64,000 nt of DNA from Nitrosomonadales bacterium (GTDB lineage Bacteria > Pseudomonadota > Gammaproteobacteria > Burkholderiales > Gallionellaceae), in NCBI GenBank assembly GCA_023259055.1, contig JAHFQZ010000003.1, positions 1 through 64,000 of the forward strand. Direction: 5' to 3'. Shown here piece by piece: positions 1 through 64,000 of this stretch. Below the pieces are notes generated by a model. The model worked only from the letters and a program-made list of their open reading frames with translations, was not told where the DNA came from and did no database searches. Position 1 is the first letter of the stretch. Each line of letters begins with the position of its first letter. A program made the translations under genes and the position numbers.

Positions 1-112
1 GACGACCATAGCGAGTTGGTCCCACTCCTTCCCATCCCGAACAGGACAGTGAAACGACTCCGCGCCGATGATAGTGTGGATTACCCATGTGAAAGTAGGT
101 CATCGTCAGACT
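1..112 (+). rRNA. rrf: 5S ribosomal RNA (5' end outside window)
   Basis: Contains the conserved 5S core (CCCATCCCGAACAGG near the start, GAAAGTAGGTCATCGTC at the 3' end). The first few bases of the usual 5' strand lie before the window. The 3' strand CATCGTCAGACT pairs with the visible GACGACCATAG start. It is the last gene of an rRNA operon and is followed directly by a strong terminator hairpin. Confidence 0.96.
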
Positions 113-123
113 CCTTACAAGAT

Positions 124-153
124 AACGCCCTCGATATCGAGGGCGTTGTTGTT
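124..153 (+). terminator. Rho-independent terminator of the rRNA operon
   Basis: A perfect 12-bp inverted repeat (AACGCCCTCGAT / ATCGAGGGCGTT) begins 11 bases after the 5S gene and is followed by a T-rich tract (GTTGTT). Position and structure fit an rrn operon terminator. Confidence 0.88.
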
Positions 154-180
154 CCAGTGCATTTTGACAAGCGAATTGTT

Positions 181-209
181 TTGACAAACTGGCAAGCAAT
201 TCCGACAAT
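181..209 (+). promoter_or_regulatory. Sigma-70 promoter for tRNA-Lys
   Basis: TTGACA (181-186), a 17-base spacer, then GACAAT (204-209, four of six consensus bases). It lies 30 bases upstream of the mature tRNA, between the rrn terminator and the tRNA gene. A second TTGACA lies at 164-169. The match is by eye. Confidence 0.55.
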
Positions 210-239
210 GCGCTCAGTTTTTGATGTTCGCAGCAGAAT

Positions 240-315
240 GGGTCGTTAGCTCAGTTGGTAGAGCAGTGGACTCTTAATCCATTGGTCGAAAGTTCAAGTC
301 TTTCACGGCCCACCA
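240..315 (+). tRNA. tRNA-Lys (anticodon CUU)
   Basis: A full 76-nt cloverleaf can be folded. The acceptor stem GGGTCGT pairs with ACGGCCC (one G.U). The D-arm is TAGCTCAGTTGGTAGAGC. The anticodon arm GTGGA-CTCTTAA-TCCAT puts CTT at positions 34-36, reading the lysine codon AAG. The T-arm carries TTCAAGT, and CCA is encoded in the gene. Confidence 0.96.
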
Positions 316-691
316 AAAATCAATGAGTTGCAGAAAATGCGGTGTTTTTGATTTTCTTTCCTTGTTAGCAAGCTGTTAGCCGGTAACCGGTAATATGGAT
401 GTCTGTTTGAGACCTGCCTTTTGGCGCGTCCGGAGAGACGAGCTGGACTGCAGATTGACATGCAATAAATTCCAAATATATATAATTCAGGACACTTTCT
501 TGCTGGTTGCTGGCGAGTTATGAGAAATTGCCATCGGGCGTGGATTTTACTAACAGCTTCATCTATGATGTTACGATGTCAAAGCGCAAAAATAAAATGA
601 ATCGGAACGTAAAAGTTGTGCATGAGGGTTTTGAGTACCTAAGTAATGATGTTTCAACGGTGCGCAGCAGGCATTAAGCCGCACAAAGAAT
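316..691. other. Intergenic region between tRNA-Lys and the SRP RNA
   Basis: I see no convincing coding sequence here. There is a T-rich stretch just after the tRNA that may end its transcript, and one good-looking promoter (listed separately). I looked for a duplicated tRNA 3' end that would mark an integration site and did not find one in the window. Confidence 0.5.
455..486 (+). promoter_or_regulatory. Sigma-70-like promoter upstream of the SRP RNA
   Basis: A perfect TTGACA (455-460) is followed 16-20 bases later by an overlapping TATATA/TATAAT tract (477-486). It is over 200 bases upstream of the SRP RNA, so it either makes a long leader for ffs-dnaX or drives an unrecognised small transcript. 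Confidence 0.4.
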
Positions 692-790
692 TGGCGGGCC
701 TCCCCGCATTGCAGGGTAGTGAACCTGGTCAGGTCCGGAAGGAAGCAGCCACAACTAATTACTGCAAGTGCCGGGGGTAAGGCTCGCCTC
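692..790 (+). ncRNA. ffs: 4.5S signal recognition particle RNA
   Basis: Carries the SRP RNA apical core GGTCAGGTCCGGAAGGAAGC with the opposite strand GTGCCGGGGGTAAGG. The ends pair (GGCGGGCC with GGCTCGCC). This RNA binds Ffh and directs ribosomes making membrane proteins to FtsY at the inner membrane. It lies just upstream of dnaX, an arrangement seen in many bacteria. Confidence 0.96.
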
Positions 791-922
791 CTATAAGGAG
801 TATGAGGCTGCTATGAAAAACATGGCTATCAACATTAACCCGGCAGTGCTATTGAAAAATCGACTTGGAGCATTAATTTCAGACCGATTCGTTCCGCACT
901 TCACTTATTACACGGTTTAATC

Positions 923-2569
923 TTGTCGGCCACTTCTGTACTTGCACGCAAATGGCGCCCAAAAACTTTCGCGCAACTGGCAGGGCAGGAGCATGTCGTT
1001 CGTGCATTAAGTAACGCGCTCTCGCAAAACCGTCTGCATCATGCTTACCTGTTTACTGGCACACGCGGAGTTGGCAAAACCACCATTGCGCGTATTTTCG
1101 CCAAGTCGCTGAATTGTGCGACAGGCATCACAGCTACCCCCTGTGGTGAATGCAGCGCCTGCAAGGAGATAGACAATGGACGTTTTGTCGATCTGATCGA
1201 GCTGGATGCAGCGTCCAACACGCAAGTCGACAACATGCGCGAATTACTTGAAAGCGCGCTGTACGCGCCAACCAGCGGACGCTTCAAAGTGTATATCATA
1301 GACGAAGTGCATATGCTGTCCAAGTCGGCCTTCAATGCGATGTTGAAGACGCTGGAAGAGCCGCCTGGGCATGTGAAATTCATTCTTGCTACGACCGACC
1401 CGCAAAAAATCCCTGTCACAGTATTGTCGCGTTGCCTGCAATTCAACCTGAAGCAATTGCCGCCTGCCTTGATTGCGACACGGTTGCAGTATGTGCTTGA
1501 GCAGGAGCAGATATCATTTGAATCAGCGGCAGTTAATCTGGTCGCGCGAGCCGCTCAGGGGAGTATGCGAGATGCATTGAGCCTGATGGATCAGGCGATT
1601 GCTTTCTCTGCCGGCAAAGTGGAAGAAGCGGTAGTGCGCGCCATGTTGGGCGCGATAGACCAAGGTTACCTGTTCGACCTGCTTTCGGCTTTGCTTGAGC
1701 AAAACGGTGCCAAGCTTATTGAAATTGCCGACAACATGGCTGTACGCAGTGTGGCATTCGGTGCGGCTTTACAGGAGCTGGCGATATTGTTGCATCGCAT
1801 CGCGCTTGCGCAGACCGTGCCGCAGGCTATTAATGTTGACGAGCCGGAGCGGTTGCGTGTGCTGGAGTTGGCGCAAGCGTTCACGATGGAAGATACGCAA
1901 TTGCTTTACCAGATCGCCATTCATGGACGCGATGAAATTGAACTGGCACCCGATGAGTATGCAGGTTTTACGATGACGCTGTTGCGAATGTTGGCGTTTT
2001 CGCCGGCCAAGAGTGTACAACAACCGACGTTGATTACACTAGGTGGTGCTGCGCAACCGGGTGCGAAACCAGTTGCTACAGCCACAGAAACTGCGCCAGC
2101 CAGCAAGCCAGTACATGTCTCGCAGAAGCCTGCTTCAGCAGGCATCGTTTTAAGCAATGTGTCTCTAAACAATGAGCCTGCTCCAGACAATCAGCTGGAC
2201 TGGGGTGTATTGCTGGCAAGGCTGAATGTGCAGGGTATGGCGCAGCAATTGGCGAAACACTGTGTGCTGCAAGGTTTTTTAGATGGAAAAATCACTCTGT
2301 GTTTGTCGCAAGAGCACAAGCATTTGTATAACAACAAGAACGCAATAGAGAAATTACAGGCGGCATTGGGAGATTATTTTGCCAAGCCGGTGAAACTGAA
2401 TATCGTGCTGGGAAAATCAGAAGCAGCAACGCCCGCGCTGGTTGAGCATCAAGAGAAACAGCTTAAGCAGCAGCTGGCAAGCGATTCGATTGATCAGGAT
2501 AACTTTGTACGCGATGCTCGGACTGAGCTGGAAGCTAGTTTGATAGAAGAATCTGTAAAGCCAATATAA
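923..2569 (+). CDS. dnaX: DNA polymerase III subunits tau/gamma
   Basis: Clamp-loader ATPase of the replisome. The AAA+ domain is complete: Walker A GTRGVGKT at residues 46-53, four zinc cysteines (C65, C74, C77, C80), Walker B with DEVH at 127-130, LATTD sensor I at 155-159 and the SRC motif at 169-171. The rest forms the collar domain and a variable tail typical of tau. The start is TTG; it gives the family N-terminus (VLARKWRP close to residue 1), but no clear Shine-Dalgarno precedes it. I found no obvious A-AAA-AAG slippery site for making gamma. It opens the dnaX-ybaB-recR-rluB run. Confidence 0.95.
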   Translation: MSATSVLARKWRPKTFAQLAGQEHVVRALSNALSQNRLHHAYLFTGTRGVGKTTIARIFAKSLNCATGITATPCGECSACKEIDNGRFVDLIELDAASNTQVDNMRELLESALYAPTSGRFKVYIIDEVHMLSKSAFNAMLKTLEEPPGHVKFILATTDPQKIPVTVLSRCLQFNLKQLPPALIATRLQYVLEQEQISFESAAVNLVARAAQGSMRDALSLMDQAIAFSAGKVEEAVVRAMLGAIDQGYLFDLLSALLEQNGAKLIEIADNMAVRSVAFGAALQELAILLHRIALAQTVPQAINVDEPERLRVLELAQAFTMEDTQLLYQIAIHGRDEIELAPDEYAGFTMTLLRMLAFSPAKSVQQPTLITLGGAAQPGAKPVATATETAPASKPVHVSQKPASAGIVLSNVSLNNEPAPDNQLDWGVLLARLNVQGMAQQLAKHCVLQGFLDGKITLCLSQEHKHLYNNKNAIEKLQAALGDYFAKPVKLNIVLGKSEAATPALVEHQEKQLKQQLASDSIDQDNFVRDARTELEASLIEESVKPI

Positions 2570-2590
2570 CAAGTTCAGGAGGGTATATAA

Positions 2591-2917
2591 ATGATGAAGG
2601 GCGGATTGGGCGGCTTGATGAAGCAGGCTCAGCAAATGCAGCAGAACATGCAAAAGGCGCAGGCTGAATTAGCCGGTGTCGAGGTGGAGGGCCAGGCAGG
2701 CTCAGGCATGGTAAAAGTTATCGTGACCTGTGCGCATGAAGTGCGCCGCGTTTCTCTGGATGATAGTGTGTTATCAGATGACAAGGAAATGCTGGAGGAT
2801 CTGATCGTGTTGGCTCTTAATGACGCGATGAAAAAAGTGGAAGCTACTTCACAGCAGCGCATGAGCGGTTTTACGGCCGGCATGGGTTTGCCGGCCGGAG
2901 TGAAGCTGCCGTTCTGA
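2591..2917 (+). CDS. ybaB: YbaB/EbfC nucleoid-associated protein
   Basis: A 108-residue DNA-binding protein of the YbaB/EbfC family, a small dimeric nucleoid-associated protein. The start has a strong AGGAGGG ribosome site (2577-2583). The glycine-rich N-terminus ([16 protein letters not shown]), the V-E-G-QAG-G-V-V turn region and the [17 protein letters not shown] helix match the family. It sits between dnaX and recR, its usual position, and its stop overlaps the recR start by one base, so the two are probably translationally coupled. Confidence 0.95.
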
Positions 2918-3531
2918 TGCCTTCTTCTCCCTTGGTGATGCCTTCCCATTTGGAAGAATTAATTGCTGCATTGCGTTGTTTGCCGGGAGTAGGCCCAAAG
3001 TCCGCGCAGCGTATGGCTTATCATTTGTTGCAGCGAGATCGCGCCGGTGCGCTACGTTTGGCCAAATCGCTGGATTTGGCTGCAGGCAATATTCAACATT
3101 GCAGCAAGTGCAATAACTTTTCCGAGAATGATGTGTGCGTCTTGTGCGCGTCGCTGAAGCGTGACGCTGATATGTTATGCGTGGTCGAAATGCCAGCTGA
3201 TTTGTTGATGATGGAACAAACGCAGTGTTATCGCGGTATGTATTTTGTCTTGATGGGGCGGCTTTCACCGTTGGATGGCATTGGCGCCAGGGAATTACAT
3301 TTTGATCGTTTACTTAAGCGCGTAAAAGAACATATTCGCGAAGTAATATTGGCGACCAACTTTACCGTGGAAGGCGATGCTACTGCGCATTATTTGGCAA
3401 CCTTGCTGCATTCCCAAGGCATTAAAGTGTCACGTATTGCGCGTGGTTTGCCTGCTGGCGGCGAATTGGAGCAGGTTGACAGCGGCACATTGGCGCAGGC
3501 CGTGTTAGAGAGGCGCGAGTTGAAAATATGA
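2917..3531 (+). CDS. recR: Recombination mediator protein RecR
   Basis: Works with RecF and RecO to load RecA on gapped DNA. The helix-hairpin-helix ([13 protein letters not shown], residues 22-34), the zinc finger (C62, C65, C74, C77) and the Toprim domain with the C-terminal [13 protein letters not shown] motif are all present. The length of 204 residues is slightly above the usual 198-200. The listed start overlaps the ybaB stop; the Met at 2938 would give the more usual N-terminus. Its partner recO is about 14 kb downstream. Confidence 0.95.
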
Positions 3532-4454
3532 ATAAGAATGACAAGGAGCTACCCGGGGATCAGTTTTCTGAAGAAAAATTGCCTGGTGAAAAATTGCAGA
3601 AGGCACTGGCTCAAGCGGGGCTCGGCTCTCGCCGCTTGATGGAAGAATGGATCGCCGCCGGCCGCGTCAGCGTTAACGGCGAACCGGCAACCTTGGGGAT
3701 GCGTGTGTTGGAAGGAGATTTGATCAAAGCGGATCGCCGCACTATACGCGTAGGAGAAAGAGATAACGCGGTTCGAGTGCTGCTTTACCACAAACCGGAA
3801 GGCGAAATCGTCAGCCGTGATGATCCTGAGAAGCGCGCAAGTGTTTTCGATAAATTGCCCAAGGTGCGAGGGCAGAAATGGATCGCGATAGGGCGTTTGG
3901 ATTTTAATACCAGTGGCTTGCTGATTTTTACCACTTCTGGTGAATTGGCGAATCATTTGATGCACCCTCGTTTTGAAGTGGAACGCGAGTATGCGGTTCG
4001 AGTGCAAGGGATAATGACAGAAGCGCAGATGAGTCAGGCGCTCAAGCAAGGTGTTGAGCTGGAAGATGGTTTGGTCAAGTTTGATAAATTGCAGGATGAA
4101 GGAGGAGAAGGTTTTAACCACTGGTATCGCGTGATGCTCAGGGAAGGTCGTAATCGTGTGGTGCGCCGCACTTTTGAGGCTATGGGGCTGCCTGTCAGCC
4201 GATTGATGCGAGTGCGCTTCGGTATAATCAAACTGCCGCCACGCTTAAAGCGAGGTATGGTCGCCGAATTGGGTGCGGGCGAGGTTGCGCAAGTGCTGAA
4301 TTGGGCTGGAATTGCTGTTGAAAACGATGAATCGCCGCACGGCTTGCCCTCTTCTCGCCAAACTGCACCAATGCAATCAGAGAAAACGAAACGCCGCACT
4401 GCTGTCTTAGCAAAAGGTGTCAGGCGTGATCGTACAACAAGCAGAAAAAAGTAA
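3528..4454 (+). CDS. rluB: 23S rRNA pseudouridine synthase, RluB type
   Basis: RsuA/RluB/E/F-family pseudouridine synthase; RluB modifies U2605 of 23S rRNA. It has an N-terminal S4 RNA-binding domain ([14 protein letters not shown] onward) and the catalytic motif GRLDFNTSG at 122-130 with Asp125 as the expected nucleophile. The C-terminus is a basic low-complexity tail (residues about 275-308), common in betaproteobacterial members. The ATG overlaps the recR stop as ATGA. RluB rather than RluE or RsuA is chosen from length and the S4 domain. Confidence 0.87.
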
Positions 4455-4562
4455 AACTGGTGTAAAACGCTGACTACCACTAAAATCTGCTCAATTAAAT
4501 CTGACCCTTAATGTAGCCGGAATGTATAAATATCGGCAAATGTTGGGATATTGGAAATCTGA

Positions 4563-5891
4563 ATGGAAGAGCGCGATAATAAAACTATAATGTGTAGTGT
4601 GCTGTTCTTGGATATTGTGGAATATTCCAAGAAGTCGGTGTCCGGTCAAATTTCGTTGAAGGATAGGTTTAATAGTTATCTTTCTGCTGCCATCCGTGAT
4701 GTGCCAATTACCGACCGAATTATCCTTGACACGGGAGACGGCGCTGCAATCAATTTTCTCGGCGATGTAGAGGACGCATTAAAGGCTGCGCTCAGCCTGC
4801 GTGAAAGCTTGCTAAATGAAGACATTAATGTTGATCCCCCGCTACTTGTGCGTATGGGGGTTAACATTGGTCCAGTTCGCTTGGTAAGAGACATCAACGG
4901 ACAACCCAACATCGTCGGTGATGGCATTAACGTCGCACAACGGGTAATGGGTTTTGCAGATGCCGCGCAAATACTTGTATCACGTTCTTATTACGATGCG
5001 GTCTCACGTCTTTCACCTCAATATGCTGGAATGTTTCACTATCAAGGTTCGCGCACCGACAAGCATGTGCGCGAACATGAGGTTTATGCGATTGGTTATC
5101 CCGGTGATAAAACGATTCAACGGGGCAAAACCCAATCGGTATTTGCAAAAAAAGCAGAAAACTCATTTTTGGAGCGCGCTAAAACGATTTGGCGTTTTGC
5201 CGCATCAAAGCTGGATGCATTTATAGAACATCCAGTTAACGGTTTTCGTCAGGCCGATCTCAAGCTGCGTGCGTTATATGTTGTCGTTACCGTGGCCCCT
5301 CTTGTGCTTATCATTATGCTGTTGATAAGCCAAGTGCGTCATGACAAAATTCCTGCTGTGCCAGCCAGCACGGGTGGGCAGGCGGCAAGTACGATTCAAC
5401 CTGGTTCAGCGGTTGCGGATGTAAATACAATTCAACCTGGTTCAGCGGTTGCGAAAACAGATACGATTCAACCCGTTTTAGCGGTTGCGCCTGTTCCTGC
5501 AGTATCTGACACTAAGACGCATGATGCAATTCCAGAACAAGCCAAGGTCGCACCCAAACCGAAAATGCGGAAGAGTCTCGAAGGTAAAAAACTTAAAGAT
5601 AAAACCAAGCACAAAGATAGCCAGACAATAACAGAGACAAAGCCAACAGTTATATCAGGGGCAGTGTCGAAAACTAAAAGTGCAGGCACATTTATTTCAG
5701 TCAGTTGCATCGGGGCGGAAGTGTTCGTTGATGGCACCCGGAAGGGCAGAATAGGATCCTCGCCATTAACCGCAGAGGTTTCGCCGGGGAAGCACGCAGT
5801 GATTGTTAGCCACGTGAAAGGCGTCCATTCGCAAGAAATAGTATTCGATGCGGGAAAGACTGTGCACCTTAGGCCGGACTTCTGTAATTAG
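4563..5891 (+). CDS. Membrane protein with class III nucleotidyl cyclase domain and PEGA domain
   Basis: N-terminal cytoplasmic cyclase-homology domain (about 8-180), one transmembrane helix (about 236-257), a linker with three 12-residue repeats (TIQPGSAVA type), and a C-terminal PEGA domain (about 370-440), presumably periplasmic. Both metal aspartates (D17 in FLDIVEYS, D59 in DTGDG) and the transition-state pair N123/R127 are present. The positions that normally read adenine in adenylate cyclases are L55 (usually Lys) and N116 (usually Asp), so activity and substrate are uncertain. It lies just upstream of a membrane Ser/Thr kinase on the same strand and may share a signalling pathway with it. 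Confidence 0.82.
   Translation: MEERDNKTIMCSVLFLDIVEYSKKSVSGQISLKDRFNSYLSAAIRDVPITDRIILDTGDGAAINFLGDVEDALKAALSLRESLLNEDINVDPPLLVRMGVNIGPVRLVRDINGQPNIVGDGINVAQRVMGFADAAQILVSRSYYDAVSRLSPQYAGMFHYQGSRTDKHVREHEVYAIGYPGDKTIQRGKTQSVFAKKAENSFLERAKTIWRFAASKLDAFIEHPVNGFRQADLKLRALYVVVTVAPLVLIIMLLISQVRHDKIPAVPASTGGQAASTIQPGSAVADVNTIQPGSAVAKTDTIQPVLAVAPVPAVSDTKTHDAIPEQAKVAPKPKMRKSLEGKKLKDKTKHKDSQTITETKPTVISGAVSKTKSAGTFISVSCIGAEVFVDGTRKGRIGSSPLTAEVSPGKHAVIVSHVKGVHSQEIVFDAGKTVHLRPDFCN
5391..5498 (+). repeat. Three tandem 36-bp in-frame repeats in the cyclase linker
   Basis: Units begin at 5391, 5427 and 5463. The first two are nearly identical (ACRATTCAACCTGGTTCAGC core) and the third has diverged. Because 36 is a multiple of three, copy changes alter linker length by 12 residues without a frameshift. 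The encoded TIQPGSAVA segments lie just after the transmembrane helix. Confidence 0.9.
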
Positions 5892-5961
5892 TGAATACTA
5901 TCTCCGAAAGTCATATTTATGCAGATGGCCAAAATATATATTAAATATTTAAGTGGATGCG

Positions 5962-7212
5962 ATGACTAGCCAACTCGGACGTTATGAGGTACTCGGTGAG
6001 CTTGGTCATGGCGCGATGGGGATAGTCTATAAGGCTAAAGATCCGTTGATTGATCGCGTCGTTGCTATCAAGACTATCAACCTTGGTCTTGCGCTGGATG
6101 AAAAAGAAGAATACGAGGAGCGGTTCTATCAGGAGGCCAAAGCGGCCGGTCGGCTTAGTCACCCGAATATTGTAACCATTTATGATGTGGGCAAGAGCGG
6201 TGATGTTGCATACATTGCCATGGAGCTTCTGCAAGGGCGCGAGTTACGAGACATAATGAACGAGGGTGGATTGTTGCCCGTCGATCAGATATTGGACATA
6301 GTGGCGCAGGTTGCGCAAGGCTTGGCCTATGCGCACGAGCACGACATTGTGCATCGCGATGTCAAACCATCGAACATCATGGTGGTGCGAGATGGGCATG
6401 TAAAAATCACCGATTTTGGCATCGCACGCATGGCTTCCTCGGCCGTGCGCACGCAAACCGGGATGGTGCTCGGTTCTCCTAAATACATGTCACCCGAGCA
6501 AGTAATGGGCAAGGCGATAGATATGCGTTCGGATATTTTTTCGTTGGGTGTGATGCTCTATGAGATGTTGACAGGGCAGGCTCCTTTTGTGGGTGAAAAT
6601 ATTAACGCTATCATGTATCAGACTTTGAATGTGGTACCAGCACCGCCCAATAAATTGAACCCCGCCGTGCCGGAAATGCTTAATTTCATTGTGGCTAAGG
6701 CATTGGCCAAGAAATTGGAGGACCGCTACCAGAACGCCAAGGATTTTGCTATTGATTTGCGCGCCTGCAGAGATACTTTGCCGCGTTCCGGTCAGAAGAT
6801 AAACGCATTAAAGCCTGCTGCCGCCGAGAAAGGTAATTTGCCTGATGTCATTAATATGACAGGGAAGATGATGGCTGGCGAGGAAGAAGATATACCAGCT
6901 TTACTGGTGGGTCTGTCTCCGGCATTTGATTCAGCTGCTGCAACCATGCGATTGGCAAGTTTGACAGCAGTCAATGAAGATGTTGACGAGTTGTCCAAGG
7001 TTCTTAATATGCCTCCCCCGAGCGTGGAATCAATCAGTCGGGCTGAGCCAGTGACCAAGGTTGCTCGCCAAATATCACCAGCTACAACAACTCGTGCTGC
7101 AGAACCCCAAAGTCATGCGGAGTCATCGAACCCACCAAGCAGCGGGAACTTGCTGTTGATTATCGTTGTGTTATTGGTTTTATTGGGCATTGTCTCGATC
7201 TTTGTTTTTTGA
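5962..7212 (+). CDS. Membrane-anchored Ser/Thr protein kinase (Hanks type)
   Basis: Cytoplasmic kinase domain followed by an unstructured region and one transmembrane helix at the extreme C-terminus (LLLIIVVLLVLLGIVSIFVF), leaving almost nothing outside. Counting from a possible GTG start at 5953, the G-loop is GELGHGAMG (15-23), the ATP lysine K40, the catalytic loop HRDVKPSN (134-141) and DFG (154-156), so it should be active. GTG at 5953 and ATG at 5962 are both possible; the ATG is listed. Unlike many bacterial kinases it has no PASTA, PEGA or other sensor domain of its own; a PEGA domain is on the neighbouring cyclase-like protein. Confidence 0.9.
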   Translation: MTSQLGRYEVLGELGHGAMGIVYKAKDPLIDRVVAIKTINLGLALDEKEEYEERFYQEAKAAGRLSHPNIVTIYDVGKSGDVAYIAMELLQGRELRDIMNEGGLLPVDQILDIVAQVAQGLAYAHEHDIVHRDVKPSNIMVVRDGHVKITDFGIARMASSAVRTQTGMVLGSPKYMSPEQVMGKAIDMRSDIFSLGVMLYEMLTGQAPFVGENINAIMYQTLNVVPAPPNKLNPAVPEMLNFIVAKALAKKLEDRYQNAKDFAIDLRACRDTLPRSGQKINALKPAAAEKGNLPDVINMTGKMMAGEEEDIPALLVGLSPAFDSAAATMRLASLTAVNEDVDELSKVLNMPPPSVESISRAEPVTKVARQISPATTTRAAEPQSHAESSNPPSSGNLLLIIVVLLVLLGIVSIFVF

Positions 7213-7234
7213 TTTTTCTCAACACCCATAACAT

Positions 7235-7639
7235 ATGGTAATCAAGCCTTCGCCACGGCTTGCCATGTTGTTGCTGCTATCACATGCAATAGTTTCAACT
7301 GTGCTATATGTGACCGTGATGCCGCTGCCAGCCAAACTGGTGATGCTCATTCTTGTTCTACTGAGCCTGTTTTATTATCTGGCACGCGATGCTCTACTGC
7401 TTTTTCCTGATTCATGGAGTGAGATTTCTTTTGATCAAGACAGCGTGTATGTGGTCACACGGGACGGTTCGGGCTTTTTCGGCCAGATCGTAAGTAGTTC
7501 TACCGTTAGTCCATATTTCGTCGTATTGCGCGTAATGCTGCAGGGACATCGACTGCCGGTTTTCCGGACTATCTTCCCGGATGCTCTGGACACTGGTGCG
7601 TTTCGCGAGTTGTGCGTGCACCTGAAATTTACTCAGTAA
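7235..7639 (+). CDS. YgfX-like small membrane protein
   Basis: 134 residues with two hydrophobic helices near the N-terminus (about 9-29 and 33-53), then a soluble beta-rich domain ([20 protein letters not shown]...). The layout and the place beside nadB and the rpoE operon fit the YgfX/CptA-like proteins of proteobacteria; the E. coli member is reported as an inhibitor of cytoskeletal assembly. The family call rests on topology and context, not on a diagnostic motif. It converges on nadB, and the two coding ends overlap by 7 bases. Confidence 0.6.
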
Positions 7640-9225
7640 TTTGCGGGTGTCAGGATGGTGGGGCGTGGATCTGCAAGCAACCCTGGATAGTCCTTGCTGA
7701 AATGCAACCCTCGGCTCTCATGGCGCAACAAGGCGCTCTGTACAATCAGCTCTGCGTTCATTACCAGGTTACGCAGTTCCAGCAGGTCTGAACTGACATG
7801 AAAGTTTGTGTAGTACTCATGGATTTCGTCTTGCAGCAACTGGATGCGGTGCTGCGCGCGCTGCAACCGTTTGTTGGTGCGCACGATGCCCACGTAGTCC
7901 CACATGAAGTGGCGTAATTCCGCCCAGTTGTGCGAGATGACGATTTGTTCATCTGCATCCGTCACGCGGCTTTCATCCCAGGCGGGTAGGGTTGGCGGAG
8001 TCTGGTGCGGCTTATTCAGAATATCTCGGACCGCGGCATCCGCGAATACCAGACACTCCAGCAGTGAGTTGCTGGCCAGCCGGTTGGCGCCGTGCAATCC
8101 GCTGTAGGCGGTTTCCCCTACAGCATACAGGTTCTCCACATCGGTGCGCGCGCGCAAATCGGCGACGACCCCGCCACAGGTGTAGTGTGCCGCAGGAACT
8201 ACCGGGATCGGTTCTTTGCTGATATTTATGCCCAAACTAAGGCAGCGCGCATAAATAGTCGGGAAATGTTCCTGCAGAAATTCGACCGATTGATGAGAGA
8301 TGTCCAGATAGACGCAATCCAGCCCGCGTTTTTTCATCTCGAAATCTATTGCTCGTGCCACTATATCGCGAGGGGCGAGTTCGGCGCGCTGATCGTGCCA
8401 AGGCATGAAACGTGTTCCGTCGGGCAGTTTCAGGATACCTCCTTCACCGCGCACAGCTTCGCTGATTAAAAAAGATTTTGCGTGCGGGTGGTACAGGCAG
8501 GTCGGGTGGAACTGGATGAACTCCATGTTGGCCACGCGGCAACCGGCGCGCCATGCCATCGCGATACCATCACCGGTCGCCGTGTCAGGGTTAGAGGTGT
8601 AGAGATACACCTTGCCAGTTCCTCCGGTTGCGAGGACAGTATTCTGGGCAACGATGGTGATGACTTCATCGCTTAAGCTGTTCAGGGCATATGCGCCATA
8701 ACAGCGTTTGCCCTTCAAACCGAGTTTCCTGCCGGTGATCAGGTCAACCGACAGATGATTTTCCAACACGGTGATGTTTGGGTTTTCCATAATGCGAGCG
8801 GCGAGCGTTTTCTGCACCGCGTGACCAGTAGCATCCGCCGCATGGATGATGCGCCGGCGGCTGTGCCCGCCTTCGCGGGTGAGGTGGTAGCCCAGTCTGT
8901 TGGAGCTGTCCTTGGTAAACTGCACGCCTTGGTCGATCAGCCAATCAATGGCGGCTTTGCCATGTTCGACAACATACCTCGTAACGGTTTCATCACACAG
9001 GCCAGCACCTGCGGTAAGGGTATCCTGAATGTGCGCATCCAGCGAATCGTCTTCAGAAAGAACGGCAGCAATGCCGCCCTGAGCCCAGCCAGTCGCACCG
9101 TCCAGTAAGGATTTCTTAGTAATTAGTCCTACCTTTTGACGATCGGCCAGCTTGATGGCTAGCGTCAATCCGGCTAAGCCGCTGCCGATAATCAGTGTGT
9201 CAAATTGCAGCAATTGGATCCTCAC
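7633..9225 (-). CDS. nadB: L-aspartate oxidase
   Basis: Flavoprotein that oxidises L-aspartate to iminoaspartate, the first step of de novo NAD synthesis; NadA takes the product. The FAD dinucleotide motif IGSGLAGL is near the N-terminus, followed by GWAQGGIAA, the [12 protein letters not shown] active-site segment and [15 protein letters not shown], all family hallmarks. The length of 530 residues is normal. The start codon is GTG with no strong ribosome site, as an ATG five bases upstream runs into a stop. It is divergent from the rpoE operon, as in many betaproteobacteria. nadA and nadC are not in the window. Confidence 0.96.
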
Positions 9226-9294
9226 AGCATTAATTCATTTTGACACTATAGCAAAAGAGCAGTTGGTTACAGTGGATGTTGTACAGTATTAATG

Positions 9295-9322
9295 GGAACT
9301 ATCTTTAAAAGCTTAAGTCCTA
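9295..9322 (+). promoter_or_regulatory. Probable sigma-E-type autoregulatory promoter of rpoE
   Basis: GGAACTA (9295-9301), a 15-base spacer, then GTCCTA (9317-9322). The -35 matches the extracytoplasmic sigma-E consensus GGAACTT except its last base, and the spacing is right; the -10 agrees in GTC. It lies about 90 bases upstream of rpoE, where an autoregulated promoter is expected. Found by eye. Confidence 0.5.
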
Positions 9323-9408
9323 TAAAGCTTGCTGACGCGCCTGAAGCGGAACGGTTATACTGGCTGCCATAAGGAAATTATGCTGAAATAATAGTGGAAA
9401 AGTCAGGA

Positions 9409-10008
9409 ATGGCAGACAGGGAAGTCGATCAGCAGTTGGTAGCACGCGTCCAGCGGGGTGATAAGCATGCCTTTGATTTGCTGGTTTCCAAGTACCAGCG
9501 CAAGCTTGGGCGGCTTATTTCCCGCTTTGTGCGCGATCCGGCGGAGGCGGAGGATGTCACGCAAGATGCATTTATCAAAGCATACCGCGCTTTGCCCGGA
9601 TTTCGCGGCGAAAGCGCGTTTTACACTTGGTTATATCGCATCGGCATTAATACGGCGAAAAATCACCTGCTGGCGAACAAGCGGCGTGCGCCGACCACAA
9701 CTCTGTTTGATTCGGAGGAGGCTGAGTCGTTTGAGGATGCCGGTCTTTTGCGTGAGGTAAATACACCGGAGAATGAACTCATGAGCAAACAGGTTGTCGA
9801 TGTTGTGCAGGCTTCATTGCAGCAGCTGCCGGAAGATTTGCGTAGCGCGCTGACACTGCGCGAAATCGAAGGATTGAGTTATGAGGAAATCGCCAGTGTG
9901 ATGAATTGCCCGATCGGCACGGTGAGGTCGAGGATTTTCAGGGCGCGTGAGGCCGTTGCGGAGAATTTACGTCCGTTGTTAGAAACCAGTAAAGGTAATA
10001 GGTGGTAG
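9409..10008 (+). CDS. rpoE: RNA polymerase sigma factor RpoE (AlgU type)
   Basis: Extracytoplasmic-function sigma factor of the envelope stress response. Region 2 (YQRKLGRLISRFVRDPAEAEDVTQDAFIKAYRAL) and region 4 (LPEDLRSALTLREIEGLSYEEIASVM.CPIGTVRSRIFRAR) are complete. From the ATG chosen here the protein has 199 residues, the family length, and a GTGGA element precedes it by about 10 bases; an upstream GTG at 9394 would add five residues. It is followed by its anti-sigma factor, the RseB regulator and a DegP-like protease, the full sigma-E pathway. Confidence 0.95.
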   Translation: MADREVDQQLVARVQRGDKHAFDLLVSKYQRKLGRLISRFVRDPAEAEDVTQDAFIKAYRALPGFRGESAFYTWLYRIGINTAKNHLLANKRRAPTTTLFDSEEAESFEDAGLLREVNTPENELMSKQVVDVVQASLQQLPEDLRSALTLREIEGLSYEEIASVMNCPIGTVRSRIFRAREAVAENLRPLLETSKGNRW

Positions 10009-10010
10009 AC

Positions 10011-10505
10011 ATGAAACAAGAAATTTCCGTATTGATGGACGGCGAATTATTTGAGGATGAAGCGGAGAGTTTGCTCAATCGAATCGAACGTGGGTCTGAT
10101 GTACACAGAGATTGGGAAATTTATCATTTGATCGGAGATGTGCTGCGCCAGCCTGATCATATACATTGCGATTTGAGTGCCAAAGTACGCGAACGTATGC
10201 GGGATGAGCCTACCGTATTGGCGCCGCGCGGCCATGCAGTAAAACAGAAAATGCGCACGTTTGCGTTATCTGCCGCCGCCTCGCTTTCAGCTGTGGGGGT
10301 GGTAGCATGGATGTCGATGCAAATCAGCCCTGAAGTGGCTCCAAAGATGGCGATGCAACAAAACGCGGTACGCTCTGTTAATGTACAAATTCAGCCCAAA
10401 GCCAATGATTATCTGATGGCGCACCAGGAATTTTCTCCCAGTACGGACATGAATGGCGGTGCTTCCTACATCCGCACTGTTTCTTACAGGCCAGATGAAA
10501 AATAA
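10011..10505 (+). CDS. rseA: Anti-sigma-E factor RseA (MucA)
   Basis: Inner-membrane protein that holds RpoE inactive until stress proteolysis cuts it. The N-terminal sigma-binding domain (KQEISVLMDGELFEDEAESLLNRI...WEIYHLIGDVLR) matches RseA_N. One transmembrane helix follows (about residues 80-100, FALSAAASLSAVGVVAW), then a short periplasmic tail. The ATG is preceded by AGGTGG (10000-10005); a GTG at 10002 would overlap rpoE and adds only three residues. The gene directly follows rpoE. Confidence 0.92.
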   Translation: MKQEISVLMDGELFEDEAESLLNRIERGSDVHRDWEIYHLIGDVLRQPDHIHCDLSAKVRERMRDEPTVLAPRGHAVKQKMRTFALSAAASLSAVGVVAWMSMQISPEVAPKMAMQQNAVRSVNVQIQPKANDYLMAHQEFSPSTDMNGGASYIRTVSYRPDEK

Positions 10506-11499
10506 TACAGAGAAAGTATTAGCGATGAGCGTGAGAGCCGCGTTTTGCGGGCTGCTGCTGGTTGCTGCCAATGTGTACGCAGGAGAGCAGCAGGATAGCC
10601 TTGATTGGCTAAAGATAGTCGCTTTTGCGGGGCATCAAACTGATTACAGCGGGATATTTGTTTATCAATATGACAATCGCGTTGAGACTTCGCGCATTAC
10701 TCACGTTGTTGAACCGGATGGAGAGTACGAAAAACTGGAAAGCCTGGATGGTCCCAAGCGCGAGATCATTCGTCATCATGGTCATGTCTGGTGTTACACC
10801 AACCACAAGCTGGAGCAAGTAGACGGCCAGAACCAGCAGATGCGGAACAGGTTTACGGATTTGCCGCCCGAACAGTTATCCTTGCTGGGCGCGAACTATC
10901 AGGCCAATGTAGTGGGAATAGAACGTGTGGCCGGATACATCACACAAGCCATCCTGTTTCAACCTAAAGACAGTTTGCGTTATGCCCATAAAATTTGGGT
11001 GCACGCCGATTCCGGCTTGTTATTAAAGGCGTCCGTGCTGGATGACAAGAACCAGGTGGTCGAACAATATGCCTTTACCCAGATGCAACTTGGCGGAAAA
11101 ATTGATCGTTCTTGGTTTGAGCAGGGCGCTACAGGTGGCAAGCAAGGAACAGAATCGAACATATCACCAGAAAAAAACAAGGATCGCAAGCAAATAAATA
11201 GCGGTTGGACAGTGGATGCGTTGCCGGAAGGCTTCATGAAAGCCATGGAAATTCAGCGTGCGATGCGAGGCAAGCATCGTCCCGTGACGCAGTTGGTGTT
11301 CTCGGACGGATTGAGTGCGATATCCATATTCATTGAGTCTAATGACGAAGATGAAGACGATGTAGAGGGAATATCCAGTCGTGGCGCTGTGAATTTGTAT
11401 CAAAAGGTCATTGATAACCATTTAATCACTGTGGTCGGTGAAGTACCGCCGCGAACGTTGATGCAGGTGTTTTATTCGGTACGTTACAACGGCAAGTGA
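10495..11499 (+). CDS. rseB: Sigma-E regulatory protein RseB (MucB)
   Basis: Periplasmic protein that binds RseA and shields it from DegS-type cleavage, released when lipopolysaccharide or lipids accumulate. The N-terminus is a signal peptide (VRAAFCGLLLVAANVYAG). Next come the lipoprotein-like MucB/RseB N domain (SLDWLKIVAFAGHQTDYSGIFVYQ) and the C-terminal domain (SGWTVDALPEGF...QLVFSDGLSAISIFIE). The start overlaps the end of rseA; a second Met at 10525 lies closer to the signal peptide and could be the true start. Confidence 0.92.
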   Translation: MKNNTEKVLAMSVRAAFCGLLLVAANVYAGEQQDSLDWLKIVAFAGHQTDYSGIFVYQYDNRVETSRITHVVEPDGEYEKLESLDGPKREIIRHHGHVWCYTNHKLEQVDGQNQQMRNRFTDLPPEQLSLLGANYQANVVGIERVAGYITQAILFQPKDSLRYAHKIWVHADSGLLLKASVLDDKNQVVEQYAFTQMQLGGKIDRSWFEQGATGGKQGTESNISPEKNKDRKQINSGWTVDALPEGFMKAMEIQRAMRGKHRPVTQLVFSDGLSAISIFIESNDEDEDDVEGISSRGAVNLYQKVIDNHLITVVGEVPPRTLMQVFYSVRYNGK

Positions 11500-11590
11500 C
11501 CTTGCTGGAGGGTTGCCGCAGTTGGCGCGTTGACTTGGGGCGTCCGTACGGGAGTTGAATGGTATATTTTTTCATTATGTGGGGGAATGT

Positions 11591-12985
11591 ATGCTAAAAA
11601 AGTTGTTTATGCTGTTTGTGTTGGCAGTTGGAGCCGCTTGCGGTGTAACAGCCCAAGCCAAGGACTTGCCGGACTTTACCGAGCTTGTGGAAAAACAAGG
11701 CTCTTCGGTAGTCAATATCAGCACTACGCAAATCATTCGTAATACACAAGGATTGCCTAATGTGCCTGAGGGCGATCCATTTTACGAATTTTTTCGCCGT
11801 TTCGCGCCGCAGATGCCGCGCGAGCAGGAATCGCAATCATTAGGTTCGGGTTTTATTATCAGCGCTGATGGCTACATTATGACCAATGCCCATGTAGTTG
11901 ATAGCGCCGATAAAATTACAGTGCGCCTTACAGACAAGCGAGAGTTTCGCGCCAAAGTTATTGGAGCAGACAAGCGCACTGATGTGGCTTTGCTGAAAAT
12001 CGAAGCGACAGGTTTGCCAAAAGTAAATGTGGGCGATCCAAATAAACTTAAGGTCGGCGAATGGGTGGTTGCTATTGGCTCGCCTTTCGGTTTTGACAGT
12101 AGTGTTACAGCAGGTATCGTCAGCGCCAAGGGGCGATCCTTGCCGCAAGACAATTTTGTTCCGTTCATCCAGACTGATGTAGCCATCAACCCAGGCAACT
12201 CAGGAGGGCCGTTGTTTAATATGAATGGCGAAGTGGTCGGTATCAATTCACAAATCTATACTCGTTCCGGTGGTTCAATGGGCCTGTCTTTTGCCATTCC
12301 GATCGATGTGGCGACGCAAGTGGTCGAACAGTTGCGTAGCAGTGGCAAGGTGACCCGCGGGCGTATCGGAGTGACGATCCAGGAGCTAACACGCGAGTTG
12401 GCTGAATCGTTCGGATTAAGCAAACCAGCCGGTGCGCTGATCAGCAATGTTGAAAAGAGCGGTCCGGCGGACAAGGCGGGTATTGAGGCAAGCGATGTGA
12501 TTCTAAAGTTCGACGGCAAGCCGGTGAATAGTTCAGGCGATTTGCCGCGCATTGTTGCGGCGACAAAGCCCGGCAGCAAGGTGGTGGTCGAGTTGTGGCG
12601 CAGAGGCGAAACCAGAGAAATTACTGTCGAGGTCGCGGAAATGCCGGAAGACGGCAAGTTGGCCCACGCAGCGAAGAAGCTGGCTGACGATATCGGCGAA
12701 ACAATTTCACGCTTGGGTATTGCTGTCAGCGAGCTGAGTAAAGAGCAACTGCAAGAGATGCAAATCAGCGGTGGGCTGCTGGTGGAGGAGGTCAAAGGCT
12801 TGGCCGCGCGTGCAGCCGGATTGCAGCACGGCGATGTTCTGCTGGCAATCGGCAATACGCCAATCCGCTCGTTGAAACAATTTAATGAAATTATCAAACA
12901 GATTGCCAAGGGGCGAAATGTTGCTTTGCTGGTGCGGCGCGGCGATGCAGCCTCATATGTGGCAATCAGGCTCGACGACAAGTAA
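11591..12985 (+). CDS. mucD: Periplasmic serine protease, DegP/MucD family
   Basis: Trypsin-like protease-chaperone that removes misfolded periplasmic proteins, usually part of the sigma-E regulon. Signal peptide at residues 1-23, catalytic triad H101 (TNAHVV), D131 (TDVAL) and S204 (GNSGGP), then two PDZ domains (about 260-350 and 370-460). Of several in-frame Mets, the one chosen has a GGGGGA ribosome site 5-10 bases upstream and begins the signal peptide directly. It lies about 90 bases after rseB, so it may be co-transcribed with the rpoE operon. Confidence 0.95.
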   Translation: MLKKLFMLFVLAVGAACGVTAQAKDLPDFTELVEKQGSSVVNISTTQIIRNTQGLPNVPEGDPFYEFFRRFAPQMPREQESQSLGSGFIISADGYIMTNAHVVDSADKITVRLTDKREFRAKVIGADKRTDVALLKIEATGLPKVNVGDPNKLKVGEWVVAIGSPFGFDSSVTAGIVSAKGRSLPQDNFVPFIQTDVAINPGNSGGPLFNMNGEVVGINSQIYTRSGGSMGLSFAIPIDVATQVVEQLRSSGKVTRGRIGVTIQELTRELAESFGLSKPAGALISNVEKSGPADKAGIEASDVILKFDGKPVNSSGDLPRIVAATKPGSKVVVELWRRGETREITVEVAEMPEDGKLAHAAKKLADDIGETISRLGIAVSELSKEQLQEMQISGGLLVEEVKGLAARAAGLQHGDVLLAIGNTPIRSLKQFNEIIKQIAKGRNVALLVRRGDAASYVAIRLDDK

Positions 12986-13070
12986 TCACAGTCCTGCGTG
13001 ACCCGCCTAAATCGGCTAGAATTCGCGCTTTGCGAAAAACGCCGCTTTAGGCGGTTGTATTTGGAGCTTC

Positions 13071-14861
13071 ATGCAGCTAATCCGTAATTTTTCCATCATC
13101 GCCCATATCGACCACGGTAAATCCACGCTGGCAGACCGAATTATTCAATTATGCGGCGGGCTTTCCGACCGCGAAATGGAGGCGCAGGTACTCGACTCAA
13201 TGGATCTTGAGCGTGAGCGCGGCATCACCATAAAGGCGCAAACTGCCGCATTGCAATATCAGGCTCGCGATGGACAGGTCTATAATCTCAACCTGATCGA
13301 TACGCCTGGACATGTGGATTTTTCCTACGAAGTGTCGCGCTCGCTGTCCGCCTGCGAAGGCGCGTTGCTGGTGGTAGATGCCTCGCAGGGCGTGGAAGCG
13401 CAGACCGTGGCGAACTGCTACACCGCTCTGGATCTGGGGGTGGAAGTGGTGCCGGTGCTGAACAAGATCGACCTGCCGTCTGCCAATCCGGAAAACGCCA
13501 TCGAGGAAATCGAGGAAGTGATCGGCATCGACGCGCATGATGCCGTGCGTTGCTCTGCCAAGACTGGCGAGGGTGTGCGGGACGTGATTGAAGCGATGCT
13601 CGCGAAGGTGCCTCCGCCCAAAGGCGATCCGAACGCGCCGCTGCAGGCATTGATCATTGACTCCTGGTTCGATAACTACGTCGGCGTGGTAATGCTGGTG
13701 CGGGTGGTGAACGGCACACTCAAGCCCAAGGAAAAAATCCTGCTGATGGCCACTGGCGCGCAGCAACTGACCGAACATATTGGTGTGTTCACACCCAAGT
13801 CGCAACCGCGCGAAACCCTGAGCGCGGGGCAGGTGGGTTTTGTCATTGCCGGCATCAAGGAACTGAAAGCGGCCAAGGTGGGCGATACCATCACCCACCA
13901 TGCCAAGCCAGCGCAGCAGCCGCTGCCGGGCTTCAAGGAAATCCAGCCGCAGGTGTTTGCCGGGCTGTTTCCTGTGGAATCGAATCAATATGAAGCGCTG
14001 CGCGATTCGCTGGAAAAACTCAAGCTGAACGATGCTGCATTGCGTTACGAACCAGAGGTTTCGCAGGCATTGGGTTTCGGCTTCCGCTGTGGCTTCCTCG
14101 GGCTGCTGCATATGGAAATCGTGCAGGAGCGGCTGGAGCGCGAGTTCGACATGGACTTGATCACCACCGCACCTACGGTAATTTACCAGGTGTTGTTGCG
14201 CGATGGCACGATACTGACGGTGGATAATCCGTCCAAAATGCCCGACCCCTCTAAAATTGAGGAAATCCGCGAGCCGATTGTCACGGTCAATCTGTACATG
14301 CCGAACGAATATGTCGGCTCGGTGATTACGCTGTGCACGCAGAAGCGCGGTGTGCAGATCAACATCAGCTATCACGGCAAGCAGGTGATGCTGGTTTATG
14401 AAATGCCGATGGCGGAAATCGTGATGGACTTTTTCGACAAGCTGAAATCGGTATCGCGCGGTTATGCGTCGATGGATTACGAGTTTAAGGAATACCGCGC
14501 GGCGGAGGTGGTCAAAGTGGACATGTTGATCAACGGCGAGAAGGTGGACGCACTGGCAGTGATCGTGCACCGCGCCAACAGCCAGTATCGCGGGCGCGAG
14601 GTGGCGGCAAAAATGCGCGAATTGATTCCGCGTCAGATGTATGACGTGGCGATACAGGCGACCATCGGCTCAAACATCATCGCACGCGAAAACGTCAAGG
14701 CGCTACGCAAGAATGTGCTGGCCAAATGTTATGGCGGCGACATTTCGCGCAAGAAAAAACTGTTGGAGAAACAGAAGGCTGGCAAGAAGCGCATGAAACA
14801 GGTAGGAAGCGTGGAAATCCCGCAGGAAGCTTTCCTGGCGATTCTGCGCGTAGATGATTAA
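13071..14861 (+). CDS. lepA: Translation elongation factor 4 (LepA)
   Basis: Ribosomal GTPase that acts on stalled or mispositioned ribosomes and in initiation. All GTPase motifs are present: AHIDHGKST (G1), the [14 protein letters not shown] switch region, DTPGHVDF (G3), NKIDL (G4) and SAKTG (G5). The EF-G-like domains and the LepA-specific C-terminal domain ([23 protein letters not shown]) follow. The 596 residues match the family, and TTGGAG precedes the ATG. lepA-lepB pairing is widely conserved. Confidence 0.97.
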
Positions 14862-14939
14862 GGGGGCTAGGGACTTGGGGTTAGGGGCTGTCTCGCTGCG
14901 CGAGTTTTTCCAGCCTCTATCCCCCAGTCTCTAATCCCA
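14862..14939. repeat. Intergenic G-rich/C-rich repeat, copy 1 (lepA-lepB)
   Basis: A G-rich half (GGGGGCTAGGGACTTGGGG, GGGGCTG) is followed by a C-rich half (CTATCCCCCAGTCTCTAATCCC) that can fold back on it. A second copy of the same style fills the dnaK-dnaJ gap. Both begin right after the stop codon of the upstream gene. Confidence 0.75.
14892..14909 (+). terminator. Possible attenuating terminator between lepA and lepB
   Basis: CTCGC-TGC-GCGAG is a 5-bp stem followed directly by TTTTT. It lies in the middle of the repeat after lepA. The stem is short, so it may only reduce read-through into lepB. Confidence 0.4.
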
Positions 14940-14962
14940 CAATTTTGAATTAGGGAACAATA

Positions 14963-15766
14963 ATGGATTTTGCACTGATTTTGTTTGTATTGCTGCTGGT
15001 CACGGGCGGTATATGGCTGCTGGATCGCTTTGCCTTGGCGGCCAAGCGCGGCAGTGGCGTTACAGACCCATGGTGGGTGGAATATGCCAAGAGCTTTTTC
15101 CCGGTCATTCTGGTGGTATTTTTCATCCGCTCCTTTTTTGTTGAACCATTCAAGATACCTTCCGGCTCGATGATTCCGACACTGCAAGTTGGAGACTTCA
15201 TTTTGGTGAACAAATTCACCTATGGCATTCGCCTTCCCATTGTCAACAGGAAACTGGTGCAACTCAACGATCCGCAACGCGGCGACGTGATGGTGTTCCA
15301 CTACCCGGAAGATCCCACAAAGGACTATATCAAGCGCGTCGTGGGCACTCCTGGCGATACCGTGGAGTATCGCAACAAGCGTTTGTGGATCAACAACGTG
15401 GAACAGACTCAGCAAGCAAATGGTGATTACAACTATGTCGAATCCGGCCTGAACTTCGTGCACACCGAGCAGCGTATGGAAACATTGGGCGCGCATAAAC
15501 ATTCACTGTTGGTTAACCCGGAAAAACCCACGCTGTATGTGGATTCGGTGGCTGAGTTCAAGGGGCGCGAGAATTGCAGCTATGACGATGAAATGGTGAA
15601 GTGCAAGGTACCCGACGGGCATTATTTCATGATGGGCGACAATCGCGACAACAGCCGCGACAGCCGCTATTGGGGGTTCGTTCCTGATAACCAGGTCGTT
15701 GGCAAGGCGTTTTTCATCTGGATGAATTTTTCTGATTTGAAACGCATAGGTTTATCGATTAACTAA
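14963..15766 (+). CDS. lepB: Signal peptidase I
   Basis: Inner-membrane serine protease that cuts signal peptides from exported proteins. Two N-terminal transmembrane helices (about 3-20 and 44-60) precede the periplasmic catalytic domain. The catalytic serine is S69 in IPSGSMIPT and the general base K124 in DYIKRVVGTPGD. The conserved GDNRDNSRDSRYWG box is near the C-terminus. The length of 267 residues is normal for betaproteobacteria. Confidence 0.96.
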   Translation: MDFALILFVLLLVTGGIWLLDRFALAAKRGSGVTDPWWVEYAKSFFPVILVVFFIRSFFVEPFKIPSGSMIPTLQVGDFILVNKFTYGIRLPIVNRKLVQLNDPQRGDVMVFHYPEDPTKDYIKRVVGTPGDTVEYRNKRLWINNVEQTQQANGDYNYVESGLNFVHTEQRMETLGAHKHSLLVNPEKPTLYVDSVAEFKGRENCSYDDEMVKCKVPDGHYFMMGDNRDNSRDSRYWGFVPDNQVVGKAFFIWMNFSDLKRIGLSIN

Positions 15767-15783
15767 ATCAGGAGGAAATGAAA

Positions 15784-16158
15784 ATGAATAAAGTCATGCC
15801 AGTGCAGCAACGCGGGATAACTTTCGGTGGATTTGTTTTTGGAGCATTCCTGGTTGTGCTTGTCGGCATCTCTTTGCTTAAAGTTATACCTGCGTATATG
15901 GAGGATGCGAAAATAAAAAACGTGTTCACTACGATTTCCAACGATCCGGAAATGCAGAAAGCTTCCCCTCAGGAAATTCGTGTTTCTTTTGAAAAACGAG
16001 CTTCTATCGATGGGATCAAATCGATCAAGGCAGCGGATATTGAGGTTACCAGTGGTAATAACGGAAGGACAGTTCTGAGCGCCAGCTACGTTGTCAAGGT
16101 GCCGCTGAGTGGCAATGTCAGCCTCCTAATGGAGTTCAACCCGACTAGTGCGCAATAA
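15784..16158 (+). CDS. DUF4845 membrane protein
   Basis: 124 residues with a short basic cytoplasmic start, the conserved QQRG segment, one transmembrane helix (about 13-35) and a periplasmic domain. The function of this family is not known. It lies regularly between lepB and rnc in betaproteobacteria, which supports the assignment. An AGGAGG at 15770-15775 is well spaced for the Met at 15784 but too close to the one at 15778, which decides the start. Confidence 0.85.
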   Translation: MNKVMPVQQRGITFGGFVFGAFLVVLVGISLLKVIPAYMEDAKIKNVFTTISNDPEMQKASPQEIRVSFEKRASIDGIKSIKAADIEVTSGNNGRTVLSASYVVKVPLSGNVSLLMEFNPTSAQ

Positions 16159-16203
16159 AGAAATCCTGCTTGCTGCAGGAACATACTGAGAGTGCGCGCA
16201 ACT

Positions 16204-16893
16204 ATGCCGCCAAAGCAAAGTAGTGACGCGCTGTGCAAACGGTTGGGGTATGTTTTCAAGCAGCCCCAATTACTGCAACGTGCATTGACCCATCGCAGCT
16301 ATGCGCCGGAACACAATGAACGCCTCGAATTTTTGGGAGACAGCGTGTTGGGTTGTGTAATCGCCAGCTATTTATACGGCAGCTATCCGCAGTTGAGCGA
16401 GGGTGAGCTGTCGCGGCTGCGCTCCAACCTGATCAGAGAAGACACGCTGGCGATTCTTGCCCAGCAACTCGAACTGGGCAGCCATTTAAGGCTGGGCGAA
16501 GGCGAGCTAAAGAGCGGCGGCTTCCGCCGTCCTTCCATTCTGGCAGATGCGATGGAGGCCTTGTTTGGCGCTGTTCTGCTGGACGCTGGTTTTGCCGCTG
16601 CTGAAAAAGTCGTGCTGGGATTGTTCGTGCCTTACCTGGCGAAAGTCGATGTTCAAACGTTGGGCAAGGATGCCAAAACCCTGTTGCAAGAGCACCTGCA
16701 AGGCAAGCGTATTCCATTGCCGAGCTACAGCGTAATCGCAACTCAAGGCCAGGCGCACGAGCAATCCTTCGAAGTGGAGTGCGCTATCCCATCATTGAAA
16801 ATATCAACGCGCGGTACGGGCAGCAGCCGCCGCAATGCCGAGCAGCAGGCGGCACAAGAGGCCTGCCAACAACTATCGATCCATCATGACTGA
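16204..16893 (+). CDS. rnc: Ribonuclease III
   Basis: Double-strand-specific endonuclease that processes rRNA precursors and some mRNAs. The signature [12 protein letters not shown] carries the metal-binding acidic residues, and the second cluster is in [16 protein letters not shown] double-stranded RNA-binding domain fills the C-terminal third ([20 protein letters not shown]...[12 protein letters not shown]). A GTG at 16192 is an alternative start four codons upstream; neither site has a strong ribosome site. The gene overlaps era by eight bases. Confidence 0.96.
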
Positions 16894-17818
16894 ACAAAAA
16901 GATCCAGCGAGCATCTCCCAGGCGGATAGCCTTCCAGAAACGTTTCGCAGCGGCTTCATCGCCATTGTCGGCAGGCCCAACGTGGGCAAGTCCACGCTGC
17001 TCAACCACCTGATCGGACAAAAGATCAGCATCACTTCGCGCAAGGCGCAGACCACGCGCCATCGCATCCATGGCATCCTGACCGACGAACACGCGCAATT
17101 CGTGTTTGTTGATACGCCCGGATTTCAGACCAAACACCTGAACGCGCTGAATCGCGGCATGAACCGTGTCGTTACCAGCAGCCTGCGCGATGTGCAGGTG
17201 GTGGTGTTCGTGCTGGAAGCGCTGCGTTATGACGAACGCGACCAGGAAGTACTCAAGCTGTTGCCGGACAACAGGCCGGTGTTGCTCGTGATCAACAAGA
17301 TCGACGAGGTGGAGGATAAAGGCCAGCTGTTTTCTTTTGCCGAGCGTGTCGCGCAGGATTTCAAGTTTGCTGAAATCGTGCCGGTCAGCGCCAAGAAGGA
17401 TACCAAGCTGGATGAGTTGCGCGAGGCATTGCGCCGCCACCTGCCGCCAGGCGATCTGATCTTTGACAAGGACGACATCACCGATCGAAGCGAACGATTT
17501 CTGGCTGCCGAAATGCTGCGCGAAAAAGTATTCCGCTTTACCGGAGACGAACTGCCATACTCGACCAGCGTGGTGATCGAGCAATTCAAGATGGAAGGCA
17601 AGCTGCGCCGCATCCACGCCGCCATACTGGTGGACAAGGAAGCGCACAAGGCGATGCTGATCGGCAAGAAAGGCGAAAAGCTCAAGGAAATCGCCACACA
17701 GGCGCGCCTGGACATGGAAAAGCTGTTCGACGGCAAAGTGTATCTTGAAGTCTTCGTCAAGCTGCGCAGCGGCTGGGCGGATGACGCGCGCGTGCTGCGC
17801 TCACTGGGTTACGAATGA
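16886..17818 (+). CDS. era: GTPase Era
   Basis: GTPase needed for 16S rRNA maturation and 30S assembly. G1 GRPNVGKST lies at 29-37, followed by the DTPGF switch and NKID. A C-terminal KH domain ([24 protein letters not shown]) binds the 16S 3' end. The start lies inside the last codons of rnc, so translation is probably coupled. The 310 residues include a short N-terminal extension compared with E. coli Era. Confidence 0.96.
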
Positions 17819-18558
17819 CCGCTGCGAACCGGAACAAGCAGCAAGACGAACCGGCCTTTGTGCTTCACAGCCACCCGTTTCGCGAGACCAGTCTGATCCT
17901 CGATGTGTTCAGCCGCAAGCATGGCAGGCTGGCAATCGTGGCGCGCGGCGCCAGGCGCCCGAAGTCAAGCTTGCGCGGGGTGCTGATGAATTTCCAGCCG
18001 CTGTTGCTTTCCTGGTTTGGCAAAGGCGAGGTGCGTACCATGCACAGCGCGGAATGGCAGGGCGGGCAGCCCTATCTGCAAGGCACGGCATTGATGTGCG
18101 GCTTTTATATGAACGAAATGCTGCTCAACCTGCTGGCGCGAGACGATCCGCATGAACAATTATTCGATTACTACCGTGCCACCATTTACCGTTTGGCGCA
18201 CGAAACCGATCATGCCGCCACGTTGCGCTGCTTTGAAAAGCACCTGCTGCAGGAGCTCGGCTATGCACTGGCGTTGGAACGCGAGGCGGGAAACGGTAAG
18301 GCGATACAGCCGGAAGTCTGCTATCGTTATGTAGTGGAGCGCGGCCCGTTACCGGATGATAGCGGGCCTGATGATGGCGATGTGCATACCGGTTTGACGG
18401 TGTTGGGCAAGACCTTGCTCGACATGGCTGCGGACGATTATGCCGACCCTATTACCGCACAGCAGAGCAAACAACTGATGCGCATGTTGTTGAACCACCA
18501 TCTCGGCGGCAAGATACTGCATACGCGCGAACTGATTAAGGATTTGCAGAAACTATGA
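17815..18558 (+). CDS. recO: DNA repair protein RecO
   Basis: Partner of RecR and RecF in RecA loading and strand annealing. The N-terminal OB-fold ([21 protein letters not shown]...[10 protein letters not shown]) and the helical C-terminal domain match the family. No zinc-finger cysteine set is seen, as in other proteobacterial RecO. The ATG overlaps the era stop as ATGA. This is the usual rnc-era-recO-pdxJ-acpS order. Confidence 0.94.
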
Positions 18559-18561
18559 CCA

Positions 18562-18605
18562 TATCCCCTCCCCCTTGCAGGGGGAGGGCTAGGGAGAGGG
18601 TAGAA
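18562..18605. repeat. Palindromic repeat CCCTCCCCC-TTGCA-GGGGGAGGG, copy 1
   Basis: A near-perfect hairpin (CCCCTCCCCC with GGGGGAGGG around TTGCA) followed by CTAGGGAGAGGGTAGAAG. A related copy occurs at about 53.3 kb. It begins right after recO and leaves the pdxJ start untouched. Confidence 0.85.
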
Positions 18606-18638
18606 GCGCTACCATCTTGTAAAGTTGAGGATGTAAAA

Positions 18639-19358
18639 ATGATGAAACTCGGACTTAACATCGACCACGTCGCCACGCTACGCCAGGCGCGTGGATCGCG
18701 CTACCCCAACGTGGTGCGCGCCGCGCTGATCTGCGAGGAGGCCGGCGCTGACGCAATTACCCTGCACCTCCGCGAAGACCGCCGCCATATCCAGGATCGC
18801 GATGTCGAGGTGTTGCGCGATATGCTGCAAACGCGCATGAACCTTGAGTGTGCGGTCACCGATGAAATGATCGCTAATGCGCTGCGCATCAAGCCGCACG
18901 ATTTATGCCTGGTGCCGGAACGCCGCGAAGAGCTGACCACCGAAGGCGGGCTGGATGTGGTGCGCTATTTTGATGCCGTCAAAGCGGCCTGCGAGCGTTG
19001 CGCGGCGGCAGGCATCCGCGTGTCCCTGTTCATCGACCCTGATCAGAAGCAGATCGATGCTGCGCACCGCAGCGGCGCGCCGGTGGTGGAATTGCATACC
19101 GGAAAATATGCCGACGCGGACAGCGTGCCGGAGCGTGAGCATGAACTGGAGCGCATCCGCGTTGCGGCAGCCCATGCTCATGCGCAAGGGTTGCAGGTGA
19201 ATGCCGGGCACGGACTGAATTACCACAACGTGCAGCCTATCGTCGCGATCCCCAATATCGTCGAGCTCAACATCGGCCACGCCATTGTCTCCGAAGCGCT
19301 GTTCATCGGGCTGGATGCGGCGGTGAGGAAGATGAAGGCATTGCTGGTTCAGGCATGA
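18639..19358 (+). CDS. pdxJ: Pyridoxine 5'-phosphate synthase
   Basis: Last step of de novo vitamin B6 synthesis: joins 3-amino-2-oxopropyl phosphate with deoxyxylulose 5-phosphate. Family motifs are [16 protein letters not shown] at the start, [36 protein letters not shown] and the C-terminal [15 protein letters not shown]. The frame is open back to recO through a palindromic repeat, but a TGAGGA site eight bases upstream and the family N-terminus fix the start at the ATGATG. Confidence 0.95.
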
Positions 19359-19735
19359 TCTACGGCATCGGCACGGACATCGTCGAATTTGCACGCATTG
19401 AAAAGATGTGGGCGCGTTATGGTGTTCGTCTTGCCGAGCGAGTGTTGAGCGAGCGCGAATTGCCGGAATGCCAGCGTAGTGCCAATCCGGCGCGTTTACT
19501 GGCGAAACGTTTTGCTGCCAAGGAGGCGTTTGCCAAGGCGGTTGGCAGCGGCTTACGCCACCCGGTCAGTCTGAGTCGCATCAGCGTCACGCATGACGGG
19601 CTTGGTAAGCCGGTGTTGCAGTTTGATGAAACGTTGCGCAAGCATCTGGCGCAGTTGGGGATCAGCGGACACCATGTTTCGGTCAGCGATGAGCAGGATT
19701 TTATTGTTGCGTTTGTGGTGCTGGAGAGTAATTAA
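19355..19735 (+). CDS. acpS: Holo-[acyl-carrier-protein] synthase
   Basis: Transfers phosphopantetheine from CoA to the acyl carrier protein, making fatty acid synthesis possible. It has the metal ligands D8 ([12 protein letters not shown]) and E57 ([13 protein letters not shown]). The length of 126 residues is typical. The ATG overlaps the pdxJ stop (ATGA), so it closes the rnc-to-acpS operon. The gap after it is filled with repeats. Confidence 0.95.
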
Positions 19736-19751
19736 ATTTAACCAACCCAGT

Positions 19752-19783
19752 CCGTTCGTGGTGAGGTATCGAACCATGAATGG
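19752..19783. repeat. Palindromic repeat CCGTTCGTGGT...ACCATGAATGG (intergenic copy)
   Basis: An 11-bp arm pair around the loop GAGGTATCGA. The sequence resembles the 33-bp element lying in frame inside the ATP-grasp gene at 52145-52177, though its loop differs. Confidence 0.75.
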
Positions 19784-19827
19784 TTGAAAGCAAATCAATA
19801 CCGCCGGGGGTAGCCCGGCAGCTAGTC

Positions 19828-19856
19828 ACTTTCTTTTGCTTCGCCAAAAAGAAAGT
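19828..19856. repeat. Hairpin repeat ACTTTCTTTT...AAAAGAAAGT
   Basis: A perfect 10-bp stem around GCTTCGCCA, followed by ACCAAAGAAAAGGCGG and a GC-rich tail to about 19950. From memory, near-identical blocks are common dispersed repeats in proteobacterial genomes. Only this copy is in the window. Confidence 0.7.
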
Positions 19857-19954
19857 AACCAAAGAAAAGGCGGCCCCGGTTTACCGCCCCTGCGGGGTTC
19901 CCTGCGTTGCTCGACTGGTCAGGCGGCTGCGGAACTCGCGCTACGCGCTCAGAC

Positions 19955-20012
19955 ATAACCAGCGACTTGGCTGGCGTCTTTTGCCAGCTTAGTCGAATGG
20001 CTAGTTGTTTCA
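19955..20012. repeat. 58-bp palindromic element, intergenic copy
   Basis: Runs from ATAACCAGCGACTTGGCTGG to TAGTTGTTTCA. It carries the inner hairpin GCTGGC-GTCTTTT-GCCAGC. Two further copies lie in frame inside dinG and the ATP-grasp gene; there the hairpin is GCTGC...GCAGC, a compensating base-pair change. Confidence 0.88.
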
Positions 20013-20108
20013 TCTAGTCCTCGCCGAAACCCCCTGACCAGCCTGCGCTACTCGGCGGCGCACAGGGAAAAAATCCAAAACCCAAAACCCAAAAAACATC
20101 AAAAAGCC

Positions 20109-20135
20109 GATGGGTTTCGCGTTGCTCAACCCATC
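20109..20135. repeat. Palindromic repeat GATGGGTT...AACCCATC
   Basis: An 8-bp perfect stem around TCGCGTTGCTC. The motif resembles a dispersed proteobacterial repeat known to me. It is the fourth distinct repeat in the roughly 515-base gap after acpS, in which I see no gene before the minus-strand lipoprotein. Confidence 0.7.
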
Positions 20136-20250
20136 CTATGCGTGCTAAATGCGATGCTGACCCCTTTGAGCTGGCATTCGATTCCATCGAATTCAAGGAT
20201 AGTATTCATTGGCATTGAATCACCGCTTTATCGTAATCACACTTGGAAGA

Positions 20251-20475
20251 CTATTTTCCAGGGGAAGGTTGTCCATCAAATTGTATGTTTTTGATCTTCT
20301 CTAATTTGATCGGAATACCATTCCCAGGCTGGGAGACTGTTTCGGTTTCAACTGTTTGAATAATATTTCCCTGAGCATCTTTGGTCACTGAAATAGATTT
20401 TTCAAATCTGGTTTGAACGCATCCAGATATTAAAATAATCAAAATCAATATGCTCGCTAATTTGATAGTTTCCAT
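20251..20475 (-). CDS. Small hypothetical lipoprotein
   Basis: A 74-residue protein with a lipoprotein signal: a hydrophobic stretch (LASILILIILISGC) ending in a lipobox, with the cysteine at about residue 19. The mature part is short and polar, with no motif I recognise. The start codon has an AAGGGA ribosome site. It lies alone on the minus strand between the repeat-rich gap and nagZ. Confidence 0.65.
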   Translation of the reverse strand: METIKLASILILIILISGCVQTRFEKSISVTKDAQGNIIQTVETETVSQPGNGIPIKLEKIKNIQFDGQPSPGK

Positions 20476-20739
20476 GATTTCCCTTTAGTCAAAGTTGAAT
20501 TTCAATTGTATCTGCCAAGTAACCGAAGGTACCGGAGTCGATTCCTTTTCTTTGCACATCACAATTTCCTCCTATTAATTTCATCCGATTTGCACCGGCA
20601 ACGCAGTGTTTCAGTATTACCTTCGGAGGTCAATACGCTAAACAGACTAGCCTTCAATGAGACCATGATGACAGGCACGTTTTCTCTGCTAAAAGCCTTA
20701 TAATCCGCCACACTAAAATTCAACCAATCAGGAGCAGAT

Positions 20740-21789
20740 ATGGGCTTGGGGCCGGTGATGCTGGATGTTTTGGGGACGCGGTTGACGCCGGAGGACGAGG
20801 CGCGGCTGCGGCATCCGCTGGTTGGGGGGGTGATCCTGTTTGCGCGCAACTATGCGTCACCCGGCCAGCTCTCCGAGCTGACTGCGGCGATTCATGCGCT
20901 GCGCACGCCGCCGTTGCTGATTGCGGTGGACCACGAAGGCGGGCGGGTGCAGCGGTTCCGCGAAGGGTTTACGAAGATTCCCGCGATGCGCGAGCTCGGC
21001 AGGATATGGGATGCGCATCCGCAGCGTGCGCGCCATCTGGCGCAGCAGGTCGGTTATGTGTTGGCGGCGGAGCTGCGCGCCTGCGGCGTGGACTTCAGTT
21101 TTACGCCGGTGCTGGATGTGGATTACGGGCAGAGCAGCGTCATCGGCGACCGCGCGTTTCACAGCGATCCGCAGGCGATTGCCGAGCTGGCGCACAGCTT
21201 GTTGCTGGGGTTGAGGCAGGGCGGGATGCACACGGTCGGCAAGCATTTCCCCGGCCACGGCTTCGTGCGCGCCGATTCGCATCTGGACATTCCGGTGGAC
21301 GAGCGCGGGTTTGTCGATATCGAAATGTGCGACTTGGTTCCGTTCCGGCAAATGGTGGATTACGGGCTGGCTGCGGTGATGCCCGCACACGTCATTTATC
21401 CCAAGGTGGACAAGCTACCCGCAGGTTTTTCCAGCACCTGGCTGAAGAAAATATTGCGCGAACAACTGGGTTTTGAAGGCTGTGTCTTCAGCGATGATCT
21501 GAGCATGGAAGGCGCTACGGTCGCGGGCGGCATCGTACAGCGCGCCGAGGCCGCATTGAACGCGGGCTGCGACATGGTGCTGGTGTGCAACAAGCCGGAA
21601 TCGGCTGATGAATTGTTGCAGGGGCTGCATTGGGAAATGCCCGCTACAAGCCGTGCGCGGCTCGTCCAGATGCACGGCAGAGCCCATCCTGAATCGCTGG
21701 CCCAGTTGCACGAGCAGCATCACTTTCTCAAGGCGCTGGATGAAGTCGCTGTCATCGGCAAGAGCAATGCGGAATTGCCTTTGGCGTGA
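20740..21789 (+). CDS. nagZ: Beta-N-acetylglucosaminidase NagZ
   Basis: Cytoplasmic GH3 enzyme that removes N-acetylglucosamine from 1,6-anhydro-muropeptides in cell-wall recycling; its products can induce AmpC-type beta-lactamase in some bacteria. Signature features are [10 protein letters not shown] (64-73), the KHFPGHG loop (168-174, with the His of the His-Asp dyad) and SDDLSMEGA with the nucleophile D252. The 349-residue single domain matches NagZ rather than larger GH3 glucosidases. An AGGAGC site precedes the start. Confidence 0.95.
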
Positions 21790-21885
21790 TAAGCGGCGAG
21801 TTAATGTAATAGCCATTTTCTATACTGCTTGAGATAATTCGCGTATAAACTCTTCGCTTAACGCGCGCATTTTGGTGTACAAAAC

Positions 21886-25969
<4,084 letters not shown>

Positions 25970-25972
25970 ACC

Positions 25973-26524
25973 ATGACTGCATCCATTCAGCGTGCCCGCG
26001 ACATCTTGCAACAGGCTGAACTGTTATATTCAGCCGAGCAGGTGCAGTCGGCTTTGCATCGTGTGGCGCAACAAATCAATGCCGCACTGGCGGATAAGTA
26101 TCCGCTGGTGTTGTCGGTCATGGGTGGTGCGGTGGTGTTCAGCGGGCAGTTGTTGCCGTTGCTCAACTTTCCTCTGGATTTTGATTACGTGCATGTGTCG
26201 CGTTACGGCGATGCGCGGCAGGGTGGCGAAATGCACTGGAAGGTCGCGCCATGCGAGAATGTGCGCGGTCGAGTGGTGCTGTTGCTGGATGATATTCTTG
26301 ACGAAGGCCACACACTAGCGGCGTTGCAAGAACGGGTGTTGGAGCTCGGTGCAGAAAAGTGCTACAGCGCAGTGTTTGCCGACAAACAGCATGGCGGGAA
26401 GAAAGCAGCCCATGCGGATTTTGTGGGAGTGGAATTGCCGAATCGTTTTGTGTTCGGCTATGGCATGGATATCGAAGGGGCATGGCGTAACCTGCCAGCC
26501 ATTTATGCAGCGAAGGAAAAATAG
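25973..26524 (+). CDS. hpt: Hypoxanthine-guanine phosphoribosyltransferase
   Basis: Purine salvage enzyme converting hypoxanthine or guanine and PRPP to IMP or GMP. The PRPP loop is VVLLLDDILDEGHTL, with the earlier MGGAVVFSGQLL substrate loop. 183 residues, type I PRTase fold. It lies three bases after galU and two before the methylthioinosine phosphorylase gene, whose product hypoxanthine is its likely substrate. Confidence 0.9.
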   Translation: MTASIQRARDILQQAELLYSAEQVQSALHRVAQQINAALADKYPLVLSVMGGAVVFSGQLLPLLNFPLDFDYVHVSRYGDARQGGEMHWKVAPCENVRGRVVLLLDDILDEGHTLAALQERVLELGAEKCYSAVFADKQHGGKKAAHADFVGVELPNRFVFGYGMDIEGAWRNLPAIYAAKEK

Positions 26525-26526
26525 AT

Positions 26527-27273
26527 ATGTTGGCAATTATTGGTGGACGTGGCCTGGCGCAATTGGCGAATCTGGAAATAACCCATCGGCAGGTCATGCG
26601 CACGCCTTACGGAGAGCCATCCGGCGCATTTCTGTTTGGCACGCTGAATCAGCATGAGGTGATATTTTTGGCCCGCCACGGATACGGACACACTATCCCG
26701 CCACATCTGGTGAACTATCGCGCCAATCTTTGGGCGCTACGCGAACAGGGGATCAGCGAAATTATCTCGGTGGCGACCGTGGGTGGCATCCGCGCCGATC
26801 TTAAGCCCGGCGTGATCGTCGTGCCGGATCAGATTATTGATTACACTCATGGTCGCGATGCGACTTTTTTTGAGACTCGCGACAAACCATACAGCAACGC
26901 CGATTTTACTTTACCCTACTGCGCCAGTCTGCGCAGCCGCATATTGCGCAGCGCGCAAATTGCAGAACAGGCATGTATGGATGGCGGCGTGTATGCGGCC
27001 ACACAAGGGCCGCGCCTTGACAGCATCGCCGAAATCAATCGTTATGAGCGCGATGGAGCGGATATGGTAGGCATGACCGGCATGCCGGAAGCAGCGCTGG
27101 CTAAAGAACTGGAGCTAAGTTATGCGGCTATTGCAGTGGTGGCGAATTATGCGGGGGGGCGCGGCGATAGCGCAACCGGCATCAACATTGAAAAAGTTAA
27201 TGCTACCACCGGCGCAACGACGGGACGGGTGCGCAGCATTCTCGAATGCGTGGTGAATTGCGATGGCAATTAA
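26527..27273 (+). CDS. S-methyl-5'-thioinosine phosphorylase (PNP/MTAP family)
   Basis: Family 2 nucleoside phosphorylase: [11 protein letters not shown] substrate/phosphate segment, [19 protein letters not shown] and [12 protein letters not shown]. At the base-recognition position it has VVANYAGG, with Asn where methylthioadenosine phosphorylases have Asp, so a 6-oxopurine such as methylthioinosine is the likelier substrate, as for the Pseudomonas PA3004 enzyme. The pairing with hpt fits this: cleavage releases hypoxanthine. Inosine or guanosine activity is not excluded. Confidence 0.8.
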
Positions 27274-27796
27274 GGATGTATTGCGCATGGGGGATGTGCG
27301 CCTGTTACATATTGCCAAACCTGTCATCCACTTCGACACGCAGCAATTGCACGAGCTGCTGGTTGATATGCGCGACACCATGCAATCCCTGAACGGCGCG
27401 GGATTGGCCGCACCGCAAATTGGCGTTGGATTACGCGTGGTGATCTTTGGCGTCCAGCATAACCCGCGTTATCCCGATGCAGAGGGTGTGCCGGAAACGG
27501 TACTTATCAATCCAGTCATTACCCCGCTGGGCGAGGGGATGGAAGAAGATTGGGAAGGTTGTTTGAGCGTCCCCGGACTACGTGGTTTGGTGCCGCGCCA
27601 TGCGCATATTCGTTATCAGGGCGTGGATGAATACGGCGATCCTGTCGATCGCACTGTCAGCGAATTCCATGCCCGTGTAGTGCAGCACGAGTGCGATCAT
27701 CTGGACGGGATCTTGTATCCGATGCGCATCAGCGACATGTCAAAATTCGGTTACACGGAAGAACTGTTTCCCGGGAAAGAAATACTGGAAGAATAG
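27263..27796 (+). CDS. def: Peptide deformylase
   Basis: Iron/zinc enzyme that removes the formyl group from new proteins. All three motifs are present: [10 protein letters not shown] (45-54), EGCLSVPG with metal ligand C100, and QHECDHLDG with H142, E143 and H146. At 177 residues it resembles the second deformylase of many betaproteobacteria. The start lies inside the end of the upstream phosphorylase gene (11-base overlap). It is not in the def-fmt context of the main copy, which presumably lies elsewhere. Confidence 0.93.
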
Positions 27797-27943
27797 TGTT
27801 TGCTTTAAACTACGGTCGATTTCAACTAGTAGCTTAACTTGCTATGCCAGGAACTCGATATACATTGGCAAATTTAATATGATTTCTTTTTTTGTTTCTG
27901 CCACGCTATTATGCGCACAACCTGACAATACTACTCCGCACCC

Positions 27944-28717
27944 ATGAGTACATTCAAAATCCTGCAATTCAATATGCAGTTCGGCCAAGGCTGGGATGAT
28001 GCAGATCCCGACCACGCGCCCGTCGATCTCGAACTGACTATCTCGGAAATCCTCAGCCATGACGCTGATGTGGTGATGCTGCAGGAAGTTGAGCATGCCC
28101 AGCCTGACGGGGTGCAACTTGATCCGCCGCCCAACTACACACGGCTGAAAGCGGCGCTTAAAGGCTATTTCAGCTATTTTTCCTATCCTAAAGCCGACCC
28201 CCGCGAATTGCCATTCGGCATAGGGCTGGCCATCTTTTCCAAAACGCCGTTGCGCGACACCTTCCGTTACGACCTGCCGTCGCCGCCAATCGAGTTTGAA
28301 TTTCAGGGTGAAGAAAAAACGCCCACTGACCGCCTTCTTATCGGCGCAAAGACCACGCTTGCTGGCCGCGAACTTCAGCTCTTCAATACACACCTTCTGG
28401 CGCACTTCATGCTTAATTCATCAAGCGAGCATCACTCCGAACAGCGCCAGCTTGTCGTTAAACAATTGCGCCGCTCGGACGGTCCAACGCTGATTAGTGG
28501 AGATTTCAACGTCAGCAAGCACGATGCGCTGGTTAAGCAGTTTGCCAAAGTCGGTTACCAGACCACGCAGACAAAAGAAATTACGTGGCGCCGCCGCCCC
28601 TACGTGCTTGACCATATTTTCTACAATCGACACCTCCATCCTGTGCGCTATGCCGTGAAACCGACGATGGCCTCTGACCATCACATACTTGTGGGGGAAT
28701 TTGAGTTTTTGGACTAG
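27944..28717 (+). CDS. Endonuclease/exonuclease/phosphatase family protein
   Basis: A 257-residue EEP-fold hydrolase: ILQFNMQFG at the start, LQEVEHAQ (metal-binding Glu), NTHLLAHF, SGDFNVSKHD and the terminal ASDHHILVGEF. These are the catalytic motifs of the superfamily that includes DNase I, exonuclease III and sphingomyelinases. No signal peptide is seen, so it is probably cytoplasmic. The substrate (nucleic acid, phospholipid or inositol phosphate) cannot be told from the sequence. It is a single gene, convergent with fumC. Confidence 0.82.
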   Translation: MSTFKILQFNMQFGQGWDDADPDHAPVDLELTISEILSHDADVVMLQEVEHAQPDGVQLDPPPNYTRLKAALKGYFSYFSYPKADPRELPFGIGLAIFSKTPLRDTFRYDLPSPPIEFEFQGEEKTPTDRLLIGAKTTLAGRELQLFNTHLLAHFMLNSSSEHHSEQRQLVVKQLRRSDGPTLISGDFNVSKHDALVKQFAKVGYQTTQTKEITWRRRPYVLDHIFYNRHLHPVRYAVKPTMASDHHILVGEFEFLD

Positions 28718-28757
28718 TTGGATAAGCCATTGGCTTTAGCCCGGTCAGCTTAAATTC

Positions 28758-30152
28758 TCAGGTAGTTTTTGGGTGGGTCATTTCCGCCGCCTGTACCCAC
28801 TGATCGAATTCATCTTCCGTGACATAACCCAGCGCCAGCGCCGCCCGCTTCAGCGTGCCGCCGTCGCGGTGTGCACGCTTTGCGATCTCGGCGGCGCGGT
28901 CGTAGCCGATATGCGGAGTCAGCGCGGTAACCAGCATCAGCGAGCGTTCCAGCAGCTCCGCGATGCGTGCTTGATTGGTCTTGATGCCAAGCACGCAGTA
29001 TTTTTCGAAACTCGCCATGCCGTCGGAGAGCAAGCGCACGCTTTGTACAACATTGTGCGCGATGAGCGGCTTGAATACATTCAGTTCGAAATTGCCTGAG
29101 GCACCGCCGATTGTGATGGCGACGTCGTTGCCAAACACCTGGCAGCACAGCATGGTCAGCGCCTCGCACTGGGTCGGATTCACCTTGCCCGGCATGATCG
29201 AGCTGCCCGGCTCGTTTTCCGGGATGCTGATTTCGCCCAACCCGGAACGGGGGCCGGAGGCCAGCCAGCGCACGTCATTGGCGATTTTCATCAGCACTAC
29301 AGCCAGCGTCTTGAGTGCGCCGTGCGCGGCCACCAGCGCATCATGTGCGGCCAGTGCGGCAAACTTGTTGACGGCGCTCTTGAACGGTGCTCCGCTGCTG
29401 CGTGCAAGTTCAGCAGCGACGCGTTCGCCGAATTCGGCATGGGTATTCAGCCCCGTGCCTACTGCCGTGCCGCCTGCCGCCAGCTCGTAAAGCGGAGCAA
29501 GCGTGGCGAGTATCGCCGATTCCGCCAGATACAGCTGTGCCACAAAGCCGGAAAATTCCTGTCCCAGTGTAATCGGGGTTGCGTCCTGCAAATGCGTGCG
29601 CCCGATTTTGACAATGTCCGCGAATGTGTCGGATTTGTTTTTCAGGGTTGCGCGTAGTGTGCGCAATGACGTGAGCAGATTCTGCCGGATACCGGCGACG
29701 GCAGCCACGTGCATCGCAGTGGGAAAAATGTCATTGGTTGACTGGCCGAGATTGACCTCGTCGTTGGGGTGAATCTTGCGTGCTTCGCCGCGCGCGCCTC
29801 CAAGTAGCTCCGAGGCGCGATTGGCAAGCACCTCGTTCATGTTCATGTTGCTCTGTGTGCCCGAGCCGGTCTGCCAGACAGACAGTGGAAACTCCTGGGT
29901 ATGCATGCCCGCCAGCACTTCATCCGCCGCCTGCACGATGGCATCAGCTTTGTATGCATTCAGCAGGCCCAGGTCGCGGTTAACCAGCGCGCAGGCACGT
30001 TTGACTTCAGCGAGGGCCATGATGATTTCTTCCGGCATAAGCTCGGTTGAAATGTGAAAATACTCGAGAGAACGCTGCGTTTGCGCGCCCCACAATCGAT
30101 CGGTGGGAACCTCGATGCTGCCGAACGAATCACGTTCTGCTCTAGTGGACAT
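28758..30152 (-). CDS. fumC: Class II fumarate hydratase
   Basis: Iron-independent fumarase interconverting fumarate and malate in the TCA cycle. Motifs include [13 protein letters not shown] near the start, [12 protein letters not shown], the [12 protein letters not shown] segment and the superfamily signature [13 protein letters not shown]. Of two candidate starts, the inner ATG has an AGGAGG seven bases upstream and gives 464 residues, the family length; the longer version adds an unrelated N-terminus. Confidence 0.96.
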
Positions 30153-30464
30153 AATATTTCCTCCTATGAAAATGTACCTCTCCAGCGGGTAAGAGAGGAG
30201 TTTAGGCAAGGTGCCTTGAGTATGAATTGTGCTTTCATTATCTTACAACCCTAAGCCCGATATGCCGGAAACAAATATAGATCGGGCATTGCCTGACTGG
30301 ATGATGGTACACCAGTGTAATACTGTATTTTGAAATTGACGAGCCGCGTCTTCCGCCAATAGACATTGCACTAAAGGTGGCAACTTTCTATCCATTACAT
30401 GTGTGAAAGATTTTCACCCTGCCTTTGGTATAATCCATGCCCGTGGTTTTCTGAATATATCCCC
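30153..30464. other. Divergent intergenic region fumC / ZIP transporter
   Basis: Carries the fumC ribosome site and presumably promoters for both divergent genes. An A/T-rich stretch around 30300-30350 and TATAAT at 30429-30434, about 30 bases before the transporter start, are the only promoter-like pieces I see. No repeat or RNA gene was recognised. Confidence 0.4.
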
Positions 30465-31244
30465 ATGACCGTTTTACTGTGGATCGTCGCGGCCAGCATT
30501 GCTGGCGGTGCGTTGAGCGTGGTGTGTGCCGCAGCATTTGCACTCAATTCTCATGCGCAGCGCTACCTGGGTGCGATGGTGAGCTACGCCATCGGCGCGC
30601 TGCTCGGCGCGGTGTTCCTCGACATCCTGCCTGAGGCGATCAAGCTTACGCGGAATGTGCCCGCTTTGTTTGGCATGGTGCTGTTCGGCATCCTGCTGTT
30701 TTTTGTTCTGGAAAAACTGGTGTTGTGGCGGCACTGCCACCACGAGCATTGCGAGGCGCATGAGCTGTTGAATGCCGAGCGTAACCACGATCATGGGCGC
30801 AGCGGCATGATGATCATGGTGGGCGATACCTTTCACAACTTTGTGGATGGCGTCATCATCGCTGCGGCCTTCCTGACCGACATGCATCTCGGTATCGTCA
30901 CCGCGCTGGCCATCATCGCACACGAGATTCCACAGGAAGTCGGCGATTTCGCCATCCTGTTGCATTCCGGCTACAGTAAAGCCAAAGCTTTTCAATTAAA
31001 CCTGATTTCCAGTTTTGCCTCTGTGGTCGGCGGCATACTGGGTTACTTCGTTTTGCAGACCATGCAAACGTGGATACCGTCGCTGCTGGCGCTGGCGGCA
31101 GCGAGCATGATTTACGTCGCCGTGGCCGACCTGATTCCCGGCCTGCACAAACGTGCGCAGTTGCGCGACACCGCGCAACAGGTTGGGCTGATTGTGCTGG
31201 GTGTGGCGACGGTGGGTCTGTTGGGAATGTGGATTGCTGAATGA
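30465..31244 (+). CDS. ZIP family divalent metal transporter
   Basis: Inner-membrane protein of about 259 residues with some eight hydrophobic helices. The two metal-site helices are clear: GDTFHNFVDGVIIAAAF (TM4) and AHEIPQEVGDFAILLHSGYS (TM5). The loop between TM3 and TM4 is His-rich (WRHCHHEHCEAHELL), as in ZIP zinc/iron importers. The Met chosen begins the first membrane helix; the frame extends further upstream without a family match. Zinc is the likely cargo but iron or manganese is possible. Confidence 0.88.
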   Translation: MTVLLWIVAASIAGGALSVVCAAAFALNSHAQRYLGAMVSYAIGALLGAVFLDILPEAIKLTRNVPALFGMVLFGILLFFVLEKLVLWRHCHHEHCEAHELLNAERNHDHGRSGMMIMVGDTFHNFVDGVIIAAAFLTDMHLGIVTALAIIAHEIPQEVGDFAILLHSGYSKAKAFQLNLISSFASVVGGILGYFVLQTMQTWIPSLLALAAASMIYVAVADLIPGLHKRAQLRDTAQQVGLIVLGVATVGLLGMWIAE

Positions 31245-31277
31245 TGCCCAACGAATTGAAGGATTGAAAATCAAAGC

Positions 31278-32618
31278 ATGAGCAAGCAACATACTGTGCC
31301 GCGCGTCGGCTTCGTCTCGCTGGGCTGCCCCAAGGCAACTGTGGATTCCGAGCATATCCTTACCCGCCTGCGCGCCGAAGGCTACCTGATTTCCGCCAGC
31401 TATCAGGATTCCGATCTGGTGATCGTGAACACCTGCGGCTTCATCGACAGCGCGGTGGAAGAATCGCTGGACGCGATCGGAGAAGCGCTGGCCGAAAGCG
31501 GTAAGGTGATTGTCACCGGCTGTCTCGGCGCGAAGGGCGATGTGGTGCGGCAGGCGCATCCCAAAGTGCTCGCTGTGACCGGCCCACATGCCACCGACGA
31601 GGTGATGGCGGCGGTGCACGCGCATCTGCCCAAGCCCCATGATCCTCTTTCCGATTTAGTGCCCGCGCAGGGTATCCGCCTGACGCCGAAGCATTATGCC
31701 TATGTAAAGATTTCCGAGGGCTGCAACCATCGCTGCACCTTCTGCATCATCCCCAGCCTGCGCGGCGACCTGGTAAGCCGTCCAGTCGGAGATGTGATGC
31801 AGGAAGCGCAGAACCTGGTCAACGCGGGCGTGAAGGAATTGCTGGTGATTTCGCAGGACACTTCCGCTTATGGTGTGGATGTGAAATACCGCACCGGCTT
31901 CTGGGGCGGCAGGCCGCTCAAGACACGCATGACCGAACTGGCTGCCGCGCTGGGTAAGCTTGGCAAACCGGGCGAAAGGGGAGTGTGGGTGCGCCTGCAT
32001 TACGTCTACCCATATCCGCACGTGGACGAAGTGATTCCGCTGATGGCCGAGGGCATCATCCTGCCGTACCTGGACATTCCGTTTCAGCACGCCAATCAGC
32101 GTATCCTCAAGCTGATGAAACGCCCCGGCAGCAGCGACAACGTGCTGGCGCGCATTAAACAATGGCGCGAGACTTGCCCGGAACTGACGCTGCGCAGCAC
32201 CTTCATCGTCGGTTTTCCCGGCGAGACTGAAGAGGAATTTAAAGAGCTGCTTGATTTTCTGAAGGAGTCGCAACTGGACCGCGTCGGCGCGTTTGCCTAT
32301 TCGCCGGTGGAGGGCGCAGCAGCGAACGAATTGCCCGACCACGTGCCGCCCGAAGTGCAGCAGGAACGCCTCGCACGGCTGATGCTGTTGCAGGAGGAAA
32401 TCAGCGAAGCGCGCTTGAAGCGCAAGGTCGGCAAGACCTTCATTGTGCTGGTGGACGAAGTGGATGAGGAGGGCGCAATCGCGCGCAGCTCCGCCGATGC
32501 GCCGGAAATCGACGGCCTGGTTTATATCGAAGATGGCCAGCAGTTAAGCGTGGGCGATTTCGTGGAAGTGAAAATCACCGATTCAGATGAGCATGATCTG
32601 TGGGCAGAGATTGTCTGA
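31278..32618 (+). CDS. rimO: Ribosomal protein uS12 methylthiotransferase
   Basis: Radical SAM enzyme that methylthiolates an aspartate of ribosomal protein S12. The N-terminal UPF0004 domain ([19 protein letters not shown]...VNTCGFID) holds three cysteines for the auxiliary cluster, the SAM cluster motif is CNHRCTFC, and a C-terminal TRAM domain (about 385-446) binds substrate. [11 protein letters not shown] and the CPK variant separate it from MiaB. 446 residues is normal. Confidence 0.95.
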
Positions 32619-32640
32619 TTTGGAGAGGCTCTGATTAAAT

Positions 32641-32750
32641 CGTCATTGCGAGGAGCGCCTTTAAGCCGCAAGTGAAGCGTGGCGGGACGTGGCAATCCAG
32701 AGTTCGTTTTTGATCAATATACTGGATTGTCACGCTACGCTCGCAATGAC
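32641..32750. repeat. Palindromic repeat CGTCATTGCGAG...CTCGCAATGAC, copy 1
   Basis: Outer arms CGTCATTGCGAG and CTCGCAATGACAG enclose inner arms (GGCAATCCAG / CTGGATTGTCACG). A shorter copy lies at about 49.9 kb. This copy has an extra segment (CCTTTAAGCCGCAAGTGAAG) in its left half. Both copies are preceded by GATTAAAT. Confidence 0.88.
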
Positions 32751-32756
32751 AGCATC

Positions 32757-32790
32757 GCAGGTTGGGCATAGCCGCCCAGCCTGCTTCTTC
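32757..32790 (+). terminator. Possible terminator after rimO
   Basis: GCAGGTTGGGC-ATAGCC-GCCCAGCCTGC forms an 11-bp stem with one G.T pair and is followed by TTCTTCCT. The tract is not pure T, so strength is uncertain. It separates rimO from nnrS. Confidence 0.5.
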
Positions 32791-32853
32791 CTGAAAAGAG
32801 GGAAGGGACGTTTGATCTAACGGATTATCTGGATTTATAGAAGAGGTTATTTA

Positions 32854-34014
32854 ATGAAATTTTCAGCACATCCGCTCTGGCTGGTCGGCTTCCGGCCGTT
32901 CTTCGCACTGGCATGTTTGTCCGGGCTAAGCCTGCCGGTGCTGTGGGTATTGATTTTTACGGGCGCCATTTCGATGCCCGAGAGTTTGTTATCTTCTATC
33001 CAATGGCATGCGCATGAGATGTTTTTCGGCTTTGGCTGGGCCGTCCTCGGCGGATTCCTGCTGACCTCGACCAAGAACTGGACCAACATTCGCGGCTATC
33101 ACGGCAATGCGCTGATGTATCTCGTCGCCACATGGCTGTTCGAACGCGTGGGTATGTGGTTTGGAGGCACCTGGCCGCCCATCCTGTTCAGGATTTCAAA
33201 CAACCTGTTTCTCGTCTCGATCGTGGCGATGGTGCTGTGGACACTTATCCGCCACCGCAAGACAGATAGCTACCGTGACAATTATTTTTTTCTCATCGCC
33301 CTGCCGCTCTTCCTGATTTCCAAAAATTTGATGCTGAGCGCCGAATACTTCCAGAACGGATCGAGCATGGCGATAGGGCTCTTTCGTGTGGCATTTCTGG
33401 TGATGCTGGAGCGTACGCTCTCCCAGTTCATGAAGGGCGCGTTCCAGGTTGAAATCCTGCGCAATCCGGTGCTGGACAAGGTGACCAAATTGATCGGTCT
33501 GGCGTTGGTCGCCGAGAGCTTTATGCCGCCATGGCTATCCGCCTGGTTGTCGTTGCTGCTTGCCCTGCTGCTGGCCGGAAGGTTCTTTTTCTGGAAGCCG
33601 GAGCTGGCGATGCGAAGGCTCGATATCGGTATCGTATATCTTGGCTACCTCGCCATCGTCGTGCAACTGCTGATCGAATTTTTCAAACACAACTTTTTCC
33701 CGGAATGGGGCGGCAGCCTGTCGATCCATTTTTTCACCATCGGCGTGATGGGTTTGGTCATTCCATCGATGATAATCAGGATCACGAAGGGGCACACCGG
33801 AAGAAAAGTTGTTTTTGACGCGCTCGATAAGTGGGCCTTGCGGATCATGATCCTGGGCTTTGTTTTTCGTGTGATCGCACCTCGTTTTTATCCATCTGCC
33901 TTTCCGTACTGGATATCTTTTGCGGCGGCGTGCTGGTTTGCCTGTTTTGCGATAATCGGGTGGCGGTATATCCCGTTTGTTCTGCAAGCGCGAATCGATG
34001 GCAAAGAGCATTGA
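32854..34014 (+). CDS. nnrS: NnrS family membrane protein
   Basis: A 386-residue inner-membrane protein with about 12 hydrophobic helices. The start HPLWLVGFRPFFALA and the IQWHAHEMFFGFGWAVLGGFLLTS segment with conserved histidines are NnrS hallmarks. NnrS proteins bind haem and copper and are linked to nitric oxide metabolism and tolerance. No denitrification gene lies beside it; instead it heads a run of flavin and iron-sulfur genes on the same strand. I found no clear FNR/NNR-type box upstream. Confidence 0.88.
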   Translation: MKFSAHPLWLVGFRPFFALACLSGLSLPVLWVLIFTGAISMPESLLSSIQWHAHEMFFGFGWAVLGGFLLTSTKNWTNIRGYHGNALMYLVATWLFERVGMWFGGTWPPILFRISNNLFLVSIVAMVLWTLIRHRKTDSYRDNYFFLIALPLFLISKNLMLSAEYFQNGSSMAIGLFRVAFLVMLERTLSQFMKGAFQVEILRNPVLDKVTKLIGLALVAESFMPPWLSAWLSLLLALLLAGRFFFWKPELAMRRLDIGIVYLGYLAIVVQLLIEFFKHNFFPEWGGSLSIHFFTIGVMGLVIPSMIIRITKGHTGRKVVFDALDKWALRIMILGFVFRVIAPRFYPSAFPYWISFAAACWFACFAIIGWRYIPFVLQARIDGKEH

Positions 34015-34024
34015 TACCGGCACG

Positions 34025-35608
34025 ATGATTTCAGAAACATTCCAACGGAAGGTAATCGAACCCTCGACACCGAGCGCTTATTCGGATTCCTGCCACGTCG
34101 GTCCCGATGCCTTGCTGGGCATCAAGCGCCAGCAGACCAATCCAACCCGCTGGAACGGGCAGAGCTGGCAGGAGTTTGCCGCCGCGCTGCGCGATCACGA
34201 TATCGAGCTGCGCGAAAATATCGCCGCGCGCGGCACCTTTGCCACCGATGCGGGCGGCACGGCATATGGCTTGCCGCATGGTGTGGTGATCGCGCGCAGT
34301 GCCGCGCAAGTTTCTGCCTTGCTCAAGGCGGCGCAGCAATTCCGCGTGCCGGTCACGGTGCGCGGCGGCGGGCTGACCACCGAGGGCGAGTCGGTCGCGT
34401 TTGGCGGCGTGCTGCTGGACATGACCGGGATGAGCCAGGTATTGCATGTCGATACCGATGCGCTGACGGTGCGCACCGAGGGCGGGATCTTCTGGCACAG
34501 CCTCGCCGAGGAACTGCGCCGCCACGGCATGGATTACCTCTCCGCACCGCTCAACCTGACTTCTTCGGTCGGCGGCACGCTGGGCGTCGGCGGCATCGAT
34601 GTCAATTCGCCGCGCCTTGGTTGCAGCGCCGATCAGGCATTATCAGTTCAGGTGGTTACTCCGCGCGGGAACATTGTCGAGTGTTCGGATACGCAGAATG
34701 CTGAATTGTTTCAGCGCGTGATTCTGGGGTACGGTCAGTTCGGCGTAATTACCGAAGCCACACTGAAGATTCGACGCTATACGCCGCTGCGCATGCATTA
34801 CTTTTATTACGACTCGCTGCGCATCGCGGTCGAAGATATGCAGTTGCTGAACAGGAACGATGCCAGCGATTATTCTGGCATTTTGACGATCATGGATTGC
34901 GCGGTGAACCTGCTGGTGGCTTTCGATTCGGATGAGCGCGAAGCGGCGTTTCGCGCAAACTGGCAGTCGCATCTGCGCGGCCATGGCGAGCCGGGATTTG
35001 CATTGTGCATGCTGCGGCGATATGTGCTGCGTCCGTGGAAGTTACCGGAGGCGTGGTTCTTGTTCCAGCGCAAGCGTGAACTGTTCCCCGAGTTCCGCCG
35101 TTCCGAGTACATGCGCGATGGCCTGATGCACGACCGCACCGTGGTGTTTTCGCGCGCGGTGTGGAAATTCTGGGGCAGCAAGCAGATGGTGATTCCCGAT
35201 CTCGCGACTTCGGCGGAAAAATTTGTCGAAGCAGTGGAGCGCGGCAATGCGGTATGCCGCAAATATTTCCCGCATTACACGCTGTATTGCGTCGGTATCA
35301 AGCTGCGACCGGAACACAAGGCGCATTATGAAATGTCATGCATTCCGCCCGATGCCGAGGGATGGGCCTACGGCTGTGAATTCGAGCCGATGATAGGCGG
35401 CCAGGTGTACAGCCGCGATTATTTTCAATCGTTCAAGAATGCGATCTATGACATCGGCGTCGATCTGGGCGGCAGCTATTACCGCTTCGGTGGCATGATG
35501 AAAGGCTATATCCGGCGTGTGTTCGGAGACGAAGTGGTGGATCGCCACCTGGCGATGAAACGCGAGGCCGACCCGGCGATGATCTTGAACAGGGATGTGA
35601 TTTTCTGA
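34025..35608 (+). CDS. FAD-binding oxidase/dehydrogenase (PCMH family)
   Basis: The N-terminal half is an FAD-binding PCMH domain (VVIARSAAQVSALLKAAQQFRVPVTVRGGG, SVGGTLGVGGID, GYGQFGVITEATLKI), as in cytokinin dehydrogenase, GlcD and related enzymes. The C-terminal half (YFYYDSLRIAVEDMQLL... to the end) is the substrate domain and is not diagnostic. About 527 residues. The Met listed is the first after the nnrS stop; one at 33998 would overlap nnrS, and neither has a good ribosome site. It overlaps the downstream iron-sulfur gene by one base, so the two products probably form an electron-transfer pair like GlcD-GlcF. Substrate unknown. Confidence 0.78.
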   Translation: MISETFQRKVIEPSTPSAYSDSCHVGPDALLGIKRQQTNPTRWNGQSWQEFAAALRDHDIELRENIAARGTFATDAGGTAYGLPHGVVIARSAAQVSALLKAAQQFRVPVTVRGGGLTTEGESVAFGGVLLDMTGMSQVLHVDTDALTVRTEGGIFWHSLAEELRRHGMDYLSAPLNLTSSVGGTLGVGGIDVNSPRLGCSADQALSVQVVTPRGNIVECSDTQNAELFQRVILGYGQFGVITEATLKIRRYTPLRMHYFYYDSLRIAVEDMQLLNRNDASDYSGILTIMDCAVNLLVAFDSDEREAAFRANWQSHLRGHGEPGFALCMLRRYVLRPWKLPEAWFLFQRKRELFPEFRRSEYMRDGLMHDRTVVFSRAVWKFWGSKQMVIPDLATSAEKFVEAVERGNAVCRKYFPHYTLYCVGIKLRPEHKAHYEMSCIPPDAEGWAYGCEFEPMIGGQVYSRDYFQSFKNAIYDIGVDLGGSYYRFGGMMKGYIRRVFGDEVVDRHLAMKREADPAMILNRDVIF

Positions 35609-36600
35609 TGCTTGGTTTTTTCAAAAATGCATTTTCACCGCGCCGCGACCATGCCGACTGCAGCGGTTGCAGCCTGTGCTTGCTGGTTTGCCCTGTGTGG
35701 CGGCAGAGCAGAGATATCAGCTTGACCCCCCAAGGGCACTTCAAGGCGATGCAGCATGGGCTCAGCACAGCCGATCCCGCCGCTTCGGTCGAGAATTGCA
35801 CCCTGTGTATGGCCTGCGAACCGGTGTGTCCGGAAAATATAGACATCACCGGAACAATCCTTGAGTTGCGCCGCCAACTGTCAGCACCACTCTGGCTGCG
35901 TGAGTTGCAAACCCGGATAGCCGAAAGGGCGGCAAAGCCGGTTGCATCACCGACAGCCTCATCGATACTGCTGACCGATCAGGCGCTGCTCGCACATCCC
36001 GATACTCTGGCGCGCGCCGTCCGGTTATTGGGAGGCGAAGGCGCAATCTCCACCAGCGGCGACTGCTTTGACATCTCGCTGGCACTGGAAGCCGGTGCGA
36101 CTATTTCAGAGCAACACAGGGAACGATTTTTGACACCGCTGCGCCAAATGAAAAAAATCATCGTCGCCGACGGCCTGCTGCTGCGATACCTGAAGCAATG
36201 GCTTCCGTATGCAAGCATCATCGGCCTTGGCGAAGCGCTCAGCGGCCATGCCGGCGTGCGCCGCAACCTGTGTGCAACCGACCTATATGTGATCGAACCA
36301 CGCGCGTACCACTCGGACTACCAGCGGCTGGTCAAATACTATGACCGCTTGCGCGTTACCCATGGTTGCGCTTTCAACCTCGACCTGCAACGCATTGCCA
36401 TACCCGCAACCGCGCGAAATCTGTCGCAGCGGCTGGGGCTGACAATGCCGAATGATGAGGGGCAAACGCGCTGGGTTTTGCACGGGCGCAGCATTAACCG
36501 CATCGTGGTGGAGAATCTGGAGGAGCGCGCTGCCCTTGAGAAGGCAAGCAGTTTTCCGGTGGTGCATCTGGCGGATTTGGCGGATGTTCATGAAGTCTAA
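35608..36600 (+). CDS. Two-cluster [4Fe-4S] ferredoxin-domain protein
   Basis: The N-terminus holds two [4Fe-4S] motifs: C18-C21-C24-C28 and C64-C67-C70-C74, each ending in CP. This is the arrangement of GlcF, GlpC and HdrD-type subunits. The remaining 250 residues lack the twin CCG domains expected in those families, so it is a shortened or divergent relative. No membrane helix is seen. The start overlaps the stop of the FAD oxidase. It likely takes electrons from that flavoprotein. Confidence 0.8.
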   Translation: MLGFFKNAFSPRRDHADCSGCSLCLLVCPVWRQSRDISLTPQGHFKAMQHGLSTADPAASVENCTLCMACEPVCPENIDITGTILELRRQLSAPLWLRELQTRIAERAAKPVASPTASSILLTDQALLAHPDTLARAVRLLGGEGAISTSGDCFDISLALEAGATISEQHRERFLTPLRQMKKIIVADGLLLRYLKQWLPYASIIGLGEALSGHAGVRRNLCATDLYVIEPRAYHSDYQRLVKYYDRLRVTHGCAFNLDLQRIAIPATARNLSQRLGLTMPNDEGQTRWVLHGRSINRIVVENLEERAALEKASSFPVVHLADLADVHEV

Positions 36601-36653
36601 TTGCAAAATATTTCCTGCATTTGTGAAAAATTTATTGAAGGTGTAATAATTTA

Positions 36654-37862
36654 ATGCGTACAGTTGATGTCATTATCGTCGGCGCCGGGCTGTCAGCCGC
36701 CGCAGCCGCCAAACGCCTGGTCGATGCCGGCTTGGAGACCATCGTGCTGGAACGGCAGAAGCTGCCGCGTCACAAGATTTGCAGCGGCATCCTGTCGCCG
36801 CGCGGGCATCGTTTCCTGCTGGAGAATTTCGGTCCTTTGCCGCGAGAAGTGCTGCACGATCCGGTCTCGTGCCGTGGCGTCACTTTCCACTTTCCCAGCA
36901 TGGTGTCGATGCCGATGGATTTTTTCGGCGGCACGACCCCGCACCTGCACCGCAAGGAGGCCGACTACTGGGCAGTCAAGAGCAGCGGGGCGGAAATCCA
37001 CGACCAGACTTCGTTCGTCGGGCTGCAGGACAACGGCGATCATGTGATCGTCAAGGCAAGAAGAATGGGCGAGCCGGTCGAGTACCGTGCGCGCCAGGTC
37101 ATCGGTGCCGACGGTCCCAGTTCGCAGGTGATCCGCGCGATCTACCCGGATTATCCGCAATCCATCCCGTGGTTTTTTGTCGGGCAGAAATTCCACGAAA
37201 TCATCGAGTGCCCGCTGGATGAACAATATTTTCATTTCTGGTTTCACCCCGGCCTCGGGCACTACACCTGGAGCCACGCGCGCGATGGACGGCAGATCGT
37301 CGGGGTGGGTTTCAAGAGCGGCGACAATTTCGCCAAGAAGCATGCGAATGTGGTGAATTATCTTTCCGACAAGCATGGCGTGCGTTTGGGTGAGCCGCTT
37401 GACGACGAAGGCTGCGCGGAAAATTTCGGGCCGTCGCTGATCAACCGTTACGTGTTCGGCAAGGGCAATGTGCTGATCACCGGGCAGGCGAGCGGCTTCC
37501 TCAACATGATCGGCGAGGGCATGAGTTGCGCGCTGCATTCCGGTGCGATCTGCGGCGAGGCTGTGGTGGAAGCCAGGTTACGCAACCGCCCGATGCAGGA
37601 GATGTACCGCAGGATGATCGCCTCTGAAGTGCGCCGTACGACGGATCAGTGGAACCCGTTAAAGATTGCTTTCGACCGTCCGCACGAAGCCGATTTCCCC
37701 GCGGCGCTGATGGCGATGGGCTGGCGCGACCGTGCGAAAGTACTGCGCGACTTGTGGAGCTTCATCGTGCTATACAAGGAATTCAAATGGGGCCGGCAAA
37801 TCTTCAGGGCCGCGATGCAACGGCCGTTGATTGGCGGCTATTCGATGAAGCGCTGGTTATAA
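36654..37862 (+). CDS. Geranylgeranyl reductase-family flavoprotein
   Basis: A 402-residue FAD monooxygenase-fold protein. The N-terminal dinucleotide motif VIIVGAGLSAAAAAKRL is followed by VLERQKLPRHKICSGILSP, with the CSG typical of geranylgeranyl-reductase-like enzymes, and VIGADGPSSQV. A GQASGFLNMIGEGMSCALHSG segment near residue 280 matches the second FAD motif (G-D-A/S-G). Family members reduce isoprenoid double bonds or act as unknown dehydrogenases. An AAGGTG site precedes the start. Last gene of the nnrS run. Confidence 0.8.
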   Translation: MRTVDVIIVGAGLSAAAAAKRLVDAGLETIVLERQKLPRHKICSGILSPRGHRFLLENFGPLPREVLHDPVSCRGVTFHFPSMVSMPMDFFGGTTPHLHRKEADYWAVKSSGAEIHDQTSFVGLQDNGDHVIVKARRMGEPVEYRARQVIGADGPSSQVIRAIYPDYPQSIPWFFVGQKFHEIIECPLDEQYFHFWFHPGLGHYTWSHARDGRQIVGVGFKSGDNFAKKHANVVNYLSDKHGVRLGEPLDDEGCAENFGPSLINRYVFGKGNVLITGQASGFLNMIGEGMSCALHSGAICGEAVVEARLRNRPMQEMYRRMIASEVRRTTDQWNPLKIAFDRPHEADFPAALMAMGWRDRAKVLRDLWSFIVLYKEFKWGRQIFRAAMQRPLIGGYSMKRWL

Positions 37863-37952
37863 TTTATTGAATATAAGCCTGCCTCTTAGGCTTCGGGGAA
37901 AACTGCTTCGACGTCGGTATCACGCATCCATGCAATATGGATCATTGCCCGA

Positions 37953-38369
37953 TCAGTTGGGCCTAAAGTCGTAATACTGAGCGTCCAGCACTGCCTTAAA
38001 CGGCTTGCCATCCACTTTGATGTGATTAATCAGGCAATCATTCATGTAGTAGATGAAATCTTCCTCCTCGGATCTAGACCACTGGCCATTTTTAGCCATC
38101 AACTCATCTTTAATTCGCTTAAACTTATTCAGTAAGTTTTGATGAGCAAGCTTGTGTTGTTTAAAGTCAAAATTGAGTGCTTGAGCAATACGTTCCTCAA
38201 CTACAAAATAGGCACATAAACTATTTTCCAACAGGTCAAATGCCTCTGACAGAACATCTACGTTCTTTACTGCAATTGAACGGGCTATCACGTTGATCAT
38301 GTTGAGCAACATTTTGTGTTCGGAATCGATGATTCTATTTCCAACGCATAGATCTTTTGAAAATTGCAT
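37953..38369 (-). CDS. Hemerythrin-like protein with one His ligand replaced
   Basis: 138 residues of the bacteriohemerythrin family, a four-helix bundle with a di-iron site that binds oxygen and possibly NO. Six of the seven usual ligands can be seen: H18, E58, H72, H76, H116 and D120. The remaining one, the His of the HFxxEE motif, is Y54 (AYFVVEER). A GGGAGG site precedes the start. It lies 73 bases downstream of dinG on the same strand and converges with the flavoprotein gene. Confidence 0.83.
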   Translation of the reverse strand: MQFSKDLCVGNRIIDSEHKMLLNMINVIARSIAVKNVDVLSEAFDLLENSLCAYFVVEERIAQALNFDFKQHKLAHQNLLNKFKRIKDELMAKNGQWSRSEEEDFIYYMNDCLINHIKVDGKPFKAVLDAQYYDFRPN

Positions 38370-38442
38370 GGTGACATCCTCCCAAGGCTTGTTGAGGTTG
38401 TACTACCATTTCACTGATATGTATATAATCCAAAAAGACTAT

Positions 38443-40491
38443 CTACCCGTCGATAGAATTTCCCCCAAGCTGTTCTTGCGTAGAAGTCGCAGTACTAAAA
38501 AAACCTACCGCTTCCGCTTCCACCCGCGTCCGCTTGAATGGCGGCAAACTCTGCCAGATGCGCTTGCCATAGTGCTTGGTAATGATGCGCGGGTCGCAGA
38601 TCATCAGCACACCTCGGTCGGTTTCATCGCGGATCAAGCGCCCGGCACCCTGCTTCAGTGTGATGATCGCGCGCGGCAACTGGTATTCCATGAACGCGTT
38701 GCGCCCCTGTTTCTTCATCTGTTCGAGGCGTGCTGCCAGCACCGGGTCGTCCGGCGGCGCGAACGGCAGCTTGTCGATGATAACCAGCGACAGCGCCTCG
38801 CCGCGCACGTCCACCCCTTCCCAGAACGATTGGCTGCCGAGCAGCACCGCGTTGCCGTGTTCGCGGAAACGCGACAGCATTTCGTTGCGCGAGCCTTCGC
38901 CCTGCAGCATCAGCGGGTAGCTCCAGCCGCGACGGTCGAATTCCGCCTGCAAAATTTCATGGGCACGCTGCATCGCGCGCAAGCTGGTGAACAGCAGGAA
39001 GGCGCGCCCTTTGCTGGCCTCGATCAGCGGCAGCGCCGCCTGTACCACCGCCTCGGTGTAGCCCTCGGTGTTTGGTTCCGGCAGGCCGGTCGGCACATAC
39101 AGCAGCGCCTGCTCGGCGTAGTTGAACGGGCTGTCCCAGCACGCGGTCTTCGCGTTGAGCAGCCCCATCTCGCTCTGGTACAGCGAAAAATCCTGCTTCA
39201 CCGCCAGCGTCGCCGAAGTAAAAATCCACGCGCGCGCGCTGCCGCCGATCTGCTTCTCGAAAATTTCGGCGATCGACAACGGCGTGGTGTTCAGTTGCAG
39301 CGAGTGATGGAATATTTCCAGCCAGCGTACAAAACCGTCCCCCTCACCCGGTGGGATAACCAGTGACTTGGCTGCGGTTTTTGGCAGCTTAGTCGAATGG
39401 CTAGTTGTTTCATTCAGAGGGGGTGCTTCACCCATCCACTGCTCGAGTAGCCACGCCAACGCCTGCCCCCGCTTCCAGCAATTCTCCAGCCCCTCGCTCC
39501 GCTCCGCCTGCTTCTCCAGCAGACCATTCAATTGCGCGATCTTTTCGCTGAGCGTCTTCAGGGCGTTTGGCCACTCCTTGAAACTATCAAGCGCCGTCGC
39601 GGGCATCCGCCCTTCTTTCTTGAATACCAGCCGCAAATCGCGCGCGGCCTTGTCCAGTTCGTCACAAGCCTTCGGCAGCGGTGCGAAATCCTTGGCGGCA
39701 GCCGCCGTCTCGATGCGCGTGTCGGTGGCGAGTTCAAGCAGCAGAGTGGTGGAAAGGCTCTCGCCGAAAAACAGGCTGGCGGTCTCCGGCAGCTGGTGCG
39801 CCTCGTCGAAGATCACCGTGTTGCAGGCCGGCAGCAGCTCCGCCACGCCCTCGTCGCGCAACATCACGTCGGCAAAGAACAGGTGATGGTTCACCACCAC
39901 GACATCCGCCTTCATCGCCTCAGAGCGCGCCTTGAGCACGAAGCATTCCTTGTGGTTGGGGCATTCCTGTCCGAGGCAGTTGTCGCGTGTCGATGTCACT
40001 TGCATCCAGATCGGCGCATTCTCAGGCACGTCGGCCAGGCTGCCCTTGTCACCCGAGTCGCTGACCTTCGCGTATTGTTTGATCTTGCCCAAATGCTTTA
40101 TGTCCTCGCGCGTCTTGAACATCCCGTCCGATTCCGTGCGTGCCAGATGGTAATGGCACACATAGTTAGAGCGCCCCTTGAGCAGTGCCACCGAAACTGG
40201 AGCCTTCAGCGCGTCGCGCACCATCGGCAGGTCTTTCTGGAACAACTGGTCTTGCAGGTTCTTCGTGCCGGTCGAGATGATCACCTTGCCGCCTGCGAGT
40301 AGCGCTGGAACCAGATAGGCGAATGTCTTGCCGGTGCCGGTGCCAGCCTCGACCACCAGAATTGAGTTGTCGCGGATCGCCTCGGCCACTGCCAGCGCCA
40401 TCTCGCGCTGCTGCGTGCGCGGGCGGAACGACGCAACTTCAGCGGCAAGCGGGCTTTGTTCGGAAAAAAAACGTTCGACTTCGGCAGACAC
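38443..40491 (-). CDS. dinG: DinG/YoaA-type ATP-dependent DNA helicase with an inserted repeat
   Basis: XPD-like superfamily 2 helicase with an iron-sulfur cluster. The Walker A is EAGTGTGKTFAYLVP, the cluster cysteines lie in NYVCHY and NCLGQECPNHKECF, the Walker B is FDEAHQLPET, and GSQSFWEGVDVRG and KQGAGRLIRDETDRG are motifs V and VI. It probably unwinds R-loops or damage structures. Residues 361-380 (ETTSHSTKLPK...) are encoded by a 57-bp palindromic element also found in two other places, so the helicase carries an extra in-frame peptide between the iron-sulfur domain and the second RecA domain. It resembles YoaA in size apart from the insertion. Confidence 0.9.
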   Translation of the reverse strand: MSAEVERFFSEQSPLAAEVASFRPRTQQREMALAVAEAIRDNSILVVEAGTGTGKTFAYLVPALLAGGKVIISTGTKNLQDQLFQKDLPMVRDALKAPVSVALLKGRSNYVCHYHLARTESDGMFKTREDIKHLGKIKQYAKVSDSGDKGSLADVPENAPIWMQVTSTRDNCLGQECPNHKECFVLKARSEAMKADVVVVNHHLFFADVMLRDEGVAELLPACNTVIFDEAHQLPETASLFFGESLSTTLLLELATDTRIETAAAAKDFAPLPKACDELDKAARDLRLVFKKEGRMPATALDSFKEWPNALKTLSEKIAQLNGLLEKQAERSEGLENCWKRGQALAWLLEQWMGEAPPLNETTSHSTKLPKTAAKSLVIPPGEGDGFVRWLEIFHHSLQLNTTPLSIAEIFEKQIGGSARAWIFTSATLAVKQDFSLYQSEMGLLNAKTACWDSPFNYAEQALLYVPTGLPEPNTEGYTEAVVQAALPLIEASKGRAFLLFTSLRAMQRAHEILQAEFDRRGWSYPLMLQGEGSRNEMLSRFREHGNAVLLGSQSFWEGVDVRGEALSLVIIDKLPFAPPDDPVLAARLEQMKKQGRNAFMEYQLPRAIITLKQGAGRLIRDETDRGVLMICDPRIITKHYGKRIWQSLPPFKRTRVEAEAVGFFSTATSTQEQLGGNSIDG
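39353..39412. repeat. 57-bp palindromic element in frame inside dinG
   Basis: The core runs from ATAACCAGTGACTTGG to TAGTTGTTTCA. It differs from the copy in the ATP-grasp gene at 4 of 57 positions. It carries a hairpin GCTGC...GCAGC and is preceded by a small stem (CCCGGTGGG). On the minus strand it is read as ETTSHSTKLPKTAAK..., the same frame as in the other gene. Confidence 0.92.
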
Positions 40492-40668
40492 GGTGACGGG
40501 AGAATTTAGGCTTTAGATGAATGGTTATTTGCTGAGGGCAGCGTTATAGTGCAGAAGCGATTTTACGCGAGGGCGGGGAATGGATGTAGATTTTTGGTAT
40601 GGATGCATCAAGAAACTAAAACCAAACCAGCCCATCCGATTTGAAATATTATTTTGGGAGATGTTGCC

Positions 40669-41007
40669 ATGATTTTATTTTCACGTTTTTCTGTAATTGT
40701 TCTTTCCATAATTTTGGTCAGCGCCTGCGGCTCTGTAAGGATGGGCCGGGATTTTGATGTGAAGGAATTTACATCAAAGTTTGAGCAAGGTGTCACCACC
40801 CAAGACACAGTTCGTTTATGGCTAGGCGAGCCGACAAGCGTGGGTGTCAGCATGGCCATCGATGGTGAACGCTTCGACGAGTGGGTCTATTATTTCGCTG
40901 AAGGCGATATGGGTGATATGAGCAAAGCCAAAATAAAGATCCTGCAAATCAAGTTTGATAATCAAGGCAAAGTGCGTGGCTATGCCTGGTCAGCATCCAA
41001 GCATTAG
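40669..41007 (+). CDS. BamE/SmpA-like lipoprotein
   Basis: 112 residues with a lipoprotein signal (VIVLSIILVSACGS, lipobox cysteine about residue 20). The mature part has the SmpA/OmlA-type pattern: FTSKFEQGVTTQDTVRLWLGEPTS, then a two-strand region (FDEWVYYFAEG...ILQIKFDNQGKVRGYAWS). Such proteins include BamE of the outer-membrane assembly machine; this one stands alone and may be a paralogue. The start with a GGGAG site is preferred over an in-frame Met five codons upstream. Confidence 0.72.
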   Translation: MILFSRFSVIVLSIILVSACGSVRMGRDFDVKEFTSKFEQGVTTQDTVRLWLGEPTSVGVSMAIDGERFDEWVYYFAEGDMGDMSKAKIKILQIKFDNQGKVRGYAWSASKH

Positions 41008-41038
41008 CAATGCAACGGGCTATCTGTCTGACCATGCT

Positions 41039-42610
41039 CTAATGCGCATCGCCGCGGCTGGCGACAAACGGCGGTTTGGCCCACCAGATCAGCGTGACGA
41101 GTGACAGCATCAGCAGGGCGGATAGGGTCAGAATCCGGTCGGTTGCGAGCGTGTAGGATTGGGTGGTAATCATCCGGTCCAGATAGCCAAGTGCGACATT
41201 GTCCGGCATGCCGAGCCGATGCAACCGGTCAAGGTAATCATTCGCCACCGGATTGTAGGGGTGTATGTTTTCCACCAGTCTGGCGTGGTATGCGGAAGCC
41301 TCTCTGGTCCACAGCCAGGTGGTGATCGCGGTGCCGAAACTGGCGCCCAGGTTGCGCATGAAGTTGGTGAGGCCGGAGGCTGCTGCGATCCGGCCAGGAG
41401 GCAAACCGGACAGGCCGATGGTGACCAGCGGCAGGAAGAAGCAGGCGATGCCGACGCCCATGAACAGGCGGCTTAATGCCACCGACCAATAGTCGATATC
41501 CGGAGTGAACTGCGCGCTCCACAGGCCCACCAACGCAAACACAATGAAGCCGAATGTCGCGATGCCGCGCGCATCGACGCGGTTTATGTTGGCGCCGATG
41601 ATCGGCCCCAGGACGAACGCCAGCACCCCGCCAAAGGCCACGGACTTGCCCGCCCACAGTGACGTGTAGCCCTGGAAAGTTTGCAGCCACAGCGGAACGA
41701 TAACAACCACGCCGAAGAATGCGATAGAACCGAACAGCAGGCATACCGTTCCCACCAGAAAATTGCGCTCCTTGAACAGGCGCAGATCGACCAGCGGGGA
41801 TGGATCGTTCAGTTCCCAAACAACAAGCATCGACAGTGCGACGGCTGCCGTTATCGCGAGCGTGACGATGGTGGAGGATTCGAACCAGTCAAGCTCGTTA
41901 CCCTTGTCGAGCAGGATTTGCAGCGAGCCGATGCCGACGATCAGCAGGGACAATCCGGCCCAATCCATTTTCTGGTCACGTTTGCCGGGTTGATGGGCGT
42001 CGCGGTGCCCCAGCATCAGGAACACGGAAATGCCGACCAGCAGGCCGACCGGCAGATTGATCAGGAATATCCAGTGCCACGAAGTATTATCGGTCAGCCA
42101 TCCGCCCGTCAGTGGGCCGGCGATCGGTGCGATCACCGTGGTCATCGCCCAGATGCCCAGTGCCATGCCGCGTTTGTGCGGCGGGTAAATTGCCGTGAGC
42201 AGCGTTTGCGAAAGAGGGATCATGGATGCGCCGAACACCCCTTGCAATACTCGCGCCGCAAGTATCATCGGGAAGCTGAATGACATTGCGCACAACAGCG
42301 AAGCCAGCGTGAACAGAAGTGTGGCGGCAACAAAACTGCGCACTGCGCCGAACCGCCCCGCAAGGAATCCCGCCAGCGGCAGCATGATGGCTTCGGCCAC
42401 CGAATAGGAGGTGATGATCCAGGTGCCCTGCGTCGGGCTGACCGCAAAATCGCCGGCCATCGTGGGTACGGCAACATTGACGATGGTCAGGTCAAGGATG
42501 TTCATGAACGAGCCCAGGCCAAGCACCAGCGTTGCCAGGAATAACTTGATGCCGGTGAGCGGGGCGGGCAGTCCGGCTGCGTTGTTATTGGCGGACGGTG
42601 AAGCGTTCAC
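41039..42610 (-). CDS. emrB: DHA2 family MFS multidrug efflux protein, EmrB type
   Basis: A 523-residue inner-membrane transporter with 14 predicted helices. Motifs include LDLTIVNVAVPTMAGD in TM1, the WIITSYSVAEAIMLPLAGFLAGRFG region and GWLTDNTSWHWIFLINLPVG. EmrB works with the periplasmic adaptor EmrA and a TolC-like outer-membrane channel to export hydrophobic toxins. The start overlaps the emrA stop by four bases. No TolC homologue or MarR/TetR regulator is beside it. Confidence 0.92.
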   Translation of the reverse strand: MNASPSANNNAAGLPAPLTGIKLFLATLVLGLGSFMNILDLTIVNVAVPTMAGDFAVSPTQGTWIITSYSVAEAIMLPLAGFLAGRFGAVRSFVAATLLFTLASLLCAMSFSFPMILAARVLQGVFGASMIPLSQTLLTAIYPPHKRGMALGIWAMTTVIAPIAGPLTGGWLTDNTSWHWIFLINLPVGLLVGISVFLMLGHRDAHQPGKRDQKMDWAGLSLLIVGIGSLQILLDKGNELDWFESSTIVTLAITAAVALSMLVVWELNDPSPLVDLRLFKERNFLVGTVCLLFGSIAFFGVVVIVPLWLQTFQGYTSLWAGKSVAFGGVLAFVLGPIIGANINRVDARGIATFGFIVFALVGLWSAQFTPDIDYWSVALSRLFMGVGIACFFLPLVTIGLSGLPPGRIAAASGLTNFMRNLGASFGTAITTWLWTREASAYHARLVENIHPYNPVANDYLDRLHRLGMPDNVALGYLDRMITTQSYTLATDRILTLSALLMLSLVTLIWWAKPPFVASRGDAH

Positions 42611-43857
42611 TTGCGTCCCAGATTATCGGCGATGATTTGCGCGACGCGCGCGTCGGCGGCCTTGATGTCCTGCGCGTAGATTGAAGTGCTGGCGATTGCT
42701 GTGGCATTGGGTAACATTGTCAGTGCCGCGCCCGTGCGGTCATGCGTGTCAATGGTCGCGTCCATGGACAGCCCGATGCGCAATGGATGTTCCTGCAATT
42801 CCTTGACATCCAGTGCGATGCGCACCGGCAAGCGCTGCACGATTTTGACCCAGTTGCCGGTGGCATTCTGCGCGGGCAGCAGTGCAAAGGCGGAGCCGGT
42901 ACCCGGCGCCAGACCAATGACGCGGCCATGAAAAATAACCGAGCCTCCGTAGAAATCGGAAGTTACCGTAACTGCCTGCCCGATGCGCACGTCGCGCAAT
43001 TGGGTCTCCTTGAAATTGGCATCCAGCCATACCTTCTCTAGCGGTACGAGCGCCATCAGCGAATCGCCGGGCTTGACCCGTTCGCCAATCTGCACCGAGC
43101 GTTTTGCCACTTGGCCGCTGACCGGCGCGATCACCCGGGTGCGTGCCAGCGCGAGTGCAGCCTCTCGCACCCGCACTGCGGCGGTGCGCACATTGGGATG
43201 GTTTTCCAGGGAGGTATTGTCCACACGCGCGCTGGAAACGCTGGCCTGATCCACGGATTGGTCGATGGCGGCGCTGCTGGCCTGTATCGCGCTCAGCGCC
43301 GCATCGCGCTGCGCCCGTGCCGCATCCCGCGTGGTTTGCGCGATCTGCAGGTTTTCCGCCGAAATAAAATTCTCCTTGACCAGCGTTTCGCGGCGCTTGA
43401 ATTCGGCCTCGGCTTGCGCCAATGCCGCATCGCTGCGGGCCAGCTCGGCCTGGGCGCGCGCCAGATCGGCGCGGCGCTGGGCGATCAGCGGCAAATTGCC
43501 ACGGTTGATCGCATACAGCCCACGCACCTCGCGCACCGCCGCAGCCAGCGCGGCTTCCGCGCTATCCAGTTGCAGGCGCGCATCGCTGTCGTCCAGTTGC
43601 ACCAGCAACTGGCCTTCAGTCACCGCTTGTGTGGTATCGGCATTAATGGAAACTACCGAGCCGCCGGTAAGCGGCATCACCGCAACAACATTGCCGCCGA
43701 TATAAGCATCATCGGTGCTGCTGTGCCAGCGCCCGGAAAAAAACCACCAGACAAATACGGATAGCAGGATAACCAGCACCAGCGCACCAATGCGCAGAAG
43801 GATTGTGTTACGTTTGTTGGGATTTGCAGGGCTAGCCGTTGTGTTTTGATCGGTCAT
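42607..43857 (-). CDS. emrA: HlyD-family membrane fusion protein, EmrA type
   Basis: A 416-residue adaptor. One N-terminal transmembrane helix (about 22-44, ILLRIGALVLVILLSVFVWWFF) is followed by the STDDAYIGGNVVAVMPLTGG biotinyl-lipoyl half, a long Ala/Gln-rich coiled coil (about 85-210) and the second half with VIAPVSGQVAKRSVQIGERVKPG. It connects EmrB to an outer-membrane channel. It is first in the emrAB pair, divergent from the flavin reductase-like gene; the shared upstream gap is about 160 bases. Confidence 0.92.
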   Translation of the reverse strand: MTDQNTTASPANPNKRNTILLRIGALVLVILLSVFVWWFFSGRWHSSTDDAYIGGNVVAVMPLTGGSVVSINADTTQAVTEGQLLVQLDDSDARLQLDSAEAALAAAVREVRGLYAINRGNLPLIAQRRADLARAQAELARSDAALAQAEAEFKRRETLVKENFISAENLQIAQTTRDAARAQRDAALSAIQASSAAIDQSVDQASVSSARVDNTSLENHPNVRTAAVRVREAALALARTRVIAPVSGQVAKRSVQIGERVKPGDSLMALVPLEKVWLDANFKETQLRDVRIGQAVTVTSDFYGGSVIFHGRVIGLAPGTGSAFALLPAQNATGNWVKIVQRLPVRIALDVKELQEHPLRIGLSMDATIDTHDRTGAALTMLPNATAIASTSIYAQDIKAADARVAQIIADNLGRK

Positions 43858-44018
43858 GGCTTTATGGGGCTGGACGTAAGAGTATGGTCACGCTTATATT
43901 ACCATTCGATCTTACCATTCCGGGATAGTACGCTACTGTTAGAAGCAGAAATTGTGGGTTTTGGTATCAGAGTTATGAGTCTCAGCTTCGAATATCTTTG
44001 GCGAAAGGATGAACAGCG

Positions 44019-44555
44019 ATGACGAAAAGAACCTTCCCTTTATCTGACGTTTACCGCTTGCTGGAGCCGGGGCCTGTGGTGCTGGTGACCACCGCACACA
44101 AGGGCAAGACGAACATCATGACCCAGTCCTGGCACACGATGATGGAGTTCGAGCCGCCGCTGGTGGGTTGCGTGATCAGCGGGCGTAACCACAGTTTCGA
44201 CGCGCTGCGAATCACCAAGGAATGCGTGCTCAGCATCCCGGCGGCGAATCTGGCGAAGCAGGTGGTGGGCATCGGCAACTGCTCGGGGAGCAAGGTGGAC
44301 AAGTTCAAGAAGTTCAAGCTGACGCCACTGCCTGCCTCGCAAGTGGCTCCGCCGCTGATCGCCGAATGCTACGCCAATCTCGAATGCCGGGTGGCCGATA
44401 CCCGGATGGTGAACAAGTACAACTTCTTCGTGCTGGAAGTGGTCAAGGCGTGGATCGACCCAGCAATGAAAAATCCGCGCACATTGCACCATCAAGGCAA
44501 GGGCGTCTTCATGGTGGGGGGCGATACGATCAAGCTGCCGTCCAAAATGAAGTAG
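44019..44555 (+). CDS. Flavin reductase-like FMN-binding protein
   Basis: A 178-residue split-barrel protein of the flavin reductase-like family: PVVLVTTAHKGKTNIMTQSWHTMMEFEPPLVGCVIS is the FMN-binding first half, followed by a THC-like KECVLSIPA segment. These proteins are flavin reductases or small flavoproteins of unknown role. No dedicated monooxygenase partner lies beside it. It diverges from emrA. Confidence 0.82.
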   Translation: MTKRTFPLSDVYRLLEPGPVVLVTTAHKGKTNIMTQSWHTMMEFEPPLVGCVISGRNHSFDALRITKECVLSIPAANLAKQVVGIGNCSGSKVDKFKKFKLTPLPASQVAPPLIAECYANLECRVADTRMVNKYNFFVLEVVKAWIDPAMKNPRTLHHQGKGVFMVGGDTIKLPSKMK

Positions 44556-44586
44556 TCCTATTGATTCGGCAAATAAATACTATCAA

Positions 44587-44675
44587 CGTCATACCGGCGA
44601 AGGCCGGTATCCAGTGGCGTGCAGAGCACGCCGATAACACTCATTGCTGGATTCCGGGTCAAGCCCGGAATGACG
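44587..44675. repeat. Palindromic repeat CGTCATACCGG...CCGGAATGACG
   Basis: A compound palindrome of about 89 bases: ATACCGG-CGAAGG-CCGGTAT, a middle part with GGCGTGCAGAGCACGCC, and ATTCCGG-GTCAAG-CCCGGAAT, closed by CGTCAT / ATGACG ends. It resembles a dispersed repeat family known in several proteobacteria. It lies between two convergent genes. Confidence 0.85.
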
Positions 44676-44762
44676 AAGTTCATAGTTTTTATGTGCCGGA
44701 TCAATAATAGAAACGCCATGTGTCGCACCGTCCCCTTGAAGAAGAGGGGATTGTTGGCGTTT

Positions 44763-45929
44763 CTAACGCAAACTGGAATTTGTATTCGCCATGCCCAGTT
44801 TCCACCACATCAGCAGCAACCCCAGCAGCGCCGCACCCGCGCTGCATGAATACAGCACGCTGGCGCCGTAGTGTTGCCAGATCGGGCCGCTCGCCAGCCC
44901 GCCCACTATGCCGCCGGCGCCGTAGGTGAGGCTGCCGAACATGGCTTGGCCTTTGGATTGATGCCGTCCCTGAAAAAATTCGTGCACCAGCCCCACCGAG
45001 GAGGCGTGATACGCACCGAAGGTGACGGCGTGCAGCATTTGCGCGATGAGCAGCAGCAACAGAAAATCCACTCCCCAGCCGATCAGCATGAAGCGCAGTA
45101 TCGTGCAGCTAAAACTGGCCAGCAGGATGCGGGTATAGCCAAAGCGGCGCGCCAGCCACGGCATCAGGAAGAACACGCCGATCTCGCAGGTCACCCCCAG
45201 CGCCCACAACCCGCCCACTGCGCTTTTGGCATAGCCGTGTTCGACCAGATAGATCGAGTAAAAAGTGTAGTAGGGGCCATGCGCAACCGCCATCAGGAAG
45301 CATGCGCCGAACAGGGCCAGTACGCGCGGCTGCAGCACGATTTGCCTGATCGGCTGGGTGTCGGTGTGATGCGCCAGCACTTCGGTGGGTGGAATCTGCC
45401 GCGAGAAAATCAGGATGCCGATTTCGCACACCAGTCCTGCCCACAGCAGCCAGGCAATCGCGATGTAGTCGAACGCGTAACCCAGTCCTACCACAGAGAC
45501 GATGAAGCCTATCGAACCCCACGAGCGGATGCGCCCGTAACGTGCCGTATGCTTGCCCAGATAAGAAAGCGTAGTTGCCTCCACCAGCGGCATCGAGGCG
45601 CTCCAGAAGAAATTCATCAGCCCCAGCACCAGGAACATTTCCCAGAAACTGGTGGCCTTGAACACACCCAGATAGAACACTGCGCTCAATGCCGCTGCGA
45701 TCTGTACCACCCGCCGCCGCTCTCCCGTGTGATCGGCCAGCCAGCCCCAGATGTTCGGCGCAATCATGCGCATCACCGGCGACACCGACATCAGGATGGC
45801 GATATCGATGGCGTTAAAATGGATGGACTTGAGGTACAGGCTCCAGTAGGGCGCAAACATCCCCACGAAGGCATAGTAGAAAAAGTAGAATCCGGCGATG
45901 CGCCAGTGGTAGTTCTTGGTGGTATGCAT
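44763..45929 (-). CDS. HcaT-type MFS transporter
   Basis: A 388-residue inner-membrane protein with about 12 helices. The opening FYFFYYAFVGMFAPYWSLYLKS and the SPVMRMIAPNIWGWLADHTGERRRVV loop match the MFS_1_like/HcaT group, which includes the putative 3-phenylpropionate transporter of E. coli. No catabolic genes lie beside it, so the substrate is unknown. It is divergent from grpE. Confidence 0.8.
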   Translation of the reverse strand: MHTTKNYHWRIAGFYFFYYAFVGMFAPYWSLYLKSIHFNAIDIAILMSVSPVMRMIAPNIWGWLADHTGERRRVVQIAAALSAVFYLGVFKATSFWEMFLVLGLMNFFWSASMPLVEATTLSYLGKHTARYGRIRSWGSIGFIVSVVGLGYAFDYIAIAWLLWAGLVCEIGILIFSRQIPPTEVLAHHTDTQPIRQIVLQPRVLALFGACFLMAVAHGPYYTFYSIYLVEHGYAKSAVGGLWALGVTCEIGVFFLMPWLARRFGYTRILLASFSCTILRFMLIGWGVDFLLLLLIAQMLHAVTFGAYHASSVGLVHEFFQGRHQSKGQAMFGSLTYGAGGIVGGLASGPIWQHYGASVLYSCSAGAALLGLLLMWWKLGMANTNSSLR

Positions 45930-45990
45930 GAAAGTACAGCTTCTGGACGGGGCGCATTATCTCACGTGGCAAAAATATTTTGCTTCCGCC

Positions 45991-46015
45991 CTTGAAAACG
46001 AAAACTATGCCCCAA
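45991..46015 (+). promoter_or_regulatory. Heat-shock (sigma-32) promoter of grpE
   Basis: CTTGAA (45991-45996), 13-base spacer, CCCCAA (46010-46015). Both boxes match the sigma-32 consensus (CTTGAAA / CCCCATnT) nearly fully. It ends about 30 bases before the grpE ATG. No CIRCE inverted repeat was seen here. Confidence 0.82.
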
Positions 46016-46046
46016 CTAACCGCGAGTCGAAACACGGAGATTCAGC

Positions 46047-46598
46047 ATGGAACAGAACGAAAATACCCCGCAAATCGAGCAACAGGCAGCCACGGGGAGC
46101 GTAGAGCCCGCTGCAGCAAACGGCACGCCGGAAGTCATGCCCAGCCTGGAAGAAATGCTTAAGGAAGCCGAGCGCAAGGGGCAGGAACACTATGATGCGT
46201 GGATGTATGCCAAGGCCGAGGGCGAAAATATCCGCCGCCGTGCGGTTGAGGACGTGAGCAAGGCACACAAGTTTGCCGTTGAGCGCTTTTCCAACGAAAT
46301 GCTGGCGGTGAAGGACAGCTTGGAAGCCGGTCTGGCGGTAAAAACAGAGAATATCGAGAGCTTCAAGAGCGGCATGGAGTTGACGCTGAAGCAGCTTTCC
46401 AGCGTGTTCGAGAAGTTCAATATCAGCGAAATCAACCCGGTCGGCGAGAAGCTGGACCCGCATAAGCACCAGGCGATCAGCATGGTGGAGAGCGACCAGC
46501 CCGCAAATACCGTGGTCAGCGTGATGCAGAAAGGCTATGCGCTGAATGACCGTGTGCTGCGTCCGGCGCTGGTGCTGGTGGCCAAAGCCAAGGAATAA
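46047..46598 (+). CDS. grpE: Nucleotide exchange factor GrpE
   Basis: Releases ADP from DnaK. A variable acidic N-terminus is followed by the long coiled-coil helix ([32 protein letters not shown]) and the C-terminal beta domain ([43 protein letters not shown]). 183 residues. It is first in grpE-dnaK-dnaJ and has its own sigma-32 promoter. Confidence 0.96.
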
Positions 46599-46602
46599 GC
46601 CC

Positions 46603-46629
46603 CTTGAAAAACATGGCTAGCATCCCCAA
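46603..46629 (+). promoter_or_regulatory. Heat-shock (sigma-32) promoter of dnaK
   Basis: CTTGAA (46603-46608), 15-base spacer, CCCCAA (46624-46629), continuing CTTG. It shares the CCCCAACT -10 box with the grpE promoter. It lies about 45 bases upstream of the dnaK ATG, just after the grpE stop. Confidence 0.75.
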
Positions 46630-46674
46630 CTTGAAAACCATCTGAATTAACACATTTTACTGAAAGGAAGCATC

Positions 46675-48603
46675 ATGGGAAAAATCATCGGAATTGACCT
46701 GGGCACGACCAACTCTTGCGTGGCCATCATGGAAAACGGCAAGACCAAAGTGATCGAGAACGCGGAAGGCACGCGTACCACACCGTCCATCATCGCCTAT
46801 ATGGAAGACGGCGAAGTGCTGGTGGGTGCGCCCGCCAAGCGCCAGGCGGTCACCAACCCGATCAACACGCTGTATGGCATAAAGCGCCTGATCGGCCGCC
46901 GCTTCGACGAGAAGATGGTGCAGAAAGACATCGCCATGGTTCCTTTCAAGATCATGAAAGCCAAGAACGGCGACGCGTGGGTGAGGGTGCGTGACAAGGA
47001 GTTTTCCGCACCGGAAATTTCCGCGCAAGTGCTGATGAAAATGAAGAAGACCGCCGAAGATTATCTCGGCGAGCCGGTAACTGAAGCGGTCATCACCGTC
47101 CCTGCCTATTTTAACGACGCGCAGCGCCAAGCCACCAAGGATGCCGGACGCATCGCGGGCCTGGAAGTGAAGCGAATCATCAACGAGCCGACTGCAGCCG
47201 CGCTGGCTTTCGGTATGGACAAGCAGGAAGGCGACCGCAAGATCGCGGTGTATGACCTGGGCGGCGGTACGTTCGACATTTCCATCATCGAGATTTCCGA
47301 GATCGAGGGCGAGCACCAGTTCGAGGTGATGTCCACCAACGGCGACACCTTCCTCGGCGGCGAAGATTTCGACATGCGCGTGATCGACTATCTGGTGGAA
47401 GAATTCAAGAAAGAAAGCGGCATTGACCTGCGCAAGGATGTGCTGGCATTGCAACGCCTGAAAGATGCGGCAGAAAAAGCCAAGATTGAGTTGTCCAGCG
47501 CGCAGCAAACTGAGGTTAACCTGCCTTACGTGACCGCTGACGCAAGCGGCCCGAAGCATCTGGCGGTGAAGATCACCCGCGCCAAACTGGAAAGCCTGGT
47601 CGAAGACCTGATCGCGCGCACCATCGAGCCATGCAGGATCGCAATGAAGGATGCGGGCGTGTCCAACTCTGACATCGCAGACGTGATCCTGGTCGGCGGC
47701 CAGACCCGCATGCCTCTGGTGCAGGATAAAGTGAAGGAATTTTTCGGCAAGGAGCCGCGCAAGGACGTGAACCCGGACGAGGCCGTTGCTGTTGGCGCGG
47801 CGATCCAGGGCGGCGTGCTGCAAGGCGAAGTGAAGGACGTGCTGCTGCTCGACGTGACCCCGCTCAGCCTGGGTATCGAAACCATGGGCGGTGTAATGAC
47901 CAAGCTGATCAAGAAGAACACTACGATTCCAACCAAGGCATCGCAGGTATTCTCTACCGCCGAAGACAACCAGAATGCGGTAACCATCCATGTGCTGCAA
48001 GGCGAGCGCGAAGTGGTTTCCGGCAACAAGAGTCTGGGACAATTCAACCTGTCAGACATACCGCCCTCACCGCGCGGCATGCCGCAGATCGAAGTGACTT
48101 TCGACATCGACGCGAACGGCATTTTGCACGTGTCGGCGAAAGACAAGGCGACCGGCAAGGAGAACAAGATCAAGATCCAGGCCAGCTCCGGTTTGAGCGA
48201 AGCAGAGATCGCGCGGATGGTGCAGGATGCCGAAGCGCATGCCGAAGATGACCGCAAGGCGCTGGAGCTGGTGACCGCGCGCAACCAGCTCGATGCGCTG
48301 ATCCATTCCACGCACAAGTCGCTGAAGGAATATGGCGATCACCTGACCGCAGACGAAAAAGCTGCCATCGAAGCGGCAATGAAGGAAGCCGAAGAAGTGG
48401 TAAAAGGCGACGACAAGGAAGTCATCGAAGCCAAGACCGAAGCGCTGGCGACTGCCGCTCAGAAGCTGGGCGAGAAAATGTACGCCGCCGAACAGGCCAA
48501 GGCGCAAGCCGGCGGGGAACCTGGCGGTGCACACAGCGAACCCGCCAAGGATGAAGGCGACGTGGTGGATGCGGAGTTCACTGAAGTGAAGGACAAAAAA
48601 TAA
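46675..48603 (+). CDS. dnaK: Chaperone protein DnaK (Hsp70)
   Basis: ATP-driven chaperone. The N-terminal ATPase carries [10 protein letters not shown] (residues 5-14), [28 protein letters not shown] and LVGGQTRMP. The substrate-binding domain ([20 protein letters not shown]...), the helical lid and a conserved C-terminal [10 protein letters not shown] tail follow. 642 residues; ATG with AAAGGAAG upstream. It acts with GrpE and DnaJ, encoded on both sides. Confidence 0.98.
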
Positions 48604-48700
48604 GGGGCCAGGGGCTGGGGGCGAGGGGCTAGAAAACCCGAATCCCCCGCCCTGTTCCAAGCAGCATTTAGTCCCTAGTCTCTAACCCCTAGCCCCTAAC
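48604..48700. repeat. Intergenic G-rich/C-rich repeat, copy 2 (dnaK-dnaJ)
   Basis: It fills the whole dnaK-dnaJ gap, beginning right after the dnaK stop and ending at the dnaJ start. G-rich half GGGGCCAGGGGCTGGGGGCG and C-rich half CTCTAACCCCTAGCCCCTAAC form a long imperfect hairpin. It has the same style as the lepA-lepB element. Confidence 0.8.
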
Positions 48701-48701
48701 C

Positions 48702-49829
48702 ATGTCAAAAAAAGACTACTACGAAGTGCTTGGCGTCAATCGCGATGCCTCGGAAGAAGAAATCAAGAAGGCTTATCGCAAGCTGGCGATGAAGCATCAC
48801 CCGGACCGCAATCCAGACAACCCCAAGTCTGAGGGGCTTTTCAAGGAAGCCAAGGAAGCCTACGAAACTTTAAGCGACGGGCAGAAGCGCGCCGCTTACG
48901 ACCAGCATGGTCATGCCGCATTCGAGGGTGGCATGGGCGGCGGCGGTCCATTCGGCGCGGGTGGTGCGGCGGGCTTTGATTTCTCGGATATTTTCGGCGA
49001 CATTTTCGGCGGAGGACGTGCCGGGGGTGGACGCAGCAATGTGCATCGCGGCGCCGACCTTCGCTACAACATGGAGATAACGCTGGAACAGGCCGCACGC
49101 GGCACCGAGACTCAGATCCGCATTCCTACCATGGTGGAATGCGAAACCTGCCACGGTTCTGGCGCAAAACCCGGCACCAGCCCGATCACTTGCACCACTT
49201 GCAGCGGACATGGCCAAGTGCGCATGCAACAGGGCTTTTTTTCGATCCAGCAAACCTGTCCGCGCTGCCACGGCAGCGGAAAGATAGTTGCTTCGCCGTG
49301 CAAGGACTGCAACGGCAATGGTCGTATCAAGCAACACAAAACGCTCTCGGTAAAAATCCCTACGGGCGTTGATACCGATGATCGCATCCGCCTCTCCGGC
49401 GAGGGTGAACATGGCGAGAATGGCGGGCCCCCCGGCGATTTGTATGTAGTGATCAGCATCAAGCCGCACGCGGTTTTTCAGCGCGACCACAACGACCTGC
49501 ATTGCGAAATGCCGATCAGCTTCAGTATTGCCGCACTTGGCGGTTCGATTGAAATCCCCACGCTGGACGGAGTGGCATCGATCAAGATTCCGGCCGAAAC
49601 GCAAAGCGGAAAAATTTTCCGGTTGCGCGGCAAGGGCATCAAGGGAGTTCGCAGTGCCAGTTTTGGCGATTTGCATTGCCACGTGGTGGTGGAAACACCA
49701 ATCAATCTGACTGACCGTCAGAAGGAATTGCTGCGCGAGTTCGAAGCCATCAACGACAAAGACAGCGAACACCACAACCCGCGAGCGAGGTCCTGGATGA
49801 ATAAGGTCAAGGATTTTTTTGCGGGGTGA
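48702..49829 (+). CDS. dnaJ: Chaperone protein DnaJ (Hsp40)
   Basis: Co-chaperone that delivers substrates to DnaK and stimulates its ATPase. J domain with HPD ([11 protein letters not shown]) at about residues 32-34, Gly-rich linker, and a zinc domain with four CxxCxGxG motifs ([32 protein letters not shown]). The C-terminal substrate domain is complete, 375 residues in all. The dnaK-dnaJ gap is occupied by a repeat that leaves little room for a normal ribosome site. Confidence 0.97.
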
Positions 49830-49896
49830 TAAACAATGCGCGCTACATCATAGTTCTCAGCCGTTCAGTGGATCTCTAAGGAAGCACAGATTAAAT

Positions 49897-49974
49897 CGTC
49901 ATTGCGAGGAGCGTAGCGACGTGGCAATCCAGAAGTTCGTTTGAAATCAAAAACTGGATTATCACGCTACGCTT
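49897..49974. repeat. Palindromic repeat CGTCATTGCGAG family, copy 2 (3' truncated)
   Basis: Shares GATTAAATCGTCATTGCGAGGAGCG, GTGGCAATCCAG, CTGGATT and TCACGCTACGCT with the copy at 32.6 kb. The closing CTCGCAATGAC arm is missing. It is followed by TGCCCAACCTGCG, the reverse complement of the segment following the first copy. Confidence 0.85.
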
Positions 49975-49990
49975 TGCCCAACCTGCGAAA

Positions 49991-50581
49991 CTAAATCACT
50001 GCCAGGTAAACCCCGCACATTGCGATGCTCATTCCGGCAAAATGAACGGCACGACCGCGCGCCAGCTTTTGCATTTTCAAGCCAGATGCAATACCGGCAA
50101 GATGCAACAAAGCTGTTGTCAGCAAGAAGCCAAAACCGTAAAGCAGACCGGAAATGTGTGCAGGTGTCTCGCTGCCGTGCGCATGTCCATGCCATAGCGC
50201 GAATAGCCCGACGATGCTGCTGCTCACCCACAGCGGCAAATGGACCGAGGCGGCGATCAATACGCCCAGCAATAACACAGACAGTACGATGCCCTGCTCA
50301 ACGAACGGCAGGCCGATATCCAATATGGACAATGCGCTGCCCAAAGTCATCACGCTGACAAAGGCGAGCGGCACTGCCCAAACGGAACGTCCACCCATCT
50401 GGGCCGCCCATAGCCCGACCGCCAGCATCGCACAGACATGGTCCAGGCCGCTGAGCGGATGCATGAAGCCATGCATAAAGCCGCCAGCCTCTTCAGCAGC
50501 GGCATGCGCAAAAGCGAAAGACGGCAGCAACGCGCCTGCCATGACAAACAATATCGAACGCAGCAAAGCAAATTTACTCAT
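49991..50581 (-). CDS. HupE/UreJ family membrane protein
   Basis: About 196 residues: signal-like N-terminus, the conserved HPLSGLDHVCAMLAVGLWAAQ segment and six to seven hydrophobic helices, with LWHGHAHGSE and LLYGFGFLLTTALLHLAG. Family members are nickel or cobalt permeases linked to hydrogenase and urease. Neither enzyme is in the window. The start with a GGGAGG site eight bases upstream is chosen over a Met five codons earlier. Last gene of a minus-strand run after crcB and DUF190. Confidence 0.88.
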   Translation of the reverse strand: MSKFALLRSILFVMAGALLPSFAFAHAAAEEAGGFMHGFMHPLSGLDHVCAMLAVGLWAAQMGGRSVWAVPLAFVSVMTLGSALSILDIGLPFVEQGIVLSVLLLGVLIAASVHLPLWVSSSIVGLFALWHGHAHGSETPAHISGLLYGFGFLLTTALLHLAGIASGLKMQKLARGRAVHFAGMSIAMCGVYLAVI

Positions 50582-50606
50582 GATGCCTCCCGTCAAAATA
50601 CGTTTC

Positions 50607-50912
50607 TCAAATGACCCCGGACTGCACTTTGTGACTCACATAAAACACTTTCATGCTTTCGATTCGCAACTTCTCCAGTAGTTGGTTGGCATGCGCATCA
50701 TCTACGATGAACTCGACTTTAACCGCCATCTCGCCGGCCAGCTCAAAAAAAGTTTCCTCGTGCATTTTTCCGTGCCGGCCAAACCCGGCAATCGCGCGAA
50801 ATGCTGAGCCCCCGTGAATACCCAGCGTCTTGGCTTCTTCCAGCAGCCATTCATACAACAGCTTACCGGCATGATGTTGTTTTTCACTGACATAAAAAGT
50901 GAGCATATTCAT
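50607..50912 (-). CDS. DUF190 protein (PII-like fold)
   Basis: A 101-residue protein of the DUF190 family, related in fold to PII signalling proteins: YVSEKQHHAGKLLYEWLLEEAKTLGIHGGSAFRAIAGFGRHGKMH, then KVEFIVDD. DUF190 genes very often accompany crcB, as here (11-base gap). The product is thought to regulate ion transport. A GGGGG site precedes the start. Confidence 0.9.
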   Translation of the reverse strand: MNMLTFYVSEKQHHAGKLLYEWLLEEAKTLGIHGGSAFRAIAGFGRHGKMHEETFFELAGEMAVKVEFIVDDAHANQLLEKLRIESMKVFYVSHKVQSGVI

Positions 50913-50923
50913 GATTTAACCCC

Positions 50924-51307
50924 CTATTGATGCAGCCATTTGAAAGTCTGTATGCCCAGCACCGTCATTAGCAGCGAACCACCAAGGTGCGCCGCGATGA
51001 TGCCCGCTCCCCACGCATACTGCCCGCGCATCAGCAGCGTGACGGTCTCCGCCGAGAAGGTGGAAAAAGTGGTCAGCCCGCCGAGAAAGCCGGTGATGAT
51101 GAGCAGACGCCATTCAGGGGATAGCCCCGGATGCTGCATGAAAAATGCCATGGCGAGACCGATCAGATACCCGCCGACCAAGTTCGCTGCAAGGGTGCCG
51201 AGCGGCAATTCAGGCAGAGACGGATTGAGCCACAGCCCGAACCCCCAGCGCAGCCATGCGCCGAGTGCCGCGCCGATTCCGATTGCGAGAAATGCGTAAA
51301 GGGTCAT
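50924..51307 (-). CDS. crcB: Fluoride exporter CrcB (Fluc)
   Basis: A 127-residue membrane protein with four helices. Conserved segments are [48 protein letters not shown] and [11 protein letters not shown]. It forms dual-topology dimers that let fluoride leave the cell. It begins 28 bases after the ATP-grasp gene, with no clear ribosome site; I saw no fluoride riboswitch. Confidence 0.95.
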
Positions 51308-51335
51308 GTGAAGTATTATTGATTATTCCTTGCCG

Positions 51336-52688
51336 TCATTCTACAACACGCGCCAGCGCAAAACCGCCGCCCGGCGTACGGAAGTTGGTCGTCTGCCCTT
51401 GGTACAGCCTTGCGGCAACCAGCTGTACCTGTCCGTCGTAAACGTAGCAGCGCACGTCATATTTCAGCGATACTGTTTCTGTATCGTTAACGCAGATGCT
51501 GCGTTCGCCCGGCGCGGCCATGCGCTGTGCGACATAACCACCCTGCATGATCTCCTCGAACACCCGCTTGGTGAGTTTTGCGCCGCTGTAGCTGCCCTTG
51601 CTGCCGTAACCCATAGCAGGCTTGAAGAACCATTGCTTGCGTTCCTGCCACCATTGCTCATGGTCTGCCGCCTCTACCTGCCGGGTCTGTGGCACGCCTG
51701 CCTCCAAGGTAGCAATGTCGTCTTCTCTTGTGCCGAGTGCACTTAGCGCTTCAGCATCGGTCAGCCGCGCCAGATTGCGCTTGTCGGCATAGCGGACAAA
51801 GTGCGCGGGATCGGGCGTCATCACCACGGTGCCGTCCAGAAATGCCTGCCGCAACATGGGATGCTGCAGCAGGGAGAAATCCGTCAGACGGTTGTACACC
51901 ATGTCGATTTTCTGGCCATCGAGAAACAACCCATCGCCGCGCGAATGCAGTATGGCGGGATCGACGATATAAGTCGCAATCCCGGAGCGCTCGAACATCC
52001 GCTGCGCCAGCAGAAATTCTGGATACAGGTATTGCGCTTCCGGCTGTTCGTCCACGATGGCGACGCGATCGAGCTCTGCCTCGCCGCGTGCCAGACGCCA
52101 CTCGTTGCGGAACATCTCGAGGAAGACGTGATCGAGGCTCTTCTCCGTTCGTGCTGAGCCTGTCGGAGCATGAACGGGCGAAGCACCAGAAAACGATGTG
52201 TTGCGCTGGCTGTCGATCAGCAGTGAATTCAGGAATCCGCCGCCTGCATTGGTATTGATCTCGATCAGATGCGCGCCGTCGCTGTTCAGATGGAAGTCAT
52301 AGCCATAGAACACGCCAAGGGATTGAAAATTGCTTTTCACGTTTGCCTCATCTCCCGCTTGCGGGATAACCAGCGACTTGGCTGCGGTTTCTGGCAGCCT
52401 AGTCGAATGGATAGTTGTTTCACCCAGAGGATTGAGGAGAGGGGCTTGCAGGGAAGAGGCACCCCACCCCGGCAGTGCCACCACCCGTTCCACCGCATCG
52501 ATCACATCGCGCATCTGCCTCATCTGTGCAGCCGTTATAAACACTGCTACATCGGCAAACAAATGCGGGCAGCGCTCTCTCGTCAAACCATACCACGCCT
52601 CGCCTTGCGCCTGCATTGTCAGTTGCAAGGCGGGATGATCCAGCCTTGCCGCATGACCATCCGCATTCAGCCGTTCTGCTTCTGTCAC
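51336..52688 (-). CDS. Circularly permuted ATP-grasp protein with two inserted repeats
   Basis: 450 residues. The order of ATP-grasp parts is reversed: the metal-binding segment YDFHLNSDGAHLIEINTNAGG (about 130-150) comes before the nucleotide-binding segment WFFKPAMGYGSKGSYSGAKL and the final DVRCYVYDGQVQLVAARLYQGQ. This suggests a circularly permuted ATP-grasp ligase; the substrate is unknown. Residues 90-109 (ETTIHSTRLPE...) come from the element also in dinG, and about 171-182 (VHAPTGSARTE) from another palindrome. The start is GTG, overlapping the upstream stop (TAGTG). The frame stays intact, so the gene is probably functional. Confidence 0.68.
   Translation of the reverse strand: MTEAERLNADGHAARLDHPALQLTMQAQGEAWYGLTRERCPHLFADVAVFITAAQMRQMRDVIDAVERVVALPGWGASSLQAPLLNPLGETTIHSTRLPETAAKSLVIPQAGDEANVKSNFQSLGVFYGYDFHLNSDGAHLIEINTNAGGGFLNSLLIDSQRNTSFSGASPVHAPTGSARTEKSLDHVFLEMFRNEWRLARGEAELDRVAIVDEQPEAQYLYPEFLLAQRMFERSGIATYIVDPAILHSRGDGLFLDGQKIDMVYNRLTDFSLLQHPMLRQAFLDGTVVMTPDPAHFVRYADKRNLARLTDAEALSALGTREDDIATLEAGVPQTRQVEAADHEQWWQERKQWFFKPAMGYGSKGSYSGAKLTKRVFEEIMQGGYVAQRMAAPGERSICVNDTETVSLKYDVRCYVYDGQVQLVAARLYQGQTTNFRTPGGGFALARVVE
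52145..52177. repeat. 33-bp palindrome CCGTTCGTGCT...AGCATGAACGG in frame inside the ATP-grasp gene
   Basis: Two 11-base arms with one G.T pair surround GAGCCTGTCGG. The intergenic copy at 19752-19783 has similar arms. It is translated here as VHAPTGSART without breaking the frame. Confidence 0.88.
52363..52422. repeat. 57-bp palindromic element in frame inside the ATP-grasp gene
   Basis: The core matches the dinG copy at 53 of 57 positions. It is preceded by CCCGC-TT-GCGGG and contains GCTGC...GCAGC. It is in the same orientation and frame relative to translation as in dinG, giving ETTIHSTRLPETAAK. Confidence 0.92.
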
Positions 52689-53260
52689 TACAGCCCCAAC
52701 AGCTTTCGTTTAAGGTCGGCCTGTGCCGGTTTTTCGCCCAGCCAGATTTTCAGCAGGGCAGTATTGAAAGCCGCTCCGGCGATCTTGCCTTTGGAAACCC
52801 CGTTCACGCTGACTTGGGTTCCGCCCGAAGGTTTGCTGGGCGGTTGATAGTCCAGCGCGATGACATCACCTTTTTTTACTTCAGCCATAGCGTTAAAGAT
52901 TGCCGAAAATTCCTTGATCGAGGCATCCAGCGCAGCCAGTTCGTCTGGCGTATGGTTGGCGGCGATGGCGGCATTAAAAGCATCAAGCAATGTTTTAGCG
53001 CCCACGTCACGCAACATATGCAACGCCATGCGTTTTTCGCCTGCATCGGCCAGCACGGAAGCAGCGCTGGTTTTCTTCTCGCCCAGATACAGCGCCGCGA
53101 CATACACATCAAAAAATATCCTGGTGCGAATTCCCGCGCCGTTCAATTGCAGCGTTGCGTTCCCCACTTGTACCTTGCCGTCCAGCTTTACACCCGCCAC
53201 TTCAACGGCAAACGCCTGCGCGGCCAGGCATAGAAGGAATAGTGCGATCAGTTTTTTCAT
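52688..53260 (-). CDS. Periplasmic chalcone isomerase-like protein
   Basis: About 190 residues with a signal peptide (MKKLIALFLLCLAAQAFA). The mature part (VAGVKLDGKVQVGNATLQLNGAGIRTRIFFDVYVAALYLGEK...) matches the chalcone-isomerase-like family of proteobacteria. The bacterial members have no proven enzyme activity. The Met at the signal peptide is chosen; the open frame extends 18 codons further. It overlaps the ATP-grasp gene by one base and heads the run that continues to hupE. Confidence 0.85.
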   Translation of the reverse strand: MKKLIALFLLCLAAQAFAVEVAGVKLDGKVQVGNATLQLNGAGIRTRIFFDVYVAALYLGEKKTSAASVLADAGEKRMALHMLRDVGAKTLLDAFNAAIAANHTPDELAALDASIKEFSAIFNAMAEVKKGDVIALDYQPPSKPSGGTQVSVNGVSKGKIAGAAFNTALLKIWLGEKPAQADLKRKLLGL

Positions 53261-53312
53261 TTTTTTATTCCAGCTCTGATGACTCACAAAGCTTGCACGT
53301 TGCTGAAAACAC

Positions 53313-53355
53313 ATTCCCTCACCCTTGCAGGGGGAGGGTATTAGGGTGGGGGTAG
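53313..53355. repeat. Palindromic repeat CCCTCACCC-TTGCA-GGGGGAGGG, copy 2
   Basis: Same core TTGCAGGGGGAGGG and the same tail pattern (TTAGGGTGGGGGTAGAAACG) as the copy between recO and pdxJ. It lies between the thiolase gene and the chalcone-isomerase-like gene. Confidence 0.85.
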
Positions 53356-53376
53356 AAACGCAATTTCACCGAAAAT

Positions 53377-54573
53377 CTATAGCGCCTCGAAAATTCCCGC
53401 TGCACCCATGCCAGTGCCGATGCACATCGTCACCATGCCGTATTTCAGCTTGCGGCGGCGCAGCCCATGCAGCAGCGTGGCGGTGCGGATCGCGCCGGTT
53501 GCGCCGAGCGGGTGACCCAATGCAATGGCGCCGCCGAGCGGGTTGACGATAGCCGGGTCGAGGCCGACATCGTGGATCACGGCCAGCGATTGCGCAGCGA
53601 AAGCCTCGTTGAGTTCGATCCAGCCCATGTCTTTCAGGCTCAAGCCAACTTGCTTCAACGCGCGCGGGATCGCCTCTTTCGGGCCGATGCCCATGATCTC
53701 TGGCGGCACGCCCGCCACGCTGAAGCCAAGGAATTTGCCGATGGGCGTGAGGTTGTAGCGCTTCAGCGCGGCTTCGGAACACAACAGCACGGCTGCCGCG
53801 CCGTCCGACATCTGTGAACTGTTGCCTGCGGTGACCGAACCCTTCTGCGCGAACACCGGCTTAAGCTTGCTCAATGCCTCGACCGAAGTATCGGCGCGCG
53901 GCCCTTCGTCCTGCGAAACTTCGTGGGCTTTTGTTTTCACCTCGCGCGAATTCAAATCCGGTTGATGTTCTTCGATACGGTACGGCGTGATCTCGTCCCT
54001 GAATTCGCCGGAAGCAATACCCCTGATGGCGCGCTGGTGGCTCTGGTAGGCAAACTCATCCTGCGCCTCGCGCGACACCTTCCAGCGCTCCGCCACCTTC
54101 TCGGCGGTGATGCCCATGCCGTAGGCGATGGCGACATGCTCATCCTCGAATATCGCCGGATTGAACGCGATCTTGTTGCCCATCATCGGCACCATGCTCA
54201 TGCTCTCCAATCCACCCGCGATCATCACGTCGGCTTCGCCGAGCCGGATGCGATCCGCCGCCAGCGCCACCGCCTGCAAACCGGAAGAGCAGAAGCGGTT
54301 CACTGTCAGTCCCGGCACATTATTCGGCAGTCCGGCCAGCAGCAGCGCGATGCGCGCCACGTTTATTCCCTGTTCCGCTTCCGGCATCGCGCAGCCGACG
54401 ATCACATCGCCGATGCTTGCCGGGTCGAGCGACGGCGCCTGCGCCAGCACGCTCTTTAACGCATGCACGAACAGATCGTCGGGACGGGTGTTGCGGAACA
54501 TCCCGCGCGGCGCTTTGCCAACCGGTGTGCGTGTCGCGGCAACGATGTAGGCTTCCTGGATTTGCTTGCTCAT
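53377..54573 (-). CDS. fadA: Acetyl-CoA C-acyltransferase (3-ketoacyl-CoA thiolase)
   Basis: Last step of fatty-acid beta-oxidation: splits 3-ketoacyl-CoA to acetyl-CoA and a shortened acyl-CoA. Catalytic C95 (NRFCSSGLQA), H354 (ALGHPLGATGA) and C384 (MCIGTGMGAAG) are present. 398 residues. In related genomes this gene usually lies beside the HCDH-ECH gene; here about 2.5 kb of small accessory genes separate them. A biosynthetic thiolase is possible but the neighbours favour degradation. Confidence 0.92.
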   Translation of the reverse strand: MSKQIQEAYIVAATRTPVGKAPRGMFRNTRPDDLFVHALKSVLAQAPSLDPASIGDVIVGCAMPEAEQGINVARIALLLAGLPNNVPGLTVNRFCSSGLQAVALAADRIRLGEADVMIAGGLESMSMVPMMGNKIAFNPAIFEDEHVAIAYGMGITAEKVAERWKVSREAQDEFAYQSHQRAIRGIASGEFRDEITPYRIEEHQPDLNSREVKTKAHEVSQDEGPRADTSVEALSKLKPVFAQKGSVTAGNSSQMSDGAAAVLLCSEAALKRYNLTPIGKFLGFSVAGVPPEIMGIGPKEAIPRALKQVGLSLKDMGWIELNEAFAAQSLAVIHDVGLDPAIVNPLGGAIALGHPLGATGAIRTATLLHGLRRRKLKYGMVTMCIGTGMGAAGIFEAL

Positions 54574-54586
54574 GGCTTACCTCCGC

Positions 54587-55021
54587 TTAGATTTTGATGC
54601 CTCTGCTCACCGGCAGTTTGAGTTGTTTTCCCGCGCTTAACATTCCCTCATCCAGCGTCAGGATTTTGCTTGCCGCATGATTGGCCGCGATGGCCAGGTG
54701 CAAAGCATCCGGCGCGCGCAAATGCGTGGAAAAATGGGCGACATATTCCTGCGCCAGGTCATAGTCGTAGCTATTGGGGATCAGCACTACAAAAGACGTA
54801 GCGATAGTCGCATCGAATGCATCGAGGATACCGGCCCCCTCCGCAACCGACAATTCACCCATACGCACATCGCGAGAGACATGGCTGGCGAACTCAACGC
54901 ACGCCCACTTGCTCACTGCCAGCGTCCCGGTGGACTGCCGCGCAACAAGCTCCCCTACCTTCCGGGAAGTCGCCTCCTCGCGGAACAACGGAACAAGAAA
55001 ACTGGTGTCGAGATAGATCAT
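54587..55021 (-). CDS. PIN-domain toxin (VapC-like)
   Basis: 144-residue PIN-domain ribonuclease. The acidic active site can be traced: D5 (IYLDTSFLVPL), E43 (CVEFAS), D105 (APDALHLA) and D124 (LTLDEGM). Such toxins cut RNA until neutralised by a co-encoded antitoxin. The start overlaps the stop of the Phd-like antitoxin as ATGA. The PIN/Phd combination is a common pairing. First of several accessory genes inside the fatty-acid cluster. Confidence 0.88.
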   Translation of the reverse strand: MIYLDTSFLVPLFREEATSRKVGELVARQSTGTLAVSKWACVEFASHVSRDVRMGELSVAEGAGILDAFDATIATSFVVLIPNSYDYDLAQEYVAHFSTHLRAPDALHLAIAANHAASKILTLDEGMLSAGKQLKLPVSRGIKI

Positions 55022-55254
55022 TCTTCGTCGCGCAACTTGCGCAACTCAACCGCACTGCTGCCCTTGCGCGGAGGAAGGCTCTTGCGCAACGCGGCCAACC
55101 GCTCAAGCGGCACGGGTTGCTTGAGGGGAGTAGTCGGCACCAGACTCACCACCGGGCGCCCATGCCGGGTAATCACGACCTCCTCGCCGTTTTCGGCGCG
55201 GCAAATCAACTCGCTCAACTGCGCCTTGGCGGTTGCCAGATTAACGGTGCTCAT
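55018..55254 (-). CDS. Phd/YefM-type antitoxin
   Basis: 78 residues: the N-terminal DNA-binding Phd/YefM fold (VNLATAKAQLSELICRAENGEEVVITRHGRPVVSLVP) and a basic toxin-binding tail. It should neutralise the PIN toxin and repress the operon. An AGGAGC site precedes the ATG. A 10-bp direct repeat just upstream is a likely operator. Confidence 0.9.
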   Translation of the reverse strand: MSTVNLATAKAQLSELICRAENGEEVVITRHGRPVVSLVPTTPLKQPVPLERLAALRKSLPPRKGSSAVELRKLRDEE

Positions 55255-55265
55255 GGTTTGCTCCT

Positions 55266-55287
55266 TATGGTCATAATTATGGTCATA
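55266..55287 (-). promoter_or_regulatory. Likely operator of the toxin-antitoxin pair
   Basis: TATGGTCATA occurs twice (55266-55275 and 55278-55287), 12 bases apart, just upstream of the antitoxin gene. The unit is itself nearly palindromic. Spacing of about one helix turn and position suggest binding by the Phd-like antitoxin. Confidence 0.55.
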
Positions 55288-55579
55288 GTATAAACCCGTT
55301 TAAACCTTTGTCCAATATTCTCGTTGCAAGAATTGAGAATGCCCGATGGCGAAGGGCGGAAGCCAGCAACGGCGGAACCGCGATGCGCGCCGGCTTATGC
55401 GAGCTTCATCGCCAAACTATTGTGATGTTGACCCCAATCGTTATGATTAATCCCGTCCACTATTAATCCTTGTAAAAATAATTGCGATGCTGACCCTCTA
55501 TCGCCCGATCCTCTATCGCCCCTTTCTCGCAATCAAAGCGACTCCGGTACCTTTCACAAATTTTTCACGAATCGGGGCG
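55288..55579. other. Intergenic region between toxin-antitoxin pair and nucleotidyltransferase
   Basis: I see no gene. Fragments such as GATGCTGACCC and CTATCGCCC recur here. Similar GATGCTGACC pieces lie at about 20.15 and 55.92 kb, perhaps remnants of decayed elements. Confidence 0.4.
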
Positions 55580-55870
55580 TCAGACATGCACAGCCTCCTT
55601 TTCGATGAATGGACGCAACTCCGGCCGTAGCGCTTTATCGGTTACCAGATCGACCGGGGACCCCAGTAAATCTTCGAGATAGAACTGCACCCCGAAATAG
55701 CGCTCGGAAGTAGCAGGCCCGTCAAATGCAACCAGCACATCCACGTCGCTTCCTTCTTTTGCGACATCGCGCACGACCGAGCCGAACAGGGCCAAGCGCG
55801 CGACACCGAAGCGTTGCGCCAATACTGGTTTGTGTTCGATCAGTAATTGCAGTGTTCTTGCACGGTTCAC
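55580..55870 (-). CDS. MNT-type nucleotidyltransferase domain protein (lone MntA-like)
   Basis: About 96 residues. The minimal nucleotidyltransferase motif is ALFGSVVRDVAKEGSDVDVLVAF (GSx10DxD). Such proteins are usually antitoxins paired with a HEPN toxin that they AMPylate. No HEPN gene is next to it, so it is orphaned or decayed. The GTG start has GAGGAG seven bases upstream; an in-frame ATG ten codons further up has a weaker site. Confidence 0.82.
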   Translation of the reverse strand: MNRARTLQLLIEHKPVLAQRFGVARLALFGSVVRDVAKEGSDVDVLVAFDGPATSERYFGVQFYLEDLLGSPVDLVTDKALRPELRPFIEKEAVHV

Positions 55871-56004
55871 TTTATAGCTCCTCAATAAATCGTCATGCAT
55901 TCCTAATTGTTAAGAACTATTCCGATGCTGACCTTATATCGCTGGGTTTTATAATGTTGTTGCTCATTCAAAAAATACCGTGGTCCCCTATTTACGCGAA
56001 CTAT

Positions 56005-56619
56005 TCATAGGTGCTTCACCCAGTGTTCCTCACTGATAATTAGGATTGGACAACCCTTGTTTTGGTATTCAACGGCCTTTTCGATCTTGCGTCCATGGCT
56101 GGTATTAGCCCAGTCTGAACTGACCATCGTTCCGACGACCAGATATCCCAAGTCTTTTCGGATACCATCTATTACTTTAGCGCCACGTTGCTCGATTTCA
56201 CGCTCACATGCAGCGCGTGTGCCGAACAGGAAATTTCCAGTAAAACAAAATGACGCATCTTTGAAGATAATAGGGGTGGCACGATCATCATTGACAGGAA
56301 GTCTGGTTGAAAGTCCTCCAATCGCACCAGTGTCATGCATTGTTCCGCCGATCAGCTCTTTGAGTGTGAACTTAACATGTTCTAGTTCGTCATCAGTAAT
56401 GATACCGTCAGCAAGTGCATCGCTGATTCGCTGTGCGATAACATCGCCCGGCCAGACTGTGGCGATATCAGCATTATCTTTGAGCCAAAGATCGAGGAAC
56501 TTAATTTCTTTGTCGTTCAGTTTGTCATCGGCGATTAATCCAGTACAGATGCCGAGCAATGATTCGCAAGATTTGCGCAGCTTGTGTGCTTCGTTTGACA
56601 TTAACCTTCCGATGTTCAT
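56005..56619 (-). CDS. BRCT-domain protein
   Basis: 204 residues. The C-terminal half is a BRCT domain (ASFCFTGNFLFGTRAACEREIEQRGAKVIDGIRKDLGYLVVG...ISEEHWVKHL), like those of DNA ligase and the epsilon subunit of DNA polymerase III. The N-terminal half is helical and acidic (LLGICTGLIADDKLNDKEIKFLDLWLKDN) and recalls TerB-like domains, though that is only an impression. No catalytic domain is visible. It follows an unknown gene by 33 bases on the same strand, in an AT-richer stretch than its surroundings. Confidence 0.72.
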   Translation of the reverse strand: MNIGRLMSNEAHKLRKSCESLLGICTGLIADDKLNDKEIKFLDLWLKDNADIATVWPGDVIAQRISDALADGIITDDELEHVKFTLKELIGGTMHDTGAIGGLSTRLPVNDDRATPIIFKDASFCFTGNFLFGTRAACEREIEQRGAKVIDGIRKDLGYLVVGTMVSSDWANTSHGRKIEKAVEYQNKGCPILIISEEHWVKHL

Positions 56620-56652
56620 ACTATCTCATTCCTTTTTTAATCTGCCTACATA

Positions 56653-57021
56653 TTATTCGTCGGCATATTTTTTTGAATCAGATGTAAATATAACCAGCAT
56701 TCCAGTTTTGCTACAGACTAGTTCTACTTCTTTGTTCATGTGAATGTCCAAATTGTCACCTCTTAAACCTTGCCAAGTTGCCAGATATTTCAGAGTTCCA
56801 TATTTCTTCGTTTTAATTTTCTTCTCCACACCACCCTTCCATACAAGAACAGGCAGTTCGCCTCTCATAGCACAGTCAGCCAGCTTAGTATTCTCAATTG
56901 CTTTTTCACGTCCGCGCTCCCAACAGGAGATGAGACCATCATCAGCGCCTTTCCACGTTTCATCCCAACTAAGATCTTTACGTTTAGAGTCTGTGACTGA
57001 ACGATATACGTGATGCGACAT
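56653..57021 (-). CDS. Hypothetical protein of the accessory island
   Basis: About 122 residues, soluble, with no family I recognise. Tryptophan-rich N-terminal part (LSWDETWKGADDGLISCWERGREKAIE) and a C-terminal beta-rich part (ATWQGLRGDN, VELVCSKTGMLVIF). A GGAG site precedes the Met chosen; another Met lies six codons upstream. It is probably co-transcribed with the BRCT gene, which follows. Confidence 0.55.
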   Translation of the reverse strand: MSHHVYRSVTDSKRKDLSWDETWKGADDGLISCWERGREKAIENTKLADCAMRGELPVLVWKGGVEKKIKTKKYGTLKYLATWQGLRGDNLDIHMNKEVELVCSKTGMLVIFTSDSKKYADE

Positions 57022-57073
57022 GTATTCTCCAAAAACCATTTTAAAGCGAAGGTGAACGTGATTTTATGTTAGC

Positions 57074-59578
57074 TCAATTCCGCAACGGCTTCCCATTCTT
57101 CAACATGTACTCCACCCTTGCCCTGGTCTTGTCCGTCGCCAGCAATTCCATGAAGTTCTTACGTTCCAGATCAAGCAGCCATTGCTCGTCCACCAGGCTG
57201 CCCGCTTCCACGTCGCCGCCGCACATTGTTTCGGCGATGCGGCAGCCGATGTTGTAGTCGTGGTCGGAAATGAAGCCGCCTTCGAGCAGGTTGACCATCG
57301 CGGCCTTGAGGGTGGCGATGCCGGTGCGTCCTGCGACGGCGATCTGGCGCGACTGCAACGGCGGACGGTAGGCGGTGGCATTAAGCGCGCGGGCTTCTTC
57401 CTTGGCGACGTGCAGCAGTTCAAACTGGTTAAGCACGATGCGGTCGGATTGCCTGAGGTAGCCCATCTCTCTTGCAAGCTTAGCGCTCTTGGAGACTTCG
57501 CCCATCGCGATGTTCTGGAAGTAGCGGCGCAGGAAGGGGAAGACGTCGATGCGGTTGTCATTGGCGAAACGCGTGGCTTCCTGCGAGGCGCGCATGGTCA
57601 TTTCCTTGCAGCCGCCGCCTGCGGGCAATACGCCGACGCCGACTTCGACCAGGCCGATGTAGCTTTCCAGCGCGGCAACAATCCGCGTGCAGTGGATCGA
57701 GAATTCGCAGCCGCCGCCGAGCGCCAGGCCGTATACCGCAGCGATGGTGGGCACTTGCGCATATCTCAGGCGTTGCGAGACTTGCTGGAATTTTGCGACC
57801 ACGTCTTCGACGTGTGGCACATTGCCGGTGGCAGCGTTGAGCACTTCGCCGAATCCGCCGCCGCCTGCGATGGTGTATTTAACCCGCTGGGTTGCGCCCT
57901 TCAGTTTGTCGAGTAGCCCGGCGGGCGGAGCGCCGGCTGCTTCCTGTACGCCCTGCATCAGTTGCAGCAGGTGGGCGCCGGCGGAGAACGGGGCTTCGAC
58001 TTGCCACAGGATCAGCGCTGTGAAATGCGCCTCGGCTTCGTCCACCGCGCGCAGGATGCCGTCCAGCACTTCGTTGCTGATGGCATGCATCTTGGTCTTG
58101 AAGCTGAGGATGGCGATGTTGTCGCCGGTGTGCCACATGCGGATGTCGCCGGTTTCAAAGATGGTTTCGCCGTATTGGCGTTCTTCGCCGAGCAGCCGGT
58201 CCGGGAAGGGTTGGCGTTGGTAGACGGGGAGGGTGGAGCGTTGTTGATAGCTGTTACCGACAGGCGCATAAGAACCTTGTGAAGTATGCACGCCGGTGCG
58301 GCTTGGGTCGGTTGCCCAAGCGGGCAGGGGAGTGCTGGCCATTGCCTTGCCGGACGCGATGTCGGCAGCAATCCAGCCTGCCACTTGTTGCCAGCCTGCG
58401 GCCTGCCAGATTTCGAACGGGCCGCTGTCCCATCCGAAACCCCAGCGCACGGCGAAGTCGAGGTCGCGCACGTTGTCGGCAATGCTCTCCAGTTGCAGCG
58501 CGCAGTAATGGAATACGTCGCGGAATGTCGCCCATAAAAATTGCGCCTGCGGATGCGGATTGCTGCGCAGCCCGGCGAGTTTTTTCGCCCAGTCGCGCTC
58601 GCGCAAAATCTCTTTCACGCCGTCGTCCACCTTGGTATCGGAGAGGCGATATTCTTTGGTGTTCAGGTCGAGCACTTGGATATCCTTGCCGATCTTCTGG
58701 TAGATGCCGCGCTTGGTCTTCTGGCCCAGAGAGCCCTGGTCGACGAGGTAGGCGAACCAGCTTGGCAGTTCGAAATGCTTGTGCCACGGATCGTCGGTGA
58801 GATTTTCGCGCATCGTATTGACCACGTGCGCGAACACATCCAGCCCGACGATGTCCAGCGTGCGGAACGTTGCGCTCTTGGGGCGGCCGAGATATCGCCC
58901 GGTCAGCGCATCCACGGTGTCGAAGCCGAGGTTGAATTGCTGCGCATGATGCTTGGTGGCGAGCATCGAGAACACGCCGATGCGGTTGGCGACGAAGTTG
59001 GGCGTGTCCTTGGCGCGCACCACGCCCTTGCCCAGCGTGGAGACGAGGAAGGTCTCCAACTGGTCGAGCAACGGCGCTTCGGTGCCGGTGCATGCGATCA
59101 GCTCGACTAGATGCATGTAGCGCGGCGGATTGAAAAAATGGATGCCGCAGAAACGGTGGCGCAGATTTTCGGGGAATGCCTGTGCCAGCTGGTTAATCGA
59201 CAGGCCTGAGGTGTTGCTGGCGAAGATGGTGTGTTCGCCTAGATAGGGCGCAACCTTGCGGTACAGGTCGGACTTCCAGTCGATGCGTTCGGCGATCGCC
59301 TCGATGACCAGGTCGCAGTCGCGCAACTGGTCGAGGTGTTGTTCATAATTGGCGGCCTCAATAAAACCAAGCCTTGACGGACTCGACAACGGGCTGGGGT
59401 CGAGCTTCTTTAATCCTTCCAGAGCCTTGTTGACGATGCCGTTTGGCTCGCCTTCGCGAGCGGGCAGGTCATACAGCAGCGTTTCCACGTTGGCGTTGAC
59501 CAAGTGAGCGGCGATCTGTGCGCCCATGACGCCTGCGCCGAGAACCGCGACTTTACGGATATGAAAATTTTCGTTCAT
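57074..59578 (-). CDS. 3-Hydroxyacyl-CoA dehydrogenase / enoyl-CoA hydratase fusion
   Basis: About 834 residues catalysing two beta-oxidation steps. The dehydrogenase comes first: NAD motif VLGAGVMGAQIA, SNTSGLSIN, HFFNPPRYMHLVE and TPNFVANRIG. The hydratase follows at about 480-720: ALGGGCEFSIH and LVEVGVGVLPAGGG supply the two catalytic glutamates. This HCDH-then-ECH order is that of FadN-type proteins, opposite to E. coli FadB. The Met chosen has an AGAGGG site; the longer frame adds nine residues. Confidence 0.92.
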   Translation of the reverse strand: MNENFHIRKVAVLGAGVMGAQIAAHLVNANVETLLYDLPAREGEPNGIVNKALEGLKKLDPSPLSSPSRLGFIEAANYEQHLDQLRDCDLVIEAIAERIDWKSDLYRKVAPYLGEHTIFASNTSGLSINQLAQAFPENLRHRFCGIHFFNPPRYMHLVELIACTGTEAPLLDQLETFLVSTLGKGVVRAKDTPNFVANRIGVFSMLATKHHAQQFNLGFDTVDALTGRYLGRPKSATFRTLDIVGLDVFAHVVNTMRENLTDDPWHKHFELPSWFAYLVDQGSLGQKTKRGIYQKIGKDIQVLDLNTKEYRLSDTKVDDGVKEILRERDWAKKLAGLRSNPHPQAQFLWATFRDVFHYCALQLESIADNVRDLDFAVRWGFGWDSGPFEIWQAAGWQQVAGWIAADIASGKAMASTPLPAWATDPSRTGVHTSQGSYAPVGNSYQQRSTLPVYQRQPFPDRLLGEERQYGETIFETGDIRMWHTGDNIAILSFKTKMHAISNEVLDGILRAVDEAEAHFTALILWQVEAPFSAGAHLLQLMQGVQEAAGAPPAGLLDKLKGATQRVKYTIAGGGGFGEVLNAATGNVPHVEDVVAKFQQVSQRLRYAQVPTIAAVYGLALGGGCEFSIHCTRIVAALESYIGLVEVGVGVLPAGGGCKEMTMRASQEATRFANDNRIDVFPFLRRYFQNIAMGEVSKSAKLAREMGYLRQSDRIVLNQFELLHVAKEEARALNATAYRPPLQSRQIAVAGRTGIATLKAAMVNLLEGGFISDHDYNIGCRIAETMCGGDVEAGSLVDEQWLLDLERKNFMELLATDKTRARVEYMLKNGKPLRN

Positions 59579-59620
59579 AACAACCCTCTTGATTATCGTT
59601 CCCATTGGGCATCAATTTTC

Positions 59621-59683
59621 GTAGGGTGCATTGTATGCACCATGTATATTTGCCATGTGTTTGGTGCATGAAATGCACCCTAC
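59621..59683. repeat. Long hairpin repeat GTAGGGTGCATT...AATGCACCCTAC
   Basis: Arms of 22 bases match at 20 positions, around a 19-base loop. It lies between the HCDH-ECH gene and the thioesterase gene on their shared strand. Only one copy is in the window. Confidence 0.88.
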
Positions 59684-59703
59684 GCACTGCCCTGGATTTC
59701 GCT

Positions 59704-60111
59704 TTAATCCGCAGGCGGTACTACGCGCGGCTTGCGTTCATCGGTTACTGCCACGTAGGTCAGCGTCGCCTCGGTTACTTTGACGCAGCTCGGCCTGGCC
59801 GGGTCGCGTTGCGAATAAACCGCCACATCTACCGTGATCGAGGTGCGGCCTACCTTCACGATTTCGGCATAGAAGCTCACGATGTCTCCCACGAATACCG
59901 GCTGTGTGAATACGAATGAATTCACGGCCACAGTAGCAACACGGCCTTTGGCGCGATGCAGCGCGGGGATGCTGCCCGCGACGTCCACCTGACCCATCAG
60001 CCATCCGCCGAATATGTCCCCAACATAATTGGCATCGGAAGGCATCGCCACCACTCGCAGGGTGGGCTCGCGATTCGGCAAAGCAACAGATACCTGTGTT
60101 GTCTCATTCAT
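59704..60111 (-). CDS. Acyl-CoA thioesterase (hotdog fold, YciA type)
   Basis: 135 residues: MPSDANYVGDIFGGWLMGQVDVAG carries the family GDIFGGW segment, and VAVNSFVFTQPVFVGDIVSFYAEIVKVGRTSI is the second strand pair. It hydrolyses acyl-CoA to free acid and CoA. The Met with an AGGGA site is chosen over one 13 codons upstream. One base separates it from the acyl-CoA ligase stop, so the two are coupled. Confidence 0.9.
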   Translation of the reverse strand: MNETTQVSVALPNREPTLRVVAMPSDANYVGDIFGGWLMGQVDVAGSIPALHRAKGRVATVAVNSFVFTQPVFVGDIVSFYAEIVKVGRTSITVDVAVYSQRDPARPSCVKVTEATLTYVAVTDERKPRVVPPAD

Positions 60112-60112
60112 T

Positions 60113-61915
60113 TCAATGTCCCTGATATAGCTGTTCGATTTCCCTGGCAAAACGCATCACCACATGAGGCCGCTTGAGTTTGAGCGTGGGCGTCAGCATA
60201 CCGTTTTCTATGGTCCAAGGTTCGGTCAGCAGCAGCACGCGGCGCACCTTGGCGTAGCCGGGGAATTCCTTGATCTGCTCTGTTATGCGCTGCAATACCT
60301 GCTGCTCAATTCGGGAGTCGTGCAGCGATTCCGGCATGTCGGGGCGCACCCCGACCTGCTGCGCAAATTCTTTCCACTTGTCTGGGTTTAGTACCGCCAG
60401 CACAACCAGTGCGGGATGTCCCTCGCCATGTACCATCACCTGGTCGAACAAGTTGTCGCGCAGGATAGCCTCTTCCATATCTACGGGCGGAATCTTTTCG
60501 CCGTTGGACATCACGATAATTTCCTTCAGCCGTCCGGTGATGTAGATATGCCCGGTTTCGCTGATGCGCGCAGTGTCGCCGGTGTTCAGCCAGCCGTCGG
60601 CATCTATCATGGCGTGTGTCGCATCGGGATTGTGCCAGTAGCCCAGCATGTTGGAAGGCCCGCGCACCAGCAACGCATTCTGCTCACCGATACGAACCTC
60701 AATGCCGGGAAACGGCAAGCCGACGCTGGACGGATAGTTATTGTCGACGTGGTTTGCGCTTATCACCGGACTGGTCTCGGTCAGGCCATAGCCCTGAATC
60801 AGCCGTAAGCCGAGCGCAATGAACAGGCGCGATACCTTGGGTGGCAGCGCAGCGCCGCCGCTGATGGACAACTGCAGGCGCCCACCCAGCCTGTCCATTA
60901 TCTTGTCCGCCACCAGATGTTTGAGCACGGGCCACAGCAAAAATTTTGGATTCCACGCGCCGCGTCCCTGCTGATACTCGAAGCGATCCCAGCCGATATT
61001 CACGGTAAGCGAAAAAAGTTTGTGCTTCAGCGGCGGGGCTTCTCCGAGTTTGGTATGAATGGCGTTATAAATGCGTTCGTAAATTCGCGGCACCGCAATC
61101 AGGATGGTCGGGCGGATGATTTTCAGGTCATCCGCCAGCAGCGGGATGGAGCGCGCATAAGCCACCGTCGCCCCGGCGATCATCAGGAAATATCCCGCTG
61201 TACGCTCGAAGGTATGCGACAGCGGCAGGAAAGATAAGGCGCAGTCATCATGTCCAACGGGGAAAACCAGGTATGAGGCATAGGCGTTGTACACGATGTT
61301 GTGGTGCGACAGCATCACGCCCTTGGGTTTGCCGGTGGTGCCGGAGGTGTAAATGATGGTGGCCAGCCCATCGCGGTCGCGTACTCGTTCCCAGCCCATT
61401 TTGGCCTGTGCCGGCAGCCAGTCTTTTGCGCCTTTCAGGCGCGGCTCATCATGCCCGTAGATGCTTTCGATGCTGACTATACGCTGCACGCAATCGAGTT
61501 GATTGCGCACCGTGCGCAACGCCTGCCATTGCTCGTCGGTCTCGAACAGCAATACCTTCACCTGCGCATCCTTGATGATGTAGGCAACGTTGTCGGGCCT
61601 GTCCACGGTGTACAGCGGCACCACCACCAGGCCCAGCGACATCGCCGCCTGCTCGAACATGATCCATTGCGGGCAGTTGCGCAACATGATGGCGACGCGG
61701 TCGCCCGCCGTCAGATGTTCGCCTAACAGCGCCGTCTGCCAGCGCGCCACCTCGTTGAGCATCTGCGTCCAGGTCAGCGTCAGCCAAGCCTCTTGATGCG
61801 TGTCGAAATATCTATAGGCGATGTTATCCGGTGTGCGCTTTACCCGCTCCAGGAACAGGCCGTGCAGCGTGACGGCATCATCAGGATTGATGTGGTTATT
61901 TTTATTGTCCGGCAT
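60113..61915 (-). CDS. Long-chain acyl-CoA synthetase (AMP-forming)
   Basis: A 600-residue ANL-superfamily enzyme that activates fatty acids to acyl-CoA. Motifs are TIIYTSGTTGKPKGVMLSH (ATP loop), SFLPLSHTFERTAGY, GYGLTETSPVI and GWLNTGDTARISETGHIYITGRLKEIIVMSNGEKI with the catalytic lysine region. It is of the FadD15/long-chain eukaryotic-like type rather than E. coli FadD. Within the beta-oxidation cluster it supplies the substrates. Confidence 0.92.
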   Translation of the reverse strand: MPDNKNNHINPDDAVTLHGLFLERVKRTPDNIAYRYFDTHQEAWLTLTWTQMLNEVARWQTALLGEHLTAGDRVAIMLRNCPQWIMFEQAAMSLGLVVVPLYTVDRPDNVAYIIKDAQVKVLLFETDEQWQALRTVRNQLDCVQRIVSIESIYGHDEPRLKGAKDWLPAQAKMGWERVRDRDGLATIIYTSGTTGKPKGVMLSHHNIVYNAYASYLVFPVGHDDCALSFLPLSHTFERTAGYFLMIAGATVAYARSIPLLADDLKIIRPTILIAVPRIYERIYNAIHTKLGEAPPLKHKLFSLTVNIGWDRFEYQQGRGAWNPKFLLWPVLKHLVADKIMDRLGGRLQLSISGGAALPPKVSRLFIALGLRLIQGYGLTETSPVISANHVDNNYPSSVGLPFPGIEVRIGEQNALLVRGPSNMLGYWHNPDATHAMIDADGWLNTGDTARISETGHIYITGRLKEIIVMSNGEKIPPVDMEEAILRDNLFDQVMVHGEGHPALVVLAVLNPDKWKEFAQQVGVRPDMPESLHDSRIEQQVLQRITEQIKEFPGYAKVRRVLLLTEPWTIENGMLTPTLKLKRPHVVMRFAREIEQLYQGH

Positions 61916-61928
61916 ACCCGACTCCCTT

Positions 61929-62765
61929 TCAGCTGATAAAAAGATCGTTATATAACGGCGATCCCGCCGTCACCGCATATTGCCCGAAATCCGTCATCCC
62001 CGCTTCACGCAGCACCTCTTCGTCGATGAAAAAATTTCCGGTGCATGAGCGACTGTCGCGAGTCAAAATTACATGCGCCGCGTCTGCCACGATGGCAGGT
62101 TTGCGCGAAGCGTTCAGTATCGCTTCGGGAAAATTGAATTCAACCGCGGCGGTGGCTATGGTGGTGCGCGGCCAGAGGCAATTCACCGCGATACCTTTAG
62201 CATACTTGTTGTCGGCAGCAAATTCGCGCGCCATGCCCAGTGTGCATAAACTCATGCCGAATTTTGAAATGGTGTAGGCCAAGTGCGGCGCAAACCATTT
62301 GGCGTCCAAGTTGAGCGGCGGCGACAAAGTCAGGATATGTGGATTATCCGCCTGCCTGAGGTAAGGAATGCAGGCCTGCGACATCAAAAAAGTTGCGCGC
62401 ATATTTACGTCCCACATCAGGTCGAGCTTCTTTGCAGGCGTCTCCAGCGTGCCGCTCAGGCTGATTGCACTGGCGTTGTTCACCAACACATCGATGCCGC
62501 CGAATTTCTCCACGGTTTGCGCAACTGCCGCCTGGATCGCCTGTTCATCACGTACGTCCAGCTGGAGCGCCAGCGCCTGTCCGCCAGCTTGCGCTACCTC
62601 ATCGGCAACGCTGTGTATCGTGCCGGGTAATTTTGGATGTGGCGCCACCGTCTTGCCGGTGATCACCACATTTGCGCCGTCACGCGCGCAGCGCAACGCG
62701 ATCTCACGCCCGATGCCGCGACTGGAACCCGTGATGAAAATCGTTTTGCCATGCACGCTGGACAT
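61929..62765 (-). CDS. Short-chain dehydrogenase/reductase (HSDL2-like)
   Basis: About 278 residues: cofactor motif FITGSSRGIGREIAL, NNAS, and YTISK with the catalytic tyrosine and lysine. The opening and the ILTLSPPLNLDAKW segment resemble the N-terminal domain of hydroxysteroid dehydrogenase-like protein 2, an SDR linked to fatty-acid metabolism. The exact substrate is unknown. A Met three codons downstream of the first possible start is chosen. It lies between acyl-CoA synthetase and fadE. Confidence 0.85.
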   Translation of the reverse strand: MSSVHGKTIFITGSSRGIGREIALRCARDGANVVITGKTVAPHPKLPGTIHSVADEVAQAGGQALALQLDVRDEQAIQAAVAQTVEKFGGIDVLVNNASAISLSGTLETPAKKLDLMWDVNMRATFLMSQACIPYLRQADNPHILTLSPPLNLDAKWFAPHLAYTISKFGMSLCTLGMAREFAADNKYAKGIAVNCLWPRTTIATAAVEFNFPEAILNASRKPAIVADAAHVILTRDSRSCTGNFFIDEEVLREAGMTDFGQYAVTAGSPLYNDLFIS

Positions 62766-62784
62766 AATCAACAACCCCTGTTTG

Positions 62785-62872
62785 TCCGCAGATTACGCAG
62801 ATTAAACGGATTTCAAAATCCAAACCTGATGAAGCCGGGAATCAATCTGCGTGAATCTGTGTAATCTGCGGA
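62785..62872. repeat. Inverted repeat TCCGCAGATTACGCAGATT...AATCTGTGTAATCTGCGGA
   Basis: Arms of 19 bases with one mismatch or G.T pair, separated by about 50 bases. It fills the gap between fadE and the SDR gene. The arms are made of repeated AATCTGYG units. Confidence 0.85.
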
Positions 62873-62878
62873 TTAATT

Positions 62879-64000
62879 TTATTTTCCTGCACGTAACTCT
62901 TCCGCCGCGAAATCATCCACCATGATGACCTTGCGGCGCAGCGCGTAGTCGCGTTCCAGCAGCAGTGCTTGTTCGGCGCTGATGATGCCCCTGTCGCGAG
63001 CTTCCGAGATGCGCGGCAATTCTTCCAATTCCTTCAGCCTGCCTGTCTTGCGCGCCTCTTCCAGCTCGGCAAGCAGCGGCTCATTAGCCAGCGTGCTGGC
63101 AAGCGCGGCTTCCAGTGCACCAACGGCGTCGAGTTCGTCTTCGGGAATGTATATGCCTGCGGTCAAACGATCGCGAGCCGCGCCGGGTTGCATCAATAAG
63201 GTGGCAATTTGATGCCCGAGTTGGTCGGAGGCCGGCAACAGGCGCCGCCCCAGTGGAAAAATCAATACACTCAACAGGCCGCGTACCAAGGCATTCGGAA
63301 AATTCTGGATTACTCCTTCGAAGGCTTGCTGGATCTTGTACAACGCGTCCTGCATTGCCCAATGCATCAACGGCAAATCCTCGGCAGGGCGACCGTCATT
63401 CTCGAAGCGTTTCAGTGTCGCCGAGCACAGGTAAAGCTGGCTCAACACATCGCCCAAGCGTGCGGAGATCTTTTCGCGCCGTTTCAGCGAGCCGCCCAGC
63501 GCAGCCATGGCGATATCCGCGCTTAAGGCAAAGGCTGCCGAGAAGCGCGTCATCTGCTGGTAGTAGCGGCGGGTTTCGATTCCATCGGGTGTGCGTATGC
63601 CATGACCGGCAGTCAGGCCAAACACAAAGCTGCGCGCAGCGTTGCTCAGGGCAAAACTGATATGCCCGAATAATGCATCGTCGAATTGATGCAGGGCGCG
63701 GTTGTGGTCATGATCTTGCGTAGCCGCGATTTCTTTCAGCACATAAGGATGTGAGCGGATCGCTCCCTGCCCGAAGATCATCAGCGTGCGCGTCAGAATA
63801 TTCGCGCCTTCCACGGTGATGGCGACAGGCATTTGCTGATAAAAACGCCCCAGATAATTGTCCGGCCCCAGACAAATGCCCTTGCCCCCATGCACATCCA
63901 TCGCGTCGTTGACGACGATGCGACAGCGCTCGGTAGAGTGGTATTTGATGATGGCAGAGACCACTGAGGGCTTTTCGCCCATGTCCACAGCCAATGCAGT
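62879..64000 (-). CDS. fadE: Acyl-CoA dehydrogenase FadE (C-terminal part, runs off the window)
   Basis: About 370 residues of the C-terminal half are visible; the start lies beyond the window edge. VDMGEKPSVVSAIIKYH and VNDAMDVHGGKGICLGPDNYLGRFYQQMPVAITVEGANILTRTL match the large FadE enzymes, and the final 200 residues are their extra C-terminal domain. FadE makes the first double bond in acyl-CoA. With the synthetase, HCDH-ECH and thiolase genes it completes a full beta-oxidation set. Confidence 0.93.
   Translation of the reverse strand, partial: TALAVDMGEKPSVVSAIIKYHSTERCRIVVNDAMDVHGGKGICLGPDNYLGRFYQQMPVAITVEGANILTRTLMIFGQGAIRSHPYVLKEIAATQDHDHNRALHQFDDALFGHISFALSNAARSFVFGLTAGHGIRTPDGIETRRYYQQMTRFSAAFALSADIAMAALGGSLKRREKISARLGDVLSQLYLCSATLKRFENDGRPAEDLPLMHWAMQDALYKIQQAFEGVIQNFPNALVRGLLSVLIFPLGRRLLPASDQLGHQIATLLMQPGAARDRLTAGIYIPEDELDAVGALEAALASTLANEPLLAELEEARKTGRLKELEELPRISEARDRGIISAEQALLLERDYALRRKVIMVDDFAAEELRAGK

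Follow-up and report, generated by a model that had tools for sequence, protein, structure and literature searches.

The element in the helicase gene and its copies in the window

The window, by which we mean the whole stretch of 64,000 nt analyzed here, holds three copies of a short palindromic element, one of them in frame in a gene for a YoaA-type helicase and a second in frame in a gene of 450 aa. Each older repeat that a copy interrupts is given as two halves, named in gene orientation. The features are as follows, with the basis of each in parentheses.

38443..40491, minus strand: host gene, a YoaA-type DEAH helicase of 682 aa (NF053712, 893.7 bits, cut-off 680)
39356..39415, minus strand: 60-bp palindromic element in frame in the yoaA-type gene, encoding NETTSHSTKLPKTAAKSLVI (BLAST, RNA model, orthologues)
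39338..39355, minus strand: 3′ half of the older palindromic repeat interrupted in yoaA (limits by eye; repeat peptides in the linker of orthologues)
39416..39431, minus strand: 5′ half of the same yoaA repeat (limits by eye; the coding strand has CT at the junction)
51336..52688, minus strand: 450-aa gene that hosts the second copy (33 of 37 genomes of the genus have an orthologue)
52366..52425, minus strand: second in-frame copy, in the 450-aa gene, encoding GETTIHSTRLPETAAKSLVI (exact empty site in L075)
52343..52365, minus strand: 3′ half of the interrupted CCCTCTCCCGCAAGCGGGAGAGGG-type repeat in the 450-aa gene, itself in frame (limits by eye)
52426..52447, minus strand: 5′ half of the same CCCTCTCCCGCAAGCGGGAGAGGG-type repeat (limits by eye)
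19955..20014, minus strand: third copy, in no ORF of at least 150 codons open for 30 codons on both sides (BLAST, covariance model)

The original prediction of an in-frame element in the helicase gene, with near-identical copies elsewhere in the window, was borne out: BLAST of the region within the window aligned the element with 52363-52422 (93.3% over 60 bp) and with 19955-20013 (91.5% over 59 bp). The YoaA and 450-aa genes read it in identical orientation and frame, as had also been claimed, which gives the two peptides listed above. The minus-strand sequence of the yoaA copy is GAATGAAACAACTAGCC...GGTTAT. Its extent is the RNA model match (39356-39414) plus one 5′ G from comparison with the 450-aa gene; the ends are set at 39356-39415 because the exact, orthologue-defined ends of the copy in the 450-aa gene were applied. 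By orthologue comparison, then, the unit is 60 bp rather than the 57 bp first proposed. Two gene labels also changed: the host, first called dinG, scored best as YoaA, and all DinG models fell below their own cut-offs on the 682-aa protein; the label ATP-grasp for the 450-aa gene gained no support from Pfam or NCBIfam (no family at E ≤ 0.001). Rfam at its gathering threshold returned three matches in the window and none at the element.

Copy number, taxonomic range, and hairpin structure

With the yoaA copy as query, BLAST returned 35 matches in the source genome at E < 0.001, so the similarity is not due to chance. A covariance model built from 30 copies gave 74 matches at E ≤ 1 in this 2.6-Mb genome, 66 of them at E ≤ 0.0024, a count that covers 150 of 1000 first-look candidates, so that 66 may be a lower bound. 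The possibility that the genome holds no further copies is thereby excluded. Among 61 genomes, the element was present in 35 of 37 from the genus (source genome included) and in one of the 24 others; 10 of 200 genomes of the order carried it at E ≤ 1e-5, and of these ten, two come from a different genus within the family and six from three other families. A pattern scan of named genomes found at least 118 stretches. Among the matches listed, 51 of 80 named records were Gallionella, Gallionellaceae, or Gallionellales, followed by Nitrosomonadales (16), Sideroxydans (4), Ferrigenium (2), Sulfuricella (1), and Sulfuricaulis (1), and five were titled Proteobacteria or Betaproteobacteria only. The element is very probably a non-autonomous mobile DNA hairpin dispersed through iron bacteria that, to go by these record titles, are of Gallionella type.

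The strand GATG...GGTTAT folds into an outer stem of 7 bp, a one-sided 5-nt bulge (usually CATTC), and an inner stem of 11 pairs with a usual A.A mismatch, and the loop is 7 nt long. The stem covaries: 30 copies contained 27 cells with changes on both sides, whereas shuffling gave a mean of 6.5 and none of 500 shuffles was as high. In the same 30 copies, 88.3% of stem cells were paired, and three of the 18 stem pairs failed in 9 to 13 copies. Of the 30 copies, 29 have T.G at one outer pair, and 8 have G.T at another; because T.G and G.T pair on the GATG...GGTTAT (coding-sense) strand only, that strand is probably the folded one.

Across 148 copies, the unit is usually 60 bp, with a minor form of 54 bp and a range of 52-61 bp, and in 135 of them its length is divisible by three. 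The same holds for 48 of 53 copies in no open ORF, so the multiple of three is intrinsic to the element and not the result of a gene filter; the GlnE copy of the source genome, 59 bp by the junction rule, runs counter to this argument. The first tetranucleotide is GATG in 81 of the 148 copies, GTAG in one, and CGTC in none. A subtype has one extra 5′ base and one fewer loop base, so that its halves are re-phased (+1/−1), with the ETTSHST frame read in the first and the AKSLVI frame in the second. In YoaA of genome G019 (L045), a copy has a doubled 5′ leader (GATGGAACTACT GGTGAAACTACT), as if a nested copy's outer remainder had been lost.

Insertion sites, orthologues, and host genes

We compared the 450-aa gene with its orthologue in genome G015 (L075), which reads ...CAATCCTCT|CCCGCAAGCGGG... 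(CCTCT|CCCGC) where the source genome holds exactly 60 extra bases. No target duplication was found at the exact empty sites (450-aa gene and GlnE orthologues). The two bases before the junction were CT in 124 and TT in 14 of 148 copies (background 5.4% and 6.6%, respectively), which are not all independent events, as copies in related genomes may be orthologous. The junction rule shifts CTG-flanked copies by one base, because the exact empty site in the 450-aa gene requires it. Raw counts before re-registration were CT 108, TG 16, and TT 14 of 162; the sample went from 162 to 148 when self-nested misregistered copies were taken out, a stricter locus-end distance was applied, and the duplicate key was changed.

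The element often sits inside older palindromic repeats, and it also nests in its own copies, splitting ACT|AGCC. The joined flanks recurred in at least two other loci for 72 of 148 copies vs. 52 of 444 control CT sites, and their hairpin potential was slightly above that of the controls (median −8.2 vs. −7.2, P = 0.004). A general preference for hairpin-forming targets is weak, and the signal from recurring target sequences is stronger. A short non-autonomous unit that prefers palindromic repeats, which some insertion sequences target too (PMC1525189), could also be a DDE-type MITE or a derivative of IS110 (bridge-RNA), but the exact empty sites carry no target duplication and the IS110 family PF02371 had no match in the source genome at E ≤ 0.001; we regard such an origin as quite improbable.

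A further possibility is that gene conversion or ectopic recombination between the older repeats spread the copies, with the element carried along as a hitch-hiker. Of the seven in-gene copies in the source genome, four belong to a single subtype (13-nt leader, short loop), the GlnE copy shares that short loop, and all five lie at CT|CCC junctions, as this explanation would suggest; however, local peculiarities of the flanks in the 450-aa gene are kept almost to the junction, and the many dissimilar target sequences have little but CT in common. There is, in our estimate, about as small a chance of this as of selection on the peptide, considered below.

Orthologues without the element are the large majority in the four genes compared (YoaA 28 of 30 loci, 450-aa gene 29 of 30, MurE 28 of 30, GlnE 28 of 30). 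In YoaA (30 loci of 36 genomes), two loci have the element, seven have other in-frame repeat peptides in the same linker (L046-L052, seven species), and 21 have a short linker; given those seven, the linker is a recurrent landing place. The 450-aa gene (30 loci of 33 genomes) has the element in the source genome only, and L075-L078, L080, and L084 have the older repeat or a related one without it. In MurE (30 loci of 35 genomes), the element is present in the source genome and in G031 only, as copies of different subtypes in related repeats; G016 has the older repeats without the element, and the remaining 27 loci lack it, a few of them with short extra segments, of which the one in L264 resembles a repeat remnant. 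MurE of G016 (L253) also shows a CCCTCTCCCGC-type repeat copy that appears nested in another, in frame.

GlnE (30 loci; 35 genomes matched) has the element at two loci, repeats only at three, and neither at 25. In G007 (L284), the element interrupts a repeat at CTCTCT|CCCGC, and the source genome (L281) and G016 (L282) have this repeat intact; in the source genome, the element lies at another point of that repeat region, at which L282 and L284 are empty, their empty counterpart being close and not base-exact. Two species thus have GlnE copies at different points of a single repeat, and in G031 (L285) the peptide is absent at both points. The reading frame of L285 has an in-frame TGA, possibly an assembly error. 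Among the orthologues compared within the genus, wherever the DNA repeat is absent the peptide is absent too. The empty sites refute the reading of the peptide as an ancestral protein segment that looks palindromic by accident, or as a chance similarity; the identical type of DNA occurs in intergenic places and unrelated genes and most orthologues lack the segment, leaving a probability that is close to nil.

We then counted the host genes. Of the 66 source-genome copies, 12 fall within ORFs that have at least 150 codons and stay open for 30 codons on each side. Seven of these twelve belong to conserved genes, where the ETTSHST frame is always the one used (YoaA, the 450-aa gene, MurE, GlnE, MoeA, and two hybrid histidine kinases); MurE, GlnE, MoeA, and the two hybrid kinases are hosts with Pfam domains. 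For the other five of the twelve, coding use is uncertain (L009, two in L018, L362, and a weak 45-nt match in L355). In relatives, 20 of 50 listed ORFs of at least 230 codons were scanned and judged by domain positions. The element lies inside or between domains in PolA (L173), GlnE (L174), MutS (L229, L160), ComEC (L167), and CysRS (L207), with a thioredoxin-domain protein (L172), a GAF/HD-domain protein (L221), and an AAA/SPOR protein (L192) as further hosts. LpxK (L151), YgjP (L218), and CobD (L208) are probably hosts also, each with two matched stretches of which the position is known for the better one only. In the MutS proteins of the two relatives, the element is at two different places in two different frames, and a frame other than ETTSHST is used in MutS L229 and in ComEC L167.

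Left out of the in-gene count were, in relatives, IPPT (L149), the CoaBC-like (L248), GspD-like (L224), and FtsX-like (L145) proteins, a radical SAM protein (L157), a UvrD-like protein (L205), a VWA protein (L231), and an AcrB end (L189), and in the source genome LolA (L007), a pseudopilin (L018), a restriction subunit (L020), L008, and L009, because the element precedes the first domain or one side is free of domains, and translation may start after the element.

Judged from the reading frames, in-frame copies would add a similar stretch of ~20 residues to unrelated proteins, some of them acting in the cell wall or DNA repair. The AlphaFold model of MurE (28 orthologues) has a mean pLDDT of 84, with residues 258-292, which include the insert, below 50 and the rest confident; the insert is predicted to be disordered. 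The YoaA model is poor (pLDDT 59.9) and places the insert in coil between two predicted helices.

These peptides might have been selected for a function (e.g., as a soluble linker, in regulation, or in targeting) that drives retention in genes. All seven gene copies of the source genome use a single frame, and the gene-enriched subtype joins a first half in one peptide frame to a second half in the other. This re-phased subtype lies in long forward ORFs in 10 of 15 copies vs. 29 of 91 of the main type, which we take as a hint only because some copies in the sample were retrieved with a gene copy as query. Against selection stand the large majority of insert-free orthologues, the lack of a pathway common to the host genes, the other frame used in relatives, and the predicted disorder of the MurE insert, and we consider it improbable.

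Mobilization and relation to known elements

We searched for an enzyme that could mobilize the hairpin. TnpAREP proteins cleave at CT, and in E. coli the CT dinucleotide is cleaved with a requirement for the folded strand with its bulge (PMC8266576). The CT 5′ junction of our copies matches TnpAREP-type CT joining, as a footprint in sequence. We tentatively propose, at somewhat less than even chances, that a Y1 (RAYT-like) HUH transposase acting in trans cuts the element and joins it while it is a folded single strand. The source genome has five PF01797 genes, one of them a clear RAYT (NF047646, 190.8 bits, cut-off 80) and four below the cut-off. The rank correlation between element candidates (first-look) and Y1 matches was weak (37 genomes: 0.28, P = 0.09; 22 near-complete genomes: 0.48, P = 0.02). 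Lagging-strand transposition might give an orientation bias, so its absence (26 of 50 copies on the G-rich strand; 50 of 66 copies, with local GC skew as proxy) counts against Y1. So do the five of 37 genomes that have copies without a PF01797 match, the only slightly raised hairpin potential of the joined flanks, and a first tetranucleotide that resembles GATG rather than GTAG.

No Y1 gene was consistently flanked by the element: 3 of 34 Y1 loci had a copy within ~1.5 kb, at inconsistent positions, and for the loci covered we reject a cis-linked REPtron. In the source genome, a single Y1 gene has a copy next to it (L035), and this copy appears to interrupt another palindrome; in the G033 case (L127) the copy is on the opposite side of the gene; neither was retained as a linked pair. 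By eye, the Y1 gene at L035:1456-2040 (source genome C4, ~150.5 kb) itself seems to carry in-frame repeat peptides (AIHESPLPS, GRFMNRP).

The element could instead be a further REP/BIME-type family mobilized by its cognate RAYT (a REPtron). The junction is the one published for TnpAREP (PMC8266576), the imperfect hairpin has a bulge, the source genome has its PF01797 genes with one clear RAYT, and element and Y1 numbers are weakly and positively correlated in near-complete genomes. Yet the GTAG and CGTC tags are absent but for the single GTAG copy, the Y1 genes lack consistent flanking copies, PF01797 had no match in five of 37 genomes with element copies (two of the five 99% complete), and the unit of 52-61 bp is above the 20-40 bp of REPs (PMC3733652). 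We give this origin appreciable weight, somewhat short of one half.

Compared with GTAG/CGTC REPs, the element shares the hairpin form, the intragenic copies, and residence in other palindromes; intragenic REPs are described, many in replication and repair genes, and some REPs lie inside other palindromes (PMC3733652). It differs in being untagged and longer, with a one-sided 5-nt bulge and no linked RAYT at the 34 Y1 loci. With the TnpAREP/RAYT system it has the CT junction and the bulged hairpin in common, whereas its first tetranucleotide is GATG-like and not GTAG. Small mobile sequences that have reading frames or are intragenic are also known as enterobacterial RU elements and Coxiella MITEs (PMC2759123; PMC5896051); RU elements measure 103-168 bp, in contrast to the single 60-bp hairpin without target duplication found here.

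A close counterpart in behavior is the Rickettsia palindromic element (RPE), described as dispersed palindromic DNA in frame in unrelated genes, to which it adds a conserved peptide (PMC3733652; PMC10969869). The present element is likewise palindromic, dispersed, and in frame within unrelated ORFs, to which it adds a predicted peptide; it differs in its lineage, and the CT junction and nesting in other repeats are features of the Gallionella-type element. An RPE is given as ~150 bp in PMC10969869, but size makes no clean difference, because PMC3733652 equates RPE-4 and RPE-6 with short REPs. The element works like an RPE; we set it beside the Rickettsia family by the published descriptions and claim no membership. 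The RPE-like spread and in-frame residence that had been anticipated hold up, with genus-wide copies, exact empty sites, and copies located within conserved genes, either in a domain or between two. In-frame palindromes being already known from RPEs and intragenic REPs, the element is a variant of a known concept. The main text of the REP paper PMC3733652 has no occurrence of Gallionella or Sideroxydans, the main texts of the 2025 REP survey PMC12306157 and of PMC6006769 do not mention Gallionella, and no paper on such an element in Gallionella was found among the top-ranked open-access journal papers.

We propose that insertion leaves no target duplication, normally occurs directly behind a CT dinucleotide, and often falls within older palindromic repeats or other copies of the element. 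Because the unit is usually a multiple of three and its main orientation has two stop-free frames, a copy that enters a coding repeat within a protein linker would add ~20 codons and leave the gene unbroken. Most gene insertions would be purged, and those in flexible linkers would survive as nearly neutral passengers. This explanation as a whole, a mobile hairpin with CT insertion and in-frame residence in linkers, is in our judgment highly likely. A bolder version is rather unlikely, namely that the element is a protein-invading selfish hairpin whose length and open frames evolved for life in genes, with older in-frame repeats as landing pads, with a gene-dwelling subtype re-phased (+1/−1) that keeps a soluble ETTSHST...AKSLVI linker, with selection acting on the folded DNA as well as on the peptide, and with an undescribed transposase.

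Mobile palindromes in frame are best known from Rickettsia, with REP cases in several other bacteria (PMC3733652). Here, one lineage of iron bacteria shows base-exact alleles before and after insertion, a defined junction, an intrinsic multiple-of-three unit, and layered insertions, in hosts that include MurE, PolA, MutS, and CysRS. How mobile DNA contributes new protein segments, and whether these are no more than tolerated, thereby becomes directly testable.
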